Made by a program: the position numbers and the translations under genes. Positions 1 through 57,406 of a DNA stretch of 57,406 nt are shown here, one piece after another (position 1 is the stretch's first letter; every line of letters begins with the position of its first letter). This DNA is from a virus: positions 1 to 57,406 of IMG/VR virus record IMGVR_UViG_3300027668_000001. One strand, given 5' to 3'. The notes under the pieces are model-generated. The model was not told the origin of the DNA. It saw only the letters and a program-made list of their open reading frames with translations, and did not search any database.

Positions 1-127
1 AGACCTTGCACAAGATCAAAGACAAATCTCACTCTTTAGAAGTTTCAACTAAGTCTTTTTGTTTCAGCAATCGTAATGGTTGCTGTTTCATAAACACTTA
101 ACCTATATCTAGAAAGGATATATTATG
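1..127. repeat. Left copy of 127-bp terminal direct repeat
   Basis: Bases 1-127 are identical to 57280-57406. The repeat runs from inside the 3' part of the gene at 56978-57331, through an intergenic leader, to the ATG of the gene at 125. Both flanking genes are intact when the ends are joined, so the contig is circularly closed. The length of exactly 127 bases equals a common maximum assembler k-mer, so this is more likely an assembly overlap than the physical terminal redundancy. Confidence 0.95.
51..124 (+). promoter_or_regulatory. Structured leader, copy 1 (stem-loop plus SD-in-loop hairpin)
   Basis: First of three near-identical leaders. CAGCAA (65-70) pairs with TTGCTG (80-85), and this stem can be extended by TGTTT pairing with AAACA. 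Downstream, TATATC (104-109) pairs with GATATA (117-122) around the loop TAGAAAG, so the Shine-Dalgarno AAAGGA lies at the loop and stem edge just before ATG 125. Close copies lie at 498-571 and 56899-56977. The sequence shows a conserved RNA fold. A role in translation control, transcript processing or early transcription is inference. Confidence 0.7.
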
Positions 128-499
128 TTTATAGTAACTACACAGACTTTAGAGAACTACGGCGCTGTAGATTCAGATGGTAAGTTCGAAAACGGTAACG
201 CATATTGGAAGTTCAAGGGTGGTAACTACTACCAAGTTGAGGACTTGGATCGTCCACAGGACGCAATGGCATTCGTAGCCGCATTGCTCATGGGGGAGAA
301 CGACCTAGTAAACAAAGAGTTTCCACAAGAAGTGGTAAGGTTCACCCAGTGGATAGATGACCAGCCAGACGATGCAGGCGAGGAGCACTCCATCAGGGAT
401 TATTACCTATCAGTGGTCAAGAGAGTGTCACCCAAATGGTATCAAACCGGATACTATATTGAAACAGGTGACGATGGTTGCTCTTCCATAAACACTTAA
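125..499 (+). CDS. Hypothetical early protein (124 aa)
   Basis: Unrecognised acidic protein. The N-terminus has the motif TQTLENYG, followed around residues 27-34 by YWKFKGG. I have a vague sense of this pattern from small phage or plasmid proteins but cannot name a family. The start is fixed by the strong SD in the repeated leader. The last codons (encoding GCSSINT) come from a degenerate extra copy of the leader: bases 473-499 match 522-548 with few changes. The C-terminus has therefore been rebuilt by recombination within the leader repeat. Position in the first transcribed block suggests a host-takeover role, by inference only. Confidence 0.75.
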   Translation: MFIVTTQTLENYGAVDSDGKFENGNAYWKFKGGNYYQVEDLDRPQDAMAFVAALLMGENDLVNKEFPQEVVRFTQWIDDQPDDAGEEHSIRDYYLSVVKRVSPKWYQTGYYIETGDDGCSSINT

Positions 500-571
500 G
501 TCTTTTTGCTTCAGCAATCGTAATGGTTGCTGTTTCATAAACACTTAACCTATATCTTGAAAGGATATATT
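498..571 (+). promoter_or_regulatory. Structured leader, copy 2
   Basis: Near-identical to 51-124, with a few substitutions (GCTTCAG for GTTTCAG, CTTGAAAG for CTAGAAAG). It keeps the CAGCAA/TTGCTG stem and the TATATC/GATATA hairpin presenting the Shine-Dalgarno before ATG 572. The start of the copy coincides with the stop of the preceding gene. Confidence 0.7.
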
Positions 572-1060
572 ATGACTAAACTACTAAAGTCTGCACGGAT
601 AAATGCTTACCATGCTTTTATTGCTGCTTACAAAACTAAACTTAAAGCCGAAGATGCGACTCATGATGATGATGCTGATTACGATGAAGCCTTTGATGCT
701 TATGAGAATGCTGAGAATGCTTTACAAACTGCTTCCGATACTTATAATGCTAGTCTGGATGCTTATGAAGATGATGTTATGTACAAACATGAACGTGGTC
801 GTTACAATGAGCGTGCAACTGATGATCAATACTGGTTCAATCTGGCGTACAGCGGGTTCTCATGTTATGTCTGGACCGAAGAACCAGTAAACACTGACTT
901 CACGATGTCAGTAACTAAACCATTCTCCTTCAAGGATGATGAAACCTTCAACCTGTCATACCACACTGGACCAAAGAAAATCCCAGACATAATATTAGGT
1001 TGGGAAAATGCTGGTTATGTGGTGACCGCTATTGATGAAAGGATATACAATGGCCGATAA
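572..1060 (+). CDS. Hypothetical early protein, Asp/Ala-rich (162 aa)
   Basis: The start at 572 is chosen because it directly follows the repeated SD element; the reading frame extends further upstream through the leader without an SD. Residues about 25-70 are highly acidic and helical-looking, with repeated Asp, Glu and Ala. The C-terminal half is mixed, with aromatic residues. No family is recognised. Very acidic early phage proteins are often DNA mimics or host-enzyme inhibitors, but nothing here proves that. The stop overlaps the next start. Confidence 0.75.
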   Translation: MTKLLKSARINAYHAFIAAYKTKLKAEDATHDDDADYDEAFDAYENAENALQTASDTYNASLDAYEDDVMYKHERGRYNERATDDQYWFNLAYSGFSCYVWTEEPVNTDFTMSVTKPFSFKDDETFNLSYHTGPKKIPDIILGWENAGYVVTAIDERIYNGR

Positions 1061-1532
1061 CGAAATAGTACGTGAAACATTCCATGAGCTGTACAAAGAA
1101 AATCAGCTCTTCTATACAGGAACATACGTAGAGTGTCTAGCAATACTAACAGAGTCTATGGATGATGACATAGCTCAAATATTTAAAGTAACAATCAAAG
1201 AGGAGGAATTGATGAAAATTACTGTTGGTAAACCTAAGCGTTGGGATAAGTCTCAAGTCCTAGAATTGTTTGATAACTCACCTGATCTAACGTTAGGAGA
1301 ACTATCTTATAGGTCTAAGTGGACAGTCAGAGAAATTCTAAACGTCTTAACTGAAGATCTGGATGGCGGTGATAACTGGACCGAAGAAGAAGTAGAGTCT
1401 GCTGAAGAATACGTTGCGTTCAGAGTAGAATATTCTAAAGAATACGCTGAGGTTGAGATGTTGGATAAACATGGCAGTGGTAACTACGCAGATGATACAG
1501 CTTTAGAGGAGGCTGATCTATGGCATCAGTAA
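1050..1532 (+). CDS. Hypothetical acidic early protein (160 aa)
   Basis: ATG 1050 follows GAAAGGATATACA, a partial copy of the SD element in the repeated leaders, which argues for this start over a slightly earlier in-frame one. The protein is strongly acidic with no recognised domain. A central segment (about residues 60-115) could form a small helical domain: it begins with a Lys/Trp-containing stretch and contains a pattern loosely like a helix-turn-helix (LTLGELSYRSKWTVREIL). That resemblance is weak. It overlaps both neighbouring genes, consistent with translational coupling. Confidence 0.7.
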   Translation: MADNEIVRETFHELYKENQLFYTGTYVECLAILTESMDDDIAQIFKVTIKEEELMKITVGKPKRWDKSQVLELFDNSPDLTLGELSYRSKWTVREILNVLTEDLDGGDNWTEEEVESAEEYVAFRVEYSKEYAEVEMLDKHGSGNYADDTALEEADLWHQ

Positions 1533-1756
1533 GAATAGGACTGGATGGTGGGTACGAGGTATCCATCATTCAAGATGGTAATAAAAGAGTCGAATGTGCT
1601 CTTATAAACCCAGAGGGTGATATAACACCATTCTCTTCACAACTCTACCAAGAGCCAGAGGATGTTCATCGTGGACTTACTATAACTAAACTCATATCCC
1701 TACTGTCTAGGGCTAACAACTATGCATTGGAAGGATCATTTAAATGCAACAGATAA
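1520..1756 (+). CDS. Hypothetical protein (78 aa)
   Basis: Small protein preceded by a good SD (AGAGGAGG) inside the end of the previous gene. No family is recognised. It has an N-terminal beta-strand-rich pattern (SVRIGLDGGYEVSII). It overlaps the next small ORF by 13 bases. Confidence 0.65.
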   Translation: MASVRIGLDGGYEVSIIQDGNKRVECALINPEGDITPFSSQLYQEPEDVHRGLTITKLISLLSRANNYALEGSFKCNR

Positions 1757-1860
1757 CAAAACACAAAGCCATAGAAACAACTATGCGCAAATACCCAGCT
1801 ATGGATAAAGCCACAGCAACTCACTATGTCGAAGAGGTACTAGGGTACTTCAAAGATTAA
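1744..1860 (+). CDS. Small hypothetical protein (38 aa)
   Basis: Short ORF with ATG at 1744 and the SD-like GGAAGGAT upstream. It is overlapped by the previous gene's stop (TAA at 1754-1756). The product is basic at the N-terminus and predicted helical, with no family recognised. Tight packing and the SD support translation, but at this length the call is tentative. Confidence 0.5.
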   Translation: MQQITKHKAIETTMRKYPAMDKATATHYVEEVLGYFKD

Positions 1861-1928
1861 CATACATAGATCTGAGGGATTTCACTAAGAGATCCCTCTA
1901 ACCTATAGATGTAACAAAGGAGAAACTA

Positions 1929-2036
1929 ATGTTGACTAATGTAATAGCAGTTGTGTTACTAGTTGTAACCATTGCATGTCTGGTATGGTACGCCCATAGC
2001 TGGTACAAAGTAATGGTGGACTATGATGTTGACTAG
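1929..2036 (+). CDS. Small single-pass membrane protein (35 aa)
   Basis: Preceded by AAAGGAGAAACTA, a near-ideal SD. Residues about 4-22 form one hydrophobic helix, followed by an aromatic-rich stretch (WYAHSWYK) and an acidic tail. The stop overlaps the start of the CbtB-like gene by 11 bases, so the two are probably translated together. It could be a membrane partner of CbtB, but the usual 5-TM partner CbtA is far larger, so that idea is only suggestive. Confidence 0.6.
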   Translation: MLTNVIAVVLLVVTIACLVWYAHSWYKVMVDYDVD

Positions 2037-2196
2037 CAGAACAATCTCAGCTCCCATTCAGAAAAGCATATCGGTAGTACTGATGCTGTTATCTTTGGGA
2101 GTTATTCTAGTATCCATCTCAGGATTCTTACAATCAACTAGTGTACATGATGCAGCGCACGACCAAAGACACGCTATGTCATTCCCCTGCCACTAA
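2026..2196 (+). CDS. cbtB: CbtB-like cobalt transporter subunit (56 aa)
   Basis: Seen in sequence: one hydrophobic helix (residues about 15-36) followed by a C-terminal metal-ligand motif, VHDAAHDQRHAMSFPCH, with His41, His45, His49, Cys55 and terminal His56. Family knowledge: CbtB proteins are about 60 residues with one transmembrane segment and a His-rich C-terminus ending FPCH. They are proposed to bring cobalt to B12 synthesis, usually next to the 5-TM protein CbtA. No CbtA-sized gene is present here. The start overlaps the preceding micro-gene. A B12-dependent ribonucleotide reductase is encoded at 33825-35576, giving a plausible reason for a phage to carry this gene. It could boost cobalt uptake with host CbtA; that is inference. 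Confidence 0.8.
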   Translation: MLTSRTISAPIQKSISVVLMLLSLGVILVSISGFLQSTSVHDAAHDQRHAMSFPCH

Positions 2197-2200
2197 AAGT

Positions 2201-2223
2201 AATCGACCCACAGGGGGTCAATT
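2201..2223 (+). promoter_or_regulatory. Conserved hairpin element, copy A
   Basis: A 23-nt inverted repeat: arms AATCGACCC and GGGTCAATT, loop ACAGG, one mismatch. It shares outer AAT/ATT, inner CC/GG and the loop with three other copies (2962, 7458, 56530), while middle pairs differ in a compensating way. It is followed by TAAAAAGAGGG, also shared in part. It lies 45 bases before the SSB gene. It is not a classic terminator because no long T-run follows. Candidate early promoter for the predicted virion RNA polymerase. Confidence 0.6.
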
Positions 2224-2267
2224 TAAAAAGAGGGATACTCTCTCATAACCCACGTAAAGGAAATATA

Positions 2268-2789
2268 ATGATTACTCTTTCTAAACCACGGAACTTCATG
2301 ATCACTAACGCCGAAGCCTATTACCCTAAGCTGGAAACACCTCAGATTGGTAAAGGCACAGTCAATGGTCGGCCTTTCACTACACCATTGCAGTTTGAAA
2401 TTCAGCTACGAGCTAAAGACGCAGCCACTCTACAGCTATGGAAAGATAACCATCTGCCTGTGAGAGAGAACAAAGACGGTGTGTCTAGCTTAACCATTCG
2501 ACGCCGTGCTCTAAAAGCAGATGGCAGCGACAATGGTAAGCCTCGTGTAGTTGGTAACGATAAGCAACCAATGGACGCTAAAATCATTGGCAATGGTTCA
2601 ACAGTTAATGTTATCGTATGGCAAGCGCCTTATGGTGACAATAACGAATCAATATTCAATTCTCTCACAGCTGTACAAGTGACTGAGCTTATTGAATACA
2701 GCGGCAGTGACATCGACTTTGATGTGCTTGGTGAAATGTCACCTACTGTTTCTGGTGAGAAAGATGAAGACTTAGAGGCAATGTTCTAA
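2268..2789 (+). CDS. Single-stranded DNA-binding protein, T7 gp2.5-like (173 aa)
   Basis: Likely coats ssDNA at the replication fork and coordinates the phage polymerase and primase-helicase. The support is size, a beta-rich N-terminal region fitting an OB fold (residues about 1-135), and a C-terminal tail that is strongly acidic and ends in phenylalanine (EKDEDLEAMF), the hallmark of T7 gp2.5-type and other SSBs. The start has an SD (AAAGGAAATATA) immediately upstream. Sequence identity to named SSBs is not obvious by eye, so the call rests on the tail, length and context. The TAA overlaps the ATG of the next small gene. Confidence 0.75.
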   Translation: MITLSKPRNFMITNAEAYYPKLETPQIGKGTVNGRPFTTPLQFEIQLRAKDAATLQLWKDNHLPVRENKDGVSSLTIRRRALKADGSDNGKPRVVGNDKQPMDAKIIGNGSTVNVIVWQAPYGDNNESIFNSLTAVQVTELIEYSGSDIDFDVLGEMSPTVSGEKDEDLEAMF

Positions 2790-2953
2790 TGTCAGTTTTC
2801 TTACTAGCATGTGCTAATCTCTATTTAGTTATGGTGTTTAGTATCGCAGCGGTGGAGATTACATCTGATGTGATCATCCACTTAGCTCCACAGGAATCAA
2901 TCGCTGTTGAAACTATAGACCCGATGAATCCTAATTCAATTCCAGATGCATAA
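2789..2953 (+). CDS. Small membrane or secreted protein (54 aa)
   Basis: ATG overlaps the SSB stop (TAATG), so expression is probably by re-initiation. Residues about 2-22 are hydrophobic (signal-anchor-like) and the rest is polar and acidic (MNPNSIPDA at the end). No family is recognised. It would add to the group of tiny membrane proteins in this early region. Confidence 0.5.
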   Translation: MSVFLLACANLYLVMVFSIAAVEITSDVIIHLAPQESIAVETIDPMNPNSIPDA

Positions 2954-2961
2954 CTCCAAGG

Positions 2962-2984
2962 AATCCGACCACAGGGGCCGGATT
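2962..2984 (+). promoter_or_regulatory. Conserved hairpin element, copy B
   Basis: Arms AATCCGACC and GGCCGGATT with one A-C mismatch and loop ACAGG, followed by TAAAAAGA as in copy A. It lies just after the 54-aa gene and at the head of the structured non-coding block. Confidence 0.6.
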
Positions 2985-3237
2985 TAAAAAGATAATCCCT
3001 GTCCATAACTGGATATTTGCTTATAATCATAAAGATAGCTAATTAAGATTATCAAAACACCTAAGTATGTGTATAAACTACTTACATAATTCTAATACAA
3101 CACTAAGATGTGTTGTCTGTTCCAACTGTTGAGTTTGGGTTCTTTAATCCTTTCAAGCTCAAGCTCCGGTTGGAACAACTAATACAAGTGACTCCGATCC
3201 GAACTCCTTGCTGAAGTTCTCGTTGAAGTCCTTGTAC

Positions 3238-3293
3238 CCCTGACTGTTGAGATTCAGTGACCCTTAAAGTCGCGCGGTGATCTCCAGTCAGGG
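3238..3293 (+). ncRNA. Long interrupted hairpin, possible structured RNA
   Basis: CCCTGACTG (3238-3246) pairs perfectly with CAGTCAGGG (3285-3293). Inside, GAGAT pairs with ATCTC and GTGAC with GTCGC (one G-U pair), leaving the loop CCTTAAA. It is followed after a few bases by a T-run (GTTTTT). The three nested stems make chance unlikely, but whether this is a stable RNA, a terminator or a DNA structure cannot be told by eye. Confidence 0.5.
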
Positions 3294-3312
3294 TTCAAAG
3301 TTTTTAAATAGA

Positions 3313-3439
3313 ATCCCTTACGGGATGCTGTTTTTAATAGGAGTCTCTAAAACCCAGAGGTTTTAAAGATTCCTAAGAGATCCTAATGGATCTCGTTTAG
3401 GATTCCTCCAGGAATCCTTAGTGACCCTAAGGGGTCACT
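3313..3439. repeat. Array of five tetraloop hairpins
   Basis: Five consecutive inverted repeats, each with a four-base loop: ATCCC-TTAC-GGGAT (3313-3326), TAAAACC-CAGA-GGTTTTA (3348-3365), GAGATCC-TAAT-GGATCTC (3377-3394), AGGATTCC-TCCA-GGAATCCT (3399-3418) and AGTGACCC-TAAG-GGGTCACT (3420-3439). All stems are perfect. No product is encoded here. Confidence 0.75.
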
Positions 3440-3587
3440 GTGATTTTTGGATGGTCCGACAAGACTTTTTCAAACAAGAGGCATTTAAAAATATCTATTT
3501 TATTCGGTGTGTGGATAGTTGGTTACATTACGGTTGCAACTACCAGAAAAACAACTTAACTAAAATTAGTCATGAAAGGCTATAACA

Positions 3588-3803
3588 ATGACAACAGTAA
3601 ATCCAATCGGTCGTAACAACTTGCAATTTCGTCGTGTAACAAAACGTTATGGTAAGCCAGTAGGTTCATTCTCAGGTCACCAAGGTTACCTCTCAGTAGC
3701 TCGTGATGTTGAGACAGGTCAGTTTGTGTCCCGTTCTAAACTATCAGAATCTACAATAGATCGTATTCGTAAAGTTATCAAAGTACGTGGCTTCAACAAA
3801 TAG
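3588..3803 (+). CDS. Hypothetical basic protein (71 aa)
   Basis: Small basic protein whose first half is rich in Arg, Lys, Gly and aromatic residues; the second half (SKLSESTIDRIRKVIKVRG) looks helical. A nucleic-acid-binding role is plausible from charge only. ATG is preceded by GAAAGGCTATAAC. It is the first gene after the structured non-coding block. Confidence 0.65.
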   Translation: MTTVNPIGRNNLQFRRVTKRYGKPVGSFSGHQGYLSVARDVETGQFVSRSKLSESTIDRIRKVIKVRGFNK

Positions 3804-3815
3804 GAGAATTAGAAA

Positions 3816-4001
3816 TTGGATAAAGCAAATATCTTTTGGACAGCAGAAGGGGAAGTGGTTATAGAAATTATGGAAAGAGCATTGATACTATCACGTGTAG
3901 AAGCAGAGGTACTGTTCACAGACCTAGGTCACACACTCAGAGATATGCACGACTGTATGGACAATAACGCAGAGGACACTGGTGAACAACCAGATGGCTG
4001 A
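3816..4001 (+). CDS. Hypothetical acidic protein, TTG start (61 aa)
   Basis: Starts with TTG at 3816, positioned after TAGGAGAATTAGAAA; no ATG gives a comparable frame and SD. The product is acidic and helical-looking with no recognised family. The end overlaps the next gene by 8 bases. Confidence 0.55.
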   Translation: MDKANIFWTAEGEVVIEIMERALILSRVEAEVLFTDLGHTLRDMHDCMDNNAEDTGEQPDG

Positions 4002-4239
4002 TATACTCCCATTCAAATTAAAACCAATCGGTCTTGATGGTGCAAAAATGAAAGAAGATACCTTCAGACGAGTAGATGAATTATTCAACATAACTATGTG
4101 GATAGGCACAGACGAACAATACGAGATAGACATGTTTAGCAACGAAGATTACTCTGATCAAGAAATCTTTGAAGGAATAGAATGTCTATATGCTAAATTC
4201 GGAATTGAACATGGGTTCTTTTCAGAAGAAGAAGACTAA
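3994..4239 (+). CDS. Hypothetical acidic protein (81 aa)
   Basis: The ATG at 3994 overlaps the previous stop; an in-frame GTG at 3982 is an alternative start. The sequence is acidic, ending FFSEEED, with no known domain. It lies in a run of small plus-strand genes between the structured block and the nucleotide-metabolism genes. Confidence 0.6.
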   Translation: MADILPFKLKPIGLDGAKMKEDTFRRVDELFNITMWIGTDEQYEIDMFSNEDYSDQEIFEGIECLYAKFGIEHGFFSEEED

Positions 4240-4257
4240 CCTTAAAGGGGAAGAGTT

Positions 4258-4680
4258 ATGATCTCAGAAGTATATTATAATCTAAGAAAGAAACTCTTCT
4301 CCATTAAGCAGAAGGGTAAAGTAAAATACCACAACGATAACGTAGTAATATACAAGGCTAAATTTGTAGTGCAAAACGGTGGTAGGTTACGTGTGTTACG
4401 TACAAAACAGAAGAATGTCCATGCATTTGTTCGTGGACAATTCGTAGGTAATGTCTGTCTTGACTTTGATGGTGAAATGAAAAGGGCCTTCTATAATCCA
4501 TACATCTTAAAGCAATTCATAGAGTTTGATAGTTTATTAGAAGATGAACACAAACCTGTAGTGGAAGCAGAATACGCATGGTTAACAATGAATGAAGGTT
4601 ATCCTGTAATAAAATACATCCCATATGAAAGCAAAGCACATGACAAAACCAGCAGTACACATCTCAATAATGACAGGTAA
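4258..4680 (+). CDS. Hypothetical protein (140 aa)
   Basis: Strong SD (AAAGGGGAAGAGTT) before ATG 4258. The N-terminus is basic and looks beta-rich (KVKYHNDNVVIYKAKFVVQNGGRLRVL). I do not recognise a named family, though proteins of this style occur in other alphaproteobacterial phages. The last 41 bases overlap the next gene. Confidence 0.65.
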   Translation: MISEVYYNLRKKLFSIKQKGKVKYHNDNVVIYKAKFVVQNGGRLRVLRTKQKNVHAFVRGQFVGNVCLDFDGEMKRAFYNPYILKQFIEFDSLLEDEHKPVVEAEYAWLTMNEGYPVIKYIPYESKAHDKTSSTHLNNDR

Positions 4681-5269
4681 ACTCCAAGGTCTAAAAGCAA
4701 TCAGTACAAACACCAAGACAAATGAGTACTGCATAGATCAACACAAGAAAGCCATAGACAATAAGACAGATAATATATGCGGAGATTGTTACAGCCACAA
4801 AATGCTAGATGGTTTCCGTAAGAACATGGCACCTGCCCTTCAAAGAAACAGTGACATCCTATCATCAAGACCATTAGAACCACATGAGATACCAAGGATT
4901 ATAGACAGCATCTTCAGATTCAATGCGCATGGTGAGATAATAAACATGCAACACTTAGATAATCTGATGCGTATAGTTCTAGATAATCCTTGGTGTCGCT
5001 TTGCCTTGTGGACTAAACGAACAGACTTTGTATTCCGCTGGATGAAAACATATGGTAAACCAAAGAACCTAAATCTAATCTATAGTAACCCTAAGAAAAG
5101 TATGATTATGTCAAAGCCTCCTAGGTACTTTGATAAAACATTCAACAATGTCTTAACCGATGAGTTCACAGAGCGACAGAACTGCACTGGTCAAAAGTGT
5201 CAAGACTGTCGTTTATGCTATGAAATCAATGATGTAGATACAATTGTAGAAAAAGTAAAGAAATACTAA
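4640..5269 (+). CDS. Gp88-like cysteine-rich protein (209 aa)
   Basis: Resembles the phage family called gene product 88: an N-terminal CGDCYSHK-type motif and a C-terminal cysteine cluster, CTGQKCQDCRLCYE, suggesting a metal or Fe-S site. Between them are stretches such as FALWTKRTDFVFRWMK that fit this family as I remember it. The biochemical role of the family is not established. An in-frame ATG at 4625 is possible; 4640 has the better upstream GAAAG. The stop overlaps the next start (TAATG). Confidence 0.6.
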   Translation: MTKPAVHISIMTGKLQGLKAISTNTKTNEYCIDQHKKAIDNKTDNICGDCYSHKMLDGFRKNMAPALQRNSDILSSRPLEPHEIPRIIDSIFRFNAHGEIINMQHLDNLMRIVLDNPWCRFALWTKRTDFVFRWMKTYGKPKNLNLIYSNPKKSMIMSKPPRYFDKTFNNVLTDEFTERQNCTGQKCQDCRLCYEINDVDTIVEKVKKY

Positions 5270-5550
5270 TGGAAAATAAAATAGACAACTCAGATGTAAT
5301 AGCACTAGCTGCTGAAATTACAGAATACATAGTTTACGAACTGGTGTATGGTGGACCAATAAAAATTCAAGAAGAGAATGGTGATGAACGTTATACAGAC
5401 GAAGCACAAGAAGTATTCAATGATCACTATGGTGAAATAAAAGACATTATAGAGAAAGGGCTAGGACTGTCAGAACCAGAGAAACCAGAGCAAGAATCTA
5501 TACAAGATCTTCTTAATAAATTAACCTTAAAAAACTACTTAAAGGGATAA
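5269..5550 (+). CDS. Hypothetical acidic protein (93 aa)
   Basis: Starts in a TAATG overlap with the previous gene. Acidic, helix-rich, no family recognised. It lies directly before the MazG-like gene with a 2-base gap, so it probably belongs to the same nucleotide-metabolism transcript. Confidence 0.6.
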   Translation: MENKIDNSDVIALAAEITEYIVYELVYGGPIKIQEENGDERYTDEAQEVFNDHYGEIKDIIEKGLGLSEPEKPEQESIQDLLNKLTLKNYLKG

Positions 5551-5552
5551 CC

Positions 5553-5867
5553 ATGACAATCTATATGAATCAATACCAAGATAAAGCTAAAGAAACTGCA
5601 ATTTTCCCACAAAGACAAGGGATTACCTACTTGGCATTAGGTTTATGTGGAGAAGCTGGGGAAGTTGCAAATAAAATAAAGAAATGTATACGTGATGGTG
5701 CATCATATGATGGCATTGCAGCAGAACTCGGAGATGTACTCTGGTATGTCGCAGTACTTGCAGAATACCTCGGAGAAGACCTAAACACAATTGCAGCAGG
5801 TAACCTTAAGAAACTAAGTGACCGTGCCTCTAAGGGTACTCTACAGGGCTCAGGTGATAACAGATGA
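5553..5867 (+). CDS. MazG-like nucleotide pyrophosphohydrolase (104 aa)
   Basis: Likely hydrolyses nucleoside triphosphates (or ppGpp-like alarmones) to monophosphates. The single MazG-type domain shows the metal-binding helices: LCGEAGEVANKIKK (about residues 31-44; E-x-x-E) and AELGDVLWYVAVLAE (about residues 58-72; E-x-x-D). Its length matches compact phage MazG proteins. It sits upstream of a methyltransferase-like gene, ThyX and glutaredoxin, consistent with a role in the nucleotide pool. The stop overlaps the start of a 20-codon ORF. Confidence 0.85.
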   Translation: MTIYMNQYQDKAKETAIFPQRQGITYLALGLCGEAGEVANKIKKCIRDGASYDGIAAELGDVLWYVAVLAEYLGEDLNTIAAGNLKKLSDRASKGTLQGSGDNR

Positions 5868-5926
5868 TGCTACTAGCCTTTCTGGCCTGCATCCTCATAG
5901 TTCTCATGGCAGCAATGATGAAATGA
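5864..5926 (+). CDS. Possible 20-aa hydrophobic micro-protein
   Basis: A 20-codon ORF that is almost entirely hydrophobic (MMLLAFLACILIVLMAAMMK). Its ATG overlaps the MazG stop, and its stop region overlaps the ATG of the methyltransferase-like gene (ATGA at 5923). The double overlap fits a translational relay. It could be a real single-helix membrane peptide or only a coupling device. No direct evidence of expression. Confidence 0.4.
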   Translation: MMLLAFLACILIVLMAAMMK

Positions 5927-6654
5927 CTAAAAACATTGTAATAAGTTTGTACGACTTCACAGGTGAAGCACTCAAACCTTGGGCAGCAGCAGGTTACACT
6001 TGCTATGCCTTCGATATACAGCATGACCCACATGAAACAACAACTAGATATTCTCAGATTAATGCTAAAGGTTCTATTGAGTACGTACACGCTGATCTAC
6101 ATAACCCTGAAACCTTAAACAATATTCAAAACTATTTTGTCTACGAGAATGTAGTATTCGGCATGGCCTTCCCAGTATGCACTGACATGGCTGTATCTGG
6201 TGCGGCTCACTTCAAGCGTAAGGCAGAGGCAAACCCAAACTTTCAGATTGAGGCAGTAAGTCATGCCAAGGAATGTGCCAAGTTATTTAACAGTATGCGT
6301 ATTCCATACTTTATAGAAAACCCTGTCAGTGTACTGGCAACCAAATGGCGTAAGCCTGACTATAGATTTCATCCTTACGAGTATGGTGGATACATACCTG
6401 ACAATCAAGCAGAGCACCCACGCTGGCCTGAATACATAGCAGCCAAAGATGCGTATCATAAAAAGACATGCCTGTGGACAGGAGGAGACTTCATTATGCC
6501 TCCAACTTTACCAGTAGAACCTGAGGAAGGACACAGCAGACAGCACAGGAAGCTGGGTGGTAAGTCACAACGTACCAAAGATATACGCTCAGCCACACCA
6601 CGTGGCTTTGCTATAGCAATCTATGAGATAAATAGAGAGGACTGGTGTACATAA
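5923..6654 (+). CDS. DNA cytosine methyltransferase-like protein (243 aa)
   Basis: N-terminal SAM-binding pattern VISLYDFTGEALKPWAAAGYTCYAFDIQ resembles motif I of C5-MTases. A later ENP (in YFIENPVSVLATKW) resembles motif VI. At the expected catalytic loop it has FPVCTDMAVSG rather than the canonical PCQ, so the nucleophile would be the Cys of PVC. Proteins like this are common in marine phages and often annotated as cytosine methylases, but activity and specificity are unproven. Shorter than typical C5-MTases because the target-recognition region is reduced. ATG 5923 is preferred over upstream in-frame starts that overlap MazG. Confidence 0.65.
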   Translation: MTKNIVISLYDFTGEALKPWAAAGYTCYAFDIQHDPHETTTRYSQINAKGSIEYVHADLHNPETLNNIQNYFVYENVVFGMAFPVCTDMAVSGAAHFKRKAEANPNFQIEAVSHAKECAKLFNSMRIPYFIENPVSVLATKWRKPDYRFHPYEYGGYIPDNQAEHPRWPEYIAAKDAYHKKTCLWTGGDFIMPPTLPVEPEEGHSRQHRKLGGKSQRTKDIRSATPRGFAIAIYEINREDWCT

Positions 6655-6902
6655 TAATGCCATTCACAATAGAGGAAAAACCTTGGACCACTGAGATAGT
6701 TATCATGGATGATTCAGGAGATGATATTGACCTCGCAATAATCATAGAAAACGTAGGGGAATACGAAGGCTATGTATCTATGAGACAATTCAATGAAGAC
6801 ATAGGATGTTATGATGTAATAACCATGTCACCCTTAATGTTCAAAGATCTTATGAAATCCTTTGATTCCCCAGAGGGTTTCCACGGACTTCTATGGAAAT
6901 AA
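6645..6902 (+). CDS. Hypothetical acidic protein, probable GTG start (85 aa)
   Basis: A GTG at 6645 lies just after AGAGAGG and overlaps the upstream stop; ATG 6657 is an alternative with poor SD spacing. Acidic, no recognised domain. It is the last gene of this plus-strand block and is followed by a bidirectional terminator. Confidence 0.6.
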   Translation: MYIIMPFTIEEKPWTTEIVIMDDSGDDIDLAIIIENVGEYEGYVSMRQFNEDIGCYDVITMSPLMFKDLMKSFDSPEGFHGLLWK

Positions 6903-6956
6903 AAAAAAGAACCCAGAGACTCTCACAGAGAATCTTTGGGTTCTTATAATTTTTCA
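6901..6956. terminator. Bidirectional intrinsic terminator
   Basis: AAGAACCCAGAGA (6907-6919) pairs with TCTTTGGGTTCTT (6933-6945). On the plus strand it is followed by ATAATTTTTC; on the minus strand the eight A bases at 6901-6908 give a T-run. It separates converging genes ending at 6902 (plus) and 7038 (minus). Confidence 0.85.
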
Positions 6957-6958
6957 AT

Positions 6959-7008
6959 AACCGACAAGCCGCACTAACTTGTTTTTTTGTAAACCGACAA
7001 GCCGCACT
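6959..7008. repeat. Direct repeat AACCGACAAGCCGCACT, two copies
   Basis: Identical 17-mers at 6959-6975 and 6992-7008. The first copy continues ACAAG...CTTGT followed by seven T bases, a weak terminator-like stem for the plus strand. Shorter echoes of CCGACAAG occur near 3464 and 56680. Confidence 0.7.
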
Positions 7009-7037
7009 GGCATTTTCTTTCAGGTTCTATCAGAACC

Positions 7038-7430
7038 TCACACTATCCTAAGTGCTCGTATCTTGCTGTCGAGTTCTTCATCAGATAAACTCTCAGCGCC
7101 TATCTCCTCAATCTGAAGCTCCCTACGCTGTAGCTTAGGCTGCTCATACTCTGCAATCTTTGATGCAAGATCACTAGCAGTATCAAAGTCTTCTTTGTCT
7201 AAAGATTTAAACATAAGTATCTTTAAGACATCTAGAGAGTTCATATCGATATGGTCTAGTACATCTTCTTTGTACTGACGCCAATCTTTCATGCTCATCT
7301 TTAAGGCTTCTCTAGCATCTCTTGCTGCTTTACGAGAAGCTGCTGATTTCAATTGCATCTCCTTAGCATTTTCTTTAGTGAATGAAGGTGCTAAATTTTT
7401 AAGGCTGTTTGGATGAACCTCTCTAGTCAT
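7038..7430 (-). CDS. Isolated late-type gene, possible small terminase or packaging protein (130 aa)
   Basis: Only minus-strand gene within the early half. The product has a basic N-terminal half (KNLAPSFTKENAKEMQLKSAASRKAARDAREALK) and an acidic helical C-terminus (SLSDEELDSKIRAL). This layout resembles phage terminase small subunits, but I see no diagnostic motif. It has its own copy of the phage T7-like promoter at 7499-7522, the same type that drives terminase and portal, which supports late expression. No other small-terminase candidate is obvious near TerL. It is closed off by the terminator at 6901-6956. Confidence 0.6.
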   Translation of the reverse strand: MTREVHPNSLKNLAPSFTKENAKEMQLKSAASRKAARDAREALKMSMKDWRQYKEDVLDHIDMNSLDVLKILMFKSLDKEDFDTASDLASKIAEYEQPKLQRRELQIEEIGAESLSDEELDSKIRALRIV

Positions 7431-7457
7431 AGTAATTACCTCTTATTATACTTTATT

Positions 7458-7480
7458 AATCCGACCACGGGGGTCGGATT
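7458..7480 (+). promoter_or_regulatory. Conserved hairpin element, copy C
   Basis: Perfect 9-bp stem AATCCGACC/GGTCGGATT with loop ACGGG, followed by TTAGAAGAGG. Here an A-T pair replaces the A-C mismatch of copy B, a compensating change. It lies 54 bases before the plus-strand gene at 7534 and directly behind the minus-strand gene ending its 5' side at 7430. Confidence 0.65.
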
Positions 7481-7498
7481 TTAGAAGAGGAATAACTC

Positions 7499-7522
7499 TC
7501 TTCTCTATAAGGAACTTAAAGA
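7499..7522 (-). promoter_or_regulatory. Phage RNAP promoter (minus), drives 7430-7038
   Basis: On the minus strand: TCTTTAAGTTCCTTATA then G, start at 7505. One mismatch from the consensus TCTCTAAGTTCCTTATA in this window. It is the only such promoter in the early half and points at the single minus-strand gene there. Confidence 0.8.
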
Positions 7523-7533
7523 AAGGGCATAAA

Positions 7534-7779
7534 ATGTCAGATATTATTAACAATCCTACACACTACACAAAGTACAAAATACAACCTATCACATTTATCA
7601 TGGAGAATGACTTACCATTTCATGTAGGTAACATTATTAAATATGTTATGAGAGCTGGTCATAAGATCTATGAGGGTGAGGACGGGGTTGGATCAGAGAT
7701 AACAGACCTACGTAAAGTCATCAGGTATGCAGAGATACGTATTGAACAACTTGATAAAAACATGAAGGACTATATCTAA
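7534..7779 (+). CDS. DUF3310 family protein (81 aa)
   Basis: Carries the DUF3310 pattern: NPTHYTKYKIQPITFIMEND near the N-terminus, then GNIIKYVMRAGHK and DLRKVIRYAEI. The family is common in phages, often beside nucleotide-metabolism genes. Some members are labelled nucleotide kinases, but function is not settled. SD GAAAGGGCATAAA precedes the ATG. TAATG overlap with the next gene. Confidence 0.85.
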   Translation: MSDIINNPTHYTKYKIQPITFIMENDLPFHVGNIIKYVMRAGHKIYEGEDGVGSEITDLRKVIRYAEIRIEQLDKNMKDYI

Positions 7780-7970
7780 TGGGTAAATATAAAAACATAG
7801 AGACAAACATAGATGAAATCATAAGGCTTACATACCTACTGGGAGACTTCAGTACCCACAAAGAGTTCACTGAGATTGTCTATGCTAAATGCTTGGACCA
7901 AAACATACCCTCAGCAAACATCAATTATGCAGATAAACGAATAGGAGAAGTACTAGGTGACCTTATATAA
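7779..7970 (+). CDS. Hypothetical protein (63 aa)
   Basis: ATG overlaps the stop of the DUF3310 gene. Helix-rich with no recognised family. Overlaps the start of the DUF1127 gene by 14 bases. Confidence 0.55.
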   Translation: MGKYKNIETNIDEIIRLTYLLGDFSTHKEFTEIVYAKCLDQNIPSANINYADKRIGEVLGDLI

Positions 7971-8169
7971 TAAAATAAAAGAAACTTTACGTAAACGTGT
8001 GAACATGAATCAGACAATCAATCAACTTCACAACCTATCTGATACAGAACTAAAAGACATTGGTATATATCGTGGTCAAATTGAGGAGATAGCTAGGGGT
8101 ATTATCGATTTCCACCGGACAGTACGAGATGGAAACCTATTAACTTCACCTGATAAAGACGAGGAATAA
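7957..8169 (+). CDS. DUF1127-type small protein (70 aa)
   Basis: Residues about 20-48 match the DUF1127 (YjiS-like) core: INQLHNLSDTELKDIGIYRG, with the L-x-x-L-x-D-x-x-L-x-D-I-G pattern. The N-terminal basic helix before the core is also typical. These proteins are abundant in Alphaproteobacteria and have been linked to RNA turnover and phosphate or carbon metabolism. Starts with GTG at 7957 after AGAAGTACTAG; a later ATG at 8005 would remove the basic helix. A host-derived regulator borrowed by the phage is the likeliest reading. Confidence 0.7.
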   Translation: MTLYNKIKETLRKRVNMNQTINQLHNLSDTELKDIGIYRGQIEEIARGIIDFHRTVRDGNLLTSPDKDEE

Positions 8170-8172
8170 ATA

Positions 8173-8358
8173 ATGACAGCACTATGGGTACTCCTTTGGC
8201 TACAAGTAGAAACACCAGTGGGTGTCAACTACTTTCAATTAGGATCTTATGAGAGCTTACAGAAATGTAACTCTGCATTAGAAAGGGGTAAGGTTATGAT
8301 AACAACTATAGACACTCAGGTAGTGTGTGTGGAGATTGGAGTAAACTCGGATGATTAA
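8173..8358 (+). CDS. Small hypothetical protein with hydrophobic N-terminus (61 aa)
   Basis: The N-terminal segment TALWVLLWLQV is signal- or anchor-like, followed by a polar region with two cysteines that could be exported (Cys34 and Cys52). No family is named. It overlaps the start of thyX by 8 bases. Confidence 0.55.
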   Translation: MTALWVLLWLQVETPVGVNYFQLGSYESLQKCNSALERGKVMITTIDTQVVCVEIGVNSDD

Positions 8359-9010
8359 TGTAACATTCATAGATAGTATGGGTACTGACCTATCTGTAGT
8401 AAATGCAGCGCGCACAAGTTTTGGGAAAAAGAGCCAATGGCACTACCCAAATGATGATGACACTCAGAGAACACTTAGTGATCGTGATACAAAGTTGGTA
8501 AGGTATCTTGCAAGTCATAAACACACCTCACCATTCGGACATTGCTTCGCGTCTTTTCACATTAAGTCAAGTGTTGTGGTAGCCAGACAGCTAGTCAAGC
8601 ATAAATTTTTAAGATGGAATGAAATATCTAGGCGATACGTTGCAGATGAGCCACAGTATGACATACCTAAGCTTCGTAAAGCCACTAAAGATAAGAAGCA
8701 AGGGTCAGGAGATTTAATTAATAACCCCATGTTAGATGCAGTAATACAACAGTCTTACATTGAGTCCACTAAACAGTACAAATATCTACTTGCAATGGGT
8801 GTCTGTGAGGAGCAAGCGAGAGGCATACTGCCCCTCAATCACTTCACTGAATGGTACTGGTCAGGAAGTCTTGATGCCTTTGCTGACATGTGCAACCTCA
8901 GATGTTCAGGTGATACACAGGAAGAGACTAGGTTAGTAGCTAATGGTATCTGTAATATTATGAAAAAGTTATTCCCTGTATCTTGGTTTGCATTGAGGTT
9001 AGAGAAATAA
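8351..9010 (+). CDS. thyX: Flavin-dependent thymidylate synthase ThyX (219 aa)
   Basis: Converts dUMP to dTMP using FAD and methylene-tetrahydrofolate. The ThyX signature region is present as QLVKHKFLRWNEISRRYV (about residues 77-94), matching RHRxxSxNExSxRY with Lys-His-Lys in place of Arg-His-Arg and Leu-Arg in place of the first xxS context. Other family stretches are SPFGHCFASFHIK and LPLNHFTEWYWSGSLDAFADMCNLR. Length fits phage ThyX. It overlaps the upstream gene by 8 bases and is followed after 3 bases by glutaredoxin, so both likely serve DNA precursor supply. Confidence 0.9.
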   Translation: MINVTFIDSMGTDLSVVNAARTSFGKKSQWHYPNDDDTQRTLSDRDTKLVRYLASHKHTSPFGHCFASFHIKSSVVVARQLVKHKFLRWNEISRRYVADEPQYDIPKLRKATKDKKQGSGDLINNPMLDAVIQQSYIESTKQYKYLLAMGVCEEQARGILPLNHFTEWYWSGSLDAFADMCNLRCSGDTQEETRLVANGICNIMKKLFPVSWFALRLEK

Positions 9011-9013
9011 TTA

Positions 9014-9235
9014 ATGTATGAAGTATATAGCATAACTAACTGTCCATTCTGTGAGAGAGCTAAAGAACTCCTCAGAGAAAACAAAGAAGGCTTTACAGAA
9101 TACGCTATCGACATACAAACTGAACTGGGTAAGTCGGTAATGAAACGATCAATGATGAAAACAGTTCCTATTATATACCACAATGATATATTTATTGGTG
9201 GATATAATGATCTTAAGATGTACTTAAACAAATAA
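9014..9235 (+). CDS. Glutaredoxin (73 aa)
   Basis: A compact thioredoxin-fold protein with the redox motif CPFC at residues 10-13, a TVPIIY cis-proline segment and a GGYNDL glutathione-side motif. It probably reduces the phage ribonucleotide reductase (NrdJ at 33825-35576), whose C-terminus ends with a cysteine pair. It lies between thyX and the DNA polymerase gene. Confidence 0.9.
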   Translation: MYEVYSITNCPFCERAKELLRENKEGFTEYAIDIQTELGKSVMKRSMMKTVPIIYHNDIFIGGYNDLKMYLNK

Positions 9236-9249
9236 GGAAAGGACGCAAC

Positions 9250-11088
9250 ATGCGTTTATGCTATGATATAGAATGTAATGGTCTCACTCCGGATACTATC
9301 TGGATGATTGTTGCACAGAATTTAGATAATAATCAGATCTACAAGTTCTCTGATCACGATAACCTACATGGTTCTATTGCTGATGGTGCTGCACTACTGC
9401 AGAACGCAGAGATACTGGTAGGTCATAACATTATTGGTTTTGATAATGTAGTGATGGATAAGATATGTGGTACTACACTCAATGAGAAACGCTGTCATGA
9501 TACTTGGGTTATGTCTCAGGTGTTGCGATACAAACGAGCACACAAGCATGGTCTTGCTGGTTGGGGTGAACACCTAGGCAACAATAAGATTTCATATGAA
9601 GGTGGTTGGGATGCTTACTCACGTGAGATGCTCCGCTACTGTGTACAAGATGTTCGTGTGAATGTTGATGTGTACTATGAGTTACTTACAGAGTACAAGA
9701 AGGTTGCTAAATTTAATCCTAAGATTAAGTTAGGTATGAAAGCTGAACATGAGACAGCAAAGTTCAATGCCTTCTGTAAGAACAAGGGTTGGTACTTCGA
9801 TATGGAAGAAGCTATGACTCTAGTAGGTATCATGCAACAACGTATGGCTGAAATATCTAACACCATTGAACCTCAGATGGGAACTAAGGTTGTTTACATT
9901 GACAAAGAACCTAAGTCCCCTAAATACAACAAGAATGGAAAGTACAATGCGACTACTGCCAAGCTGCTTAGCGAATATTTTGGAACGGAAGTTGCGGTCA
10001 CAGACACCCATCTCGCAGGACCAACTTTCAAATTCCAACGAACAACTAAGGAACAAGCTAAACTGGGATCTCAAGAAGCGGTTAAAGATTGGCTCATCAC
10101 TATCGGATGGAAACCAGACGATTACAACCGAAAGAAAATCGGAAGAGAATGGGTAACTACTGGACCTAAACTCACAACATCCTCATTGGCTAAGCTTGGG
10201 GAAGTTGGTATGATGGTTGATGAGTACTATGTACTACGTCACAAGGCTTCTCTTATGGAGGGCTGGGTGGAAAAGGTAGAAGGTTCTGAGGACAAGAGAC
10301 TTCATGGTAACATGTGGACTATCGGTACACCTACCTTCAGAGTACGTCATGAGGTAATTGCAAACCTTCCGGGTATTGAAACACCTTGGGGTAAAGAGAT
10401 ACGTGGGATGCTTAAGCCTGATCCCGGATACGTTATTGTTGGTGCAGACAGTGCTGGTAATCAGTTACGTGGTCTTTGTCATTACGTAGATAACGATGAG
10501 TTCACTAAGGAAGTACGATATGGTGACCAACACCAGCGCAATGCTGATGCACTTGGTTGTTCTAGACCCATAGCCAAAGGCTATCTGTACGCTTACCTCT
10601 TTGGAGCAGGTGATGCTAAGCTGGGTCAAGTATTATCCGGTAAGTCCAATAGCGAAGTAGGCCGTAAGTCACGTGTTGATTTCTCTAAGGGCATCAAAGG
10701 CTTAGAAGAACTTAAGAAGAAACTCTTAAACATCTGGAACAAAACATCTAACCAACAAGGTGATGGATGGTTCCCTGCACTTGATGGACGCCCAGTGTTC
10801 TGTGGGTCTGGTCATCAAACTCTTAACTACTTACTCCAAGCTGCTGAAGGTGTTACCTGTAAGGCATCACTGATGTGGGCATGGGATAAGATACGTGAAG
10901 AGAAACTACGTGCCGAACCTCGTCTGTTCTACCATGATGAGATGGCATTCCAATCACACCCTGACGATGCTAAACGTGTTGGGGAAATACTAACAGAGTC
11001 CTTTTCTGCTGGTCCAAAGATGTTCGATGTAACATGCATGGATGGTGGTGAGTACATAATAGGAGAAAGCTACGCAGATGTTCACTGA
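9250..11088 (+). CDS. Family A DNA polymerase with 3'-5' exonuclease (612 aa)
   Basis: Replicative polymerase of the T7 gp5 type. Exonuclease domain: YDIECNG with Asp6 and Glu8, and GHNIIGFD (about residues 58-65). Polymerase motif A: VGADSAGNQLRG with Asp400. Motif B: R439-x3-K443-x3-Y447 leading to GAGD. Motif C: YHDE with Asp563. About 90 residues shorter than T7 gp5. I looked for a DnaJ-like cysteine-rich insert, known in the SAR116 phage HMO-2011 polymerase, and did not see one. SD AAGGAAAGGACGCAAC precedes ATG 9250. Overlaps the 5' exonuclease gene by 11 bases. Confidence 0.95.
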   Translation: MRLCYDIECNGLTPDTIWMIVAQNLDNNQIYKFSDHDNLHGSIADGAALLQNAEILVGHNIIGFDNVVMDKICGTTLNEKRCHDTWVMSQVLRYKRAHKHGLAGWGEHLGNNKISYEGGWDAYSREMLRYCVQDVRVNVDVYYELLTEYKKVAKFNPKIKLGMKAEHETAKFNAFCKNKGWYFDMEEAMTLVGIMQQRMAEISNTIEPQMGTKVVYIDKEPKSPKYNKNGKYNATTAKLLSEYFGTEVAVTDTHLAGPTFKFQRTTKEQAKLGSQEAVKDWLITIGWKPDDYNRKKIGREWVTTGPKLTTSSLAKLGEVGMMVDEYYVLRHKASLMEGWVEKVEGSEDKRLHGNMWTIGTPTFRVRHEVIANLPGIETPWGKEIRGMLKPDPGYVIVGADSAGNQLRGLCHYVDNDEFTKEVRYGDQHQRNADALGCSRPIAKGYLYAYLFGAGDAKLGQVLSGKSNSEVGRKSRVDFSKGIKGLEELKKKLLNIWNKTSNQQGDGWFPALDGRPVFCGSGHQTLNYLLQAAEGVTCKASLMWAWDKIREEKLRAEPRLFYHDEMAFQSHPDDAKRVGEILTESFSAGPKMFDVTCMDGGEYIIGESYADVH

Positions 11089-11827
11089 TAATGCAGTAAT
11101 ACTGGTAGACTCAGACTCAATCTACTTTAGGATGGCTTGTGTAACAACCAAACAAAAAGAGATTCGTGTGGGAATTGATAGCACTATGAGAGAGATCCAA
11201 CGTAACTGTGGGTCTGATAGTTTTCTCGTAGCAATTAAAGGGAGGGGTAATTTCCGAAAGGAGATGTACCCTCTCTACAAAGGAACCCGAAGGGAGATAG
11301 AACCTAGCGTTAAAGAAGCGTTGAACTATGGACACAAATACATGGTTGAGAAGTACCAAGCTGTTGAAGCTGACTACATGGAAGCTGATGATCTTGTTGC
11401 TATCTGGGCTGCTGAATGCAGAGATGTAAACCAAGAGTATACAGTTGTAGGTATTGACAAAGATCTTTTACAGATACCTGGAACACATTACAACTTTGTA
11501 AAGAAAGTAATCACAGAGGTTGATGAAGACACTGCTAACTTAAAGCTTATGCTTCAATGCCTTACTGGTGATAGGTCTGATAACATACCTGGAATTAAAG
11601 GGATTGGACCTAAGAAGGCAGAGAAGATACTACATGGAGTTCCTATGCACCGCAGGTGGAATAGGGTAAGGGCTGCTTGGAGAACAAATGGATCCGGAGA
11701 TCCTGATATTTCCAAACGACTATTAACAATGGTAACATCTTGGGAAGAATTAGATGACATTAAAAAACAAATTGAAGAGCATAAGTCGAAAGAACAAACG
11801 TCAGTTCATCGGGATACTGAAGACTGA
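11078..11827 (+). CDS. 5'-3' exonuclease / flap endonuclease (249 aa)
   Basis: Probably removes RNA primers and degrades host DNA, as T7 gp6-like or FEN enzymes do. Metal-site motifs: VDSDS near the N-terminus, EADYMEADDLVAIWAAE (about residues 97-113), VGIDKDLLQ, and GDRSDNIPGIKGIGPKKAEKIL (about residues 164-185), the helix-hairpin-helix of this family. Starts inside the end of the polymerase gene. The last 74 bases overlap the HNH gene. Confidence 0.9.
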   Translation: MFTDNAVILVDSDSIYFRMACVTTKQKEIRVGIDSTMREIQRNCGSDSFLVAIKGRGNFRKEMYPLYKGTRREIEPSVKEALNYGHKYMVEKYQAVEADYMEADDLVAIWAAECRDVNQEYTVVGIDKDLLQIPGTHYNFVKKVITEVDEDTANLKLMLQCLTGDRSDNIPGIKGIGPKKAEKILHGVPMHRRWNRVRAAWRTNGSGDPDISKRLLTMVTSWEELDDIKKQIEEHKSKEQTSVHRDTED

Positions 11828-12107
11828 CATTGGTTGTGTTGATTGTGGTTACAATGAACATCCAGATGCTCTAGGCTTTGATCACCTTCCTAAGTATGAG
11901 AAGCTTCACGATGTATCACGAATGGTATCTTGGGATAAAGATATCGGTGACATCCTTAATGAAGTCTTTAAAACAGAAGTGGTGTGCCATAACTGTCATG
12001 CTATTAGAACAGCAGAGAGGCGCAATGGAAAACCTATTCCAGATAAAACCACTGTCAGCAAACAGAATGTTTGTAAGGAAAGGCAGGATAACCTACAAGA
12101 CAGCTGA
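11754..12107 (+). CDS. HNH endonuclease (117 aa)
   Basis: Zinc-stabilised HNH nuclease: CVDC (residues 28-31), the catalytic region GFDHLPKYEK with Asp43-His44, and VCHNCH (Cys78, Cys81, His82). The first residues are highly basic (KNKLKSISRKNKRQ). Phage HNH proteins of this form are often homing endonucleases. This one overlaps both neighbours (5' exonuclease by 74 bases, RusA by 83), so it may have invaded the gap between them. An alternative is a DNA-processing nuclease needed for replication. Confidence 0.85.
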   Translation: MTLKNKLKSISRKNKRQFIGILKTDIGCVDCGYNEHPDALGFDHLPKYEKLHDVSRMVSWDKDIGDILNEVFKTEVVCHNCHAIRTAERRNGKPIPDKTTVSKQNVCKERQDNLQDS

Positions 12108-12423
12108 CTATAAGAGGTTTCAAGAGGAGATGGCAGTCATACTTATGGGTGAGACATGGGAGTTTAAAGACAACCCTGTCCACTTCATTGTGTATGCTGG
12201 CCTCTCTAACAAAGCCTCTGACTTAGATAATATAATTAAACCTTTACTTGATACCTATCAAAATATATTCGAGGAGTTCAATGATAAAACGGTACAAGGA
12301 ATTATCCTTCAAAGAGACAGAGTTAAACGAGGAAGAGAATACCTCTGGGTTCGAGTTGCAAAAGCAGAAGAACTTGAAGTGGGATTCGAAGCATTCGAAG
12401 ACTCGACAGAAAAAGAATCGTAA
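12025..12423 (+). CDS. RusA-like Holliday junction resolvase (132 aa)
   Basis: Cleaves branched DNA during replication and before packaging. Family signs: N-terminal PLSANRMFVRKGRITYKT, and the acidic catalytic region SNKASDLDNIIKPLLDTYQ with the DLDN motif. Its length is right for RusA. ATG 12025 follows AGAGAGGCGCA; the frame runs further upstream inside the HNH gene but without RusA character. It would take the place of T7 endonuclease I, which I do not see. Confidence 0.85.
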   Translation: MENLFQIKPLSANRMFVRKGRITYKTADYKRFQEEMAVILMGETWEFKDNPVHFIVYAGLSNKASDLDNIIKPLLDTYQNIFEEFNDKTVQGIILQRDRVKRGREYLWVRVAKAEELEVGFEAFEDSTEKES

Positions 12424-12453
12424 TCGTGATATAAAAACCGAAAGGGATTTCTG

Positions 12454-14094
12454 GTGAAAACTAACTGTGATAAATGTGGCAGCTCAAATGCCAATGAAAT
12501 ATACAATGATGATAACCCAAGAACCCATTGCTTTTCATGTGGAACAACTGTATTTTTAAATGAAAGAAACCAAATGGAACTAATAAGAAAACAAATGGAA
12601 CTAATGGATCAAGACGATTTCCTCATCAACTCATCTATGATTGACGAGGTAAGCTCATACAATAGCTACCCAATGACTAGTCGTGGGATCTCTCAGGGTG
12701 TGGTTGATCATTTCAATGTCAAGATGTCTGTAGATATCAATGGCAAACCTCAATCACATTTCTACCCTTACACTGTTGGAGGAGAGCTGGCTGCATACAA
12801 AGAGCGTAAGCTCCCTAAAGAGTTTCGTACTCATGGAGACTTTAAGAATGTCGAATTGTTTGGACAACAGCAAGCAACTGGAGGATTTACGCTGGTCATC
12901 TGCGAAGGAGAAGTCGATGCACTCAGCGTGGCACAGGCGTACAAAGAGAAGTATGGAAGAACGTATTCTGTGGTTGCTGTACCTTCTTCATCTGCTACCT
13001 CTTGTGCTCTTGCTCAAAGGGATTGGATAAACTCCTTCAAGACTGTCGTAATTATGATGGATCAAGATGAAGCTGGCAAGAAGATGTCTGACTTCCTAGG
13101 TAAGATGATTAAGCCGGGTAAGGCTAAAGTCGCAAAGCTACCAGAGAATGACGCAAATGCTACATTACTTAAGCATGGTTGGAAGACTCTGTTAGAGTGT
13201 GTGTGGAATGCACAAAGTTGGAACCCCTCAGGTATCGTTACAGGTAAACCTATTTGGGAACAGTTCATTCAACGACAGAATGTAGAGTGTGTACCCTACC
13301 CTGATTGTTTGAATGGTTTAAATGATAAACTAAAAGGAATTAGGCATGGTGAGATTACTCTATTCACTTCTGGAACTGGGAGTGGTAAGTCTACTATTAT
13401 CAAAGAGATTATATTGGATCTCCTCTCGAAAACAGAAGACCGCATTGGGCTTGTCAGTTTGGAAGAGAGCGTTGGAGATACGGCAGAGAAGTTCATTGGC
13501 ATGGTTCTCAAGAAGTCTCTTAATGAGGATACACCTCCAGATGAAGACGAACTTAGACAGGGTTTTGATGAAGTCTTTGGAGACGAAAGACTAGTATTAC
13601 TAGACCACCAAGGATCAGTAGGTGATGATAGTCTTATAGATAAGATTGAGTACATGGCACTGATGGGTTGTAAGTATTTAGTACTAGACCACATAACTAT
13701 TGCTGTGTCTGAGGGAAGTGATGGGTTGTCTGGTAACGAAGCCATTGACAAGTTCATGTCTGACCTACTTAAGATTGTTAAGAAGCACAACATCTGGCTT
13801 GGGTTGATCTCACACTTACGTAAAGCACAAGGTGGTAAAGCATTCGAGGATGGTAACATTGCATCCATCGATGACATCAAGGGCTCTGGTTCTATCAAAC
13901 AGATATCATTTGATATCATTGCATTCTCTAGGAACCTAACAGCAGATGATGAGTATGAACGTAACACTGTTAAATTCAGAGTCTTAAAGTCTAGATTCAC
14001 AGGTAAGACAGGTGATGCTGGTTCTGCTACCTACGATGCACAAACTACCCGACTTCAAAATAAAGAGGTTGGTTTTGATTATTTAACTTCATAG
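12454..14094 (+). CDS. Primase-helicase, T7 gp4-like (546 aa)
   Basis: Bifunctional replication protein. Zinc ribbon: Cys5, Cys8, Cys26, Cys29. TOPRIM primase: ICEGEVDALS (Glu151, Glu153) and MMDQDEAGK (Asp202, Asp204). RecA-like helicase: Walker A FTSGTGSGKST (residues 304-314), Walker B KYLVLDHI (Asp412), and downstream SHLRK. Starts with GTG at 12454, with AAAGGGATTTCT as SD. Followed by the RNA polymerase gene after 8 bases. Confidence 0.95.
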   Translation: MKTNCDKCGSSNANEIYNDDNPRTHCFSCGTTVFLNERNQMELIRKQMELMDQDDFLINSSMIDEVSSYNSYPMTSRGISQGVVDHFNVKMSVDINGKPQSHFYPYTVGGELAAYKERKLPKEFRTHGDFKNVELFGQQQATGGFTLVICEGEVDALSVAQAYKEKYGRTYSVVAVPSSSATSCALAQRDWINSFKTVVIMMDQDEAGKKMSDFLGKMIKPGKAKVAKLPENDANATLLKHGWKTLLECVWNAQSWNPSGIVTGKPIWEQFIQRQNVECVPYPDCLNGLNDKLKGIRHGEITLFTSGTGSGKSTIIKEIILDLLSKTEDRIGLVSLEESVGDTAEKFIGMVLKKSLNEDTPPDEDELRQGFDEVFGDERLVLLDHQGSVGDDSLIDKIEYMALMGCKYLVLDHITIAVSEGSDGLSGNEAIDKFMSDLLKIVKKHNIWLGLISHLRKAQGGKAFEDGNIASIDDIKGSGSIKQISFDIIAFSRNLTADDEYERNTVKFRVLKSRFTGKTGDAGSATYDAQTTRLQNKEVGFDYLTS

Positions 14095-14102
14095 GAGAAT
14101 AC

Positions 14103-16397
14103 ATGTCAGCAATCCAAGAGATAGTTGATTACCTTGTCAATAGGGTAGATGGTGTCAGTCCTGCACGTCGAAGACCCCATCTTGCTGGGCTCTTAATGAG
14201 ATTGTCTGGAAATTATAGTGAACGTATGGAAAGGTATGTTATTAAAAGCATATCGATACTCCAAATGCAATTCACTAAGGACACCAGCTCAAGCCCAGCT
14301 GGCACAACCACACTCACTAATGCATCTACTAAGGTAGGTCAGAGTATTGGTAAAGAACTAGACCGAGAGCCCCTCCCGTGGGGCTCTGTGGTGTCCATAG
14401 GAGACCTGTTTATAGAAGCCTTATACAACCTAGGGTTTGTAGACTTATCCTATGCTAAGACCCGTGACAGCTGCCACGTGGTGTCTGCATCACATAGGTG
14501 GTACGAGTTAGGTGTGATCCCAGATAAAGGTGGGAGCTTTCCCTTAGCCTCTACAAGTACCATAAGACCAAGGAATATATCTGGTATGATCCAGAAGATA
14601 AATGGTGTGGAAAGACCAGTCATAAAGGGGCGGGTAGAAGGAGATCCAATAGACCCCTATGCACCTTGGGTACAAGCACTTAACAAACTACAACAGACTG
14701 CTTGGAAGATAAACAAACCAGTCTACAATGCAATGATTGAGAACAAAGAGTTGTTCCTATCTACTGATCCTATCAAAGACAATGATGCTAAGGAGCTAAA
14801 GCGTAGGAGTAAGATGGTAGAGTGGGCATTCATCTCAGAGAAAGCACGTAAGCTATCAGAGCTAGATGAGTTCTACCAGTACCTAGATGTGGACTATCGT
14901 GGTAGGTTCTATTACTGTGAAAGCTTTATGAACTTCCAAGGATCAGATCTAGCTAGGGGATTGTTCAAGTTTGAACACGCAAAGCCAATGACTGCAAGTG
15001 GGTTACAGTGGTTAGCTATACACACAGCCTCTGTCTTCAACATGTCTTACAGCATCGATGAGATACCTGAGTGGTGTACTGCTGACTACAAGACACACCT
15101 TGAGGGTGAGGATTTAGATAACATCTCTGTTGACAAGATGACACTAGAAGATCGCATCAGTTGGACCAACGAGTACATGGATGAGATAGTCGAAGCAGGT
15201 AAACACTCACAGTTCTCTGAGGAAGCTGAGAAGAAAGTGTCTTTCCTTGCTGCATGTGTTGAGTGGTATGAATTTGACTGTGCTTACAAAGACAATCGTA
15301 TCCACATGACAAGCCTACCAATCCCTATTGATGGTAGTAACAATGGTTGGCAACACCTCGGAGCAATCTCTAAGGATGAGAAAACTGGTGAGCTAGTAGG
15401 TCTTATCCCCTCAGAGATACAGAAAGACTTCTATGTGAAGACTGCTAAGGAGACTATAGATCTGTGTAAAGATGATCGACTCAATAGTATCTTGTCTAGT
15501 ATGCCAATGAAAAGAATACGCAAGGGGATATCTAAGCGTGGCTCTATGACTAGGGCATACTCAGCAGGCTCTAAGAAGATCGCTGAGAACATGTTCTTTG
15601 ATTGTAAGTCAGAGGACTACCATACAGAGTACGGCATCACACAAGATGACTGTACTAAGTTATCTAAACTGCTGATCAAAGCAATTGATAAGGTATGTCC
15701 AGGACCCCTAGCTACTATGAGTTACCTACAGAACCTAGCGATGTACCAATTAGGTACACATGTGAAGGTAGACTCAGAGGGATACGAAGCTAACACTGAG
15801 TACAGAAACCTATCTAAGATCCGTGATACCCTCATGAAAAAGAACTTCAAGACTGATGAGGATCTCTATGAGCTTAACGATGTTGTAATTAAACTTAAAG
15901 AATTTACAACAAGACTTAAGCATGGGAAGGGTAAAGATAGGATTGAATGGAGCACACCTTCAGGTTTCCATGTGATCTATGAGAAATGGATCATGCAAGA
16001 TAGGAAAGCCAGAGGACGTATCAAAGGGTATGGTAACAAGACCGGACAGGTTACACACGTAGCCCTTGTGCCTACACGTATGCCAGACAGAAGAGGTTTC
16101 ATCTGTGGTATGTCACCCAACTACATACATTCTATGGATGCTAGTCACATGGCTTTAGTTATCTCTGAGTGGGATGGTTCCTTTGCAGCTGTACACGACA
16201 GCTTCAGTACACATGCTGGTGATGTGGATAAACTACTAGACTTAACTAAACAAGTATTCATACGCATGTATGACTACGATAATTACTTTGAGGTTATACG
16301 TAACTTCATAACAGATGCTGAAGACGATGTGGAACAACCTACATTGGGCAGCTTAGATATAAAGGAGATTGAAAACAGTGACTACTTCTTCACGTAA
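14103..16397 (+). CDS. T7-type single-subunit RNA polymerase (764 aa)
   Basis: Transcribes the phage-specific promoters. Signatures in order: DYRGR (Asp264-Arg268), PIDGSNNGWQH (catalytic Asp410), KGISKRGSMTRAY (Lys478, Met482-Thr483, Tyr486), TPSGFHV (about residues 618-624) and PNYIHSMDASH then VHDSF (catalytic Asp699). About 120 residues shorter than T7 RNAP, mostly in the N-terminal domain. It lies at the end of the replication block, so it is made before the late genes. The promoters it probably uses are the five TCTCTAAGTTCCTTATAG sites, which resemble T7 promoters in layout. Confidence 0.95.
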   Translation: MSAIQEIVDYLVNRVDGVSPARRRPHLAGLLMRLSGNYSERMERYVIKSISILQMQFTKDTSSSPAGTTTLTNASTKVGQSIGKELDREPLPWGSVVSIGDLFIEALYNLGFVDLSYAKTRDSCHVVSASHRWYELGVIPDKGGSFPLASTSTIRPRNISGMIQKINGVERPVIKGRVEGDPIDPYAPWVQALNKLQQTAWKINKPVYNAMIENKELFLSTDPIKDNDAKELKRRSKMVEWAFISEKARKLSELDEFYQYLDVDYRGRFYYCESFMNFQGSDLARGLFKFEHAKPMTASGLQWLAIHTASVFNMSYSIDEIPEWCTADYKTHLEGEDLDNISVDKMTLEDRISWTNEYMDEIVEAGKHSQFSEEAEKKVSFLAACVEWYEFDCAYKDNRIHMTSLPIPIDGSNNGWQHLGAISKDEKTGELVGLIPSEIQKDFYVKTAKETIDLCKDDRLNSILSSMPMKRIRKGISKRGSMTRAYSAGSKKIAENMFFDCKSEDYHTEYGITQDDCTKLSKLLIKAIDKVCPGPLATMSYLQNLAMYQLGTHVKVDSEGYEANTEYRNLSKIRDTLMKKNFKTDEDLYELNDVVIKLKEFTTRLKHGKGKDRIEWSTPSGFHVIYEKWIMQDRKARGRIKGYGNKTGQVTHVALVPTRMPDRRGFICGMSPNYIHSMDASHMALVISEWDGSFAAVHDSFSTHAGDVDKLLDLTKQVFIRMYDYDNYFEVIRNFITDAEDDVEQPTLGSLDIKEIENSDYFFT

Positions 16398-16659
16398 ATC
16401 ATATAATCATTTAGCACTACGAGGTGTTCAAGTAGATGATGATGAATTTATCTCTGATTGGAACACTAACCCACTGACAAAGGTAGCCCTTGACCCAGAG
16501 CTAGCTTACACAAAGGATCTCATGCCAATCATAATGGATATTGGTATCGAAGAAGACTTGAGTGGTGGTGTGATAAACGATAAACAAGCACGACAACGTA
16601 AGCAAGAACAGATGAAAGAGTACCGAGAGCTTCTTGCAAAGAAAGGTATGCTTAAATAA
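16378..16659 (+). CDS. Hypothetical acidic protein, GTG start (93 aa)
   Basis: AAAGGAG at 16361-16367 is spaced 10 bases from GTG 16378, which is a better start than an in-frame TTG at 16369. The gene overlaps the end of the RNA polymerase gene. The middle is acidic and the C-terminus basic (KQARQRKQEQMKEYRELLAKKG). Not recognised. Last plus-strand gene before the converging terminator. Confidence 0.6.
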   Translation: MTTSSRKSYNHLALRGVQVDDDEFISDWNTNPLTKVALDPELAYTKDLMPIIMDIGIEEDLSGGVINDKQARQRKQEQMKEYRELLAKKGMLK

Positions 16660-16663
16660 AATT

Positions 16664-16712
16664 AAAAAGCCCCCAAGAAAACCTTAATGGTTCTCTTGGG
16701 GGCTTTATTTTT
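16664..16712. terminator. Bidirectional terminator between early and late strands
   Basis: AAAGCCCCCAAGAAAACC pairs with GGTTCTCTTGGGGGCTTT (one mismatch) around TTAAT. Plus side is followed by ATTTTTATTT; minus side has AAAAA on the plus strand giving a T-run. It stops plus transcription after the gene at 16378-16659 and minus transcription after the 1167-aa polymerase-like gene. Confidence 0.95.
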
Positions 16713-16714
16713 AT

Positions 16715-19700
16715 TTAGTGTGCATAGTACTGCAATGGAATACGTCTACCGCTTTCGGTTTTGTAACCATTCATTAGTATTTCCTTTTTCAAATCTTTCT
16801 TTGCCTGATTAGTTGAGGAAATAACTTTAGGAAGTCTACTAATTAGGTTCAATTCATTACGAAGAAGACCTTTAAAAGTTTTTAGTTGTTGAACAGTAGG
16901 TTCATTAGGTGGGTTGAATGGATCGTACCCAACTTTTTTCATCTCTAAAACAACCACTTTGGACATACGAATCTTATCGTCCCGCAGCTGCGCTTCTGTC
17001 CTAACTTTATCAGAAGTGTTTGTCAGTTTGCTCATACGTCCCCAGAGATTAGCCATGTACAGATTACCACTGGCAGCAGTAGATACCTTAAGCATCCAAT
17101 CCATATAGACCCTCTCATTAACTGTGAGTTTATCGTCAGGATTCCTACCTTTCATCTTCTCTTCAAAACGTTTAGTTGCCTTAGTCAGGGAGTCACGTGC
17201 CTGTTCTAAGTAACTCCATTCAAGAGTTGCATCCATCCAGTTAAGATTAATCTCTTCTAGTGCAACGTCATAACCATTAGCATCTACTTTAAAAGCATCA
17301 TAGATAGTTAAGAGGTATGCATTACCATTAGATGCCTTGTTCATCCTATCCCAAGACTTGCCAGAGGCAGTCATTGCTACGGTAGCAGCATCGACAGCTT
17401 GAATAGGTGCAACAACAGATCCACCATAGGCAAACTCACCGGGAGTACCTTCAATAGAACCATCTGAGTTTGTCCTATTTCGAACAGCTGATGCTGTAGT
17501 TTCAGTTTCATAGTGAGCAACGTTTGTCTTAACCATCTCACCAGTCTGAGGAGATCTCCTCTTAAAGGTGCTCATAGAAGCTTCATCATAACCTGTAGAG
17601 GATTCACCACCAATATTGATGGCCATACCTGTTGGACCATAAATAATAAAAGGTTCATTCATAGCAGCATGTAGTGAAGCCGCAGCCCTCATAATAGATC
17701 TAGCTTCTCTGGAAGCAGGTGTCATAATCCCTTCAAGTGATACACTATATTTCTCTAAGAGAACTTTAGCTAAGTCTCTACGTGACATAGTAGAATCTAC
17801 AATAGAAAGACTTGGAGCATAAGAACTTTCAGGGTCTTCAAGAAGTTTCTGATTCATAACCTCTAAGACTTCTTCAATGTCAGTTACAAAACTTTCAATC
17901 TCCTTACCATAACCATAAGTCATGATTGTTAACTTAGCTAAATCTCTATTGTTAAACACAGCACGTGCAACATCATTCAGTTGTGGGAATAAATCCTCAC
18001 TGATGTTTGACCATCCACTATCTATACTCTCATTGGCTAATCCCATAAGTCTATCACGGATATCACCATCATCTAAGAGTGTTGTTCTGTTCCCCCTAGC
18101 CCTGAGGACACCAGTGTAGTAAGCCATATTGATCTCACCCATTTGCATACCCTGACTTGCAGGACCATTGGTCTTACCATCCATATAAGCATTGACATAA
18201 CTAATAAATTGTTTATCCTTGGGGTAGTTCCTTTTAAAGTCAACGTACTTAGCGAAGTCTATCAATGTGTCCATAAGAAGTGGGCCATCTTCTTTCTTAT
18301 CTTTAATCATCTTGATAATCATACTATCATAATCACTATTTGGATCAAGGCTAAGCTGATTGAACTGTGGGAATTGTGGAGAATCTAAGGGAACACCATT
18401 AGCAATGGCCTCAGACACAGCTTCATACTGTGCATCAGTCATTTCTAATGCTTGTTGAAGACGTTTACCATACCCATACAGTTCAGACTCTCTGGCTTTA
18501 AGCATAACTTCTCTTTGACGAGGTAAGAAAGTATCACCAGCATCTGTTATTGTATTGCCTGCAGAGTCTTTAACTTTAGACAATAAGATCATGGCATACA
18601 TCTGACGTAGGTTCTTCTCTTGCCTGTTTCCAGGTCTAATAATAGCCCCTACAGGTGCTCTTGTAGCAAATCGAACAGCCTTAGATGTCACTGGGTTGAA
18701 GAAAGATTGCTGAGGTGTCAGCCTCCCCTGAAAACCTTGAACATTATAAGTAAGGTAGTTAATACCATTACGATCTTGGGCTAATGCTTGGACTTCCTGT
18801 GCTAATTTATCCATCAAATTGTTGATGTTCTCTTGTGGAATATAAAGATCTTCATTTAGTTGTGGATTATTTTCCATCCTACGTTCCTGCATCTTAGCAG
18901 CAGCATTAAATTTGTTCATCCTTGATTGACCAACATTGTTGATCTCAGCCTGCCAAGTAGTGTGGTCATTGGACAAGAGTGTAGATAACGCAGTAGAATA
19001 TAAGATCTTCATACGTTGCTTATCAACCACATGGCCTACCTGACCTAAGTTATTAATAGCTTCTTCAATAATCTTACCCATCTTCTGACCAGAATTACCA
19101 CCAGACACTGCCCTAACTACATTCTTACCAACATCAGTATCAACCATTTGGTTAGGTGTTTTCTGAGGTCTCACTATTTGACGAGGGAAAAGTTTCTTAC
19201 GATCAATTTCACCTTCTTTAATAGCTGCCTCACCTTCTGCAGAAAGTGTATATACTATTTGCCGAGTCTTTGGATCAGTAGCGGTTGTAACCAGTGTTGG
19301 GTTAGAGTCTGCCCATAATTGTTTGAACGCAGCACCAAGTGTCTCAGCCTCCTTACGGTTCAGTTTATCTGGTGAAGCTAATGCTTGAACCATAGGATCA
19401 GTCTCAGGCACACCCTGACTTATCATAGCCTGCCTATTCCTACGCTGATACTCAAGATGTATCCTGTTACCTATCTGCCCGTTACCTTCAGCAAGTGTAA
19501 GCGTTTGGTTTACACCTTCCTTAGGTACAGATGTGTCTCCCATTGCCTCTGAAACAGGGTCAACAGTGCTTTCCATATTACCACCAAAAACATCCTCAAC
19601 AATAGCAGAAGCAATTTGAGTATACATTGGATTAGGTATCTTCATACCACTCTCAGATTCTATAATTGCATCTGCCCTACTAATAGCAGCTACGATATTA

Positions 19701-20218
19701 CCATCAGCGGTCTCAGCAATGGCATCTGCAAGTACTGGACCTGATACAGGAGATTCACCCTTAGTCAGTGGGTAAGCTGCATTTCCAAGGGCTGTTAAGT
19801 TTAACCCAAGATTACCATTATTTACATTATCAACAAGAGTCTTTGCACGAGATCTAAGATTACCACCAGCTTCAGATTGGGCTGCGATAGATAACTTCTG
19901 TCGCATAACAGGGGGTGTGACCCGTCTATACCTTTGGTTACCAGTCTGAGCATTGGTAGCCATGTCAGGAACTAAGAATCTGTCATCATTACTTTGTTGT
20001 TCTGGGTTAATTAAATCAGGCGCTAACCCAGATGCAGCCTGTGTGATCTCTGCAATTTGTTCTGGAGTAGTGTTAGCAATATCTTGTAGGATGCCTGATG
20101 AGGCAGGTGAAGATGCAGGTTGTTGAGGGGCTACCTCTTCCTCCTGCCTAACAAATCGATCTTCTAAAGATTGAGAGGGGAGCTCAGCACTCCCCCCTTT
20201 AATTATTGGTATCGCCAT
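16715..20218 (-). CDS. Predicted virion-type single-subunit RNA polymerase (1167 aa)
   Basis: Last gene of the late operon, next to two giant ejection proteins. Motifs of the T7/N4 polymerase family appear in correct order: YNVQGFQGR (Gly498-Arg499; T/DxxGR region, with Gly in the first position); YMDGKTNG (Asp680; motif A DGxxxG); R758-x3-K762-x3-M766-T767-x2-Y770-G771 (motif B, same spacing as T7 R627/K631/Y639); YGPTGMAI (like T7 TPVGFPV); APIQAVDAATV then LTIYDAF (Asp974; motif C). The N-terminal 400 residues are Gln- and Pro-rich then helical. N4 vRNAP is about 3500 residues, but its active mini-vRNAP core is about 1100, close to this length. Packaging in the virion and transcription of early genes are inferred from position. 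SD AAGGAGA precedes ATG. Confidence 0.82.
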   Translation of the reverse strand: MAIPIIKGGSAELPSQSLEDRFVRQEEEVAPQQPASSPASSGILQDIANTTPEQIAEITQAASGLAPDLINPEQQSNDDRFLVPDMATNAQTGNQRYRRVTPPVMRQKLSIAAQSEAGGNLRSRAKTLVDNVNNGNLGLNLTALGNAAYPLTKGESPVSGPVLADAIAETADGNIVAAISRADAIIESESGMKIPNPMYTQIASAIVEDVFGGNMESTVDPVSEAMGDTSVPKEGVNQTLTLAEGNGQIGNRIHLEYQRRNRQAMISQGVPETDPMVQALASPDKLNRKEAETLGAAFKQLWADSNPTLVTTATDPKTRQIVYTLSAEGEAAIKEGEIDRKKLFPRQIVRPQKTPNQMVDTDVGKNVVRAVSGGNSGQKMGKIIEEAINNLGQVGHVVDKQRMKILYSTALSTLLSNDHTTWQAEINNVGQSRMNKFNAAAKMQERRMENNPQLNEDLYIPQENINNLMDKLAQEVQALAQDRNGINYLTYNVQGFQGRLTPQQSFFNPVTSKAVRFATRAPVGAIIRPGNRQEKNLRQMYAMILLSKVKDSAGNTITDAGDTFLPRQREVMLKARESELYGYGKRLQQALEMTDAQYEAVSEAIANGVPLDSPQFPQFNQLSLDPNSDYDSMIIKMIKDKKEDGPLLMDTLIDFAKYVDFKRNYPKDKQFISYVNAYMDGKTNGPASQGMQMGEINMAYYTGVLRARGNRTTLLDDGDIRDRLMGLANESIDSGWSNISEDLFPQLNDVARAVFNNRDLAKLTIMTYGYGKEIESFVTDIEEVLEVMNQKLLEDPESSYAPSLSIVDSTMSRRDLAKVLLEKYSVSLEGIMTPASREARSIMRAAASLHAAMNEPFIIYGPTGMAINIGGESSTGYDEASMSTFKRRSPQTGEMVKTNVAHYETETTASAVRNRTNSDGSIEGTPGEFAYGGSVVAPIQAVDAATVAMTASGKSWDRMNKASNGNAYLLTIYDAFKVDANGYDVALEEINLNWMDATLEWSYLEQARDSLTKATKRFEEKMKGRNPDDKLTVNERVYMDWMLKVSTAASGNLYMANLWGRMSKLTNTSDKVRTEAQLRDDKIRMSKVVVLEMKKVGYDPFNPPNEPTVQQLKTFKGLLRNELNLISRLPKVISSTNQAKKDLKKEILMNGYKTESGRRIPLQYYAH

Positions 20219-20220
20219 TA

Positions 20221-23200
20221 CTAATTCTCCTTGTTGTCCTTATAGTTCCAACCACCACCAGTCATTAGACTAGCTAGTCTTTTATTAGTATCTGTAAAAG
20301 GTCCAATTCCAGGGGCTGATTTTAAACCCTGATATAAAGAACGTTCAAAGTCACCCTTAGCTGCATTCAAAGTTGCATCACCGAGCCTACCAACGTACCC
20401 AACAGTTGGGCTTTCACCTGTGGCTTGATTGTATAACCAACCACCAAGACCCTCAGAGCGTTGACCATAGATAGGTGCAAAGATATCAACAATCCTTTCA
20501 CCTGTGCCAAGCAAACCAGAAGACATGACACCACGGCGAATGTACTCAGGTGTGTCCAAGTATGGATTACCAAGTGTACCTTCGTCATCATCATCGTCAT
20601 CAAACTTTATCTCATCTTTCATAGCCTGTGAGAAGAACCCTAAGGCAATCATAGTAGACATGAGAACAAAGGTGTTGTACTTCATTGCTGGAGTGCCACG
20701 TTTGATATAGTCATTCCACATACGAGGTATATGGTTTGCTGTAAAGGTAGAAATGAAACCTTGGAACTGTGTAAACAAAGCAAACCTTGGATCTTGATAG
20801 AGCAAAGGACGATTAGCTGCACTTGGAAGGGCTACTGCTTGGTTAATAAAGTTGTAGGTAGCTTCCTTCATTGTTTGATTCCATGCATCCATCTCTTTAG
20901 CACTTAAAGGTAATCCTTTTTCAATAGCATTCATCATAGGAATGAATTGTTCTATAGGTATTCCCAAGCTTCTTAGCTTTTGCTCAGCCTCTTGGGCCTC
21001 ACGAGTAGGGCCTTGAGATACAATCTCCCCATCCTTAGTGACATACTCTGTTACAGTAGTTTTCTTCTTAGTCTTTTTATCAACAGTAGTAGTTGTTCTT
21101 GCCTCGTTCCTTTGATATAATATTTTAGAGTTAATAGATATAAAATCATAGGCCATACTTGCACGAACAGCACGAGTATAGTCAGTCCATTGAGTCAAAC
21201 CAATAGCCCTAAAGAAAGCTTCCATAACATTCTTACGATTGTCTGAAACCTCACTGACACCTGTGGTTGTTGCAGCGCCTACTTCCCAAGCATAGAAACC
21301 AGTTTCTCTAAGAAGCTTTTGACCTTCACTACCATTGTTCTGTTGAAGTATACCTTCATCAGTGCTGGATTCAACCTTCTTTAGATTAGGCAATAACCCC
21401 GCCACTGCTTCTTGAGCAATGTTCCTAATGCTTCCATTCTTACCAAAGATTTGTTCCTTAGTGAGCGCCCCTTGTGTCATAGCCATTTCAGGCAGTGAGG
21501 AAAATGTTGCAAGTGGAAGTGCGGATAGTGTCATCCAGAACATTACATTCTTCTGGAACCTCATAAGCTTTTTACCAGCTTGGGTAGTCGGCCTGTTGTA
21601 GTTACCTGACACAGCCTCTAAGATATTCTTAACCTCAGAAGCTACACGATTAACCTCTTCCTCAGGCACACCCTCGGCCTGCATCTTGTTCAAGAGTTTA
21701 GATATAATCTCTCCATCCTTACCAACATACTTCATTTGAGTTACGTAACGAGCCGCAGTCTTACTTGCATTAGCAACGTTAGCGAAGATGTCTTTCTCAT
21801 AGAACTGATCAAACTTTTCATTCTGAGATAGACCAAACTTCCTACGCTTGTGTGATGGTGGGTTGAGAGATCCTACATTACTGATAATAGCATCCGCAGA
21901 GTCCAGATCGTAGACGTTTGGGTTGTCTCTGATCTCATCTGTAATCCTTAAAGCTAGGTCAGGAGTGATTCCATACTCAGATATTAAAAGATTTTTAAAC
22001 TTCTCTGGATCCTTAGACACAGCAGCCTTATCAATTGACTTGTACTTAAGGAGGTAACCTTTAATATCTCCCAAATCAGCACCAGCATCTAATTGGTTTT
22101 GACGGAGTTCCTTACCAAGAGTCATCAATTGATTACCCAAGTCAATAATTACCTGCCTGTTCTCAGTGTCCTTTGGTACAAGATTCTGATTAAAGTTACC
22201 TCGTTTATCGATAGCTCCCCTCAACACTTTGTAAGTCATGTCACTTACCCTAGCTCTATCAGAAGACTTAAACACTCCTGCAATAGATCGAAGACCCAAT
22301 CTCTTATAGTAAGCTTTTGGGTCATGCACTTGGTTCTTGTAGTAAGTTACAAGATGGTGTTGTGCAGCTTCGATACCAGAACCACCATGTAAAGGAGTCA
22401 GTGTCCCACCTAAGATAGATGCCAATGCACGAGCAGACCTAGACTTATCTAGTGTAGCTTTTGGAATTGCATTTGTAACAGCAGCTTGCCAAAGATTAGA
22501 AACATTCATTACAGATGTAGATGCACGTTCCATAAATGTTTTCTGACCAGTTGTTTGCTTGTGCTTATCTCCTCTTTGATTAACGTTGGGACCGAGGTTG
22601 TCAGAGGCATCCACTTCTTTCTGAACATCTGACAGTAGTTGGGGTGTAGTTCTTACAGTCCCACCGTGATTTGCCTTCTCTTCTTCTATGTATCTTTCAT
22701 TGTCTGATTGAGATATTGGTTCTCCAAAACGAGCAGCTGCATCCATCCAAGTTATCTGATCTTTAACTGTACCGGGAATAGAAAAGGCACCACCTAAGGC
22801 AGTGCCAGCAATAGCAGCATTAGCTAAACGTTCTTTAAACTCTTCGTAGTCAAACACTTTATCTGAACCTTGAACAGCAGCAAGATAGCCAATAGCTTCT
22901 TGACCAACTTCAGTCAGTCCCTCAGATACAGAACCAACACCTACAGTTCCTAAAGCTCTCATAGAAGCCTGCTTAGCTGTTATCTGAGCCTTTGCAATCC
23001 TCTGTGCTTCATTGGCAAACTGACCAATGGCAGAGTCTGCTTCTGCTTTAACAAGTATCTTAGCATCTAGTAAACTTATTCCACGAGATTTAGCAAGTGC
23101 CTTTGGTATCTCTTCTCGTATAGTTTGTATTGGGTTTTTTCCTATACCTCCAATACCTTTAAGACCTAACCTATCAAGGACAGCTTGAGCTATGCCAGAA

Positions 23201-24309
23201 CCAATTGCAATGGTAGCTGACTTACTATCGTTATCACCTTCCATGTCATTCCAAGTTTGACCTGCATACATGAATGATGGGATAGCTACAGCACCTGAGA
23301 CAGCAAGAGCAGTACCTATAACAGGGGCAAGTACAGTTCCAGCAAGAGCCGAACCAGCAGTGATTGCCATATAAGGAAGAGACAAAGCCATTGTGTTCCC
23401 AAGGTACTCAATGAAACCTCCAATGTTATCAATATCTTTGTAGTTGTTAGTCGTATATCCAAACTCAGCCAGCTTACCTTGCTGCCTACGTACACCAGCT
23501 TCACCCCATCTTTCAAGACCCTCAGCTCCAGTAGAAGAACCAAACAGATTAGCAATACCATACGCACTCTCACCTACACTGATCCACCCTTGTTCCCAAG
23601 AGTCGCTGATAGGGTTGAGAGATTTGTTGTCAAGTGAGACACCAGGTCTTCGGATATCTACATCACGATAAAAATACTTATTCATTTCGCTTGTAGCTTG
23701 ATCCCTAGACATTCCTTGGGTCATGAAGTAACTGATGTAAGAAGCTCTTTCTTTTTCATCTACAAGGGTTTGTTTAAAGCCTAAAGACTTGGCACCTTGA
23801 GATCTCTCAGCAATCTCAATATCAACTGCAGCTTTATCAAATGCAGAAGGTTCGTATGTACCCTCGAAAATAGCCCTGTCCCTAGCAGCTGTTGTGGCTG
23901 TCTTTTGAATCCTATCAGAGTCTGTTGAGTACTCTGTTAGATCCATTGCACCTGAACTCATTAACATGCCTGAGAAAGTTTCCCCAACATCATTGACAAG
24001 ATCAACCATCTGACGAGTACCACCAGAATCCATCATAGGGGAACCGTCTGAATTGAACACAGGTTTTATGTTATTAAACCCCTGTTCATTAGCTAGTCGG
24101 GAGATAATGCCAGTGGTTTCTTTACCACCAGCAGTACCTTCCTTAACTTCCCCAGTGTATAAGATCTTAGACACCTCGGCAGCATCATAACCACGAAGAC
24201 GATAGTTGGGACCATCTGGGTTATCCAATGTGTCACCATCGATGAAGTGAGTACCAGTACCTGCTAAAGTATTAGGCTTAAAGTTACTAATATCATCTAA
24301 TATTCCCAT
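20221..24309 (-). CDS. Giant ejection protein with nuclease-like N-terminal domain (1362 aa)
   Basis: Probably an internal virion protein injected with the DNA. Residues about 20-50 match the staphylococcal nuclease core: FIDGDTLDNPDGPNYRLRGYDAAEV, with Asp26, Arg37, Asp42 and Glu45 in the spacing of the known active-site residues. A strongly hydrophobic stretch (about residues 305-350, Ala/Gly/Ser-rich) could insert in a membrane. The remainder is long and helical with Lys/Thr repeats near the C-terminal third. It is in the minus-strand ejection block, between the lysozyme-bearing protein and the predicted virion RNA polymerase. Confidence 0.75.
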   Translation of the reverse strand: MGILDDISNFKPNTLAGTGTHFIDGDTLDNPDGPNYRLRGYDAAEVSKILYTGEVKEGTAGGKETTGIISRLANEQGFNNIKPVFNSDGSPMMDSGGTRQMVDLVNDVGETFSGMLMSSGAMDLTEYSTDSDRIQKTATTAARDRAIFEGTYEPSAFDKAAVDIEIAERSQGAKSLGFKQTLVDEKERASYISYFMTQGMSRDQATSEMNKYFYRDVDIRRPGVSLDNKSLNPISDSWEQGWISVGESAYGIANLFGSSTGAEGLERWGEAGVRRQQGKLAEFGYTTNNYKDIDNIGGFIEYLGNTMALSLPYMAITAGSALAGTVLAPVIGTALAVSGAVAIPSFMYAGQTWNDMEGDNDSKSATIAIGSGIAQAVLDRLGLKGIGGIGKNPIQTIREEIPKALAKSRGISLLDAKILVKAEADSAIGQFANEAQRIAKAQITAKQASMRALGTVGVGSVSEGLTEVGQEAIGYLAAVQGSDKVFDYEEFKERLANAAIAGTALGGAFSIPGTVKDQITWMDAAARFGEPISQSDNERYIEEEKANHGGTVRTTPQLLSDVQKEVDASDNLGPNVNQRGDKHKQTTGQKTFMERASTSVMNVSNLWQAAVTNAIPKATLDKSRSARALASILGGTLTPLHGGSGIEAAQHHLVTYYKNQVHDPKAYYKRLGLRSIAGVFKSSDRARVSDMTYKVLRGAIDKRGNFNQNLVPKDTENRQVIIDLGNQLMTLGKELRQNQLDAGADLGDIKGYLLKYKSIDKAAVSKDPEKFKNLLISEYGITPDLALRITDEIRDNPNVYDLDSADAIISNVGSLNPPSHKRRKFGLSQNEKFDQFYEKDIFANVANASKTAARYVTQMKYVGKDGEIISKLLNKMQAEGVPEEEVNRVASEVKNILEAVSGNYNRPTTQAGKKLMRFQKNVMFWMTLSALPLATFSSLPEMAMTQGALTKEQIFGKNGSIRNIAQEAVAGLLPNLKKVESSTDEGILQQNNGSEGQKLLRETGFYAWEVGAATTTGVSEVSDNRKNVMEAFFRAIGLTQWTDYTRAVRASMAYDFISINSKILYQRNEARTTTTVDKKTKKKTTVTEYVTKDGEIVSQGPTREAQEAEQKLRSLGIPIEQFIPMMNAIEKGLPLSAKEMDAWNQTMKEATYNFINQAVALPSAANRPLLYQDPRFALFTQFQGFISTFTANHIPRMWNDYIKRGTPAMKYNTFVLMSTMIALGFFSQAMKDEIKFDDDDDDEGTLGNPYLDTPEYIRRGVMSSGLLGTGERIVDIFAPIYGQRSEGLGGWLYNQATGESPTVGYVGRLGDATLNAAKGDFERSLYQGLKSAPGIGPFTDTNKRLASLMTGGGWNYKDNKEN

Positions 24310-24330
24310 TACATATCTCCTTGTGTTAAA

Positions 24331-27300
24331 TTATGCTATTAGTCCATTCACCATACTCTTCATGACATACTGCATTAACCCACTTACACCAATAGCAGCA
24401 CCTGTGTCAATGTGGCCTTGCCTTAATTCAGGGTCTAGATCTCGCCAATCGTTGTAAGTATCTGTAGTCATTAGCCAAGATGAAACCTGAGTATCATTCA
24501 TGCCAGCTAATTCTTCTTGACCTTCACGAGCTGCCGCATCCTTAAGAGTCTTTATGAAAGTTGTAATATTTGCTATAGGAACTGGTTTATCAAAAGTAAC
24601 CTTACCCTCACTATTCTTTGAAGGTAAGAAGAAGTTTTGTGCATCAGTAGTATTAGATTCTACCCAAGCTCTTGAGAAATAGTTACTTAATCCAGAGATT
24701 TTCTTACCAGACTTAGTATCAATCAATGCTTCATTGTAAGCCTTTTCTACAAGCTCTTCCATCTGCTCTAGTTCCATACCATTCTCAATAGCAAACACAA
24801 CAGCTTCCCTTCCAATTTTTGCTTTTGGAATGCCCAGATATGATTGACCAGTCACAATAGCACCAGCACTGTCTCTCTTTGGATTATTAGTATCTAGTTG
24901 TCCTACAAACGTTGATATCTTATCTCTTATCGATTTCTTGTATGTCTGATTGGCTTGTGTATTAGGGGCAAACCTACCATCGTTGGTAAGTGTACTTAGA
25001 TTAACCTGCTTATTGCCATCAAACCAATAATTACCATCACCTACTTTTTTTTGAATTAAAGTAATTTCCCTACCTGTTCGCCTATCATACATGGTCATTG
25101 GCTGAGCACTAGTGGGAACGGCAGGGAGACCTTTAGTTACAAGATCACCAAAGTCCATTGATTTCTTAAATATTGCAAGACTTTCCTTAGTATGTGTATC
25201 TGCAATAGCAACCTTATTATAGGTACTTTCCTTAGCATCTACCCTAGCAATGTAGTTCTTACCTGCAAAGGCAAGAGCTTGATTACCACTAAGACCAGTA
25301 GCACGACCACCAAGGTACATAACAGCAGCCCTAGCAAGTTCTTTACTGTCAAACAGATTCCCAAAGACACCTTTGAGCATAGCCATAGCACCTGTTACTT
25401 CAGGATTTTTAACTTTGTCAGCTAATAATTTAGCAGCAGCCGCTTCAGCAGCCGCTTTTTCTGCTGGAGTTAATACAGGATTTTCTTTTTCTAAGTTTGT
25501 AACAATGTTTTCAACATCAGCTATAGGGTTTTTAACAGTAGTTTCTACAGTTGTATTATCAGCAGGGTTGACATAAGGTACGATATTATCACGTTCCTGT
25601 TCTATCCTAATAACATCAGAGTTCTTCCTAGTTAGTTGCATCTCAGCTCTTTTTTCAGCCTCTTGCGCCTTTGCAAGTTCCAACTTATTAGCTTCAGCTT
25701 GAGCTTTAGCATCTGCCAGTTGTTGAATTGCCTGCTGACTTCCAGGGTTTAATCTTATGTACTCTTCAAGATTTGTAATGACGTTTAGAGTAGTTTCCAA
25801 AGTATCTCTCGCAGAGTAAACCTGCTTTTCTACTATATCAAGAGGGCCTCGTTCAAGAGTCTCTCGCATAATACGGTCCATGTAGAGATTGTCTCCACCT
25901 GTACTCATATCACTCTGGTCAGTCGCAGCTTCAATTTCGTTTAACCGGATTTGATTAATTGCTTGATCATCCCCGTCAGTAGCAAGACGTTCTAATTCAG
26001 TTCTAGTCATACTCTTATAGTTCTTATTCACTACAGGGGGTATGTCATTATCCAAACTAGGAATATTTTCTCTAGTTTCTTGGTACAGAGTGCCGTAGTT
26101 TGGAGGGATATTGTAACCAGTCAACTCCTCTAAGCTTGTCATTGATGGTGTAAATGCCCCTGAAATAAGATTAGATACCTTGCTGTGTTCAGGTGATCCA
26201 ACCTCTAGCCTTTCACGAAGATCCATTAATCTTTTCTGTGCTTCAGACCTACGATATTTATCTGGGTCATTACCAATGAAGTCATTACCAATGACATTAC
26301 CACCCATAGGTATATTATTACCCATCATCCTAGGAACATCTTGAATAGATGCTGGAAGGTTGTAACTCATCAACTCATCTAGGCTTATCATCGATGGGCT
26401 TAATGCCTTTGTAATAATATCAGATATCTTGATGTGTTCAGGTGATCCAACAGGTAAACTTTCACGCAGATCCATTAACCTTTGTTGTTCTACAGTCCTA
26501 CGAGAAATAGCATCACCAGTCTGACCATACCCTGAAGCACCTAAAGTACCAAATCCTGTCTCCCTAGGATCACTAATCACTTGTCTATCCTGACCATTAG
26601 TGAAGATATTACCTTGACCAAATGTCTCATTACCTAAGCCTGAGCCCGGTCTTGGTACACTGTAATTCAATTGCTTGAATGGAAATTCCTTCCTAGCCTC
26701 TTCAACACTATCAGAAGATCCTTCAAGTAATGATTGATCACTGTTAGGGATTGGGAGGTATGAGAGGTCTGGTGGAGGTGTGTTCATCCATTCAGGTCCA
26801 GCCACTGGAGGAGAGTTGGGGATTGGGAGATATGAGAGGTCTAATGGAGGTGCAACAACTGGCTCCGGAGGGGCTTGCCTCTGAGGCATCTTATCAATTA
26901 GAAGTTGCGATTGATCAAACTTAGTAAGAGCATCACGCTCATTCCTTTTAAACCAAGCGTTATCAACATCCTCTTGAAGATTACGCCGAGCCATTTGATC
27001 TATAGATAACCCGCCTGTATTTAAGTGGATAGGGCCACCCATATTTTTCTCGTCAGTATAACCAGCAGTATAACCACTACTAGGAAAGTTAGAGATACCT
27101 CCCGCTCCCATGTCTGAAAGCCTTGGACTATCTTGTACCCCTCTAGGAGTAGGTACACCAATAAACCTTGGATCAGGAACACTTACCTGATTTGCAATCA
27201 TTACATTCGGATCAAGTCCAGCATACATGTCTTGAGATGGCATCATCTGATTATCACGAGCTGCATTAGCAAGTTCCTGTTCTATCCTAATAACATCAGA

Positions 27301-28362
27301 GTTTTGAGGTTGGGGAGGTGCTGCTTGCATCTGTGGTATTAAATTAGGTGCCATACCAGTCTGGCCATACCCTGAAGAGCCTCCAAGTTCCCTCTGATCA
27401 TAGTTCTGTTGTGGTTCAGGAGAGGTTGGACGTGACTGTGGACGTAATGATGTGTCAGGGGCCATTGGACGTGACTGTGGACGTAGTGATGTGTCAGGTG
27501 CTGCAAGAGGTGGGGTGACAGGTGCCTCAGGTTGTTGAGTCTCCGGACGTGACTGTGGACGGGGTGATGTGTTAACGGTAGCTTGGTTTAAAAGTTCTCT
27601 CTTTGGATTTGGATCTCCAGAAAGTTCATGGTACCTATTTATCCAACCCGCACCATGTTTATCCCAAGTATCAAATGTTTCAAACTTATCTAAGAGTTTG
27701 TTTTTAAAATCTATAGGAGAAAAAGAGTGATTCAAAGGTAGATCATCTGAATATTTATTAATATATCCCATAGTCGTTGGTCCCATAATACCATCTACTT
27801 GGTCTGAGGGCATACCTAACATTTCTTGCATGATCTTTAAACCATGACCACCACTATTAAATATAGAATGGAAATAAATTTCTTGCAATTCTGGAGGAAC
27901 TTTAGCTACCTGATATTTATCATAGTAGTTTTTTACTAAGATCCCTTTAGCCTGTTCCTTAGTAAGTGCTTTCATATCAGCTGCGGTTGGGGTTCTTCCT
28001 AAATAAATTTTAAGTTCTGGAGCAGCAATTCCAAAGTTAGTACCTACAAAAGGTTCGTTGCCTAACTTACCTGCCTTACCATTTGTATAGTTACCATTGT
28101 CATTTACGTCTTTAGAGTAACCAGCTTCTGCTTTAAACACTGACGAAATAAGATCTTCTTTACTTTTAGCAGTACCACCATCATTGTAATGTTGAATACT
28201 ACCACCCATGTTTTTCATTGCACGATGCTGTAAACCTGCGCTATTCATCTGCTCTATCACAGGAGCAAACATAGTTGATGCTTCCTTATTGAGGACAAAT
28301 TCTCCGGGTGTTAGCATCGCAGGTACAGTATCCCGATTAGTCGGATCTGTTTTATCAATCAT
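24331..28362 (-). CDS. Giant virion protein with GH108-type lysozyme domain (1343 aa)
   Basis: Start 28362 has AGGAGAATGAT as SD; the frame opens upstream but overlaps the previous gene. Residues about 14-30 (AMLTPGEFVLNKEAST) resemble a motif of tail tape-measure proteins. Residues about 70-245 look like a GH108 muramidase plus peptidoglycan-binding region (VFKAEAGYSKD with candidate catalytic Glu79, GTNFGIA, then DGIMGPTTMGYINKY). The middle has repeats: SLRPQSRP-type units, two PPDLSYLPIPNS copies, and two related SPEHxK...SLEEL segments. A 31-base direct repeat encodes NSDVIRIEQE twice. The C-terminal part is helical and Ala-rich. Likely opens the cell wall during DNA entry. Confidence 0.75.
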   Translation of the reverse strand: MIDKTDPTNRDTVPAMLTPGEFVLNKEASTMFAPVIEQMNSAGLQHRAMKNMGGSIQHYNDGGTAKSKEDLISSVFKAEAGYSKDVNDNGNYTNGKAGKLGNEPFVGTNFGIAAPELKIYLGRTPTAADMKALTKEQAKGILVKNYYDKYQVAKVPPELQEIYFHSIFNSGGHGLKIMQEMLGMPSDQVDGIMGPTTMGYINKYSDDLPLNHSFSPIDFKNKLLDKFETFDTWDKHGAGWINRYHELSGDPNPKRELLNQATVNTSPRPQSRPETQQPEAPVTPPLAAPDTSLRPQSRPMAPDTSLRPQSRPTSPEPQQNYDQRELGGSSGYGQTGMAPNLIPQMQAAPPQPQNSDVIRIEQELANAARDNQMMPSQDMYAGLDPNVMIANQVSVPDPRFIGVPTPRGVQDSPRLSDMGAGGISNFPSSGYTAGYTDEKNMGGPIHLNTGGLSIDQMARRNLQEDVDNAWFKRNERDALTKFDQSQLLIDKMPQRQAPPEPVVAPPLDLSYLPIPNSPPVAGPEWMNTPPPDLSYLPIPNSDQSLLEGSSDSVEEARKEFPFKQLNYSVPRPGSGLGNETFGQGNIFTNGQDRQVISDPRETGFGTLGASGYGQTGDAISRRTVEQQRLMDLRESLPVGSPEHIKISDIITKALSPSMISLDELMSYNLPASIQDVPRMMGNNIPMGGNVIGNDFIGNDPDKYRRSEAQKRLMDLRERLEVGSPEHSKVSNLISGAFTPSMTSLEELTGYNIPPNYGTLYQETRENIPSLDNDIPPVVNKNYKSMTRTELERLATDGDDQAINQIRLNEIEAATDQSDMSTGGDNLYMDRIMRETLERGPLDIVEKQVYSARDTLETTLNVITNLEEYIRLNPGSQQAIQQLADAKAQAEANKLELAKAQEAEKRAEMQLTRKNSDVIRIEQERDNIVPYVNPADNTTVETTVKNPIADVENIVTNLEKENPVLTPAEKAAAEAAAAKLLADKVKNPEVTGAMAMLKGVFGNLFDSKELARAAVMYLGGRATGLSGNQALAFAGKNYIARVDAKESTYNKVAIADTHTKESLAIFKKSMDFGDLVTKGLPAVPTSAQPMTMYDRRTGREITLIQKKVGDGNYWFDGNKQVNLSTLTNDGRFAPNTQANQTYKKSIRDKISTFVGQLDTNNPKRDSAGAIVTGQSYLGIPKAKIGREAVVFAIENGMELEQMEELVEKAYNEALIDTKSGKKISGLSNYFSRAWVESNTTDAQNFFLPSKNSEGKVTFDKPVPIANITTFIKTLKDAAAREGQEELAGMNDTQVSSWLMTTDTYNDWRDLDPELRQGHIDTGAAIGVSGLMQYVMKSMVNGLIA
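25593..25623. repeat. 31-bp direct repeat, copy 1
   Basis: Identical to 27273-27303 and in the same reading frame of the 1343-aa virion protein, encoding NSDVIRIEQE in both places, 560 codons apart. Indicates an internal duplication or recombination within the gene. Confidence 0.85.
27273..27303. repeat. 31-bp direct repeat, copy 2
   Basis: Exact partner of 25593-25623. Confidence 0.85.
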
Positions 28363-28381
28363 ATCATTCTCCTGATAGTGG

Positions 28382-29734
28382 TTACTTCTTTTGTTTTGGA
28401 TAAGGGACTTTACCCCCTTTGTTAAATACTCCAAAGAGTTTTCCTAACCCAAGACCAATGCCTACAGGTCCAAGAGCTGCCATCATAGCAGAGCCTCCTG
28501 CAGCTGCGGTGGCAGCAGTTCCAGCCGCTGCGTTACCTCCCATCATAGTTCCCAGAGAACCCATGAGACCTTTTTTAGCTGCGAGAGCACCAAGACCATT
28601 AGAGATCCCATTATTAACAGCACCCATAGCAACCTCTTCACCAATACCACTTAAAGGTCCAGCTTGTTGAGGGGCAATCTCAGCTTGCATCATTTGACGT
28701 TGACGTATCTCGTCTTCACGAAGACCAGTGTTAGCTACTGAAATACCACCTGTGTTGTAACCTATAGGGCCTCCCATGTTACGTGCTGGTGGGTTGTTAC
28801 CAATATTATTATAACTAACCTTACCACCTGTATTTCCAACAGTACCATACCAACCAGCTGAGGCATTATAATCTTTATTATTAGCATGGTGAGCGTTTGC
28901 CATCATTGACGCCATGTGAAGATCTTGGTCTTTATCATTATTGTGATATCCAAGAGTCGGAGTTGGATCGTAGGTGCTTATAGGTGCTGTTGCTAGGTTA
29001 GATGCTACAGTTGCTCCAGGAATTAATTTAAGAATGGGGGCTTTATTAACGGCATTTTTTATCCCACTAGTAATACCTCCATAGATATCCTTAACACCTC
29101 CAAAGAATCCAGTAGTAGGATCATTTGCATTGTAACCACCACTTACATTTTTAAAACCTGCTGAAGCCATAGATGCTGCAGCATATTCTTCTGGTGTCAT
29201 AGTCTTCTTATCTTCAGCGGTGGGTGCAGGATTAGCTGCAGCCAGATCCGCATTGTAACCTGGATTTTCTGTTACATCAATCGTAGAAATAGTCCCATCT
29301 GGATTAACCTTACCATACACGGATTCTGAACCAAACGTTGCAAAAGCATTATTTACATTTTCATGTGCTACATCCTTATGACCACCATAAGTAGTATAAT
29401 TACCCCCACCAGAACTACCAGCCAAAGGGGCTATGTTAGCTGTGTTCATTTCGTCTGCCTTTTTAAGACTAGCTGCTTGAACTTCAGAGGATAGACCAGA
29501 GGCTGCTAATGCTTGCCGTAATTTACGGCGAGAGTCTGCAAGTGTGTGGTAATCAGGGACACCGGATGCATTACTACCAGCTCCATAACTCAATGGACCA
29601 GAAGTGTTACCGCTTGAATTACCACTCAAGTAGTTCTGAATAGCTGGTGCTGCATAACCCCCCTGAGGTATCCCAGTGTTGACTGCAGGTTGAACTACAC
29701 CACCTTCTTGATACTTTTGAATTATATGTTTCAT
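28382..29734 (-). CDS. Putative ejection protein with Gly/Ala-rich C-terminus (450 aa)
   Basis: Residue composition is Gly, Asn, Ser and Ala-rich with MGGPIGYNTGG-type loops also seen in the downstream giant protein. The C-terminal 90 residues are strongly hydrophobic and small-residue rich (AAAGTAATAAAGGSAMMAALGPVGIGLGLGKLFG), suited to membrane insertion, then a basic tail. Its ATG overlaps the stop of the upstream gene. Role as a virion/ejection protein is inferred from location and composition. Confidence 0.6.
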   Translation of the reverse strand: MKHIIQKYQEGGVVQPAVNTGIPQGGYAAPAIQNYLSGNSSGNTSGPLSYGAGSNASGVPDYHTLADSRRKLRQALAASGLSSEVQAASLKKADEMNTANIAPLAGSSGGGNYTTYGGHKDVAHENVNNAFATFGSESVYGKVNPDGTISTIDVTENPGYNADLAAANPAPTAEDKKTMTPEEYAAASMASAGFKNVSGGYNANDPTTGFFGGVKDIYGGITSGIKNAVNKAPILKLIPGATVASNLATAPISTYDPTPTLGYHNNDKDQDLHMASMMANAHHANNKDYNASAGWYGTVGNTGGKVSYNNIGNNPPARNMGGPIGYNTGGISVANTGLREDEIRQRQMMQAEIAPQQAGPLSGIGEEVAMGAVNNGISNGLGALAAKKGLMGSLGTMMGGNAAAGTAATAAAGGSAMMAALGPVGIGLGLGKLFGVFNKGGKVPYPKQKK

Positions 29735-30429
29735 TACTTACCACCCCCACCACCTGATTGGGTACTTGTGCTCCCTATAGCAGGAGAGCCGTACAAACCA
29801 AACAGTCGTTGAATACCTTGATAGGCTGCATCACCTTCGTTTTGATTCTGCTGTTGAATAGCTGAACCAACACCGCCAAGCATAGAGGCACCTGCGCCGA
29901 ATTGATTCTGAAGACCAGTGCCAGCATTCAATACTCCACCTGCCCCAGACAAAGCTGCTGAACGGCGATTGGCAAGCTCAGCTGCAGCCATATCTCCACC
30001 CACTTTCATAGCAGATGTGTCCATAGACTGTTGTGCTCTAGCACTACCAAGATTACCTGACTGACTAAACTGACCTCTCTGTTGACCAATTACGTCACTA
30101 ACAGCGGTACCAATACTATCTTTGAGCGCAGTTGTTTGTTTACCTAGAGCGTCAGCTCCAAACATACCAGTTCCAGCTGCTGCGTTACGATAGGCTTCAG
30201 TAGCCCCGTAGCTATCGGCAGCAATCTTATCGTATACACCACCTGTACCACCTAATTCTTTTTGTTTCTTCATAGCAGCAAGCTGTTCTGGAGTAAATCC
30301 TGCAACATTTTCATAGGCACCTGAACCATATAAATCTACTGCACTACCTAAGCTATCCTCAACATAGGGCTGAGCATAATCTGGTAACCCTGTTGTACTA
30401 GTTGTTGTGTTTCCACCACCACCTGACAT
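29734..30429 (-). CDS. Putative internal virion protein (231 aa)
   Basis: Gly- and Ala-rich helical protein with a Gly-rich start (SGGGGNTTTSTTG) and end (STQSGGGGGK). Gln-rich in the middle, typical of head-internal or ejection proteins in marine podoviruses. The stop overlaps the next start; 1 base separates it from the upstream gene. No catalytic motif seen. Confidence 0.6.
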   Translation of the reverse strand: MSGGGGNTTTSTTGLPDYAQPYVEDSLGSAVDLYGSGAYENVAGFTPEQLAAMKKQKELGGTGGVYDKIAADSYGATEAYRNAAAGTGMFGADALGKQTTALKDSIGTAVSDVIGQQRGQFSQSGNLGSARAQQSMDTSAMKVGGDMAAAELANRRSAALSGAGGVLNAGTGLQNQFGAGASMLGGVGSAIQQQNQNEGDAAYQGIQRLFGLYGSPAIGSTSTQSGGGGGK

Positions 30430-30430
30430 A

Positions 30431-30826
30431 TTAAACCTCCTTGGTGAGCGTTATAAACGGCTCACGGTATCCATATTGTTTTAGGGCGCGAACCCAACCC
30501 TTTCGCCCATAGACTACAGTTCTTTTGCAATCATTGAAACGTGCGAAATCTTCTAGTACTTTTAGTATCTCAGGGCCATGAGAGAACCAACCAAAAGATG
30601 TGCAGGCAACTACAGCTAACTGTCGTTTACCTTCTATTTCTTCAAAGCGAGTTATACAAACTTCACCCTCTTCTCTTACCCAGCACTGTCCAACAGCACC
30701 GAGGCATTGTAAAAAGAGTCCGTGAGATGTCACAACCCCAGCTCCATGAACCAATGCTTCTTCAACTAAGGGCCTCAACTTGTTCCATTGTTCTGCCAAC
30801 TCAGGACCACTTAATAGTTTTATCAT
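30431..30826 (-). CDS. GNAT-fold-like protein of the tail region (131 aa)
   Basis: The pattern EGKRQLAVVACTSFGWFSHGPEILKVLEDFARFNDCKRTVVYGRKGWVRALKQYGYRE resembles the C-terminal half of GNAT acetyltransferases (strand, helix, then a RxGxxRxLxxxGF-like end). Similar short proteins occur next to tail genes in other podophages and may be structural or assembly factors. Enzyme activity is doubtful because the acetyl-CoA loop is not clear. Confidence 0.5.
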   Translation of the reverse strand: MIKLLSGPELAEQWNKLRPLVEEALVHGAGVVTSHGLFLQCLGAVGQCWVREEGEVCITRFEEIEGKRQLAVVACTSFGWFSHGPEILKVLEDFARFNDCKRTVVYGRKGWVRALKQYGYREPFITLTKEV

Positions 30827-32043
30827 TTCTTTAACTCCGTAGTTTCAAGGAATCTGTTTTGCACAGTCGGACTTGAAGGGGAACCCCCATTAAGTTTTAC
30901 ATGCACTGTGATAACCCTAGTACCTGCAGAAGGTGTTAGTGTCATAGCAATGGTTATCATCTGTTCGTGATATGTATGTGTAGTACCATCTGTAAAGAAA
31001 CCAGCGGCTGCATTAAATACACGTTGAGATACTCCATCAAGTCTTATATCAAACTGAACTAAGTTAGCTCCGTCTAGACCACAATTAAATAGAATAGATG
31101 TAAGGTCACCACTAGAGGTAATACTTAAAGTTTCTAATAACTGATATGTTGAAGTTGGTATTAAACTAGCACCAGTAAATGTAGCAAACTTATTAGACAC
31201 AGCATTATCAGTTATCTGTCCTGTGCCAACTACATTGCTGTTAAGTTGAGCAGCAGATGTTATGATACCTGTGGAGGCTAACTTATTCCCAACGATACTA
31301 CCTGCAGCTACATTATCACCATCGATATTAGTTACAGTATTACCATCTAGTGTAAAGTCACCAGATTCAAATGTTACAACCCCTGAGAAAGAAACAACTA
31401 CTCTAGATATTCCACCAGTAGCTGCGCTAGTTGTGGCTGATCCTGTATCATCTGTAAATATAAAATCAGAAAAATAAATCAAAGTAGTTGAAGTTGCACT
31501 AGCTGTTGGGGCAGTCTCTGACCACCCTGAAGTTAATGAGGATAGTGCGAGGGTTGCCCATGTCACTGTAGCAGTTGGGGGACTAGGTGTTCCGGTTGAA
31601 GACGGGAAGTACACCCTCCTAGAGAGCGCCCTAGGTGCTGGAGCACCATCATTACCATCCTCAGACAACAGAGCCACAGTGTTCCAAGTGTTTGCATCAG
31701 TTATTGTAGCTTCTAGGGTTGATACATATCTAAATGTAATCCAAAGATACTTACCACCTGATGCTGGGATTGACCCCACCCATCCATTGTTAGCTACAAT
31801 AGTTACACTCCCAATGTTTGTATAGTTATACGAGACACTGGAAGGTCTAGTTGGAGCTGTCTCTGTTGTAGTTCTTTGATACAGATAGATAGCAGTGTTA
31901 CCTGTCGGTCCAGATGAGCTGGTTGAAGATGATGATCCTTGAGTTCCTGGCAAAGCACTACCCATATTAAGAGCTTGTGTTATTTGATTTGTCCAAGAGT
32001 CTAGGGTAGCATCTCCGGTAAAGGGTGGTCTGATAATTGCCAT
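30823..32043 (-). CDS. Tail tip or fibre-like structural protein (406 aa)
   Basis: Short N-terminal part (residues about 1-45, GDATLDSWTNQITQALN, then a Ser-rich linker) followed by beta-rich repeats. A region near residues 240-290 (GSIVGNKLASTGIITSAAQLNSNVVGTGQITDNAV) resembles the C-terminal region of host-specificity (J-like) tail proteins. Directly follows the nozzle gene, so it probably sits at the tail end. Confidence 0.6.
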   Translation of the reverse strand: MAIIRPPFTGDATLDSWTNQITQALNMGSALPGTQGSSSSTSSSGPTGNTAIYLYQRTTTETAPTRPSSVSYNYTNIGSVTIVANNGWVGSIPASGGKYLWITFRYVSTLEATITDANTWNTVALLSEDGNDGAPAPRALSRRVYFPSSTGTPSPPTATVTWATLALSSLTSGWSETAPTASATSTTLIYFSDFIFTDDTGSATTSAATGGISRVVVSFSGVVTFESGDFTLDGNTVTNIDGDNVAAGSIVGNKLASTGIITSAAQLNSNVVGTGQITDNAVSNKFATFTGASLIPTSTYQLLETLSITSSGDLTSILFNCGLDGANLVQFDIRLDGVSQRVFNAAAGFFTDGTTHTYHEQMITIAMTLTPSAGTRVITVHVKLNGGSPSSPTVQNRFLETTELKK

Positions 32044-33797
32044 TATCGACTACCTCCTTTACTCGCTTGAATCTGATAGCCTGTGAGAGTCCAATCAAGA
32101 GTGATCTCACTGCTTTGACTTTCAATTCTATAGTTTAAAAATCTACCATTAAACCTGACGTCTGCTTTGTATTCAAGAGCACTGTCAAAAGTTATTGCAT
32201 CATTAGCTGAGAAGTCAATTGCCTCACCAACCTTATCAATGCCATCATACTTGATACTCACTTTAGAAGGACCATCAAATAACAGGGCCATACTAGATAC
32301 ACTCTCAGTGTCAAACTCAGGGGTAATTGCCAAGCGTTTACGTTCTACTAGAGCATTGGGTAAAAACGAAGTACCATCCACACCAACTAGTTTTGTAGGG
32401 CTTCCGAGAAGTAGGTCTCCTCTGCTTGAAGACACAGCATTTGTACCTGTAGGTAAGTCTCTCTTAGTCCACACATTGTTGCGATAGTTCCAAACATATA
32501 TAGTTGAGGTATTCCAAAACCAAATCTCATCATACTTATTAAACCTAACAGATTTAATTGTTGAGTTATTACGGAAAAAGTTTCTTACACGACCATCAGA
32601 AATAGATGCAATAGATCCAGGATGTCCTTCAAACTTATAACAATCATCACTTCCATATACAATGTGCGTACCATCTACTTCAATTACACCATCTGTATTA
32701 TGTACACCATAGTTATCAGTCACTGTAGCAATTTGAAAAGGAATAACAGTAGAGTCGGTTCGCTGCATAGAGTGTATAGATGAGTCTGTATATACGTACA
32801 TCACACCTTGTAGCTCTGCAAGATCTTGAATAGTTCCTGTAGAAGCTAAGATAAATTCATCTGCAGTATTAGCCCCTCTCTTAAAGGGGTTCCAATTCTG
32901 AGGTAGAAATCCTGGACCTGCAACATCAGAGGTTCTGACAGTACCTGTAAGGGTACGACCTCCTGTTTCTTTGAGGTTACCTGCAACTATCAAGTTACCA
33001 TAAGATCTAACAACACCTGCTGTAACAGTAGATACAGGGGTGGTTGTTACAAAGACATTGTAAACAGTGCCACCAGATGATGTGTCTGGAGTGAAGTTAA
33101 AAAAGTTGTTTGCGTAATCAACACCAGAAATTGTACCAATGTTAACCAATGTAGCGTCCGGAGATACAACACCTGAAGAGTTTATAGTAACTGTTTCAGT
33201 GTGTATAGGTGAAGATGTGTTACGAGGGAGCGAAGTAATCTTAATAGAGATTGAGTTACCTGCTCCTGGATTTACAAACACAGTGTTTTTAACTTCTACA
33301 GATCCTGAAGAACCATCATGCTCAAAGGAAGTCATTTCTTCTTCAACAGCATAAGAATCCCATCCGGGAAGAGGTGTCACTCCCGCTGTATCATCTTGTA
33401 GAAACACAGGGGTAGAGTTAGTATTGTTAAAGATGATATGATAACCACCATTAAACAAAGTATGCTGCCAACTCCCACCAGTTACCCCAGTGTTGACACC
33501 ACCCTGTCCAGCCACAACAGAGAAGCTATCATTGTATACTGTAAAAGTTGTATTCGTATTATCATCTGAAATAACTACATACCTATCTCCAAGTGTTGAA
33601 GGCCAGAATGCAACGTACTTAACATTAGTAAGAGATGTAAGCTTATCAACATCGGATGGGAACCTTTTTACAGCCCCACCACTAAAACGAACATTCTTAA
33701 CATCTGAAAAGACATTAGGTGGTAGCGACACTGCTGGAGCATCTTCTACTAGACCTGCTGATGCTAGATCTGTAATCGGTATAATCTGTAGTGGCAT
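32043..33797 (-). CDS. Tail nozzle, T7 tubular protein B-like (584 aa)
   Basis: Opening PLQIIPITDLASAGLVEDAPAVSLPPNVFSDVKNVRFSGGAVKRFPSD is the characteristic start of stubby-tail nozzle proteins, followed by beta-propeller-like segments (VYGSDDCYKFEGHPGSIAS, DEIWFWNTSTIYVWNYRNNVW). Length and placement agree. It follows nrdJ on the same strand with a short gap and an SD (AGGAGG) before its ATG. Confidence 0.8.
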   Translation of the reverse strand: MPLQIIPITDLASAGLVEDAPAVSLPPNVFSDVKNVRFSGGAVKRFPSDVDKLTSLTNVKYVAFWPSTLGDRYVVISDDNTNTTFTVYNDSFSVVAGQGGVNTGVTGGSWQHTLFNGGYHIIFNNTNSTPVFLQDDTAGVTPLPGWDSYAVEEEMTSFEHDGSSGSVEVKNTVFVNPGAGNSISIKITSLPRNTSSPIHTETVTINSSGVVSPDATLVNIGTISGVDYANNFFNFTPDTSSGGTVYNVFVTTTPVSTVTAGVVRSYGNLIVAGNLKETGGRTLTGTVRTSDVAGPGFLPQNWNPFKRGANTADEFILASTGTIQDLAELQGVMYVYTDSSIHSMQRTDSTVIPFQIATVTDNYGVHNTDGVIEVDGTHIVYGSDDCYKFEGHPGSIASISDGRVRNFFRNNSTIKSVRFNKYDEIWFWNTSTIYVWNYRNNVWTKRDLPTGTNAVSSSRGDLLLGSPTKLVGVDGTSFLPNALVERKRLAITPEFDTESVSSMALLFDGPSKVSIKYDGIDKVGEAIDFSANDAITFDSALEYKADVRFNGRFLNYRIESQSSEITLDWTLTGYQIQASKGGSR

Positions 33798-33824
33798 CGC
33801 TACCTCCTGTTTTAATCTAATAAC

Positions 33825-35576
33825 TCACGAGCACTCTCGCTGTCCAGTAGTCGGATCAAAAAAACACGCCTCTGCTTTCTTTCCATCCGCCTCTGAAGGG
33901 ATTTCAATCTGGCCCTCTGTTTCCGCTTCCGCTTCCACGGTCTCATTGAAGATTCCGTAGCGTTTTCCTGTGATCCTAAATGTAGTACAGCCCTTGGCTC
34001 CCTCTTTCCATGCCGTTTCGTAAACACGTTTGAAATCATCATAGCTGACATCACCTCCTACATTGCAGGTTTTAGAACAAGCACTATCAATGTAGTGCTG
34101 AGCCAAAGTTAAAACAGCTAAGTGTTCATAAACTGAAATATCATCTGCCTTTCGTCCTTCGACTCCTCGTGCAAAAGCATAGTCCTTAACGTTGTCATAA
34201 CGTGGTCCGTCAAAAGTCTGGATGGTACGCTCGTATGAATGTGAAAAGACTGGCTCGATTCCTCCACTGACATTATCTGCCACGAGGGAGATTGTCCCAG
34301 TAGGCGCAATAGATGTGAGGTGGCTGTTCCTAATACCATGCTTTCGGATCTCCTTCTGAACAAATGCTGGGAGTGTACGAATAAAGTTACCCTTCAGGTA
34401 CTCTTCACGATAGAGAGGGAATGCTCCTTTCTCTTCTGCAAGTTTTGCTGATGCGTAGTAGGTGTTGTCTCTGAGACATGCGAAGACTTTTTCCATCCAT
34501 CGGAGGAACGGTTTAGACCCATACTCATATCCAAGCATCTCGCCTGCATTAGCAAGACCTGTAACGCCGAGTCCCATTCTCCGCTTATTCTTCGCTTCAT
34601 CTTCTTGTTCCTTCAGTGGGTAAATAGTACGATCAACAACATTATCCATAGCACGAACAACGTGAGGGATGTCTTCTTTGAATTGAGCAAAGTCAAATGT
34701 ATATTTACCATTCTTATTAATTAAATACTTAGTGCAGTTAAAAGAGCCTAGAAGACAGGCACCATAGGGAGGAAGAGGCTGTTCACCACATGGGTTAGTT
34801 GCACTAATGTCCTCACAGTAGTATAAGTTATTCATCTCTTGGATACGATCAATAAATAAGACACCGGGTTCAGCCCAATCCCATGTAGACTCCATTGCTA
34901 GATCCCAGATCTCCTTAGCAGAGACTGTTTCATGTACAATACCATCAAAGATTAGGTTAAAGCTGTCATCCTCTTTAGAGAGAGCTTCCATAAATTTATC
35001 AGTAATGCCTAGTGATATATTAAAACCAGTAAGCTTATCAGAATTACGTTTAGAAGTAATGAAGTCAACAATATCGGGATGGTCAATACGTAAGACACCC
35101 ATCTGTGCGCCTCGTCTGTGGCCACTACTACTAATGGTTTGACACACTGCATCAAATATAGACATAAAAGAAATAGGCCCACTAGCTTGGCTCTCCAATG
35201 ATTTAATTTGAGTACCTCTAGGGCGTACTTTAGAGAAATCATATCCTATACCACCCCCTCTTCGCATTGTCTCTGCTGCTTCTTTAGCACGATCCATAAT
35301 AGAATCCATACTATCTTTAATTTCACCTGATACAAAACAGTTGTAAGCAGTGACAAGCTTACCAGCACCCATTGCAGACTGCACTCGACCAGCTGGAAGA
35401 AACCTTTGCAGTCCAATGATATTCTCTAGTAACCACTGGTGCTCTACACTATCACACAGTGCTCGTGCAATGCGCTTAATTTTACCATCAAAGGTCTCTC
35501 CCTTTTGTCTGTACTTCATTTCATCTAATTCTTGAGACAAGGGAGTAGATGGACCCTCATAAGTAATATTGCGCAT
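33825..35576 (-). CDS. nrdJ: Class II (B12-dependent) ribonucleotide reductase (583 aa)
   Basis: Reduces ribonucleotides to deoxyribonucleotides with adenosylcobalamin. Visible: YNCF with Cys80 and a second reducible Cys later; GGGIGYDFSKVRPRG (about residues 107-121); active-site NPCGEQPLPPYGACLLG with Asn261, Cys263 and Glu265; the NrdJ end TCNVGGDVSYDDFKRVYETAWKEGAKGCTTFRITG; and a C-terminal cysteine pair, Cys571 and Cys582, for reactivation by thioredoxin or glutaredoxin. No class I small subunit or class III activase is encoded. It is placed inside the tail operon, behind its own phage promoter at 35630-35653, away from thyX and grx. I saw no B12 riboswitch in the short leader. Confidence 0.92.
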   Translation of the reverse strand: MRNITYEGPSTPLSQELDEMKYRQKGETFDGKIKRIARALCDSVEHQWLLENIIGLQRFLPAGRVQSAMGAGKLVTAYNCFVSGEIKDSMDSIMDRAKEAAETMRRGGGIGYDFSKVRPRGTQIKSLESQASGPISFMSIFDAVCQTISSSGHRRGAQMGVLRIDHPDIVDFITSKRNSDKLTGFNISLGITDKFMEALSKEDDSFNLIFDGIVHETVSAKEIWDLAMESTWDWAEPGVLFIDRIQEMNNLYYCEDISATNPCGEQPLPPYGACLLGSFNCTKYLINKNGKYTFDFAQFKEDIPHVVRAMDNVVDRTIYPLKEQEDEAKNKRRMGLGVTGLANAGEMLGYEYGSKPFLRWMEKVFACLRDNTYYASAKLAEEKGAFPLYREEYLKGNFIRTLPAFVQKEIRKHGIRNSHLTSIAPTGTISLVADNVSGGIEPVFSHSYERTIQTFDGPRYDNVKDYAFARGVEGRKADDISVYEHLAVLTLAQHYIDSACSKTCNVGGDVSYDDFKRVYETAWKEGAKGCTTFRITGKRYGIFNETVEAEAETEGQIEIPSEADGKKAEACFFDPTTGQRECS

Positions 35577-35629
35577 GTATATCCTCGTGATATTGTTATA
35601 TGTTAATTAATCCGAAGGGGGATCCTTAG

Positions 35630-35653
35630 ACCCCCCTATAAGGAACTTAGAGA
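35630..35653 (-). promoter_or_regulatory. Phage RNAP promoter (minus), before nrdJ
   Basis: Minus-strand TCTCTAAGTTCCTTATA followed by GGGGGG; predicted start at 35636, 60 bases before the nrdJ ATG. The new transcript would begin with a hairpin, GGGGG...CCCCC, over the first 20 or so bases. Exact match to the consensus upstream of the start. Confidence 0.85.
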
Positions 35654-35659
35654 ATTTCA

Positions 35660-35986
35660 CTAAGGTTTAGTGGGCCAAGTAACAGTTGGGAATCCAGCCT
35701 GAGTTGGGACATCTCTAAGAGCCTGACGGTATGCTGTCATATCAGATGACATTGTGAGGTCACTTGCAGAAGTCCAATCTGTTTCCATAAGCTTTTTATT
35801 TCTTTCAGATCGAACTAAAGATTTATTATCTTCAAGTACAAGAGCGGCTACTGCATCCGCATCATAGGTCTGACCCATAGAAAGATGTGTTGCATCAGGC
35901 CAACCAGTGCAGAAGTCAGGTATATCTAAGTCGTTCACAGTGATAATGTTTGTAACTATATTGTCTACTATTTGTGCTAATTGCAT
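35660..35986 (-). CDS. Tail fibre assembly/chaperone-type protein (108 aa)
   Basis: C-terminal half has the Phage_tail_APC pattern: RNKKLMETDWTSASDLTMSSDMTAYRQALRDVPTQAGFPTVTWPTKP. These short proteins often lie at the end of fibre genes and help fibre assembly. Here it directly follows the Mtd-N-type fibre gene. Confidence 0.75.
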   Translation of the reverse strand: MQLAQIVDNIVTNIITVNDLDIPDFCTGWPDATHLSMGQTYDADAVAALVLEDNKSLVRSERNKKLMETDWTSASDLTMSSDMTAYRQALRDVPTQAGFPTVTWPTKP

Positions 35987-35996
35987 TTAATATCTC

Positions 35997-37226
35997 CTAT
36001 AACGAACCAAATTGTGTAATAATACAAAAACCATTACCCCCAGCAGCACCATACATGTAAGTAGAGGTTAGGGACAGACCAGCAGGTGCTCCGCATCCAG
36101 TAAATCCCGGAATTGATCTAACCTCTACATTAGAGAGACTGGAGTATATTGAAGGTGATCTGAAAGCTTGTGAGCTACCTGTAAATTGGTTTATGAATCC
36201 GCCCTCATAAAACGGCGTTGGAATTACTTCTAGTATCTGTTTACTCGAACAGAATGCTAGATAGGCAGCAGCATTGTAGTTAGAAGTGGCTGGGATTCCA
36301 AGGGGAGCACTATTTTTTACGTCCCCACTTCCGTTAGCTGTTAAACTAAAAGCACCCGGATGCTGACTAAAACCATTACCTGCACCTAAATTACCATCAG
36401 CCCTAGATATTCCACCAGTGAAGTTAACATCTCCACCAGATGCTGTACCACCAGCATTACTAGTTTGAACCCGTGGAGTGCTGCTCCCTGAAGAAGAAGA
36501 GAAAATACTAACAGTTCCTGAACCACCCCCATTAGCAGCCATGTTTACGGTTACGTTCCCTGAGCCAATGGCACTACCAGTGCAAGTGGAGTTGCCTCCT
36601 GCACCACCAGTACGTGTTCTAGTCTCATTATATCTAACCCTTTCATTTGAAGCAATAGTACCGCCTGCACCAATAGTAATCGCCAGTTGGTCACCAATTT
36701 CCATTTCTACTTTCAGTTTAGAATAACCCCCACCAGCACCGCCTGTCATAGAGCATACAGAACTACTGCCGTTGTTGGACCCAATAGCACAACCGCCGCC
36801 AGCACCTACAAGTTGAATAATATAAGTACCCGCTGCTGTGGCTGTAAATGTACCAGATGACTCAAATGAAGAGCTTACTATATTATTAACTCCAGATGCA
36901 GCCATTGCTGCCCAAGTTAAACCACCAGAAGCACTGGCTTGTGCTGTGAGGGCGTACCCATCTACTGCAGTGTTAGATATATTAATCTTGGCTTCCGTCA
37001 CAGCTTCATTTGCAAGCTTAGGTGTTGTTATAGACCCATCTGTATTGGCCTCAATAGCGTAGTAGGCTAGAGCTGACCATGCCGCTGTACCATTACCCGC
37101 CTTTATTTTCTTAGTATCTGTTTCTAATGCTAACTCACCTTGTGCAAGGACGGGGTTAGCCGATGTCCAGTTAGCAGCCGTATCACGGCGTATTTGAATC
37201 TTATCAGCCACTTGCCGATCCTCCAT
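35997..37226 (-). CDS. Tail fibre with Mtd-N-type head and Gly-rich adhesin (409 aa)
   Basis: Residues about 8-60 (KIQIRRDTAANWTSANPVLAQGELALETDTKKIKAGNGTAAWSAL) match the N-terminal domain of major tropism determinant / fibre proteins. The C-terminal half is Gly-rich with loops (GGAGGGYSKLKVEMEIGDQLAITIGAGG) as in receptor-binding adhesins. Overlaps the upstream gene by 23 bases. No reverse transcriptase or template repeat is present, so this is not a diversity-generating system. Confidence 0.8.
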   Translation of the reverse strand: MEDRQVADKIQIRRDTAANWTSANPVLAQGELALETDTKKIKAGNGTAAWSALAYYAIEANTDGSITTPKLANEAVTEAKINISNTAVDGYALTAQASASGGLTWAAMAASGVNNIVSSSFESSGTFTATAAGTYIIQLVGAGGGCAIGSNNGSSSVCSMTGGAGGGYSKLKVEMEIGDQLAITIGAGGTIASNERVRYNETRTRTGGAGGNSTCTGSAIGSGNVTVNMAANGGGSGTVSIFSSSSGSSTPRVQTSNAGGTASGGDVNFTGGISRADGNLGAGNGFSQHPGAFSLTANGSGDVKNSAPLGIPATSNYNAAAYLAFCSSKQILEVIPTPFYEGGFINQFTGSSQAFRSPSIYSSLSNVEVRSIPGFTGCGAPAGLSLTSTYMYGAAGGNGFCIITQFGSL

Positions 37227-37542
37227 TTATAGTTTGAGCAGCGGTATAAACACTGTTGGCAAAACCGCCATCTACTAGATTTACTGGTACTGCTGATTCG
37301 AATGTAGTGTAAGCTACTGCTTCCATCACATCATTGAGAGCAGCCCCAGTGGCTAGGATAATATCCGAACCATTGGTAGCTGTGAAATCAACCGCTGCGA
37401 GTTTTACCCCATTAAGAAACACATCAAGAAATCCAGGCGAGTATCCTCCCGTTGGGAAACTGGTCTGCCCTGCTGTACAATCAAATGCATCTCTTGTCTG
37501 TGTAGCCTGCGGGACTGGCTGTATGCCTATATATCCTGACAT
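37204..37542 (-). CDS. Short fibre-base protein (112 aa)
   Basis: Begins MSGYIGIQPVPQATQTRDAF and continues with TSFPTGGYSPGFLDVFLNGVKL, a pattern typical of the N-terminal attachment segment of fibres in marine phages. Here it ends after 112 residues (INGGSASG), so it may be a stand-alone adaptor or a detached head of a longer fibre. Confidence 0.7.
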   Translation of the reverse strand: MSGYIGIQPVPQATQTRDAFDCTAGQTSFPTGGYSPGFLDVFLNGVKLAAVDFTATNGSDIILATGAALNDVMEAVAYTTFESAVPVNLVDGGFANSVYTAAQTINGGSASG

Positions 37543-37555
37543 TCTATTCTCCTAT

Positions 37556-38755
37556 TTAGATTATTTCTTCGCCTATAAGATTAACTGTGGTTCCACCATC
37601 TAATGTAAAAAACTCATAGGTTATTCTCTTGTCAGTAATTGTTGTAGGGGGAGTTTGAACAACTGACGAAGGCAGCGTAACAGTGGTGTATGCCCCTACT
37701 GTGGTAAACTCACGAATAATAAAGGATGAATCTACAACGTAAATGTGGCTACCATCTGGTCTAAAGAATATAGAAGTAATACCACTACCATATCCAATGT
37801 TGTCTTCGCTGGTAGAGGTAGCGGTGGAGATGTCCCAAGCTGTACTAAGGGTGAACTTGTGCGTGTCTGTGCTAGCGTTACCCGCCACAAACATAAAGAG
37901 ACCATCTGTGCTCATGTCAAGAGCCCAAGGTTGGTTTGTCTGAGCGCCTACATAAGCAAACTTATTAGCATAAGAACCTGTAGATATATCCCAAGCTGTA
38001 CTAAGGGTGTACTGAAACACCTTGTAAGTTCGAGATTCCGATACGAAAACCTTAGTGCCGTCTGTGCTAAAAGCTATACCAGTGGGGCCAAGGCTTTGAG
38101 AAGCAATGCTCAGGCTCTTATTAGCATAAGAACCTGTAGAAACGTCATAAGCGGTAGAGAGTGTGTACTGGCATATATTATCCGATGATCCGCTATCTAA
38201 CACGTACAGTTTAGTACCATCAGAACTCAATCGCAAACCAGCTGGCTCTGCCGTAGTAGCAGTTACACTCAAGCTCTTAGAGGTATAGTAGGCTGTCGAT
38301 ATATCCCAAGCTGGACTGAGGGTGTACTGGTACACTCTGTCGTTAGCGTGGCCTACAATGTACATCTTAGTCCCGTCTGGGCTAAAGGCTATAGCTTGGT
38401 AAGAAGTTTCTTGGGTAGAAGTATAAGTCTTGTTTGTTCGTACAGAGTTTTCAATACCATATCCTGTTAGCATATTGCCTTTAAAGCTATACTTCCAGTT
38501 AGCATTAGTCGGAACAGAAGCAAAGCTAACCGTTGTGTTGACTGTGAGTGTCCCTTGATCAAAGAAGTTAAACGTACCCACATTCAACGAAGGCGTAGCA
38601 CCCGTAACTGATGTAGGTTTAAATGTACCTACTCCAGTTAAAGATGATCCATCACCTGTAAAGGTTGTTGCTACTATGGTTCCATCAACAGTGGCAGTTG
38701 TCCCAGAGACCGAAGTCAGATGGGCTAGTTCAGAAAGTTCTCTTGCTTTGGTCAT
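37556..38755 (-). CDS. Tail fibre with beta-propeller repeats, paralogue 2 (399 aa)
   Basis: N-terminal fibre-type segment (TKARELSELAHL, then GDGSSLTGVGTF), followed by four to five repeats of the form SPDGTKMYIVGHANDRVYQYTLSPAWDIST, with SxDGTKxYV and YTLSTAWDxST units about 48 residues apart. This is a YncE/NHL-like propeller. It is clearly related to the protein at 40462-41937, including a shared C-terminal end (GGTTVNLIGEEII versus GSTVNLIAEEII). Probable receptor-binding module. Confidence 0.8.
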   Translation of the reverse strand: MTKARELSELAHLTSVSGTTATVDGTIVATTFTGDGSSLTGVGTFKPTSVTGATPSLNVGTFNFFDQGTLTVNTTVSFASVPTNANWKYSFKGNMLTGYGIENSVRTNKTYTSTQETSYQAIAFSPDGTKMYIVGHANDRVYQYTLSPAWDISTAYYTSKSLSVTATTAEPAGLRLSSDGTKLYVLDSGSSDNICQYTLSTAYDVSTGSYANKSLSIASQSLGPTGIAFSTDGTKVFVSESRTYKVFQYTLSTAWDISTGSYANKFAYVGAQTNQPWALDMSTDGLFMFVAGNASTDTHKFTLSTAWDISTATSTSEDNIGYGSGITSIFFRPDGSHIYVVDSSFIIREFTTVGAYTTVTLPSSVVQTPPTTITDKRITYEFFTLDGGTTVNLIGEEII

Positions 38756-38774
38756 AATTTATCCTCTTTACTCA

Positions 38775-39053
38775 TTATACTACCTCCCATAAACAGGTAC
38801 CTTCATTCAACGTCCAACTAGCGTCTGGTTGTGGTGCGTAGAAAGCATCCCGTTCACTATCATAGGTATGACCAATGCCAGCATAATTCTTGCGAAGGGG
38901 TGTTTCTCCGTTTGCATGAACACCGCCAAAAGTGTTGTAAGATGTTTGTATCCAAGAGCCGGGGCTACTGTCTGAGAATGTATCAAAGAAATCAGCCTCT
39001 GCCACGATTACTTGTTCCACCAAGCCGTTATTTACTTTTGCGTAATGCGCCAT
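38775..39053 (-). CDS. Conserved small tail-associated protein (92 aa)
   Basis: Sequence style MAHYAKVNNGLVEQVIVAEADFF...WIQTSYNTFGG...RKNYAGIGHTYDSERDAFYAPQPDASWTLNEGTCLWEV matches a short protein common near fibre genes in cyanophages and other marine phages. Role unknown; probably a fibre or baseplate accessory. Confidence 0.75.
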   Translation of the reverse strand: MAHYAKVNNGLVEQVIVAEADFFDTFSDSSPGSWIQTSYNTFGGVHANGETPLRKNYAGIGHTYDSERDAFYAPQPDASWTLNEGTCLWEVV

Positions 39054-39067
39054 GTTTTATTCTCCTA

Positions 39068-40462
39068 TTAAGTTAGGTAGCGAATGATTACGGTACCTGA
39101 TCCGCCAGCTGCGCCGTTTTGATTAGTTCCACCTGAGGGCTGGCCACAGCCGCCGCCGCCACCGCCGCCAGAGTTGGCTGTTCCAGCAACTGATTGAACA
39201 GTAAAAAGCCCACCATTGCCTCCACCGCCAGCCTGTACATTAACGCCTGCACTAAACCTTAACCCGCCGCCGCCGCCACTTGCTCTGTAAGTAGATGTCC
39301 CATTTATAGATGAAGCTATGCCAATCCCACCCATGTAAGTCTGAGCATCTTGACCAGCACCACCGCCGTGACCACCACGGCCAGCACTAGCACCTTTGAT
39401 CCCCCTATTACCTTGCCCTGCAGTTCCATTGAGAGGAACATTTACACCTTGATAGTTGCCGCCAGCTGAACCACCACCTAGACCTGGATAGCCATTACCT
39501 GCGCCTTTGCCCCCACCAATTGCAGTAACTGCGGATGCTAAAGTTATTGAAGAGTTACTACCACTTGCATTGCTGCTACCACCCCCTGCGCCACCGGCGC
39601 CTACAACTACTGACATATTCCCTGCTGTTATGTTTATGGTATTGATTGGAATAGATGGCCCACCAGATTGTTCACCTACTACAGAGGATAAATAACCACC
39701 TGCACCACCCCCTGCGCCATCGTCAAAACCGCCGCCGCCGCCACCTGCAACCACAACATACTGAAGAACTCTGTTACCTGATGAAACTGCAAATGTACCA
39801 GAAGATGTAAACGTATGTATCGTGTAAGAACCAGAAGTTGTTTTAGTCCCTCCTGTTGCAACAAAGGGGCCAACCCCACCAGTACCATCACCCACATTAA
39901 TCCAAACATTACCATTAGCAGTCGCGTCTTTAAGGATATACATTTCACCAGAAGTCCTATTAGCCCAGATGTGACCTACGCCAGACGATGGGTTAGTGTT
40001 GAGAGCAGGGCCAGACGTTGAGACAGTTGTGTCTGATAACCCAGAAAAAGTAGCAACTAATCCTGTAAGATTTGCACCACTAATAGCAGGCAAAGCCCCT
40101 GTTAGCTGTGCTGCGGCTATGTTACCTGTAAGCTTAGTTGCATCAAGGTTACTTGTAGGTTTTAGAAATGTAGCATCAGCCTGTGCAGTTGTGTAAGTAC
40201 CTAGGACAGTAAAATCCTCATGGGAAAGAACAACAACTTGATCTCCATTCTTTGCAGCAGCTGTCAGTGTAATACTTGTACCATTAGTAGCTGTGTAGTC
40301 TGTACCATCAACAAGGCGTATACCATTATGGAATACGTTTACTCTGTGTATTGAATAGGTAACTCCTGTGAGAGAAGTCGTTGTTGTTGTTATTGCAAAT
40401 GTCTTTTTAGATACTGCTTTAGAAGAAATAACTGAGGCTTTAGAGCCTATGTATCCTGCCAT
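39068..40462 (-). CDS. Tail fibre with Gly-rich distal domain (464 aa)
   Basis: N-terminal MAGYIGSKASVISSKAVSKKTFAITTTTTSLTGVTY, then a linker segment VFHNGIRLVDGTDYTATNG, typical of marine fibre heads. A mid region carries HIWANRTSGEMYILKDATANGNVW. The distal 240 residues are built of Gly clusters (GGGGGGFDDGAGGGAGG and others), resembling polyglycine-sandwich adhesins at fibre tips. Overlaps the upstream gene by 1 base. Confidence 0.8.
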   Translation of the reverse strand: MAGYIGSKASVISSKAVSKKTFAITTTTTSLTGVTYSIHRVNVFHNGIRLVDGTDYTATNGTSITLTAAAKNGDQVVVLSHEDFTVLGTYTTAQADATFLKPTSNLDATKLTGNIAAAQLTGALPAISGANLTGLVATFSGLSDTTVSTSGPALNTNPSSGVGHIWANRTSGEMYILKDATANGNVWINVGDGTGGVGPFVATGGTKTTSGSYTIHTFTSSGTFAVSSGNRVLQYVVVAGGGGGGFDDGAGGGAGGYLSSVVGEQSGGPSIPINTINITAGNMSVVVGAGGAGGGSSNASGSNSSITLASAVTAIGGGKGAGNGYPGLGGGSAGGNYQGVNVPLNGTAGQGNRGIKGASAGRGGHGGGAGQDAQTYMGGIGIASSINGTSTYRASGGGGGLRFSAGVNVQAGGGGNGGLFTVQSVAGTANSGGGGGGGCGQPSGGTNQNGAAGGSGTVIIRYLT

Positions 40463-41937
40463 TAGATTATCTCCTCTGCTATTAAGTTCACTGTTGATCC
40501 ACTGTTTGTTGTTATAAAAGTGTATGTCACTCTGTCACTAATCAAAACAGCTGAAGGAGTACCTACAACAGATGATGGAAGAGTAAGTGTCAGAGCCACA
40601 CCTAAGTTGTAGTCAAATACTCTGTCATCAGTATGGCCTACCACATACATATGAGTTCCATCAGGCTTTATGAACACTGCTGTAGGGGCAGTTTCTTGAG
40701 AAGATACTGAGAATAACTGCAAGAAAGATGCTGTGGAGATATCGTAAGCTGTACTTAAATTGTACTCATTGATGTCATCCCCAACCTGACCCACCACATA
40801 CAACTTAGTGCCATCTTCTTTAAAGAAGAGGTTTTGAGGATTAGTATCTTGACCAGATACAGACATTGTTTTTGAGTAAACAGCAGTACTAATTTCCCAA
40901 GTTGTACTTAGATTGTATTCGTACACCGCATCATTAATAGAACCAAGAACGTACATCTTAGTACCATCGGATTTTAAGCTTATACCTTCTGGTCTACTGT
41001 CTTGGCTACCCGTGACAAATAGGTAAGAAGCACCATTAAAAAGTCCTGCCGAGGTAATATCCCACGCAACGCTTAATTCCCATTGTAACACCGAACCGCC
41101 GTATGAGTTACCTGAAGTGTACATCCTAGTACCATCTGACGAGAAGAATAAACCTCTATTTACTGTTTCTATTGATGATAAAGCTTTAGTTGATTTGTGA
41201 ATAATAGTAGAGACATCCCAAGCTGGACTTAGGCTATACTCAAAAATCGCATCATCAGTATCATCAAGAACGTACATCTTAGTACCATCTGGTTTGAAGA
41301 ATATTGCTTCAGCAGATGATACTGTAGAAGCAATGTTACCACTATTATTACTGTAAACAGCCTTAGAGATATCGAAACCATTTAGGTTAGCTGTCTTAAA
41401 TCTGTATTTCCACTCTGCAGTAGTTGGTACACTAGAAAAATTAACCGAAGTATTAGCTGTTAACGTCCCACTATCAAAGTAGTTATTAGTTCCTACATCT
41501 AAAGATGCGGAATTAGTTACTGATATCGTATTACCCATACCATTCCCATGAACGGTACAGTAATACCGCAAAGCCTCTGGAGCATTAGCTGCAACAGTGA
41601 GTGTAACTTTAGCATTTGCTGCTCCAGGAGTTCCAGTAACCACAACCCCAGTAGAGTATGAGCTACCGGCAGCGTCTTTAAAACGTAGTGGGTGTCCAGT
41701 GTTTGTACTATCAGACAGATCAAAGATGTAGATATATGTTCGAGATAATGTTAATTTAGGGTACACTATCGTGTTAAGGTAATACCTATTAGCTCCTCCG
41801 TAAGATCCAACAGTTACAGTATAAGTTGTAGTGACTGCAGTTCCTGCATCTGGGGCAGTTAATCTGGGGTTAAAAGGGGGAGCCGCTGGAGGTATACCAT
41901 CCTGCGAGATGACAACTAGTTCTGATTGTTTACTCAT
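40462..41937 (-). CDS. Tail fibre with beta-propeller repeats, paralogue 1 (491 aa)
   Basis: N-terminal region (about residues 60-150) has a cupredoxin-like feel (RYYCTVHGNGMGNTISV). Then five propeller-like repeats such as KPDGTKMYVLDDTDDAIFEYSLSPAWDVST and the shared C-terminal end. Paralogue of 37556-38755, with an extra N-terminal domain. Likely recognises a host receptor. Confidence 0.75.
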   Translation of the reverse strand: MSKQSELVVISQDGIPPAAPPFNPRLTAPDAGTAVTTTYTVTVGSYGGANRYYLNTIVYPKLTLSRTYIYIFDLSDSTNTGHPLRFKDAAGSSYSTGVVVTGTPGAANAKVTLTVAANAPEALRYYCTVHGNGMGNTISVTNSASLDVGTNNYFDSGTLTANTSVNFSSVPTTAEWKYRFKTANLNGFDISKAVYSNNSGNIASTVSSAEAIFFKPDGTKMYVLDDTDDAIFEYSLSPAWDVSTIIHKSTKALSSIETVNRGLFFSSDGTRMYTSGNSYGGSVLQWELSVAWDITSAGLFNGASYLFVTGSQDSRPEGISLKSDGTKMYVLGSINDAVYEYNLSTTWEISTAVYSKTMSVSGQDTNPQNLFFKEDGTKLYVVGQVGDDINEYNLSTAYDISTASFLQLFSVSSQETAPTAVFIKPDGTHMYVVGHTDDRVFDYNLGVALTLTLPSSVVGTPSAVLISDRVTYTFITTNSGSTVNLIAEEII

Positions 41938-42245
41938 TAGGTTTGCTCCAATACGCTTACGATCACATCACAGGAGGCAGCAGTGTTACTTGTTACAATC
42001 ACTGTGTCTGTGGTCTCTAAGATAACTTTACCATCTAGAACTGAAAGAGCTGCCCCAGAAGGTATAGGTGTTCCCTTGATAAGATATACACCTGAAATTT
42101 GAACATCTACATCTATTTGAGATGCAGTTTTATTAGCCAAGTTACACCCAATCATAACTGAAGTAGTTGCTGATGGGACTGTGTAAGTTGTAGTGGCACC
42201 TGTACCTACAGATGCACTTGTGTAATTTTTAAATGTGTTTGCCAT
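41937..42245 (-). CDS. Small structural protein (102 aa)
   Basis: Beta-rich protein (TYTVPSATTSVMIGCNLANKTASQIDVDVQISGVYLIKGTPIPSGAALSVLDGKVILETTDTVIV) of a kind repeatedly found next to fibre genes in marine phages. Probably a virion decoration or tail protein. No catalytic motif. Confidence 0.65.
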   Translation of the reverse strand: MANTFKNYTSASVGTGATTTYTVPSATTSVMIGCNLANKTASQIDVDVQISGVYLIKGTPIPSGAALSVLDGKVILETTDTVIVTSNTAASCDVIVSVLEQT

Positions 42246-42252
42246 TTTTGAT

Positions 42253-43581
42253 TTATCCCAATGCTATTGCTAAAGCTAACGAACTTGATTCTGCTGTGGA
42301 AAGGATAGTAGCTTTTGTATCCCCACCGAGTGTACCAGCATTAACATTTAAGTTGTCTACAAAAGTTTTTGTTACAACTGTAGCAGAAACGTCTGCATTT
42401 GTTGAGATACCATCTAGCTTACCACCATCTACAGAGACATCTCGTCCATCAAATGTAGAGTTGGTTAGAATAGCACCTGTCATAGTACCACCAGCTTTAG
42501 GTAGGGCTGCACCAGCCGCTGTACCTTGAGCCGCTGTGGCATAGTCAGAGGAGCTAAACGTTTTAACTTGTGAAGGATTAGCCAGCTCACTGTCCATCAA
42601 AGCACCAGCAGCAGTAACATTAGCAGTGTCTGTGACATCAGCAGATGCTTCAATGCCTGACATCTTAGTGTTTAAAGCTGTTGTGTACGATGCAGTGGTT
42701 GCATCAAGTATGGCAGTGTATGCTTGAACATTTGTTCCAATTGCCAAGCCAAGGTTTGTACGAGATGTTGACACATTGGTAACATCAGATAAGTTGTCAG
42801 CAGCAATTAGTGCTCCACTCAGTGAGGCATAGGCTGCAACCCATATTGATCCTGTGTATACTTTCATAATATTGCTTACTGTATTATAATATAAGGCACC
42901 AGCAACTAAGGCATTACCATCGTTATCTAGTGTAGGATCAGTTGTTTTAGTTCCAAGGAAGCGGTCATCAAAATTATCTAATGCTTCGAGAGCAGCATCC
43001 TTAGCCGCTTCAGACGCAGTAGCAGATATTGCACTAGCTGATGCAGATGATGCCGATTCAGTTGCCTTAGTCGCAGCAGTTGTTGCCGAACCACTCGCCG
43101 CTGTTGCAGATCCAGCTGCTAGGCCAGCTTGAGTTGTTGCAGTTGTTGCAGAAGTGCTTGCATTGTTTGCTTGCACAGTTGCCAATCCAACTTGTGTAGT
43201 TGCTAAGCCAACTTGTGTAGTTGCTAAGCCAACCTGATTAGTTGCCAGAGTGACTTGATTAGCTGCTAAAGTAACTTGTGCAGCACCATTAGTTGTTGCT
43301 AGGCCAGCTTGAGTTGTTGCGGTTGCTGCAGAGTTATTAGCTGCTGTCGCAGATGCTAACGCATCAGAAGCTTTAGTTGTTGCGGTTGCCGCTGAAGTAG
43401 CAGCACTTGTTTTGGACGCATCTGCATCATTCTGACTAACAAGAGCAGCCGCTGCCGAAACAGCAGCAGCTAAAGCATTTGTAGCAGATTCACTTATAGC
43501 AATTGCAGTGTCTTGCCCTGTGTCAAAACTACCACCATCATCTACAGGGGTCACTTGATTCCCTTGGTCTCTAAATCCCAT
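42253..43581 (-). CDS. Tail fibre with Ala/Thr coiled-coil repeats (442 aa)
   Basis: Residues about 25-200 consist of Ala, Ser and Thr repeats, including tandem QVGLATT units, expected to form a trimeric coiled shaft. A conserved segment DDRFLGTKTTDPTLDNDGNALVAGALYYNTVSNIMKVYTGSIW follows, known from phage fibres. The distal part has further repeats. Directly follows the adaptor gene, so it is the best candidate for the tail-proximal fibre. Confidence 0.8.
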   Translation of the reverse strand: MGFRDQGNQVTPVDDGGSFDTGQDTAIAISESATNALAAAVSAAAALVSQNDADASKTSAATSAATATTKASDALASATAANNSAATATTQAGLATTNGAAQVTLAANQVTLATNQVGLATTQVGLATTQVGLATVQANNASTSATTATTQAGLAAGSATAASGSATTAATKATESASSASASAISATASEAAKDAALEALDNFDDRFLGTKTTDPTLDNDGNALVAGALYYNTVSNIMKVYTGSIWVAAYASLSGALIAADNLSDVTNVSTSRTNLGLAIGTNVQAYTAILDATTASYTTALNTKMSGIEASADVTDTANVTAAGALMDSELANPSQVKTFSSSDYATAAQGTAAGAALPKAGGTMTGAILTNSTFDGRDVSVDGGKLDGISTNADVSATVVTKTFVDNLNVNAGTLGGDTKATILSTAESSSLALAIALG

Positions 43582-43590
43582 AGTACCCTC

Positions 43591-44487
43591 CTAGAGTAAA
43601 TCACTATACGCGAATGACATTGAGAGGTTACCACCCCTGTTCCTTCGTGCTTTTTCTTCTTTATTTAATTCTAATACTTCTTGATCAAAGAGTAATTGGT
43701 ACTTCTGTATTTCTTCATTATCATTTAAATAGATAGAAGTTTCTAACAGTGATCCAAATAAGACAATCCTTTCATTCTCATCTCTTAGCCAATGGGGTGC
43801 CTCTTGGCCTATCCAGTATGTTGAATTTTCAGCTAACCGAGTATTGAAAAAGGCTTCTGTTTTATTTGCAGCAGCAGAGTAAGTAGTTGCTGTGCCTCCA
43901 ATATTCAGAGTTCCTAATCCTGCTTTCCAATTCAGATAAGTACCTGAGTATGTTGCATCTAGGGCAGCTAATCTTCGATAGTAATGTAACTCTATTACAT
44001 CACCACGACTGAAGTTACCATGTAATTTTATCTCATTGCCAATTCGAGTAAAGAAGTAGTAATCCCTTGAGCTACTAAGTCTATCATTAAATGTTCGTAT
44101 GTCTACTCTTTCATTGTAAACAATACCTGGATTTTTAGAAGTAGTGTCTGCATTTCTGATATACATAATTTCAATCAGATCAGCAGGTACAGTCATAGAG
44201 AGCACCTGACCACCAGCCCAAAAAGAACTGGGGGATATGTCTGGGGTTACACCAGAAGCTGAGGCTGCGGTTATCTCTGCCTGAGTACCATTAATATCAT
44301 AAAGCCTAGTAACCTCTAGTGGCGGCACACGTAGAGTTCTGTAAGCTTTATCTGCTGCGTAATTAAAACACCGTGTTACCACCGAGTTAGACAAAACAGA
44401 AACATCCCTGTTCGCCCAGGACCGAATCAATCCTGCGTTATCACCAGTGAAGTCACCAGATCCTACAAATTCTACGTATGTTGCCAT
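43591..44487 (-). CDS. Head-tail adaptor, SU10-type (298 aa)
   Basis: N-terminal half, with VVTRCFNYAADKAYRTLRVPPLEV, FWAGGQVLSMTVPADLIEIMYIRN and YFFTRIGNEIKLHG, fits phage adaptor / tail tubular A-type proteins of short-tailed phages. C-terminal helices (YLNDNEEIQKYQLLFDQEVLELNKEEKARRN) complete the fold. Lies downstream of capsid, before the fibres, as in related phages. Confidence 0.75.
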   Translation of the reverse strand: MATYVEFVGSGDFTGDNAGLIRSWANRDVSVLSNSVVTRCFNYAADKAYRTLRVPPLEVTRLYDINGTQAEITAASASGVTPDISPSSFWAGGQVLSMTVPADLIEIMYIRNADTTSKNPGIVYNERVDIRTFNDRLSSSRDYYFFTRIGNEIKLHGNFSRGDVIELHYYRRLAALDATYSGTYLNWKAGLGTLNIGGTATTYSAAANKTEAFFNTRLAENSTYWIGQEAPHWLRDENERIVLFGSLLETSIYLNDNEEIQKYQLLFDQEVLELNKEEKARRNRGGNLSMSFAYSDLL

Positions 44488-44498
44488 CTTAAATCTCC

Positions 44499-44834
44499 TT
44501 AATAAGACATGAGGTGGGAGTAGTTTTGCTTAAAGATAATCATAAATTTAGCCATCATATCCTTATCTTTCATCGTTGCCGAATCATGCAAATCAATACC
44601 CCATTTGTTTTTTATTTCAATGGCTACTATGTCAGGGACTGTAGCAAACTTTTTAAACCCTAAGTCTTTTTTATTAAACCCACTGTCTAAAAGATCACGA
44701 TCCCTCTTAGCCTGCTCTAGGAAAGGCTTCTCATCCTGATACATTTTCCATTGACTAGATCCATCATCTTCACATTGAATAGAACCTTGAATAGTATTAT
44801 GTTCTGTACTAGGTGTTACATCCCATCGTGCCAT
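44499..44834 (-). CDS. Hypothetical structural-region protein (111 aa)
   Basis: Polar, lysine- and aspartate-rich, with the segment SQWKMYQDEKPFLEQAKRDRDLLDSG. Similar small proteins often lie between capsid and adaptor genes in marine podophages. Function unknown. Confidence 0.65.
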   Translation of the reverse strand: MARWDVTPSTEHNTIQGSIQCEDDGSSQWKMYQDEKPFLEQAKRDRDLLDSGFNKKDLGFKKFATVPDIVAIEIKNKWGIDLHDSATMKDKDMMAKFMIIFKQNYSHLMSY

Positions 44835-44849
44835 GTACTCTTCCTCTTA

Positions 44850-45080
44850 TTAAATTGCAATCTTTACAAACCGACCAGACTTACCGATATACCCTAAGGA
44901 TGGGCCAGTAATAGCCACGTTGGCTGTAGAGTGTATGAAAAATGCTTTGTCTATTTGATATCCACCTGAACCAACTGCAGATGTTGTCCAAGCGCATCGG
45001 TCTGCTGGGAGATGTAATATATCCCCAACTAAATTATTTGAGAGTGTGTTTGCTGGGAGTGTCCCTTGAATCACCATCAT
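44850..45080 (-). CDS. Small structural protein downstream of capsid (76 aa)
   Basis: Beta-rich with little charge (VGDILHLPADRCAWTTSAVGSGGYQIDKAFF, ITGPSLGYIGKSGRFVKIAI). Could be a capsid decoration protein by size and place. SD AGGAGG upstream of the ATG at 45080. Confidence 0.6.
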   Translation of the reverse strand: MMVIQGTLPANTLSNNLVGDILHLPADRCAWTTSAVGSGGYQIDKAFFIHSTANVAITGPSLGYIGKSGRFVKIAI

Positions 45081-45101
45081 GTTCTATACCTCCTAATAGA
45101 A

Positions 45102-45136
45102 TAAAAATAGGGAAGGAGAAATAATCTCCCTCCCCT
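45102..45136 (-). terminator. Intrinsic terminator after the capsid gene (minus)
   Basis: Read on the minus strand: GGGGAGGGAGA, loop TTAT, TTCTCCTTCCC, then TATTTTTATT. It lies 8 bases after the capsid stop, and probably trims or lowers read-through into the tail genes. Confidence 0.8.
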
Positions 45137-45144
45137 TAATGTAT

Positions 45145-46215
45145 TTACTGAAGTCCGTAAACTGCACCGCAGCCTTTTGGATTCTTAACTTCAAAAGACC
45201 ACTCTTCGACAAACATGCCAACAGTCGAGTCACCTTTCTGACCAACTTCTACTTCCTGCATTGGACGCAATGTTGCCATTGCAAACCACTGTGGGTCATA
45301 GATTAATGCGCAAGAGTCTGCAGTACTAAACTGTGTTGTTGTAGCGTCAGTAGTTGTATGTGCAAGGCCCATGATGTAGTTTGGAACTACCATCAAGTCA
45401 CCAAAGTCTGACATATAAACGTCTACTGATTGACGCAGCTTACCATCTTCATCGATATTCCGGCGAACACCTGTGTCACTGACCATGAGGTCAGAGAAGT
45501 CACGGCGAAGCTTTGGAGAAACCATGATACGGGTAGCTGAACCACCATTCTCATAGATCTTCTGCATAACACCATCGATGTCTGTGAGAGCCAAAGCAAC
45601 CTTTGTTTTTGCAGCAGCAACATCAATTACAGTTAGACCTGTGTTTGGTGCGGCTACGGCAGTGAAAGAGCCTTTAAAGACGCAAGTGTCACCACTGTTT
45701 ATGAATGCCTGATAACCAGCAGATTGACGAGCACCAGTAGTAGTCTGCTTGTTGTATGTGTTTACAAGATCAAACTCCATGTCACGGCGCATTTCTGTGC
45801 CACGCTTTTTCAACTGATATGCATACTCATCTGCTACACCAGCTTGATCGATTGCACGGCGAGATCCGGATACGGAAATCACTTTGCTGTTGATCTGAGT
45901 GTAGTTACCCAAGCGGGTCCGGAATGGGCCGACAGTTGTAGAAGCTGCACCATCACCAGCAGCAGGTGCAGTACCAGCCGCTAAGAAGTCTGCGCCTTCA
46001 GCTACACGAGAGTTACCTGGAGCTGTGAGCTCATCGGTCTGCCATTCGTGATAGATGTTAGTTGCTTTTGATTTGCCGATTGAAGACAAGAAAGGAGTCT
46101 CGTCACGTGTGATCATCGAAATGAAATTCGCTAGATCTTCACGGTTAGATACGTCTTTACCTGTGCCTGTAGCTCCACGAGCTGTTGTAATATTACGACC
46201 ACCTGTAGTTGCCAT
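45145..46215 (-). CDS. Major capsid protein, SU10/DUF5309-type (356 aa)
   Basis: HK97-fold capsid of the SU10 group: NREDLANFISMITRDETPFLSSIGKSKATNIYHEWQTDELTAPG near the N-terminus, then GNYTQINSKVISVSGSRRAIDQAGVADEYAYQLKKRGTEMRRDMEF, as in the family. The C-terminus has WSFEVKNPKGCGAVYGLQ. Placed right after the scaffold gene and followed by a terminator, consistent with very high expression. Confidence 0.9.
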   Translation of the reverse strand: MATTGGRNITTARGATGTGKDVSNREDLANFISMITRDETPFLSSIGKSKATNIYHEWQTDELTAPGNSRVAEGADFLAAGTAPAAGDGAASTTVGPFRTRLGNYTQINSKVISVSGSRRAIDQAGVADEYAYQLKKRGTEMRRDMEFDLVNTYNKQTTTGARQSAGYQAFINSGDTCVFKGSFTAVAAPNTGLTVIDVAAAKTKVALALTDIDGVMQKIYENGGSATRIMVSPKLRRDFSDLMVSDTGVRRNIDEDGKLRQSVDVYMSDFGDLMVVPNYIMGLAHTTTDATTTQFSTADSCALIYDPQWFAMATLRPMQEVEVGQKGDSTVGMFVEEWSFEVKNPKGCGAVYGLQ

Positions 46216-46241
46216 TTTTAAAATCCTCCTAGGATATTATA

Positions 46242-47333
46242 TTATTTAGTTAGAGAGTTGGAGGCGTATTGACGAAGGAAGTCCATTTGGTCATCTTTAG
46301 ATGAACCTTCTTTAAATGCACGAGCCTTCACCATCTTTTCTTTATCAGCTGCCTTTTTATTAGCAGCCGCTGGTTTCTTAGTTGGAACCTTCTTAGTTGG
46401 AACATCCTTGCGCTTTGCAGCACCTTTATTAATTCCATTCTTTAAACGGCGATAGTCATCAATGAATTTTACAACACTGGGATCTATAACCGAATTTAAA
46501 AGTTCGTCTGCAATACCATTCTCAAGAGCGAACTCTCGAATTTCAACTGCAACCTTTTCGCTAAAGTCGGGGATCATTTGTGGGATTACTTCTTGGAAGT
46601 GTTGCATCTTTGATGTAAACTCTTCTTGTTGAAGTTTTGATTTCTGTTCTTCAACAGTCTTCAAAAGATTCTCACGTGTGTTACGTGCAGCCCAGTATTT
46701 CTGCTGTGCTTGTTCACGCTTGTCTTTGAGATCACTTAGTTCGTAAGTGTCTCCATTCTCCCTAGCTTCTTTGATTTGGGCTTCAACATCATGGTATTCC
46801 TTAGCCAGTTTCTGTTCGTCCACTGTTAGCATTGCATTAGTAGCATCTGACATTTTTGAAATTTCAGATAGCTTAGCAACACGTTCTTCATCAATGGCCT
46901 TACGCGCCTCTCCGAGTTCACGACCCTTTTTAGAGAGTGAAGCATCTGTCTGATAGCCTTTAAGCAGATCAGCAAATGAGACTTCCATTTCTTCCCCATC
47001 AATCTTGACAGAGACCTTGGCATCTAAATCTAAATCATCAACAGTAAACACATTAGCTTCTTGGGTAGGGGCATCAGCGCCATCCTCATCTCCTGTCTCT
47101 TCTGCATCTTCCTCAGACTCTTCATCGCTAACGGCGGCATCTGCTACATCTGGGTCTTCCTCAGCAGTTGCCTCCGGATCCTCGTACTCGATCTCCTCTT
47201 CTGGTAGCGGTACAGAATCATCCCGAAGAAATTCGGTATTAGACAGTACGGCATCTAGGAGCTCTTGTTCGTTTGGACCAGCAGAACTGGGAACATCATC
47301 CTTTGTGGGTAGAGATTCAATTTGTTCTGACAT
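46242..47333 (-). CDS. Capsid scaffolding protein (363 aa)
   Basis: Extremely acidic N-terminal third (Glu/Asp runs), a long charged coiled-coil region (about residues 140-250) and a basic Lys-rich C-terminus (KRKDVPTKKVPTKKPAAANKKAADKEK), the usual layout of podovirus scaffolds. Directly upstream of the capsid gene. Confidence 0.85.
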   Translation of the reverse strand: MSEQIESLPTKDDVPSSAGPNEQELLDAVLSNTEFLRDDSVPLPEEEIEYEDPEATAEEDPDVADAAVSDEESEEDAEETGDEDGADAPTQEANVFTVDDLDLDAKVSVKIDGEEMEVSFADLLKGYQTDASLSKKGRELGEARKAIDEERVAKLSEISKMSDATNAMLTVDEQKLAKEYHDVEAQIKEARENGDTYELSDLKDKREQAQQKYWAARNTRENLLKTVEEQKSKLQQEEFTSKMQHFQEVIPQMIPDFSEKVAVEIREFALENGIADELLNSVIDPSVVKFIDDYRRLKNGINKGAAKRKDVPTKKVPTKKPAAANKKAADKEKMVKARAFKEGSSKDDQMDFLRQYASNSLTK

Positions 47334-47339
47334 GTTTTA

Positions 47340-47546
47340 TTATCCTTTCTTTTTAACCGCAGGCTTAATAACCTTTGGTATGGATGTTTCTTTCTTAACG
47401 TCATATCGACTTATTAGGTCATACATCGCTACGAGTTGATTTGAATTTAGTTTAGCTTTACCTGGAGATCGCATAGAATCGTACTCCAACAAGTTAATCA
47501 TACTCTTTAGATTAGCCACTAATTCTTCATAATCAATTTTATTCAT
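47340..47546 (-). CDS. Hypothetical protein (68 aa)
   Basis: Helical protein with a basic C-terminus (KVIKPAVKKKG). ATG overlaps the stop of the upstream gene. No family recognised. Location before the scaffold suggests a head-assembly function. Confidence 0.6.
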   Translation of the reverse strand: MNKIDYEELVANLKSMINLLEYDSMRSPGKAKLNSNQLVAMYDLISRYDVKKETSIPKVIKPAVKKKG

Positions 47547-47845
47547 TCTGTGTTGTCCTCAATGTATGGTACATTTTTTCCGTAGGTTTCAAAGTTAATT
47601 AGTTTTTGTTTAACATCCCCCAGAGAGAGGGCAGAGTTATAGATGAACTCTCTTGTCTTAACTTCATGTGGATCTGTTCCTAACCATGCGGTAAAGTACT
47701 GTACTAGTATTTCTCCGTAAGCTTCGTTGAAAAAACTTTCACGTTGCTCAGAGGAGAATTGCGCACGTACCAGTGCTTCTTTTGCTTGTAGATCCGGATG
47801 TATACCTTTCAGTCCCTTCTCGGCTGCGGCTTTATATTTATCCAT
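47543..47845 (-). CDS. Hypothetical protein (100 aa)
   Basis: Helix-rich, with LKGIHPDLQAKEALVRAQFSSEQRESFFNEAYGEILVQYF. Not recognised. Part of the compact block of small genes upstream of the scaffold. Confidence 0.6.
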   Translation of the reverse strand: MDKYKAAAEKGLKGIHPDLQAKEALVRAQFSSEQRESFFNEAYGEILVQYFTAWLGTDPHEVKTREFIYNSALSLGDVKQKLINFETYGKNVPYIEDNTE

Positions 47846-47857
47846 TATGTTTCCTTT

Positions 47858-48082
47858 TTAAGTTCTTTTCTTACCTGACGCTGTTGTAGACCATTTTACT
47901 TTCTTAGGTCCAGTCTTCTTAGCTGCTTCCTTTTTAGTTATCTTTGAAGCTACGCTCTTTGGGCGGCAGGCTGGGTATGCACGTTTAGGTTTTCCCTTTG
48001 CACTCTTACGACCACAGGGCTTTCCAGTTTTTACATCTACCCACTCTTCCCCAAACCACTTACCTAAACCACCTTTATTCAT
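47858..48082 (-). CDS. Small basic conserved phage protein (74 aa)
   Basis: Opening KGGLGKWFGEEWVDVKTGKPCGR and YPACRPKSVASKITKKEAAKK match a short basic protein widespread in marine phages. Role unknown; charge suggests DNA or RNA association inside the head. ATG overlaps the stop of the next upstream gene. Confidence 0.75.
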   Translation of the reverse strand: MNKGGLGKWFGEEWVDVKTGKPCGRKSAKGKPKRAYPACRPKSVASKITKKEAAKKTGPKKVKWSTTASGKKRT

Positions 48083-48255
48083 GACTTAGATACTCTGTTG
48101 TCTGGGCCACTCCAACCACCACCACGTTTCTTGTACTCCTTAGAAGCCCAAGCATTTGCGTATGCGGATGGATATACTTTAAATTTCTTCTTTGCTGCAG
48201 ATTTAACTCTGGACCAAAGGGCTGGGTTATTTGGTTTAGGTGATTTTGCTGCCAT
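48079..48255 (-). CDS. Small basic conserved phage protein (58 aa)
   Basis: Core PALWSRVKSAAKKKFKVYPSAYANAWASKEYKKRGGGW is a widespread short phage pattern (DUF5872-like in my memory; the label is uncertain). Start 48255 sits in a TAATG overlap with the upstream stop and has AAGGTG as SD. Confidence 0.75.
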   Translation of the reverse strand: MAAKSPKPNNPALWSRVKSAAKKKFKVYPSAYANAWASKEYKKRGGGWSGPDNRVSKS

Positions 48256-48545
48256 TACCATTTCACCTTGTCGGCCCAATACGCAGCAGACATCTTACCT
48301 TTTGATATGTTCCTACCATGACGAGCTTTAAAGCTGGCACGTTTAGCTTTCATCTTATCAGACTCTCCCGCTTTAGGTGAACCCGCTGTGGATGCACCCT
48401 GTTCTCCAAACCGTATAGTCTTAATTGTTTCACCTTCTTTGGCAACAACAACATGTGACTTGGTTGCATGTGATGGGGTACGCTTAGGTTTATTATAACC
48501 TGATACACCCGCATTGGTTAATCTTGAATCTTTCTTCTTTGGCAT
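48255..48545 (-). CDS. Basic conserved phage protein (96 aa)
   Basis: Contains the patterns NKPKRTPSHATKSHVVVAKEGETIKTIRFGEQG and GKMSAAYWADKVKW, found beside the two smaller basic proteins in many marine phages. Strongly basic. Could be packaged with DNA; that is inference. SD AGGAGG is present upstream. Confidence 0.75.
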   Translation of the reverse strand: MPKKKDSRLTNAGVSGYNKPKRTPSHATKSHVVVAKEGETIKTIRFGEQGASTAGSPKAGESDKMKAKRASFKARHGRNISKGKMSAAYWADKVKW

Positions 48546-48554
48546 ACTACCTCC

Positions 48555-49004
48555 TTACAATGGGTTATCCACAAGTGAATCATAGGCTTTCCAGATATCA
48601 TCAACCTCTGTCTTTAAGGTGTTTATAGAATCATCTAACCCATCAGTTATTGTAGTACTCTTTTCAACTTGAGATCTTAGATCCAGCAAAACTTTCTGCT
48701 GCTCTAGGATGTTTTTCATCTGCGTACTAATTGTTGACAGTCTTGTGTTAAGACCCCTAACATCATTGTCTTGAACTGCTTGTTCCAATGCTTGTAAACG
48801 AGATCCTAATTCTCCAGCCTTCTCATCAAATGCTCCTGACTTAGAGACTACAGTTCTAATACCTGACTCTACTGCATAGAACCTTTGAAGTGTATCATAG
48901 CCATAGTATATGCCACCTGATAGTGAACCTAGTAGTGGTAGGGCGGCAGCTAAGTACCAACCCTTGAATGTGAAACCACCAACCTTTAACTCTGTATCTT
49001 CCAT
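48555..49004 (-). CDS. Single-TM coiled-coil protein, spanin-like candidate (149 aa)
   Basis: One transmembrane helix near residues 15-35 (GWYLAAALPLLGSLSGGIYYGY) then a long coiled-coil region to about residue 140. This topology fits an inner-membrane spanin or a membrane-anchored virion factor. No diagnostic motif. Confidence 0.55.
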   Translation of the reverse strand: MEDTELKVGGFTFKGWYLAAALPLLGSLSGGIYYGYDTLQRFYAVESGIRTVVSKSGAFDEKAGELGSRLQALEQAVQDNDVRGLNTRLSTISTQMKNILEQQKVLLDLRSQVEKSTTITDGLDDSINTLKTEVDDIWKAYDSLVDNPL

Positions 49005-49005
49005 A

Positions 49006-49836
49006 TTACATTTCCTTTATAGGAGTGCCATTCTGTTGTATGTAAGTATTGGCCCCATAGATAGCAGTTGCATCCTTCATGTCATTGGTCAGATACCCTG
49101 TCCAACCTGTACCGGCCCCAGACCACGTAATCACAAACTCATCAACGGCTTGCGTGTATGTCACTGCTGTGTACTGTCCTGCGACTAGGTTGTTTGTTGC
49201 TGTGTATGCGTCAATGCTTTTAGTCAATTCGCTGTTGTTAGCAGCCGCCATGAAGGCACCCGCTTGTTGAGCGTACACTTCTACGTTAGTTACTGCTGTA
49301 TTATATGTTGCTACCTCTGCAGCACTAATAGTGTACTTATCGGTTTTCAACATATCTTGCAGTGCAACCTGTTCAGGCTTTGTGTCAGCATCTGCTGCTA
49401 TAGAGGAGACAGATGTTGCAGTAGCCAATAGACCAGTAGCTGTGGTTAGCAGGTCAACAGCCAATGTAAGTTGGTTCATTGAGGCTGTGTGCTCTTGTGT
49501 GAATAACTGCTCAGCATTAGTAGCAGTAGCATAATCATGGGCTACCACTTTATCCAAGGACACTTTGTAGGCTGCATACTGAGCAGCTGTAATCTTACCT
49601 CCATCAAGTGCATTGTCAATGACAACACGCCCCACTTTAGCGTAGCCAACAGCACCATTAGTTAGTTGACCAGATGCAAGTAACCTATTATTAATTAGGT
49701 CTATCGTTCCTTTCAGTTCTGTAATTTTCTGTTGTCCCGTCTGACTGTACGCTTCCGCTCCTAGTACTCCTGAACCGCTCACTAACAGAGCGAGAGTCCC
49801 CGCCGCTATTAGTGTCTTTTGCTTCAATGATCTCAT
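49006..49836 (-). CDS. Secreted helical protein (276 aa)
   Basis: Clear signal peptide (residues 1-28, basic start then LIAAGTLALLVSGSGVLG, likely cut after AEA). The mature part is Ala/Thr-rich and helical, with no lysozyme or amidase motif. The first 146 bases overlap the end of the upstream gene in another frame. GAGAGGATATAACAG supplies the SD. Likely in the periplasm or outside the cell; may belong to the lysis module. Confidence 0.65.
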   Translation of the reverse strand: MRSLKQKTLIAAGTLALLVSGSGVLGAEAYSQTGQQKITELKGTIDLINNRLLASGQLTNGAVGYAKVGRVVIDNALDGGKITAAQYAAYKVSLDKVVAHDYATATNAEQLFTQEHTASMNQLTLAVDLLTTATGLLATATSVSSIAADADTKPEQVALQDMLKTDKYTISAAEVATYNTAVTNVEVYAQQAGAFMAAANNSELTKSIDAYTATNNLVAGQYTAVTYTQAVDEFVITWSGAGTGWTGYLTNDMKDATAIYGANTYIQQNGTPIKEM

Positions 49837-50470
49837 CTGTTATATCCTCTCCAATTCTTAACAAGCTGTCCCAAAAACTTTTATTATTCTCATACCCTAC
49901 TATAAAATCAACAGGGCTATCTCTATATTTATCTATCGCTTTCTTACCCATTAACAGTTTACCTGTAACAACATCTAAGATGGGGCATGGGGTAGACGCG
50001 AGTATCATAGCCTTGAAGACTTTAGGGCTGTCACAAAGAACACTAATTGCTGAGACTTGTAAGCCTAACCCACCTATTTGTTGGGGTGTTCCTAGAAGCC
50101 TTGCATCTTTTCTTCGATTACAGCTTGGATCTTGAGCCATTCCGCCACTAGATAGACCTATAATACTTAGCTGTATACCTACAGATGTGGGTATTAAACA
50201 GCTATCATTACCACCAGCACCCATAACTGTTGGTGCTATTGATGACATAACTGGGGCAGGACTCCCTGCTCCTGTACCATTGTAGTTATTAGTTGCTGTA
50301 GAACTAGCATTGTTACTATCTATTGTGGAGTCTTGATAGTTATTACTAAAGTCTCCGGTAACATCATTCGCGTAAGCAATCGATGTCCAATAGATTATTA
50401 AGATCGGGATCCATACACATAAGTGTAAGAGCAGCCTTCTCCTTTCCGATAATTGATAATGTTTGTGCAT
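49691..50470 (-). CDS. Secreted protein of unknown function (259 aa)
   Basis: Start 50470 has AGAGGAATTTGG as SD. An N-terminal hydrophobic segment, LLLHLCVWIPILIIYWTSIAYAND, ends in a probable signal-peptidase site (AYA-ND). The next region is Asn/Ser/Thr-rich, then a domain with four cysteines (CLIPTSVGIQLSIIGL, QDPSC, LCDSP, TPCPILDVVTG). The C-terminal tail is Ser/Arg-rich and overlaps the signal peptide of the next gene. Not recognised. Confidence 0.65.
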   Translation of the reverse strand: MHKHYQLSERRRLLLHLCVWIPILIIYWTSIAYANDVTGDFSNNYQDSTIDSNNASSTATNNYNGTGAGSPAPVMSSIAPTVMGAGGNDSCLIPTSVGIQLSIIGLSSGGMAQDPSCNRRKDARLLGTPQQIGGLGLQVSAISVLCDSPKVFKAMILASTPCPILDVVTGKLLMGKKAIDKYRDSPVDFIVGYENNKSFWDSLLRIGEDITDEIIEAKDTNSGGDSRSVSERFRSTRSGSVQSDGTTENYRTERNDRPN

Positions 50471-50579
50471 CCAAATTCCTCTGACATTTAGGTTGCCCAT
50501 CTGGACAGACCGAGGGGTATTCAATAACAACGGTGGTGCAACTGCAGAGGAAAACTGTTAATATAAACCTAATCACCAT
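50364..50579 (-). CDS. Small lipoprotein-like protein, possible o-spanin (71 aa)
   Basis: Hydrophobic start VIRFILTVFLCSC with a lipobox-like LCSC; mature part would begin at Cys14. It overlaps the 90-aa TM/coiled-coil gene at its start and the secreted protein at its end. The pair with 50569-50841 resembles a Rz/Rz1 arrangement, but the chain is not proline-rich, so this is tentative. Confidence 0.5.
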   Translation of the reverse strand: MVIRFILTVFLCSCTTVVIEYPSVCPDGQPKCQRNLDAQTLSIIGKEKAALTLMCMDPDLNNLLDIDCLRE

Positions 50580-50841
50580 TTGCCATTTTCTCTACAGATT
50601 TACGAATAGACTTAATGTTTTCATCTATCCTAGCAGAGATTAGGGCTTGGTTGTGGACAAGAGTTTCTAAATTCTTTATTCTGATCTCATGCCTCACTAT
50701 ATCTCTCGTGTTGTTTTGTACATTATTATCTAGAGATGATACGTACCAGACCAAAGCAATTGTCTGCAATACCACACCAATAAGAAAAGACATCTGAGTA
50801 GCCTTAGTACTCAGTAAATCCCGATTGTCTGATGAACTCAT
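50569..50841 (-). CDS. TM plus coiled-coil protein, possible i-spanin (90 aa)
   Basis: One TM helix (about residues 18-35, MSFLIGVVLQTIALVWYVS), then a coiled coil (NNTRDIVRHEIRIKNLETLVHNQ). Topology N-in with a periplasmic coil fits an inner spanin, though it is shorter than typical. Overlaps the lipoprotein-like gene by 11 bases and the upstream membrane gene by 4. Confidence 0.5.
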   Translation of the reverse strand: MSSSDNRDLLSTKATQMSFLIGVVLQTIALVWYVSSLDNNVQNNTRDIVRHEIRIKNLETLVHNQALISARIDENIKSIRKSVEKMANGD

Positions 50842-51260
50842 TTAGTAAACCCCGCACCAAAATATAGACCAACAATTGCTGATACTATATGCGTATCTAA
50901 CGGAGTAATCACAAATCCAGTAGCTGACTGCCACTGCACTGTTCCATCACCACCAAATATCCAATTAATTATACCACCGTGAACTTCGGTATAACCTACT
51001 ATAACATTAACTTCTGGGTAAAAGACTGCTACCGCTTTCGGTAACACGATGATAGAGAAGACAGCAGCAAGGGCTATGAGCCTCCTTGTCCACGCAAAGT
51101 GAACATCTTTCTGCCCATGCTCCCTCGTCTGCTGCATACCACCAATCATCATCTTTTGTTGTTCAGCTTTATTCTTCGTACTTTGACCCCACATGGACAT
51201 GACACCGCCAAGTACGGTGGAGAAAAGCATTGTAATAAGTTCTAAAGGTAATCCAAACAT
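50838..51260 (-). CDS. Membrane protein, holin-like candidate (140 aa)
   Basis: Hydrophobic segments near residues 1-22, 60-80 and 118-138 separated by charged loops. Its site at the head of the membrane/secreted cluster makes it the best holin candidate, but no family is recognised. Confidence 0.5.
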   Translation of the reverse strand: MFGLPLELITMLFSTVLGGVMSMWGQSTKNKAEQQKMMIGGMQQTREHGQKDVHFAWTRRLIALAAVFSIIVLPKAVAVFYPEVNVIVGYTEVHGGIINWIFGGDGTVQWQSATGFVITPLDTHIVSAIVGLYFGAGFTK

Positions 51261-51278
51261 TTCTCCACCTCCTGTGGT

Positions 51279-53438
51279 TTATACTTCACCTGCAATCATT
51301 TTTCTTGCAAGGGCTGTTATCTGATTAAAGTCAGGCCGTTGTGGGGATTCAAGACCCTCTTTACGAGCTTTTATGTCAATCTCTGCCCACTGTTGGAAGT
51401 GCTTATCAATAGAGATAGCCAACTGTTTAGTGTTGTCATCCACAGTGTTTTTAGATTGTGCATTAGTAAATACTACATTGGCTTCTGCCAGTGATGTATC
51501 TGCTTCTAACTTACGCTGAGTAATCTCACCATCTTTCTGAGCTTTTTCAGATTGCTGTGTAACAGTTTCAACTGCTTTTTGTTTAAACTCATCTGTTGTA
51601 TAGTCTTCAAGATAATCATGACTATCAATACCCATAGACTCAATTATTTTTGTAGCTAACACAGCAGGTGCTTCCGGTCTGATTACAACACCTTGACCCT
51701 GACTGTTGAGAGCTGGGAGTACTTTACTACCAACCATCTCTAACTTCTTAATCGTGTTTGCGTTTGAGTTCTCACCAATATCTAGAAACACTTCAACATC
51801 CATACGTGATGGCAAGTTCATAATGTTGATATCAGAAAACACACCTTGGTAACTAAACTTAGATTGAGTCTTCAAAGATTTACGCATTGTCTTATAGACA
51901 CCTACACACAGACGTTTCATACCTGTCTCTGCAAACCTACGAGCAATATGCTGAATACGTTTCTGAGATGCAGACTGAACTGCAGCTACTTTTGATTCAC
52001 TATTACCAGACACATACAAGGAATCATTGAGACCTTGCGCAGCCTTAGACATACCCGTTGCTTGTTCCTTGATTGTTTGCAAGTGTGAAAGCAATGGGAC
52101 AGTACCTGAACTGATTGCCTCTGGGGGCATTGCAGCTACAGCACCATTAGGGTTACCGTTAGTTGGGATGATTTGTTTTGGTCTCATGTTTTGGAGAGCA
52201 GAGAAATCAACAACGTTTGGATCGGCAAGCTTTGGTGAGTAGTTTGTAAGGTATGTATTCTCAACAAACCCACGAAGGATTGCTGTAGCAGCGAGTGTGG
52301 ACGATCTTGTGAAGTCAGCTATAGATAAACCATAAAACTCATATGGGATATCAATAGGTGATAGACAAGCTATTGGTATCATATCTACATCACTTTCATA
52401 CAGTATTGTATCACCGACTGTTATGAAATGTTTAAGTTCAGCAACCCCGTCACCATCACGGTCAACGTTGATCCAGCACTCTGTAATAGTAACTTCCCGA
52501 TTAGCTTCAAGTGCAGTGATGTCATCATTCATCCTACCTTGTATAGTACTCTGACCTGTCACTAGCTTACGAGCTGCGATATCTTCAGAGTAACTACCAC
52601 CACCATCCCAAGAGGTGTAATCATCTAGATCATTCCATTCATCTTCATTAATACTATCTGCAACATCAGGCCACATCTTACGGATCTCTGAGCGAGTTAG
52701 TATTGTTTGGATACCTACGAAACTAGCATCATCAATTGATTTAGAATCACGAGAGATCCTGAAAGATTCTGGTGGAATGTTTTCAATCTTAACACGAGAG
52801 TTATCATTCTTACGGCGAATACGTACATCCACATAAACCAACTCAGCATCCTGCTGTCCGGTCTCCATGTTCAACTCACCTAATTCATTTTCATAATTTA
52901 GGTCACCAATGATCTCAACTCCTTCTTCAGCGAGGAGGACATCCAACTGGCCTTGAGAGATCTTTTCGTATTCTTCAAACTCGTAGTCGTAACCTTCTAC
53001 ATAGTCCCACCGAACGATACCATTCTTCCACAGTAATGCACTTTTTATCCAAGTTTGGATAATTTCCCAGCCATTATTCTGCTTAAAGATAGCATAGTTT
53101 GTAATCATAGAGGCATCCTTAGCACTCTTAAAAGAGCCAGGAGAGTTGTCATATGGTACAAATCTAGCCAATCTTCCGTTGTTTAGGAACAGATCAGACA
53201 GGATTGCAGTGTATGCTTCTACAGTTTCTGTAGTAGATGTGTCAACAATACTAGATACACCCTGCGGTGCTAGGTGATCTGCAGCAATACCTGCAAATTC
53301 ATATGTGGATCGTTGACGTTCCTTTGTCATGTCAGAGGAGTTTAACCATTCCCCTGTAGAGTTCATAACACCAGACTCAATTAAATTGATCAGGCTGTCA
53401 TCAGACACTTTCTCTTTATACTTATTACCAGACATCAT
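51279..53438 (-). CDS. Portal protein (719 aa)
   Basis: Forms the dodecameric DNA gate. Length and stretches such as RWDYVEGYDYEFEEYEK, VDVRIRRKNDNSRVKIENIPPESFRISRDSKSIDDASFVG, and DIPYEFYGLSIADFTRSSTLAATAILRGFVENTYLTNYSPKL match portals of SU10- and P22-like short-tailed phages. The C-terminal third is a charged helical barrel-type region. ATG overlaps the stop of the 48-aa gene. Confidence 0.9.
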   Translation of the reverse strand: MMSGNKYKEKVSDDSLINLIESGVMNSTGEWLNSSDMTKERQRSTYEFAGIAADHLAPQGVSSIVDTSTTETVEAYTAILSDLFLNNGRLARFVPYDNSPGSFKSAKDASMITNYAIFKQNNGWEIIQTWIKSALLWKNGIVRWDYVEGYDYEFEEYEKISQGQLDVLLAEEGVEIIGDLNYENELGELNMETGQQDAELVYVDVRIRRKNDNSRVKIENIPPESFRISRDSKSIDDASFVGIQTILTRSEIRKMWPDVADSINEDEWNDLDDYTSWDGGGSYSEDIAARKLVTGQSTIQGRMNDDITALEANREVTITECWINVDRDGDGVAELKHFITVGDTILYESDVDMIPIACLSPIDIPYEFYGLSIADFTRSSTLAATAILRGFVENTYLTNYSPKLADPNVVDFSALQNMRPKQIIPTNGNPNGAVAAMPPEAISSGTVPLLSHLQTIKEQATGMSKAAQGLNDSLYVSGNSESKVAAVQSASQKRIQHIARRFAETGMKRLCVGVYKTMRKSLKTQSKFSYQGVFSDINIMNLPSRMDVEVFLDIGENSNANTIKKLEMVGSKVLPALNSQGQGVVIRPEAPAVLATKIIESMGIDSHDYLEDYTTDEFKQKAVETVTQQSEKAQKDGEITQRKLEADTSLAEANVVFTNAQSKNTVDDNTKQLAISIDKHFQQWAEIDIKARKEGLESPQRPDFNQITALARKMIAGEV

Positions 53439-53581
53439 AATGAACCCCTCCCTGTAAGAATCTTCTTGGTATTAGCTAACTCTGCGTAGTCGTAGTCTTT
53501 ACTACCAGCTTTGATAACAGCTTTCTTCTTACTAGGTTTAGGTTCTTTCTTTGGTTCAACTTGTGTTTCATTAAAGCGCAT
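53435..53581 (-). CDS. Small Lys-rich protein upstream of portal (48 aa)
   Basis: ATG at 53581 has a perfect SD (GGAGGGAACT). Product is lysine- and proline-rich at first, then KDYDYAELANTKKILTGRGSL. The stop TGA overlaps the portal ATG, coupling the two. Not recognised. Confidence 0.65.
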   Translation of the reverse strand: MRFNETQVEPKKEPKPSKKKAVIKAGSKDYDYAELANTKKILTGRGSL

Positions 53582-53818
53582 AGTTCCCTCCGTGGGTCTA
53601 ACTAACTAACTTGGGACTATGCCCGATTATTATAATTTACAATAGAGACCCACCTCTTATATGGGAGGGGGCCTCTATTTGACGCCTGCCCAGTGTTCAG
53701 CTGTAGTTGGTTGATACCCAAACTACACGGTAGCGAAATTCCATCTGCAAAACAACGTAAAGACCTGAGGTCATGAGACCTCTGGCGTAGCACTTTGCGT
53801 TAGTGCCAGACGATTACT
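53582..53818. other. Structured non-coding gap in the late operon (237 bp)
   Basis: No gene seen. It contains perfect or near-perfect hairpins, such as GAGGTC-ATGA-GACCTC (about 53768-53783), and TCTG / GCACT / AGTGC / CAGA nested stems just after it. It might be a processing site or a small RNA between the terminase-side transcript and the portal gene. Confidence 0.6.
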
Positions 53819-53893
53819 TTAGCACTCGCACTTAGTGCAAGGGCATTCACGATTCATTACTGCGCATAGTATGCGTTTCAAATACTTTCTCAT
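53819..53893 (-). CDS. Cys-rich micro-protein (24 aa)
   Basis: ATG overlaps the previous stop (ATGA). Basic start MRKYLKRIL and a metal-binding-like end CPCTKCEC. Too short for a family call; the compact cysteine cluster makes it worth keeping. Confidence 0.4.
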   Translation of the reverse strand: MRKYLKRILCAVMNRECPCTKCEC

Positions 53894-54057
53894 GTTGCCA
53901 CCTTCTTTGCAGCGGGAGATAAATCCTTCTTGTGAAATAGAAATTTACTACTCGCCGTGTGCTTAGCACCAGACATCATTTTACCCTTAGCATCTTTATG
54001 CGTTGGTCCTTTGCACTCTTTACCATTTTTATAGTAGTGCTTCATTCCTGCAGCCAT
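53890..54057 (-). CDS. Small basic protein (55 aa)
   Basis: Very strong SD (GGAGGTTAAA). Lys- and His-rich (MKHYYKNGKECKGPTHKDAKGKMMSGAKHTASSKFLFHKKDL), similar in style to the small basic proteins at 47858-48545. A nucleic-acid or head role is plausible, unproven. Confidence 0.7.
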   Translation of the reverse strand: MAAGMKHYYKNGKECKGPTHKDAKGKMMSGAKHTASSKFLFHKKDLSPAAKKVAT

Positions 54058-54131
54058 TTTAACCTCCTAAATTAGTTGGTGGTTTACCTGCCGCGACCAC
54101 CAGCGCGTTATGAGGACAATGCAGGAATACT

Positions 54132-54155
54132 TATTCTCTATAAGGAACTTAGAGA
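54132..54155 (-). promoter_or_regulatory. Phage RNAP promoter (minus), before the portal block
   Basis: Minus-strand TCTCTAAGTTCCTTATA then GAGAATA; predicted start at 54138. Exact consensus match. It would drive 54057 down through the portal and the head genes. Confidence 0.85.
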
Positions 54156-54158
54156 ATC

Positions 54159-54326
54159 TTATGCATATCCATAGTATACTTCAAGAAATTCATCTTCATG
54201 GTTAAGGTAGACCATATCATGTGGGATACGACCTTGAACCCAATAATCTAACACCGCACTATAAAAAGCTTCTTCTAAATCCATTGAGTATTGTCCGGTT
54301 CCCAATCTGAGATCCTCTCCTTCCAT
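54159..54326 (-). CDS. Small acidic protein overlapping terL end (55 aa)
   Basis: Start 54326 has AAGGAA spaced 7 bases upstream inside terL; a shorter start at 54284 is possible. Acidic (LEEAFYSAVLDYWVQGRIPHDMVYLNHEDEFLEVYY). Overlaps the last 52 bases of terL. Confidence 0.5.
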   Translation of the reverse strand: MEGEDLRLGTGQYSMDLEEAFYSAVLDYWVQGRIPHDMVYLNHEDEFLEVYYGYA

Positions 54327-55927
54327 GAAACATTCCTTGTGTTTAGACGATCCCAATGTGTACGTAATACCTCAGCACATATAGCTAGAGCAATGACAGT
54401 ATCGTCACAGCAGCCAGGAGCTGCCTCAGTCTTACCACTAGCTGTAGATATGTAGTCTTTAAGTTCCCTGATTACAATAGGTGAAGGTATCATTATATCT
54501 TCATTATCAATCAGGTTCTTTAGGTTACCAATGATTACAGGTTTAGATGCAGAGGTTGTTCTAAACCCTAGCCTTAGCCCTTCTTCATTAGACACATTAG
54601 CCATCTTTGTTTGTTTGTATAGGTTAAGATAACCCATCTGTTCTAGTTTCTGCAGTGTAGCAATACCCATAGAGTTGGATTCAACTGCTAAGAAAGCATT
54701 GTTATAGTATCTACCTAAGTAGAATAACAACTCACCCCACATACTTGGGTCAATTCGGTTGTTACGATACACTGCTACAATTTCATATTTATTATTCATA
54801 ACGATAGCAGCACTATAGTCTTGACCTACCCCCAAAGAGACATCAGCCCCAATGACATATGGCTCCTCCCACTTAGGATAGTCATAGATAGACAAGTTAC
54901 CTTCCCTATTATCATCAAACATCTTACTCGCTGGATCCCAATCACTACGCTTCTGCTCTGGCCTAGGAACTAGAGAGTTAAGTCTCTCAATATCAAAGAC
55001 ATTAGCACCCGATACAATGAAAGCCTCATCGGCTGTAGCTGGATACTCTTGTTGAAACTTTAACTTACCACCTTCTGCAATCTTCAACCTACGCCAATAC
55101 AGTTGATCTCGGTCTAACTCATAGTTTTCTACTAGAGTCTCCTCTTCTATTGTCAACTCCATACCCAGAGGTGCTGTACGCCTGTATTCAGGGGTTATAA
55201 ACCAAGGTAGGAAGATTGGTAGGTATTCATTCTCCCCAGCAACAGCCCCCTTCCAGAGCCTGTAGAACTCCCCTTGAGCACCATTGGCTGTAGACTCCAA
55301 GATAACCTCAGTTCCTGGTGCCTGGGAGATCCCCTGGAACAGACCGGCCAAAATCTTCTCATCATGTGTCCAAAATGCTACTTCTGATAGGTGAGCAATC
55401 GTTGGTGTAGTCCCACGACCAGCTTCCGGAGAACCCGCTGTATATAAACGATACGAGCCAATAGCATCTCTATCATTATAAGCTGGAGATTGTATTTTAA
55501 TTTCTTTAGCATTAGATGTTATCTCCTTAGGGACTAAATCCCCCTGCATATTACGTATTAAATTCTTAGACATACTAAATAATGCATCAGATGTAGCAGA
55601 ATCATGAGCCATAACTACGCTTCGGGAGTGCGGTGAGAAGTATGACTTCCAAAATACCCTCCCAGCACAGTAAGTACTGATGCCCTGTTGCCTAGCCTTA
55701 AGGATAATAACCCTAACCATGCCTGTAGTCGCTTGTTGTTCTGTGAGAGCCTCTGTAATACGCAGTTGACACTCATTGAATTCAAAAGGTATGAACCCTT
55801 TAGACGTATCCTTAGTAATAATCTGTATTTGTTCTTGAGCGAAAGAAGTAAAGTCATTCTCATACCCCTTTAGCTTGATCCTCTTCTCTTTTTCTTTAAG
55901 AAGAGTCATAACTTCCTTGTTATTCAT
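54275..55927 (-). CDS. terL: Terminase large subunit (550 aa)
   Basis: Packaging motor. ATPase: Walker A-like LKARQQGIST (about residues 76-85), acidic HLSEVAF motif, then the coupling region VILESTANG. Nuclease: VIGADVSLGVGQDYSAAIV with catalytic acidic residues, VESNSMG and a final acidic CCDDTVIALAI. The start is 18 bases after the predicted promoter start, with AGGGGACACAG as SD. Confidence 0.95.
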   Translation of the reverse strand: MNNKEVMTLLKEKEKRIKLKGYENDFTSFAQEQIQIITKDTSKGFIPFEFNECQLRITEALTEQQATTGMVRVIILKARQQGISTYCAGRVFWKSYFSPHSRSVVMAHDSATSDALFSMSKNLIRNMQGDLVPKEITSNAKEIKIQSPAYNDRDAIGSYRLYTAGSPEAGRGTTPTIAHLSEVAFWTHDEKILAGLFQGISQAPGTEVILESTANGAQGEFYRLWKGAVAGENEYLPIFLPWFITPEYRRTAPLGMELTIEEETLVENYELDRDQLYWRRLKIAEGGKLKFQQEYPATADEAFIVSGANVFDIERLNSLVPRPEQKRSDWDPASKMFDDNREGNLSIYDYPKWEEPYVIGADVSLGVGQDYSAAIVMNNKYEIVAVYRNNRIDPSMWGELLFYLGRYYNNAFLAVESNSMGIATLQKLEQMGYLNLYKQTKMANVSNEEGLRLGFRTTSASKPVIIGNLKNLIDNEDIMIPSPIVIRELKDYISTASGKTEAAPGCCDDTVIALAICAEVLRTHWDRLNTRNVSWKERISDWEPDNTQWI

Positions 55928-55938
55928 CTGTGTCCCCT

Positions 55939-55962
55939 ATGTATCTATAAGGAACTTAGACA
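55939..55962 (-). promoter_or_regulatory. Phage RNAP promoter (minus), before terL
   Basis: Minus-strand TGTCTAAGTTCCTTATA then GATACAT; predicted start at 55945. One mismatch from consensus at the second position. It is the leftward arm of the divergent control region. Confidence 0.8.
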
Positions 55963-56320
55963 ATCTGTAGTTATATTGTAGTATATTTTAGGATTCTGTG
56001 TGTATCTGTACAGATTGGAGTACCCCCTAGGTGCTTTGAGGTACATTGAGTGGCTTAGAGAGAGCCTGTAAGTATTGTTTTTATATTAAGTACCCTCATA
56101 TATCTCACAGTACCCCCTCAATCTCTCTAAGGTATCCCTGATGGGGATGGAGTCTCTGAGAGCCCTCAAGGGGTCTCTCATAGCCTCTAAGGTTCTCTCA
56201 GGTACTGTGAGGTACTCTGAGGTATCATAGCTCTGTGAGGTTCTCTGGTGGCATAGGCACTAGCGGGAGGATCGATGTACTGTGAGAACTTCGAGAGACT
56301 GTGGGGCAATGGCATCCTAT

Positions 56321-56343
56321 TCTCTAAGTTCCTTATAGGGAGA
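56321..56343 (+). promoter_or_regulatory. Phage RNAP promoter (plus), before the early block
   Basis: TCTCTAAGTTCCTTATA followed by GGGAGA; predicted start at 56338. The initial GGGAGA is the same as the T7 class III start. The only rightward copy found. It would keep the early/middle genes on after the phage polymerase is made, or prime replication. Confidence 0.85.
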
Positions 56344-56529
56344 AGCTATCCAAGCCTGCCCCTATCCATTAGGTTACTATATATATCTATACTCTCTAAG
56401 TCTCTCTCAGCTCTATCTCAGTATCTCTCAGTGTCTCTCAGTACCTATCAGATAAGACCCAAGCTATGTGTTCTCTTGGTGTCTATTAGGTCTTGTAGAT
56501 GCTAAATGTCATTAGGTTGTAGAGTAAGT

Positions 56530-56552
56530 AATCAGTCCACAGGGGCCTGATT
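56530..56552 (+). promoter_or_regulatory. Conserved hairpin element, copy E
   Basis: Arms AATCAGTCC and GGCCTGATT with one mismatch, loop ACAGG, followed by TGCAGAGG. The middle pairs (C-G, A-T, G-C) differ from the other copies but still pair. It lies upstream of the first genes expected to be transcribed. Confidence 0.6.
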
Positions 56553-56558
56553 TGCAGA

Positions 56559-56676
56559 GGTGTTGTGGGGGTTTCCCTCTCTGCCCTCTCTGCTTTCTCT
56601 CTTGCCTCTCTGTCTCTCTGTCTCTTCCGCCCTCTGCCTGCTCCGCTTCTCTCTGGGGTTGGTCTGGGGGTGGGTC
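56559..56676 (+). other. 118-base A-free tract, mostly pyrimidine
   Basis: Not one A occurs on the plus strand between 56559 and 56676. The centre (about 56572-56654) is CT-rich with repeats of CTCTCTG, flanked by G-rich ends. Base use is unlike the rest of the window. It may form an unusual DNA structure or mark a transcript leader without A. Confidence 0.85.
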
Positions 56677-56695
56677 AGACCGACAAGGCACCAAC

Positions 56696-56717
56696 ATATA
56701 TCTTGAAAGGATATACC
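56696..56717 (+). promoter_or_regulatory. SD-in-loop hairpin before 56718
   Basis: ATATC, TTGAAAG, GATAT directly before the ATG, as in the three longer leaders, but without the upstream CAGCAA stem. Confidence 0.65.
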
Positions 56718-56900
56718 ATGCTTATGACAAATACTGAAGTAATGAACACTATAGCACTCGCATATATAGCCAATGACCTTTGTGGTGAAAAGGATATATT
56801 CTGGACCGCAGACGGTGAGCCAATTGTGTATGTTCAGAACAACCACAGTGAATACTACCACTTCGAAGGTGGGTTCTACGACTGTGAAGATAGCTACTAA
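56718..56900 (+). CDS. Hypothetical early protein (60 aa)
   Basis: Start 56718 follows the repeated SD element; the longer frame upstream runs through the A-free tract and is not credible. Acidic with aromatic residues (DIFWTADGEPIVYV, HFEGGFYDCEDSY). First gene of the early block. Not recognised. Confidence 0.75.
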   Translation: MLMTNTEVMNTIALAYIANDLCGEKDIFWTADGEPIVYVQNNHSEYYHFEGGFYDCEDSY

Positions 56901-56977
56901 GTCTTTTTGTTTCAGCAATCGTTATGGTTGCTGTTTCATAAACACTTAACCCAACCTATATCTTGAAAGGATATACC
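56899..56977 (+). promoter_or_regulatory. Structured leader, copy 3
   Basis: Same fold as 51-124, with the stem CAGCAA/TTGCTG and the SD hairpin. It has four extra bases (CCAA) before CCTATATC and ends ACC rather than ATT before the ATG. Confidence 0.7.
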
Positions 56978-57331
56978 ATGAAATTCCCAACGTCAGATAA
57001 GATCATCCTTCGTGCTGCTAAGCGTCTAGCCATACTTGAGGCAGGTGACAAACTTGGCAACGATGTGTGGATCAACAATCCCAAAGCAGATGCTTTAGGT
57101 GATTTCTTTCTAACTTGCTCAAAGAGCGAACTAATACGAATAGTTAAACTATCTCGTGTATGCCCAGATTACGCCTATGAAGCTCTTGACATTACCTATT
57201 TCAACGATGCGGTAACTAAAGCCGATAACAAAGAAGGCGCATTCTTAGATTTCTATTCTAAATTCAACTTGGAACCTAGAGACCTTGCACAAGATCAAAG
57301 ACAAATCTCACTCTTTAGAAGTTTCAACTAA
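56978..57331 (+). CDS. Hypothetical early protein (117 aa)
   Basis: Start 56978 follows the leader SD. Helix-rich, mixed charge (ILRAAKRLAILEAGDKL; SELIRIVKLSRVCPDYAYEAL). The segment ends QISLFRSFN. Not recognised. Its 3' end is the beginning of the 127-bp repeat; across the junction the next gene is the one at 125. Confidence 0.75.
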   Translation: MKFPTSDKIILRAAKRLAILEAGDKLGNDVWINNPKADALGDFFLTCSKSELIRIVKLSRVCPDYAYEALDITYFNDAVTKADNKEGAFLDFYSKFNLEPRDLAQDQRQISLFRSFN

Positions 57332-57406
57332 GTCTTTTTGTTTCAGCAATCGTAATGGTTGCTGTTTCATAAACACTTAACCTATATCTAGAAAGGATAT
57401 ATTATG
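57280..57406. repeat. Right copy of 127-bp terminal direct repeat
   Basis: Identical to bases 1-127. Includes the end of the gene at 56978-57331, a full structured leader and the ATG that corresponds to 125. Confidence 0.95.

Follow-up and report, generated by a model that had tools for sequence, protein, structure and literature searches.

The G-free 5' leaders of plant RNA viruses, of which the omega leader of TMV is the type, are unstructured translation enhancers. Rho utilisation (rut) sites are C-rich and G-poor, sRNAs of the CcsR type in Rhodobacter carry an anti-Shine-Dalgarno loop, and genes are known to avoid short motifs. mRNAs lacking ACA are described as surviving the MazF endoribonuclease (PMC9102682, PMC5408214), and phages with 2-aminoadenine (Z) are described as 'abandoning' adenine, which is chemically replaced genome-wide (PMC8599892). 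The literature was searched for base-free phage leaders, and nothing relevant was found. Here, we describe the genome of a marine phage in which a stretch of more than one hundred nucleotides just upstream of the first early gene contains no adenine.

The window, by which we mean the whole stretch of DNA that was analysed, comprises the 57,406 bases of one virus record. Positions 1–127 and 57280–57406 are identical, 127 bp being the size of an assembly k-mer, and these identical ends indicate a complete genome that was assembled as a circle and has a real length of 57,279. Of the cultured relatives found, Roseobacter phage CRP-7 is the closest, and the window, itself a complete roseophage genome of the CRP-7-like kind, encodes a T7-type RNA polymerase (14103–16397, the early RNA polymerase), a DNA polymerase of family A, and a primase-helicase; no tRNA or tmRNA was detected in it by ARAGORN. 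The rightward early genes start at 56718, pass position 1, and extend to 16.6 kb; the late genes run leftward. Within the late, structural-side block, a leftward gene (16715–20218) encodes a protein of 1167 aa that weakly matches phage RNA polymerase (phrog_414, E 0.0015). The divergent region, which terL adjoins, contains arrays of the 10-bp repeats CTCTGAGGTA and CTCTCTCAGT at 56185–56224 and 56392–56451; the two arrays are in opposite orientation, are spaced like one helical turn, and are a candidate protein-binding or packaging site.

Facing the early genes, about 220 nt upstream of the A-free tract, is a putative phage-RNA-polymerase promoter (ATTCTCTAAGTTCCTTATAGGGAGA, 56319–56343, plus strand). 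With 0–1 mismatch allowed, the promoter 18-mer was found at 7505(−), 35636(−), 54138(−), 55945(−), and 56321(+), and each of the four other sites in the window faces leftward genes. The tract itself (56559–56676, plus strand) lies, as a preliminary description made from the letters alone had placed it, after hairpin E (56530–56552, plus strand), which is directly upstream, and before the Shine-Dalgarno sequence of the first early gene. Hairpin E occurs in relatives whether or not they have the tract, and 4 of the 8 pairs in its stem have changed on both sides with pairing kept. The Shine-Dalgarno sequence, GAAAGGA (56705–56711, plus strand), is a motif that also occurs in relatives, and A use is back to normal there; the gene that follows (56718–56900, plus strand) begins with an ATG at 56718 and encodes 60 aa (MLMTNTEV...). 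A repeat of ~75 bp, consisting of the hairpin CAGCAATCGTTATGGTTGCTG and the Shine-Dalgarno block TATATCTTGAAAGGATATA, recurs between early genes at 48–122, 497–575, 56896–56975, and 57327–57401 with 89–91% identity.

The tract is 118 nt long, with G-rich ends and a CT-rich centre, and its GC content is 61% compared with 41% genome-wide. Counting the bases in 56559–56676 gave A 0, T 46, C 40, and G 32, so the absence of A that had been noted is exact. After the tract, the longest run without A in the window measures 29 nt, and every 118-nt stretch in the rest of the window has at least 15 A. When 200 genomes were simulated with Markov models (order 1 and 3) fitted to the window, their longest A-free runs were 29–30 nt on average and at most 46 nt, which upholds the earlier statement that the tract is far outside expectation; if bases are treated as independent at local composition, the probability of 118 nt without A is ~1e-14. 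The low-complexity CTCTCTG centre was also borne out (LZ complexity z −4.2), and Tandem Repeats Finder scores of the tract are 31–46. As the tract is of low complexity, part of its lack of A could stem from repeat expansion. The only Rfam match was the serC leader, which is below the curated threshold (15.9 bits with 35 required, E 1.1), and no intrinsic terminator, that is, a G+C-rich hairpin followed by a T run, was found in or adjoining the tract. Among 50,697 phage records, no significant similarity to the A-free tracts was found apart from that of CRP-7 to the leader of the relative L230; this and the other similarity statements made here apply to the collections searched.

Comparison with close relatives shows the tract to be genuine and optional. 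A separate, near-identical IMG/VR contig (L003) has a 110-nt A-free tract that differs from that of the window by one SNP and an 8-nt indel, which an artefact would not account for, and assembly or adapter error is ruled out both by this contig and by the isolate CRP-7. In L045, 120 A-free nt lie between the counterpart of hairpin E and the same Shine-Dalgarno sequence; this tract is of full complexity (LZ z +0.4), and similarity to the tract of the window was not detectable, 138 of 200 shuffles scoring as high (z 0.4). In the near-identical L002, the tract and gene 1 are both missing, and at the tract position of about 20 other relatives the A-free runs are 34 nt long at most, so the element is one that many close relatives do without. 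The preliminary description had taken ordinary base use in relatives that share the transcription pattern as a result that would speak against its proposal, and the outcome is divided: L003 and L045 are A-free, whereas L002, L004, and L023 have ordinary bases. The tract and the start of gene 1 co-occur in the window, L003, and L045, and an exact-pattern search of IMG/VR that used the Shine-Dalgarno motif of the clade found them together nowhere else. In 2.53 Mb of phage DNA, there are 23 non-redundant A-free runs of at least 60 nt, all of which are located at the place of the tract and on the early-gene strand, although two are weaker (a tandem repeat running into the contig end in L034 and a run of 65 nt in L080). 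The longest A-free runs in four other cultured phages are 23–43 nt. Independent origins of A-exclusion are few, with about three non-alignable types of tract.

In the phages of the CRP-7 type, the exclusion of A continues through a gene. In CRP-7, the ~706 nt that lead up to the first rightward gene in the annotation contain 13 A, and the corresponding zone of L299 has 6 A in 541 nt. Within the CRP-7 zone lies an unannotated, conserved, A-poor gene of 128 aa (57608–57994 of MK613349, plus strand), in which the A of the start codon is the only A in ~390 nt; the annotated gp72 (57271–57966 of MK613349, minus strand) overlaps this zone and is probably spurious. The A-poor gene is conserved in L230, L241, and L299, and the substitutions among CRP-7, L230, and L241 are concentrated at codon position 3 of the plus strand, indicating that the gene is real. 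At third positions where A would be synonymous, A is found at 0/113 sites in CRP-7, 0/106 in L230, 0/109 in L241, and 0/101 in L299, compared with 1074/2608 (41%) in the other genes of CRP-7 (P ~9e-27). The homologues found in L251 (E 4e-12) and L229 (E 6e-10) begin where their A-free leaders end and use A normally at third positions (24/102 and 28/90, respectively), so A has been removed from the first gene in CRP-7, L230, L241, and L299 but not in L229 and L251. Going from L251 to CRP-7, A gives way to G 14 times, to C 13 times, and to T 23 times, and the Shine-Dalgarno sequence is GAGG in the former and GGGG in the latter. All differences among the leaders of CRP-7, L230, L241, and L229 are C/T, G/T, or C/G changes; because each of the four was picked as an A-free run, these differences are not independent evidence by themselves. 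The protein encoded by the first gene of the CRP-7 type matched no Pfam or PHROG family, and a fold search with a weak model (pLDDT 68) returned only non-significant, mostly OB-fold-like matches. Five CRP-7-type contigs (L293, L296, L297, L306, and L314) terminate where the A-free zone begins or close by, three of them at an identical position, and these ends are possibly genome termini or reflect local hypervariability. Like these phages, the window has on its early-gene strand an A-free stretch that lies between the boundary of the divergent genes and the first early gene, but there the exclusion is limited to the leader, as gene 1 and the remaining transcript use A normally.

Leaders free of G, on the same strand, were found in remoter relatives, with lengths of 281 and 133 nt in L184, 249 nt in L052, and 222 nt in L059. 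These leaders include ORFs in which the start codon supplies nearly the sole G; the gene in L184 has 6 G in 255 nt, and its homologue in L216 has 33 in 300. Mutation bias is possible in these three genomes because G is scarce at their third positions and, where G changes, it is most often to A (13/21). The leaders of L184, L059, and L052 are a possible G-excluding counterpart.

Since unrelated A-free sequences occupy the same place and all runs of at least 60 nt lie on the early strand, the lack of A itself is probably under selection. The best explanation overall, to which we give a probability of about 0.4, is an adenine-excluding zone at the start of the rightward early transcript that acts on RNA and escapes an adenine-dependent activity, and the tract would be this phage's copy of that zone. 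Selection on the RNA is suggested by the constant absence of the base from the early-gene strand and by the end of the zone at the first normal Shine-Dalgarno sequence. In CRP-7, L230, L241, and L299, where the zone continues through the gene, A is gone from the synonymous positions, and in CRP-7 it is gone from the Shine-Dalgarno sequence as well. Early in infection, the lack of A may let the leader (in CRP-7, the entire first mRNA) escape the adenine-dependent activity, for which the most likely candidates would be an endoribonuclease of the host or the phage or an RNA-binding factor that seeks A; the first messages would then survive. Of the possibilities that the preliminary description had listed, a transcript leader without one nucleotide is the one that survives, as relatives and CRP-7 keep unrelated A-free early-strand sequences just upstream of the first early gene.

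Folding of the RNA suggests another explanation. At the 3' end of the tract, a hairpin with only G-C and G-U pairs and a pyrimidine loop is predicted (56626–56674, plus strand), and in the window the plus strand has a fold z of −3.7, with 1 of 1000 shuffles as stable, compared with −0.1 for the opposite strand. The plus-strand values are −3.0 in L045 and −1.9 to −3.1 in the CRP-7 type, again with no such signal on the opposite strand, and the CRP-7-type leaders contain a stem-loop with an anti-Shine-Dalgarno-like UUCCUCCC loop that is unchanged in five leaders, including that of L251. These folds would be expected of a structured regulatory RNA in which G-C and G-U hairpins control translation or antitermination and the lack of A is a by-product, a reading that we regard as unlikely. 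The leader of L299 folds no better than chance (z 0.05), so shared structure cannot be the common cause and was ruled out as the common factor. Moreover, A is also gone from loops, linkers, and the third codon positions of the CRP-7-type gene, none of which structure needs, and the CRP-7-type hairpin offers almost no covariation because it does not vary. It is improbable, too, that the composition reflects ATP-independent transcription, in which the first RNA could be produced even when ATP has run low or is kept back, for instance by a defence response. Composition is what this proposal has in its favour, with no A over 118–224 nt and almost none over 541–706 nt, but downstream genes, start codons, and translation all require A or ATP, and in the window a leader of ~220 nt that contains A probably precedes the tract.

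An element of the DNA, such as a triplex, an unwinding element, a packaging site, termini, or the avoidance of restriction sites, would fit the position of the tract next to terL in a divergent region that could plausibly hold the genome ends, and several CRP-7-type contigs break there. We nevertheless consider a DNA-level role quite doubtful, since the strand is always the same and avoiding short motifs does not demand the loss of every A. Three forms of it that had been suggested at the outset did not hold up: the longest pyrimidine run is 11 nt and the longest purine run 5 nt, so the tract is not the long homopurine-homopyrimidine mirror repeat of a triplex; its 61% GC is far from the AT-richness of an unwinding element; and the lack of conserved sequence between the window and L045 does not support a protein-binding array. 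A neutral origin, through slippage from an A-free seed or through a mutator (a deaminase or a base-biased polymerase) that removes A, is likewise given little probability. It would suit the repetitive tract of the window and the intergenic regions of the clade, which are rich in lineage-specific repeats; however, slippage alone was rejected for L045 owing to the full complexity of its tract, and a deaminase or A-to-G mutator was rejected because G, C, and T take the place of A about equally often. Replacement of amino acids, purging of synonymous sites, and conservation of the gene also argue for selection. Finally, the tract could be read as a hydrophobic, in-frame N-terminal extension of gene 1, as in the window, L003, and L045 no stop codon interrupts the frame from the tract to gene 1. 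An open frame is trivial here because no frame of A-free DNA can contain a stop codon, the 8-nt indel of L003 shifts the frame, and A is absent at all codon positions, making a coding role extremely improbable.

A broader form of the adenine-exclusion reading, which we put forward only tentatively, is a whole-base 'lipogram' in the first transcript, excluding A in the window, L045, and the CRP-7 type and perhaps G in L184, L059, and L052, that hides the first RNA from a base-specific host activity; it would span the leader, the Shine-Dalgarno sequence, and, in some cases, a complete gene. If true, this would be an anti-host strategy at the level of the base and not of the motif. The exclusion of A suggests that the first RNA of the phage is under strong base-specific pressure, possibly from an unknown defence, and is directly testable because both the phage and its host are in culture (CRP-7 and FZCC0042). 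We know of no counterpart in which selection against one base over hundreds of nucleotides has purged synonymous sites, amino acids, and a Shine-Dalgarno sequence. The resemblance to the TMV omega type is that one base is excluded from a 5' leader just upstream of the first gene; there, however, the missing base is G, whereas here it is A and the RNA can fold through G-C and G-U pairs, and the exclusion in the CRP-7 type, unlike that in the omega leaders, runs through a gene. Like a rut site, the tract is a long pyrimidine-rich stretch in an early leader, but it is 73% pyrimidine and 27% G and is predicted to fold, whereas rut sites are unstructured. The UUCCUCCC loop on a stable stem in the CRP-7-type leaders recalls the CcsR-type sRNAs, although this element is known as a leader and not as a free sRNA, and the window and L045 are without the loop. 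With the ACA-less mRNAs as described (PMC9102682, PMC5408214), the tract would have in common that a message is spared because a cut site is absent; those mRNAs are man-made and lack a triplet, whereas the tract is natural and lacks a whole base, and its nuclease is hypothetical. The Z phages, as presented in PMC8599892, likewise abandon adenine, but here A is avoided in one segment of otherwise ordinary sequence.
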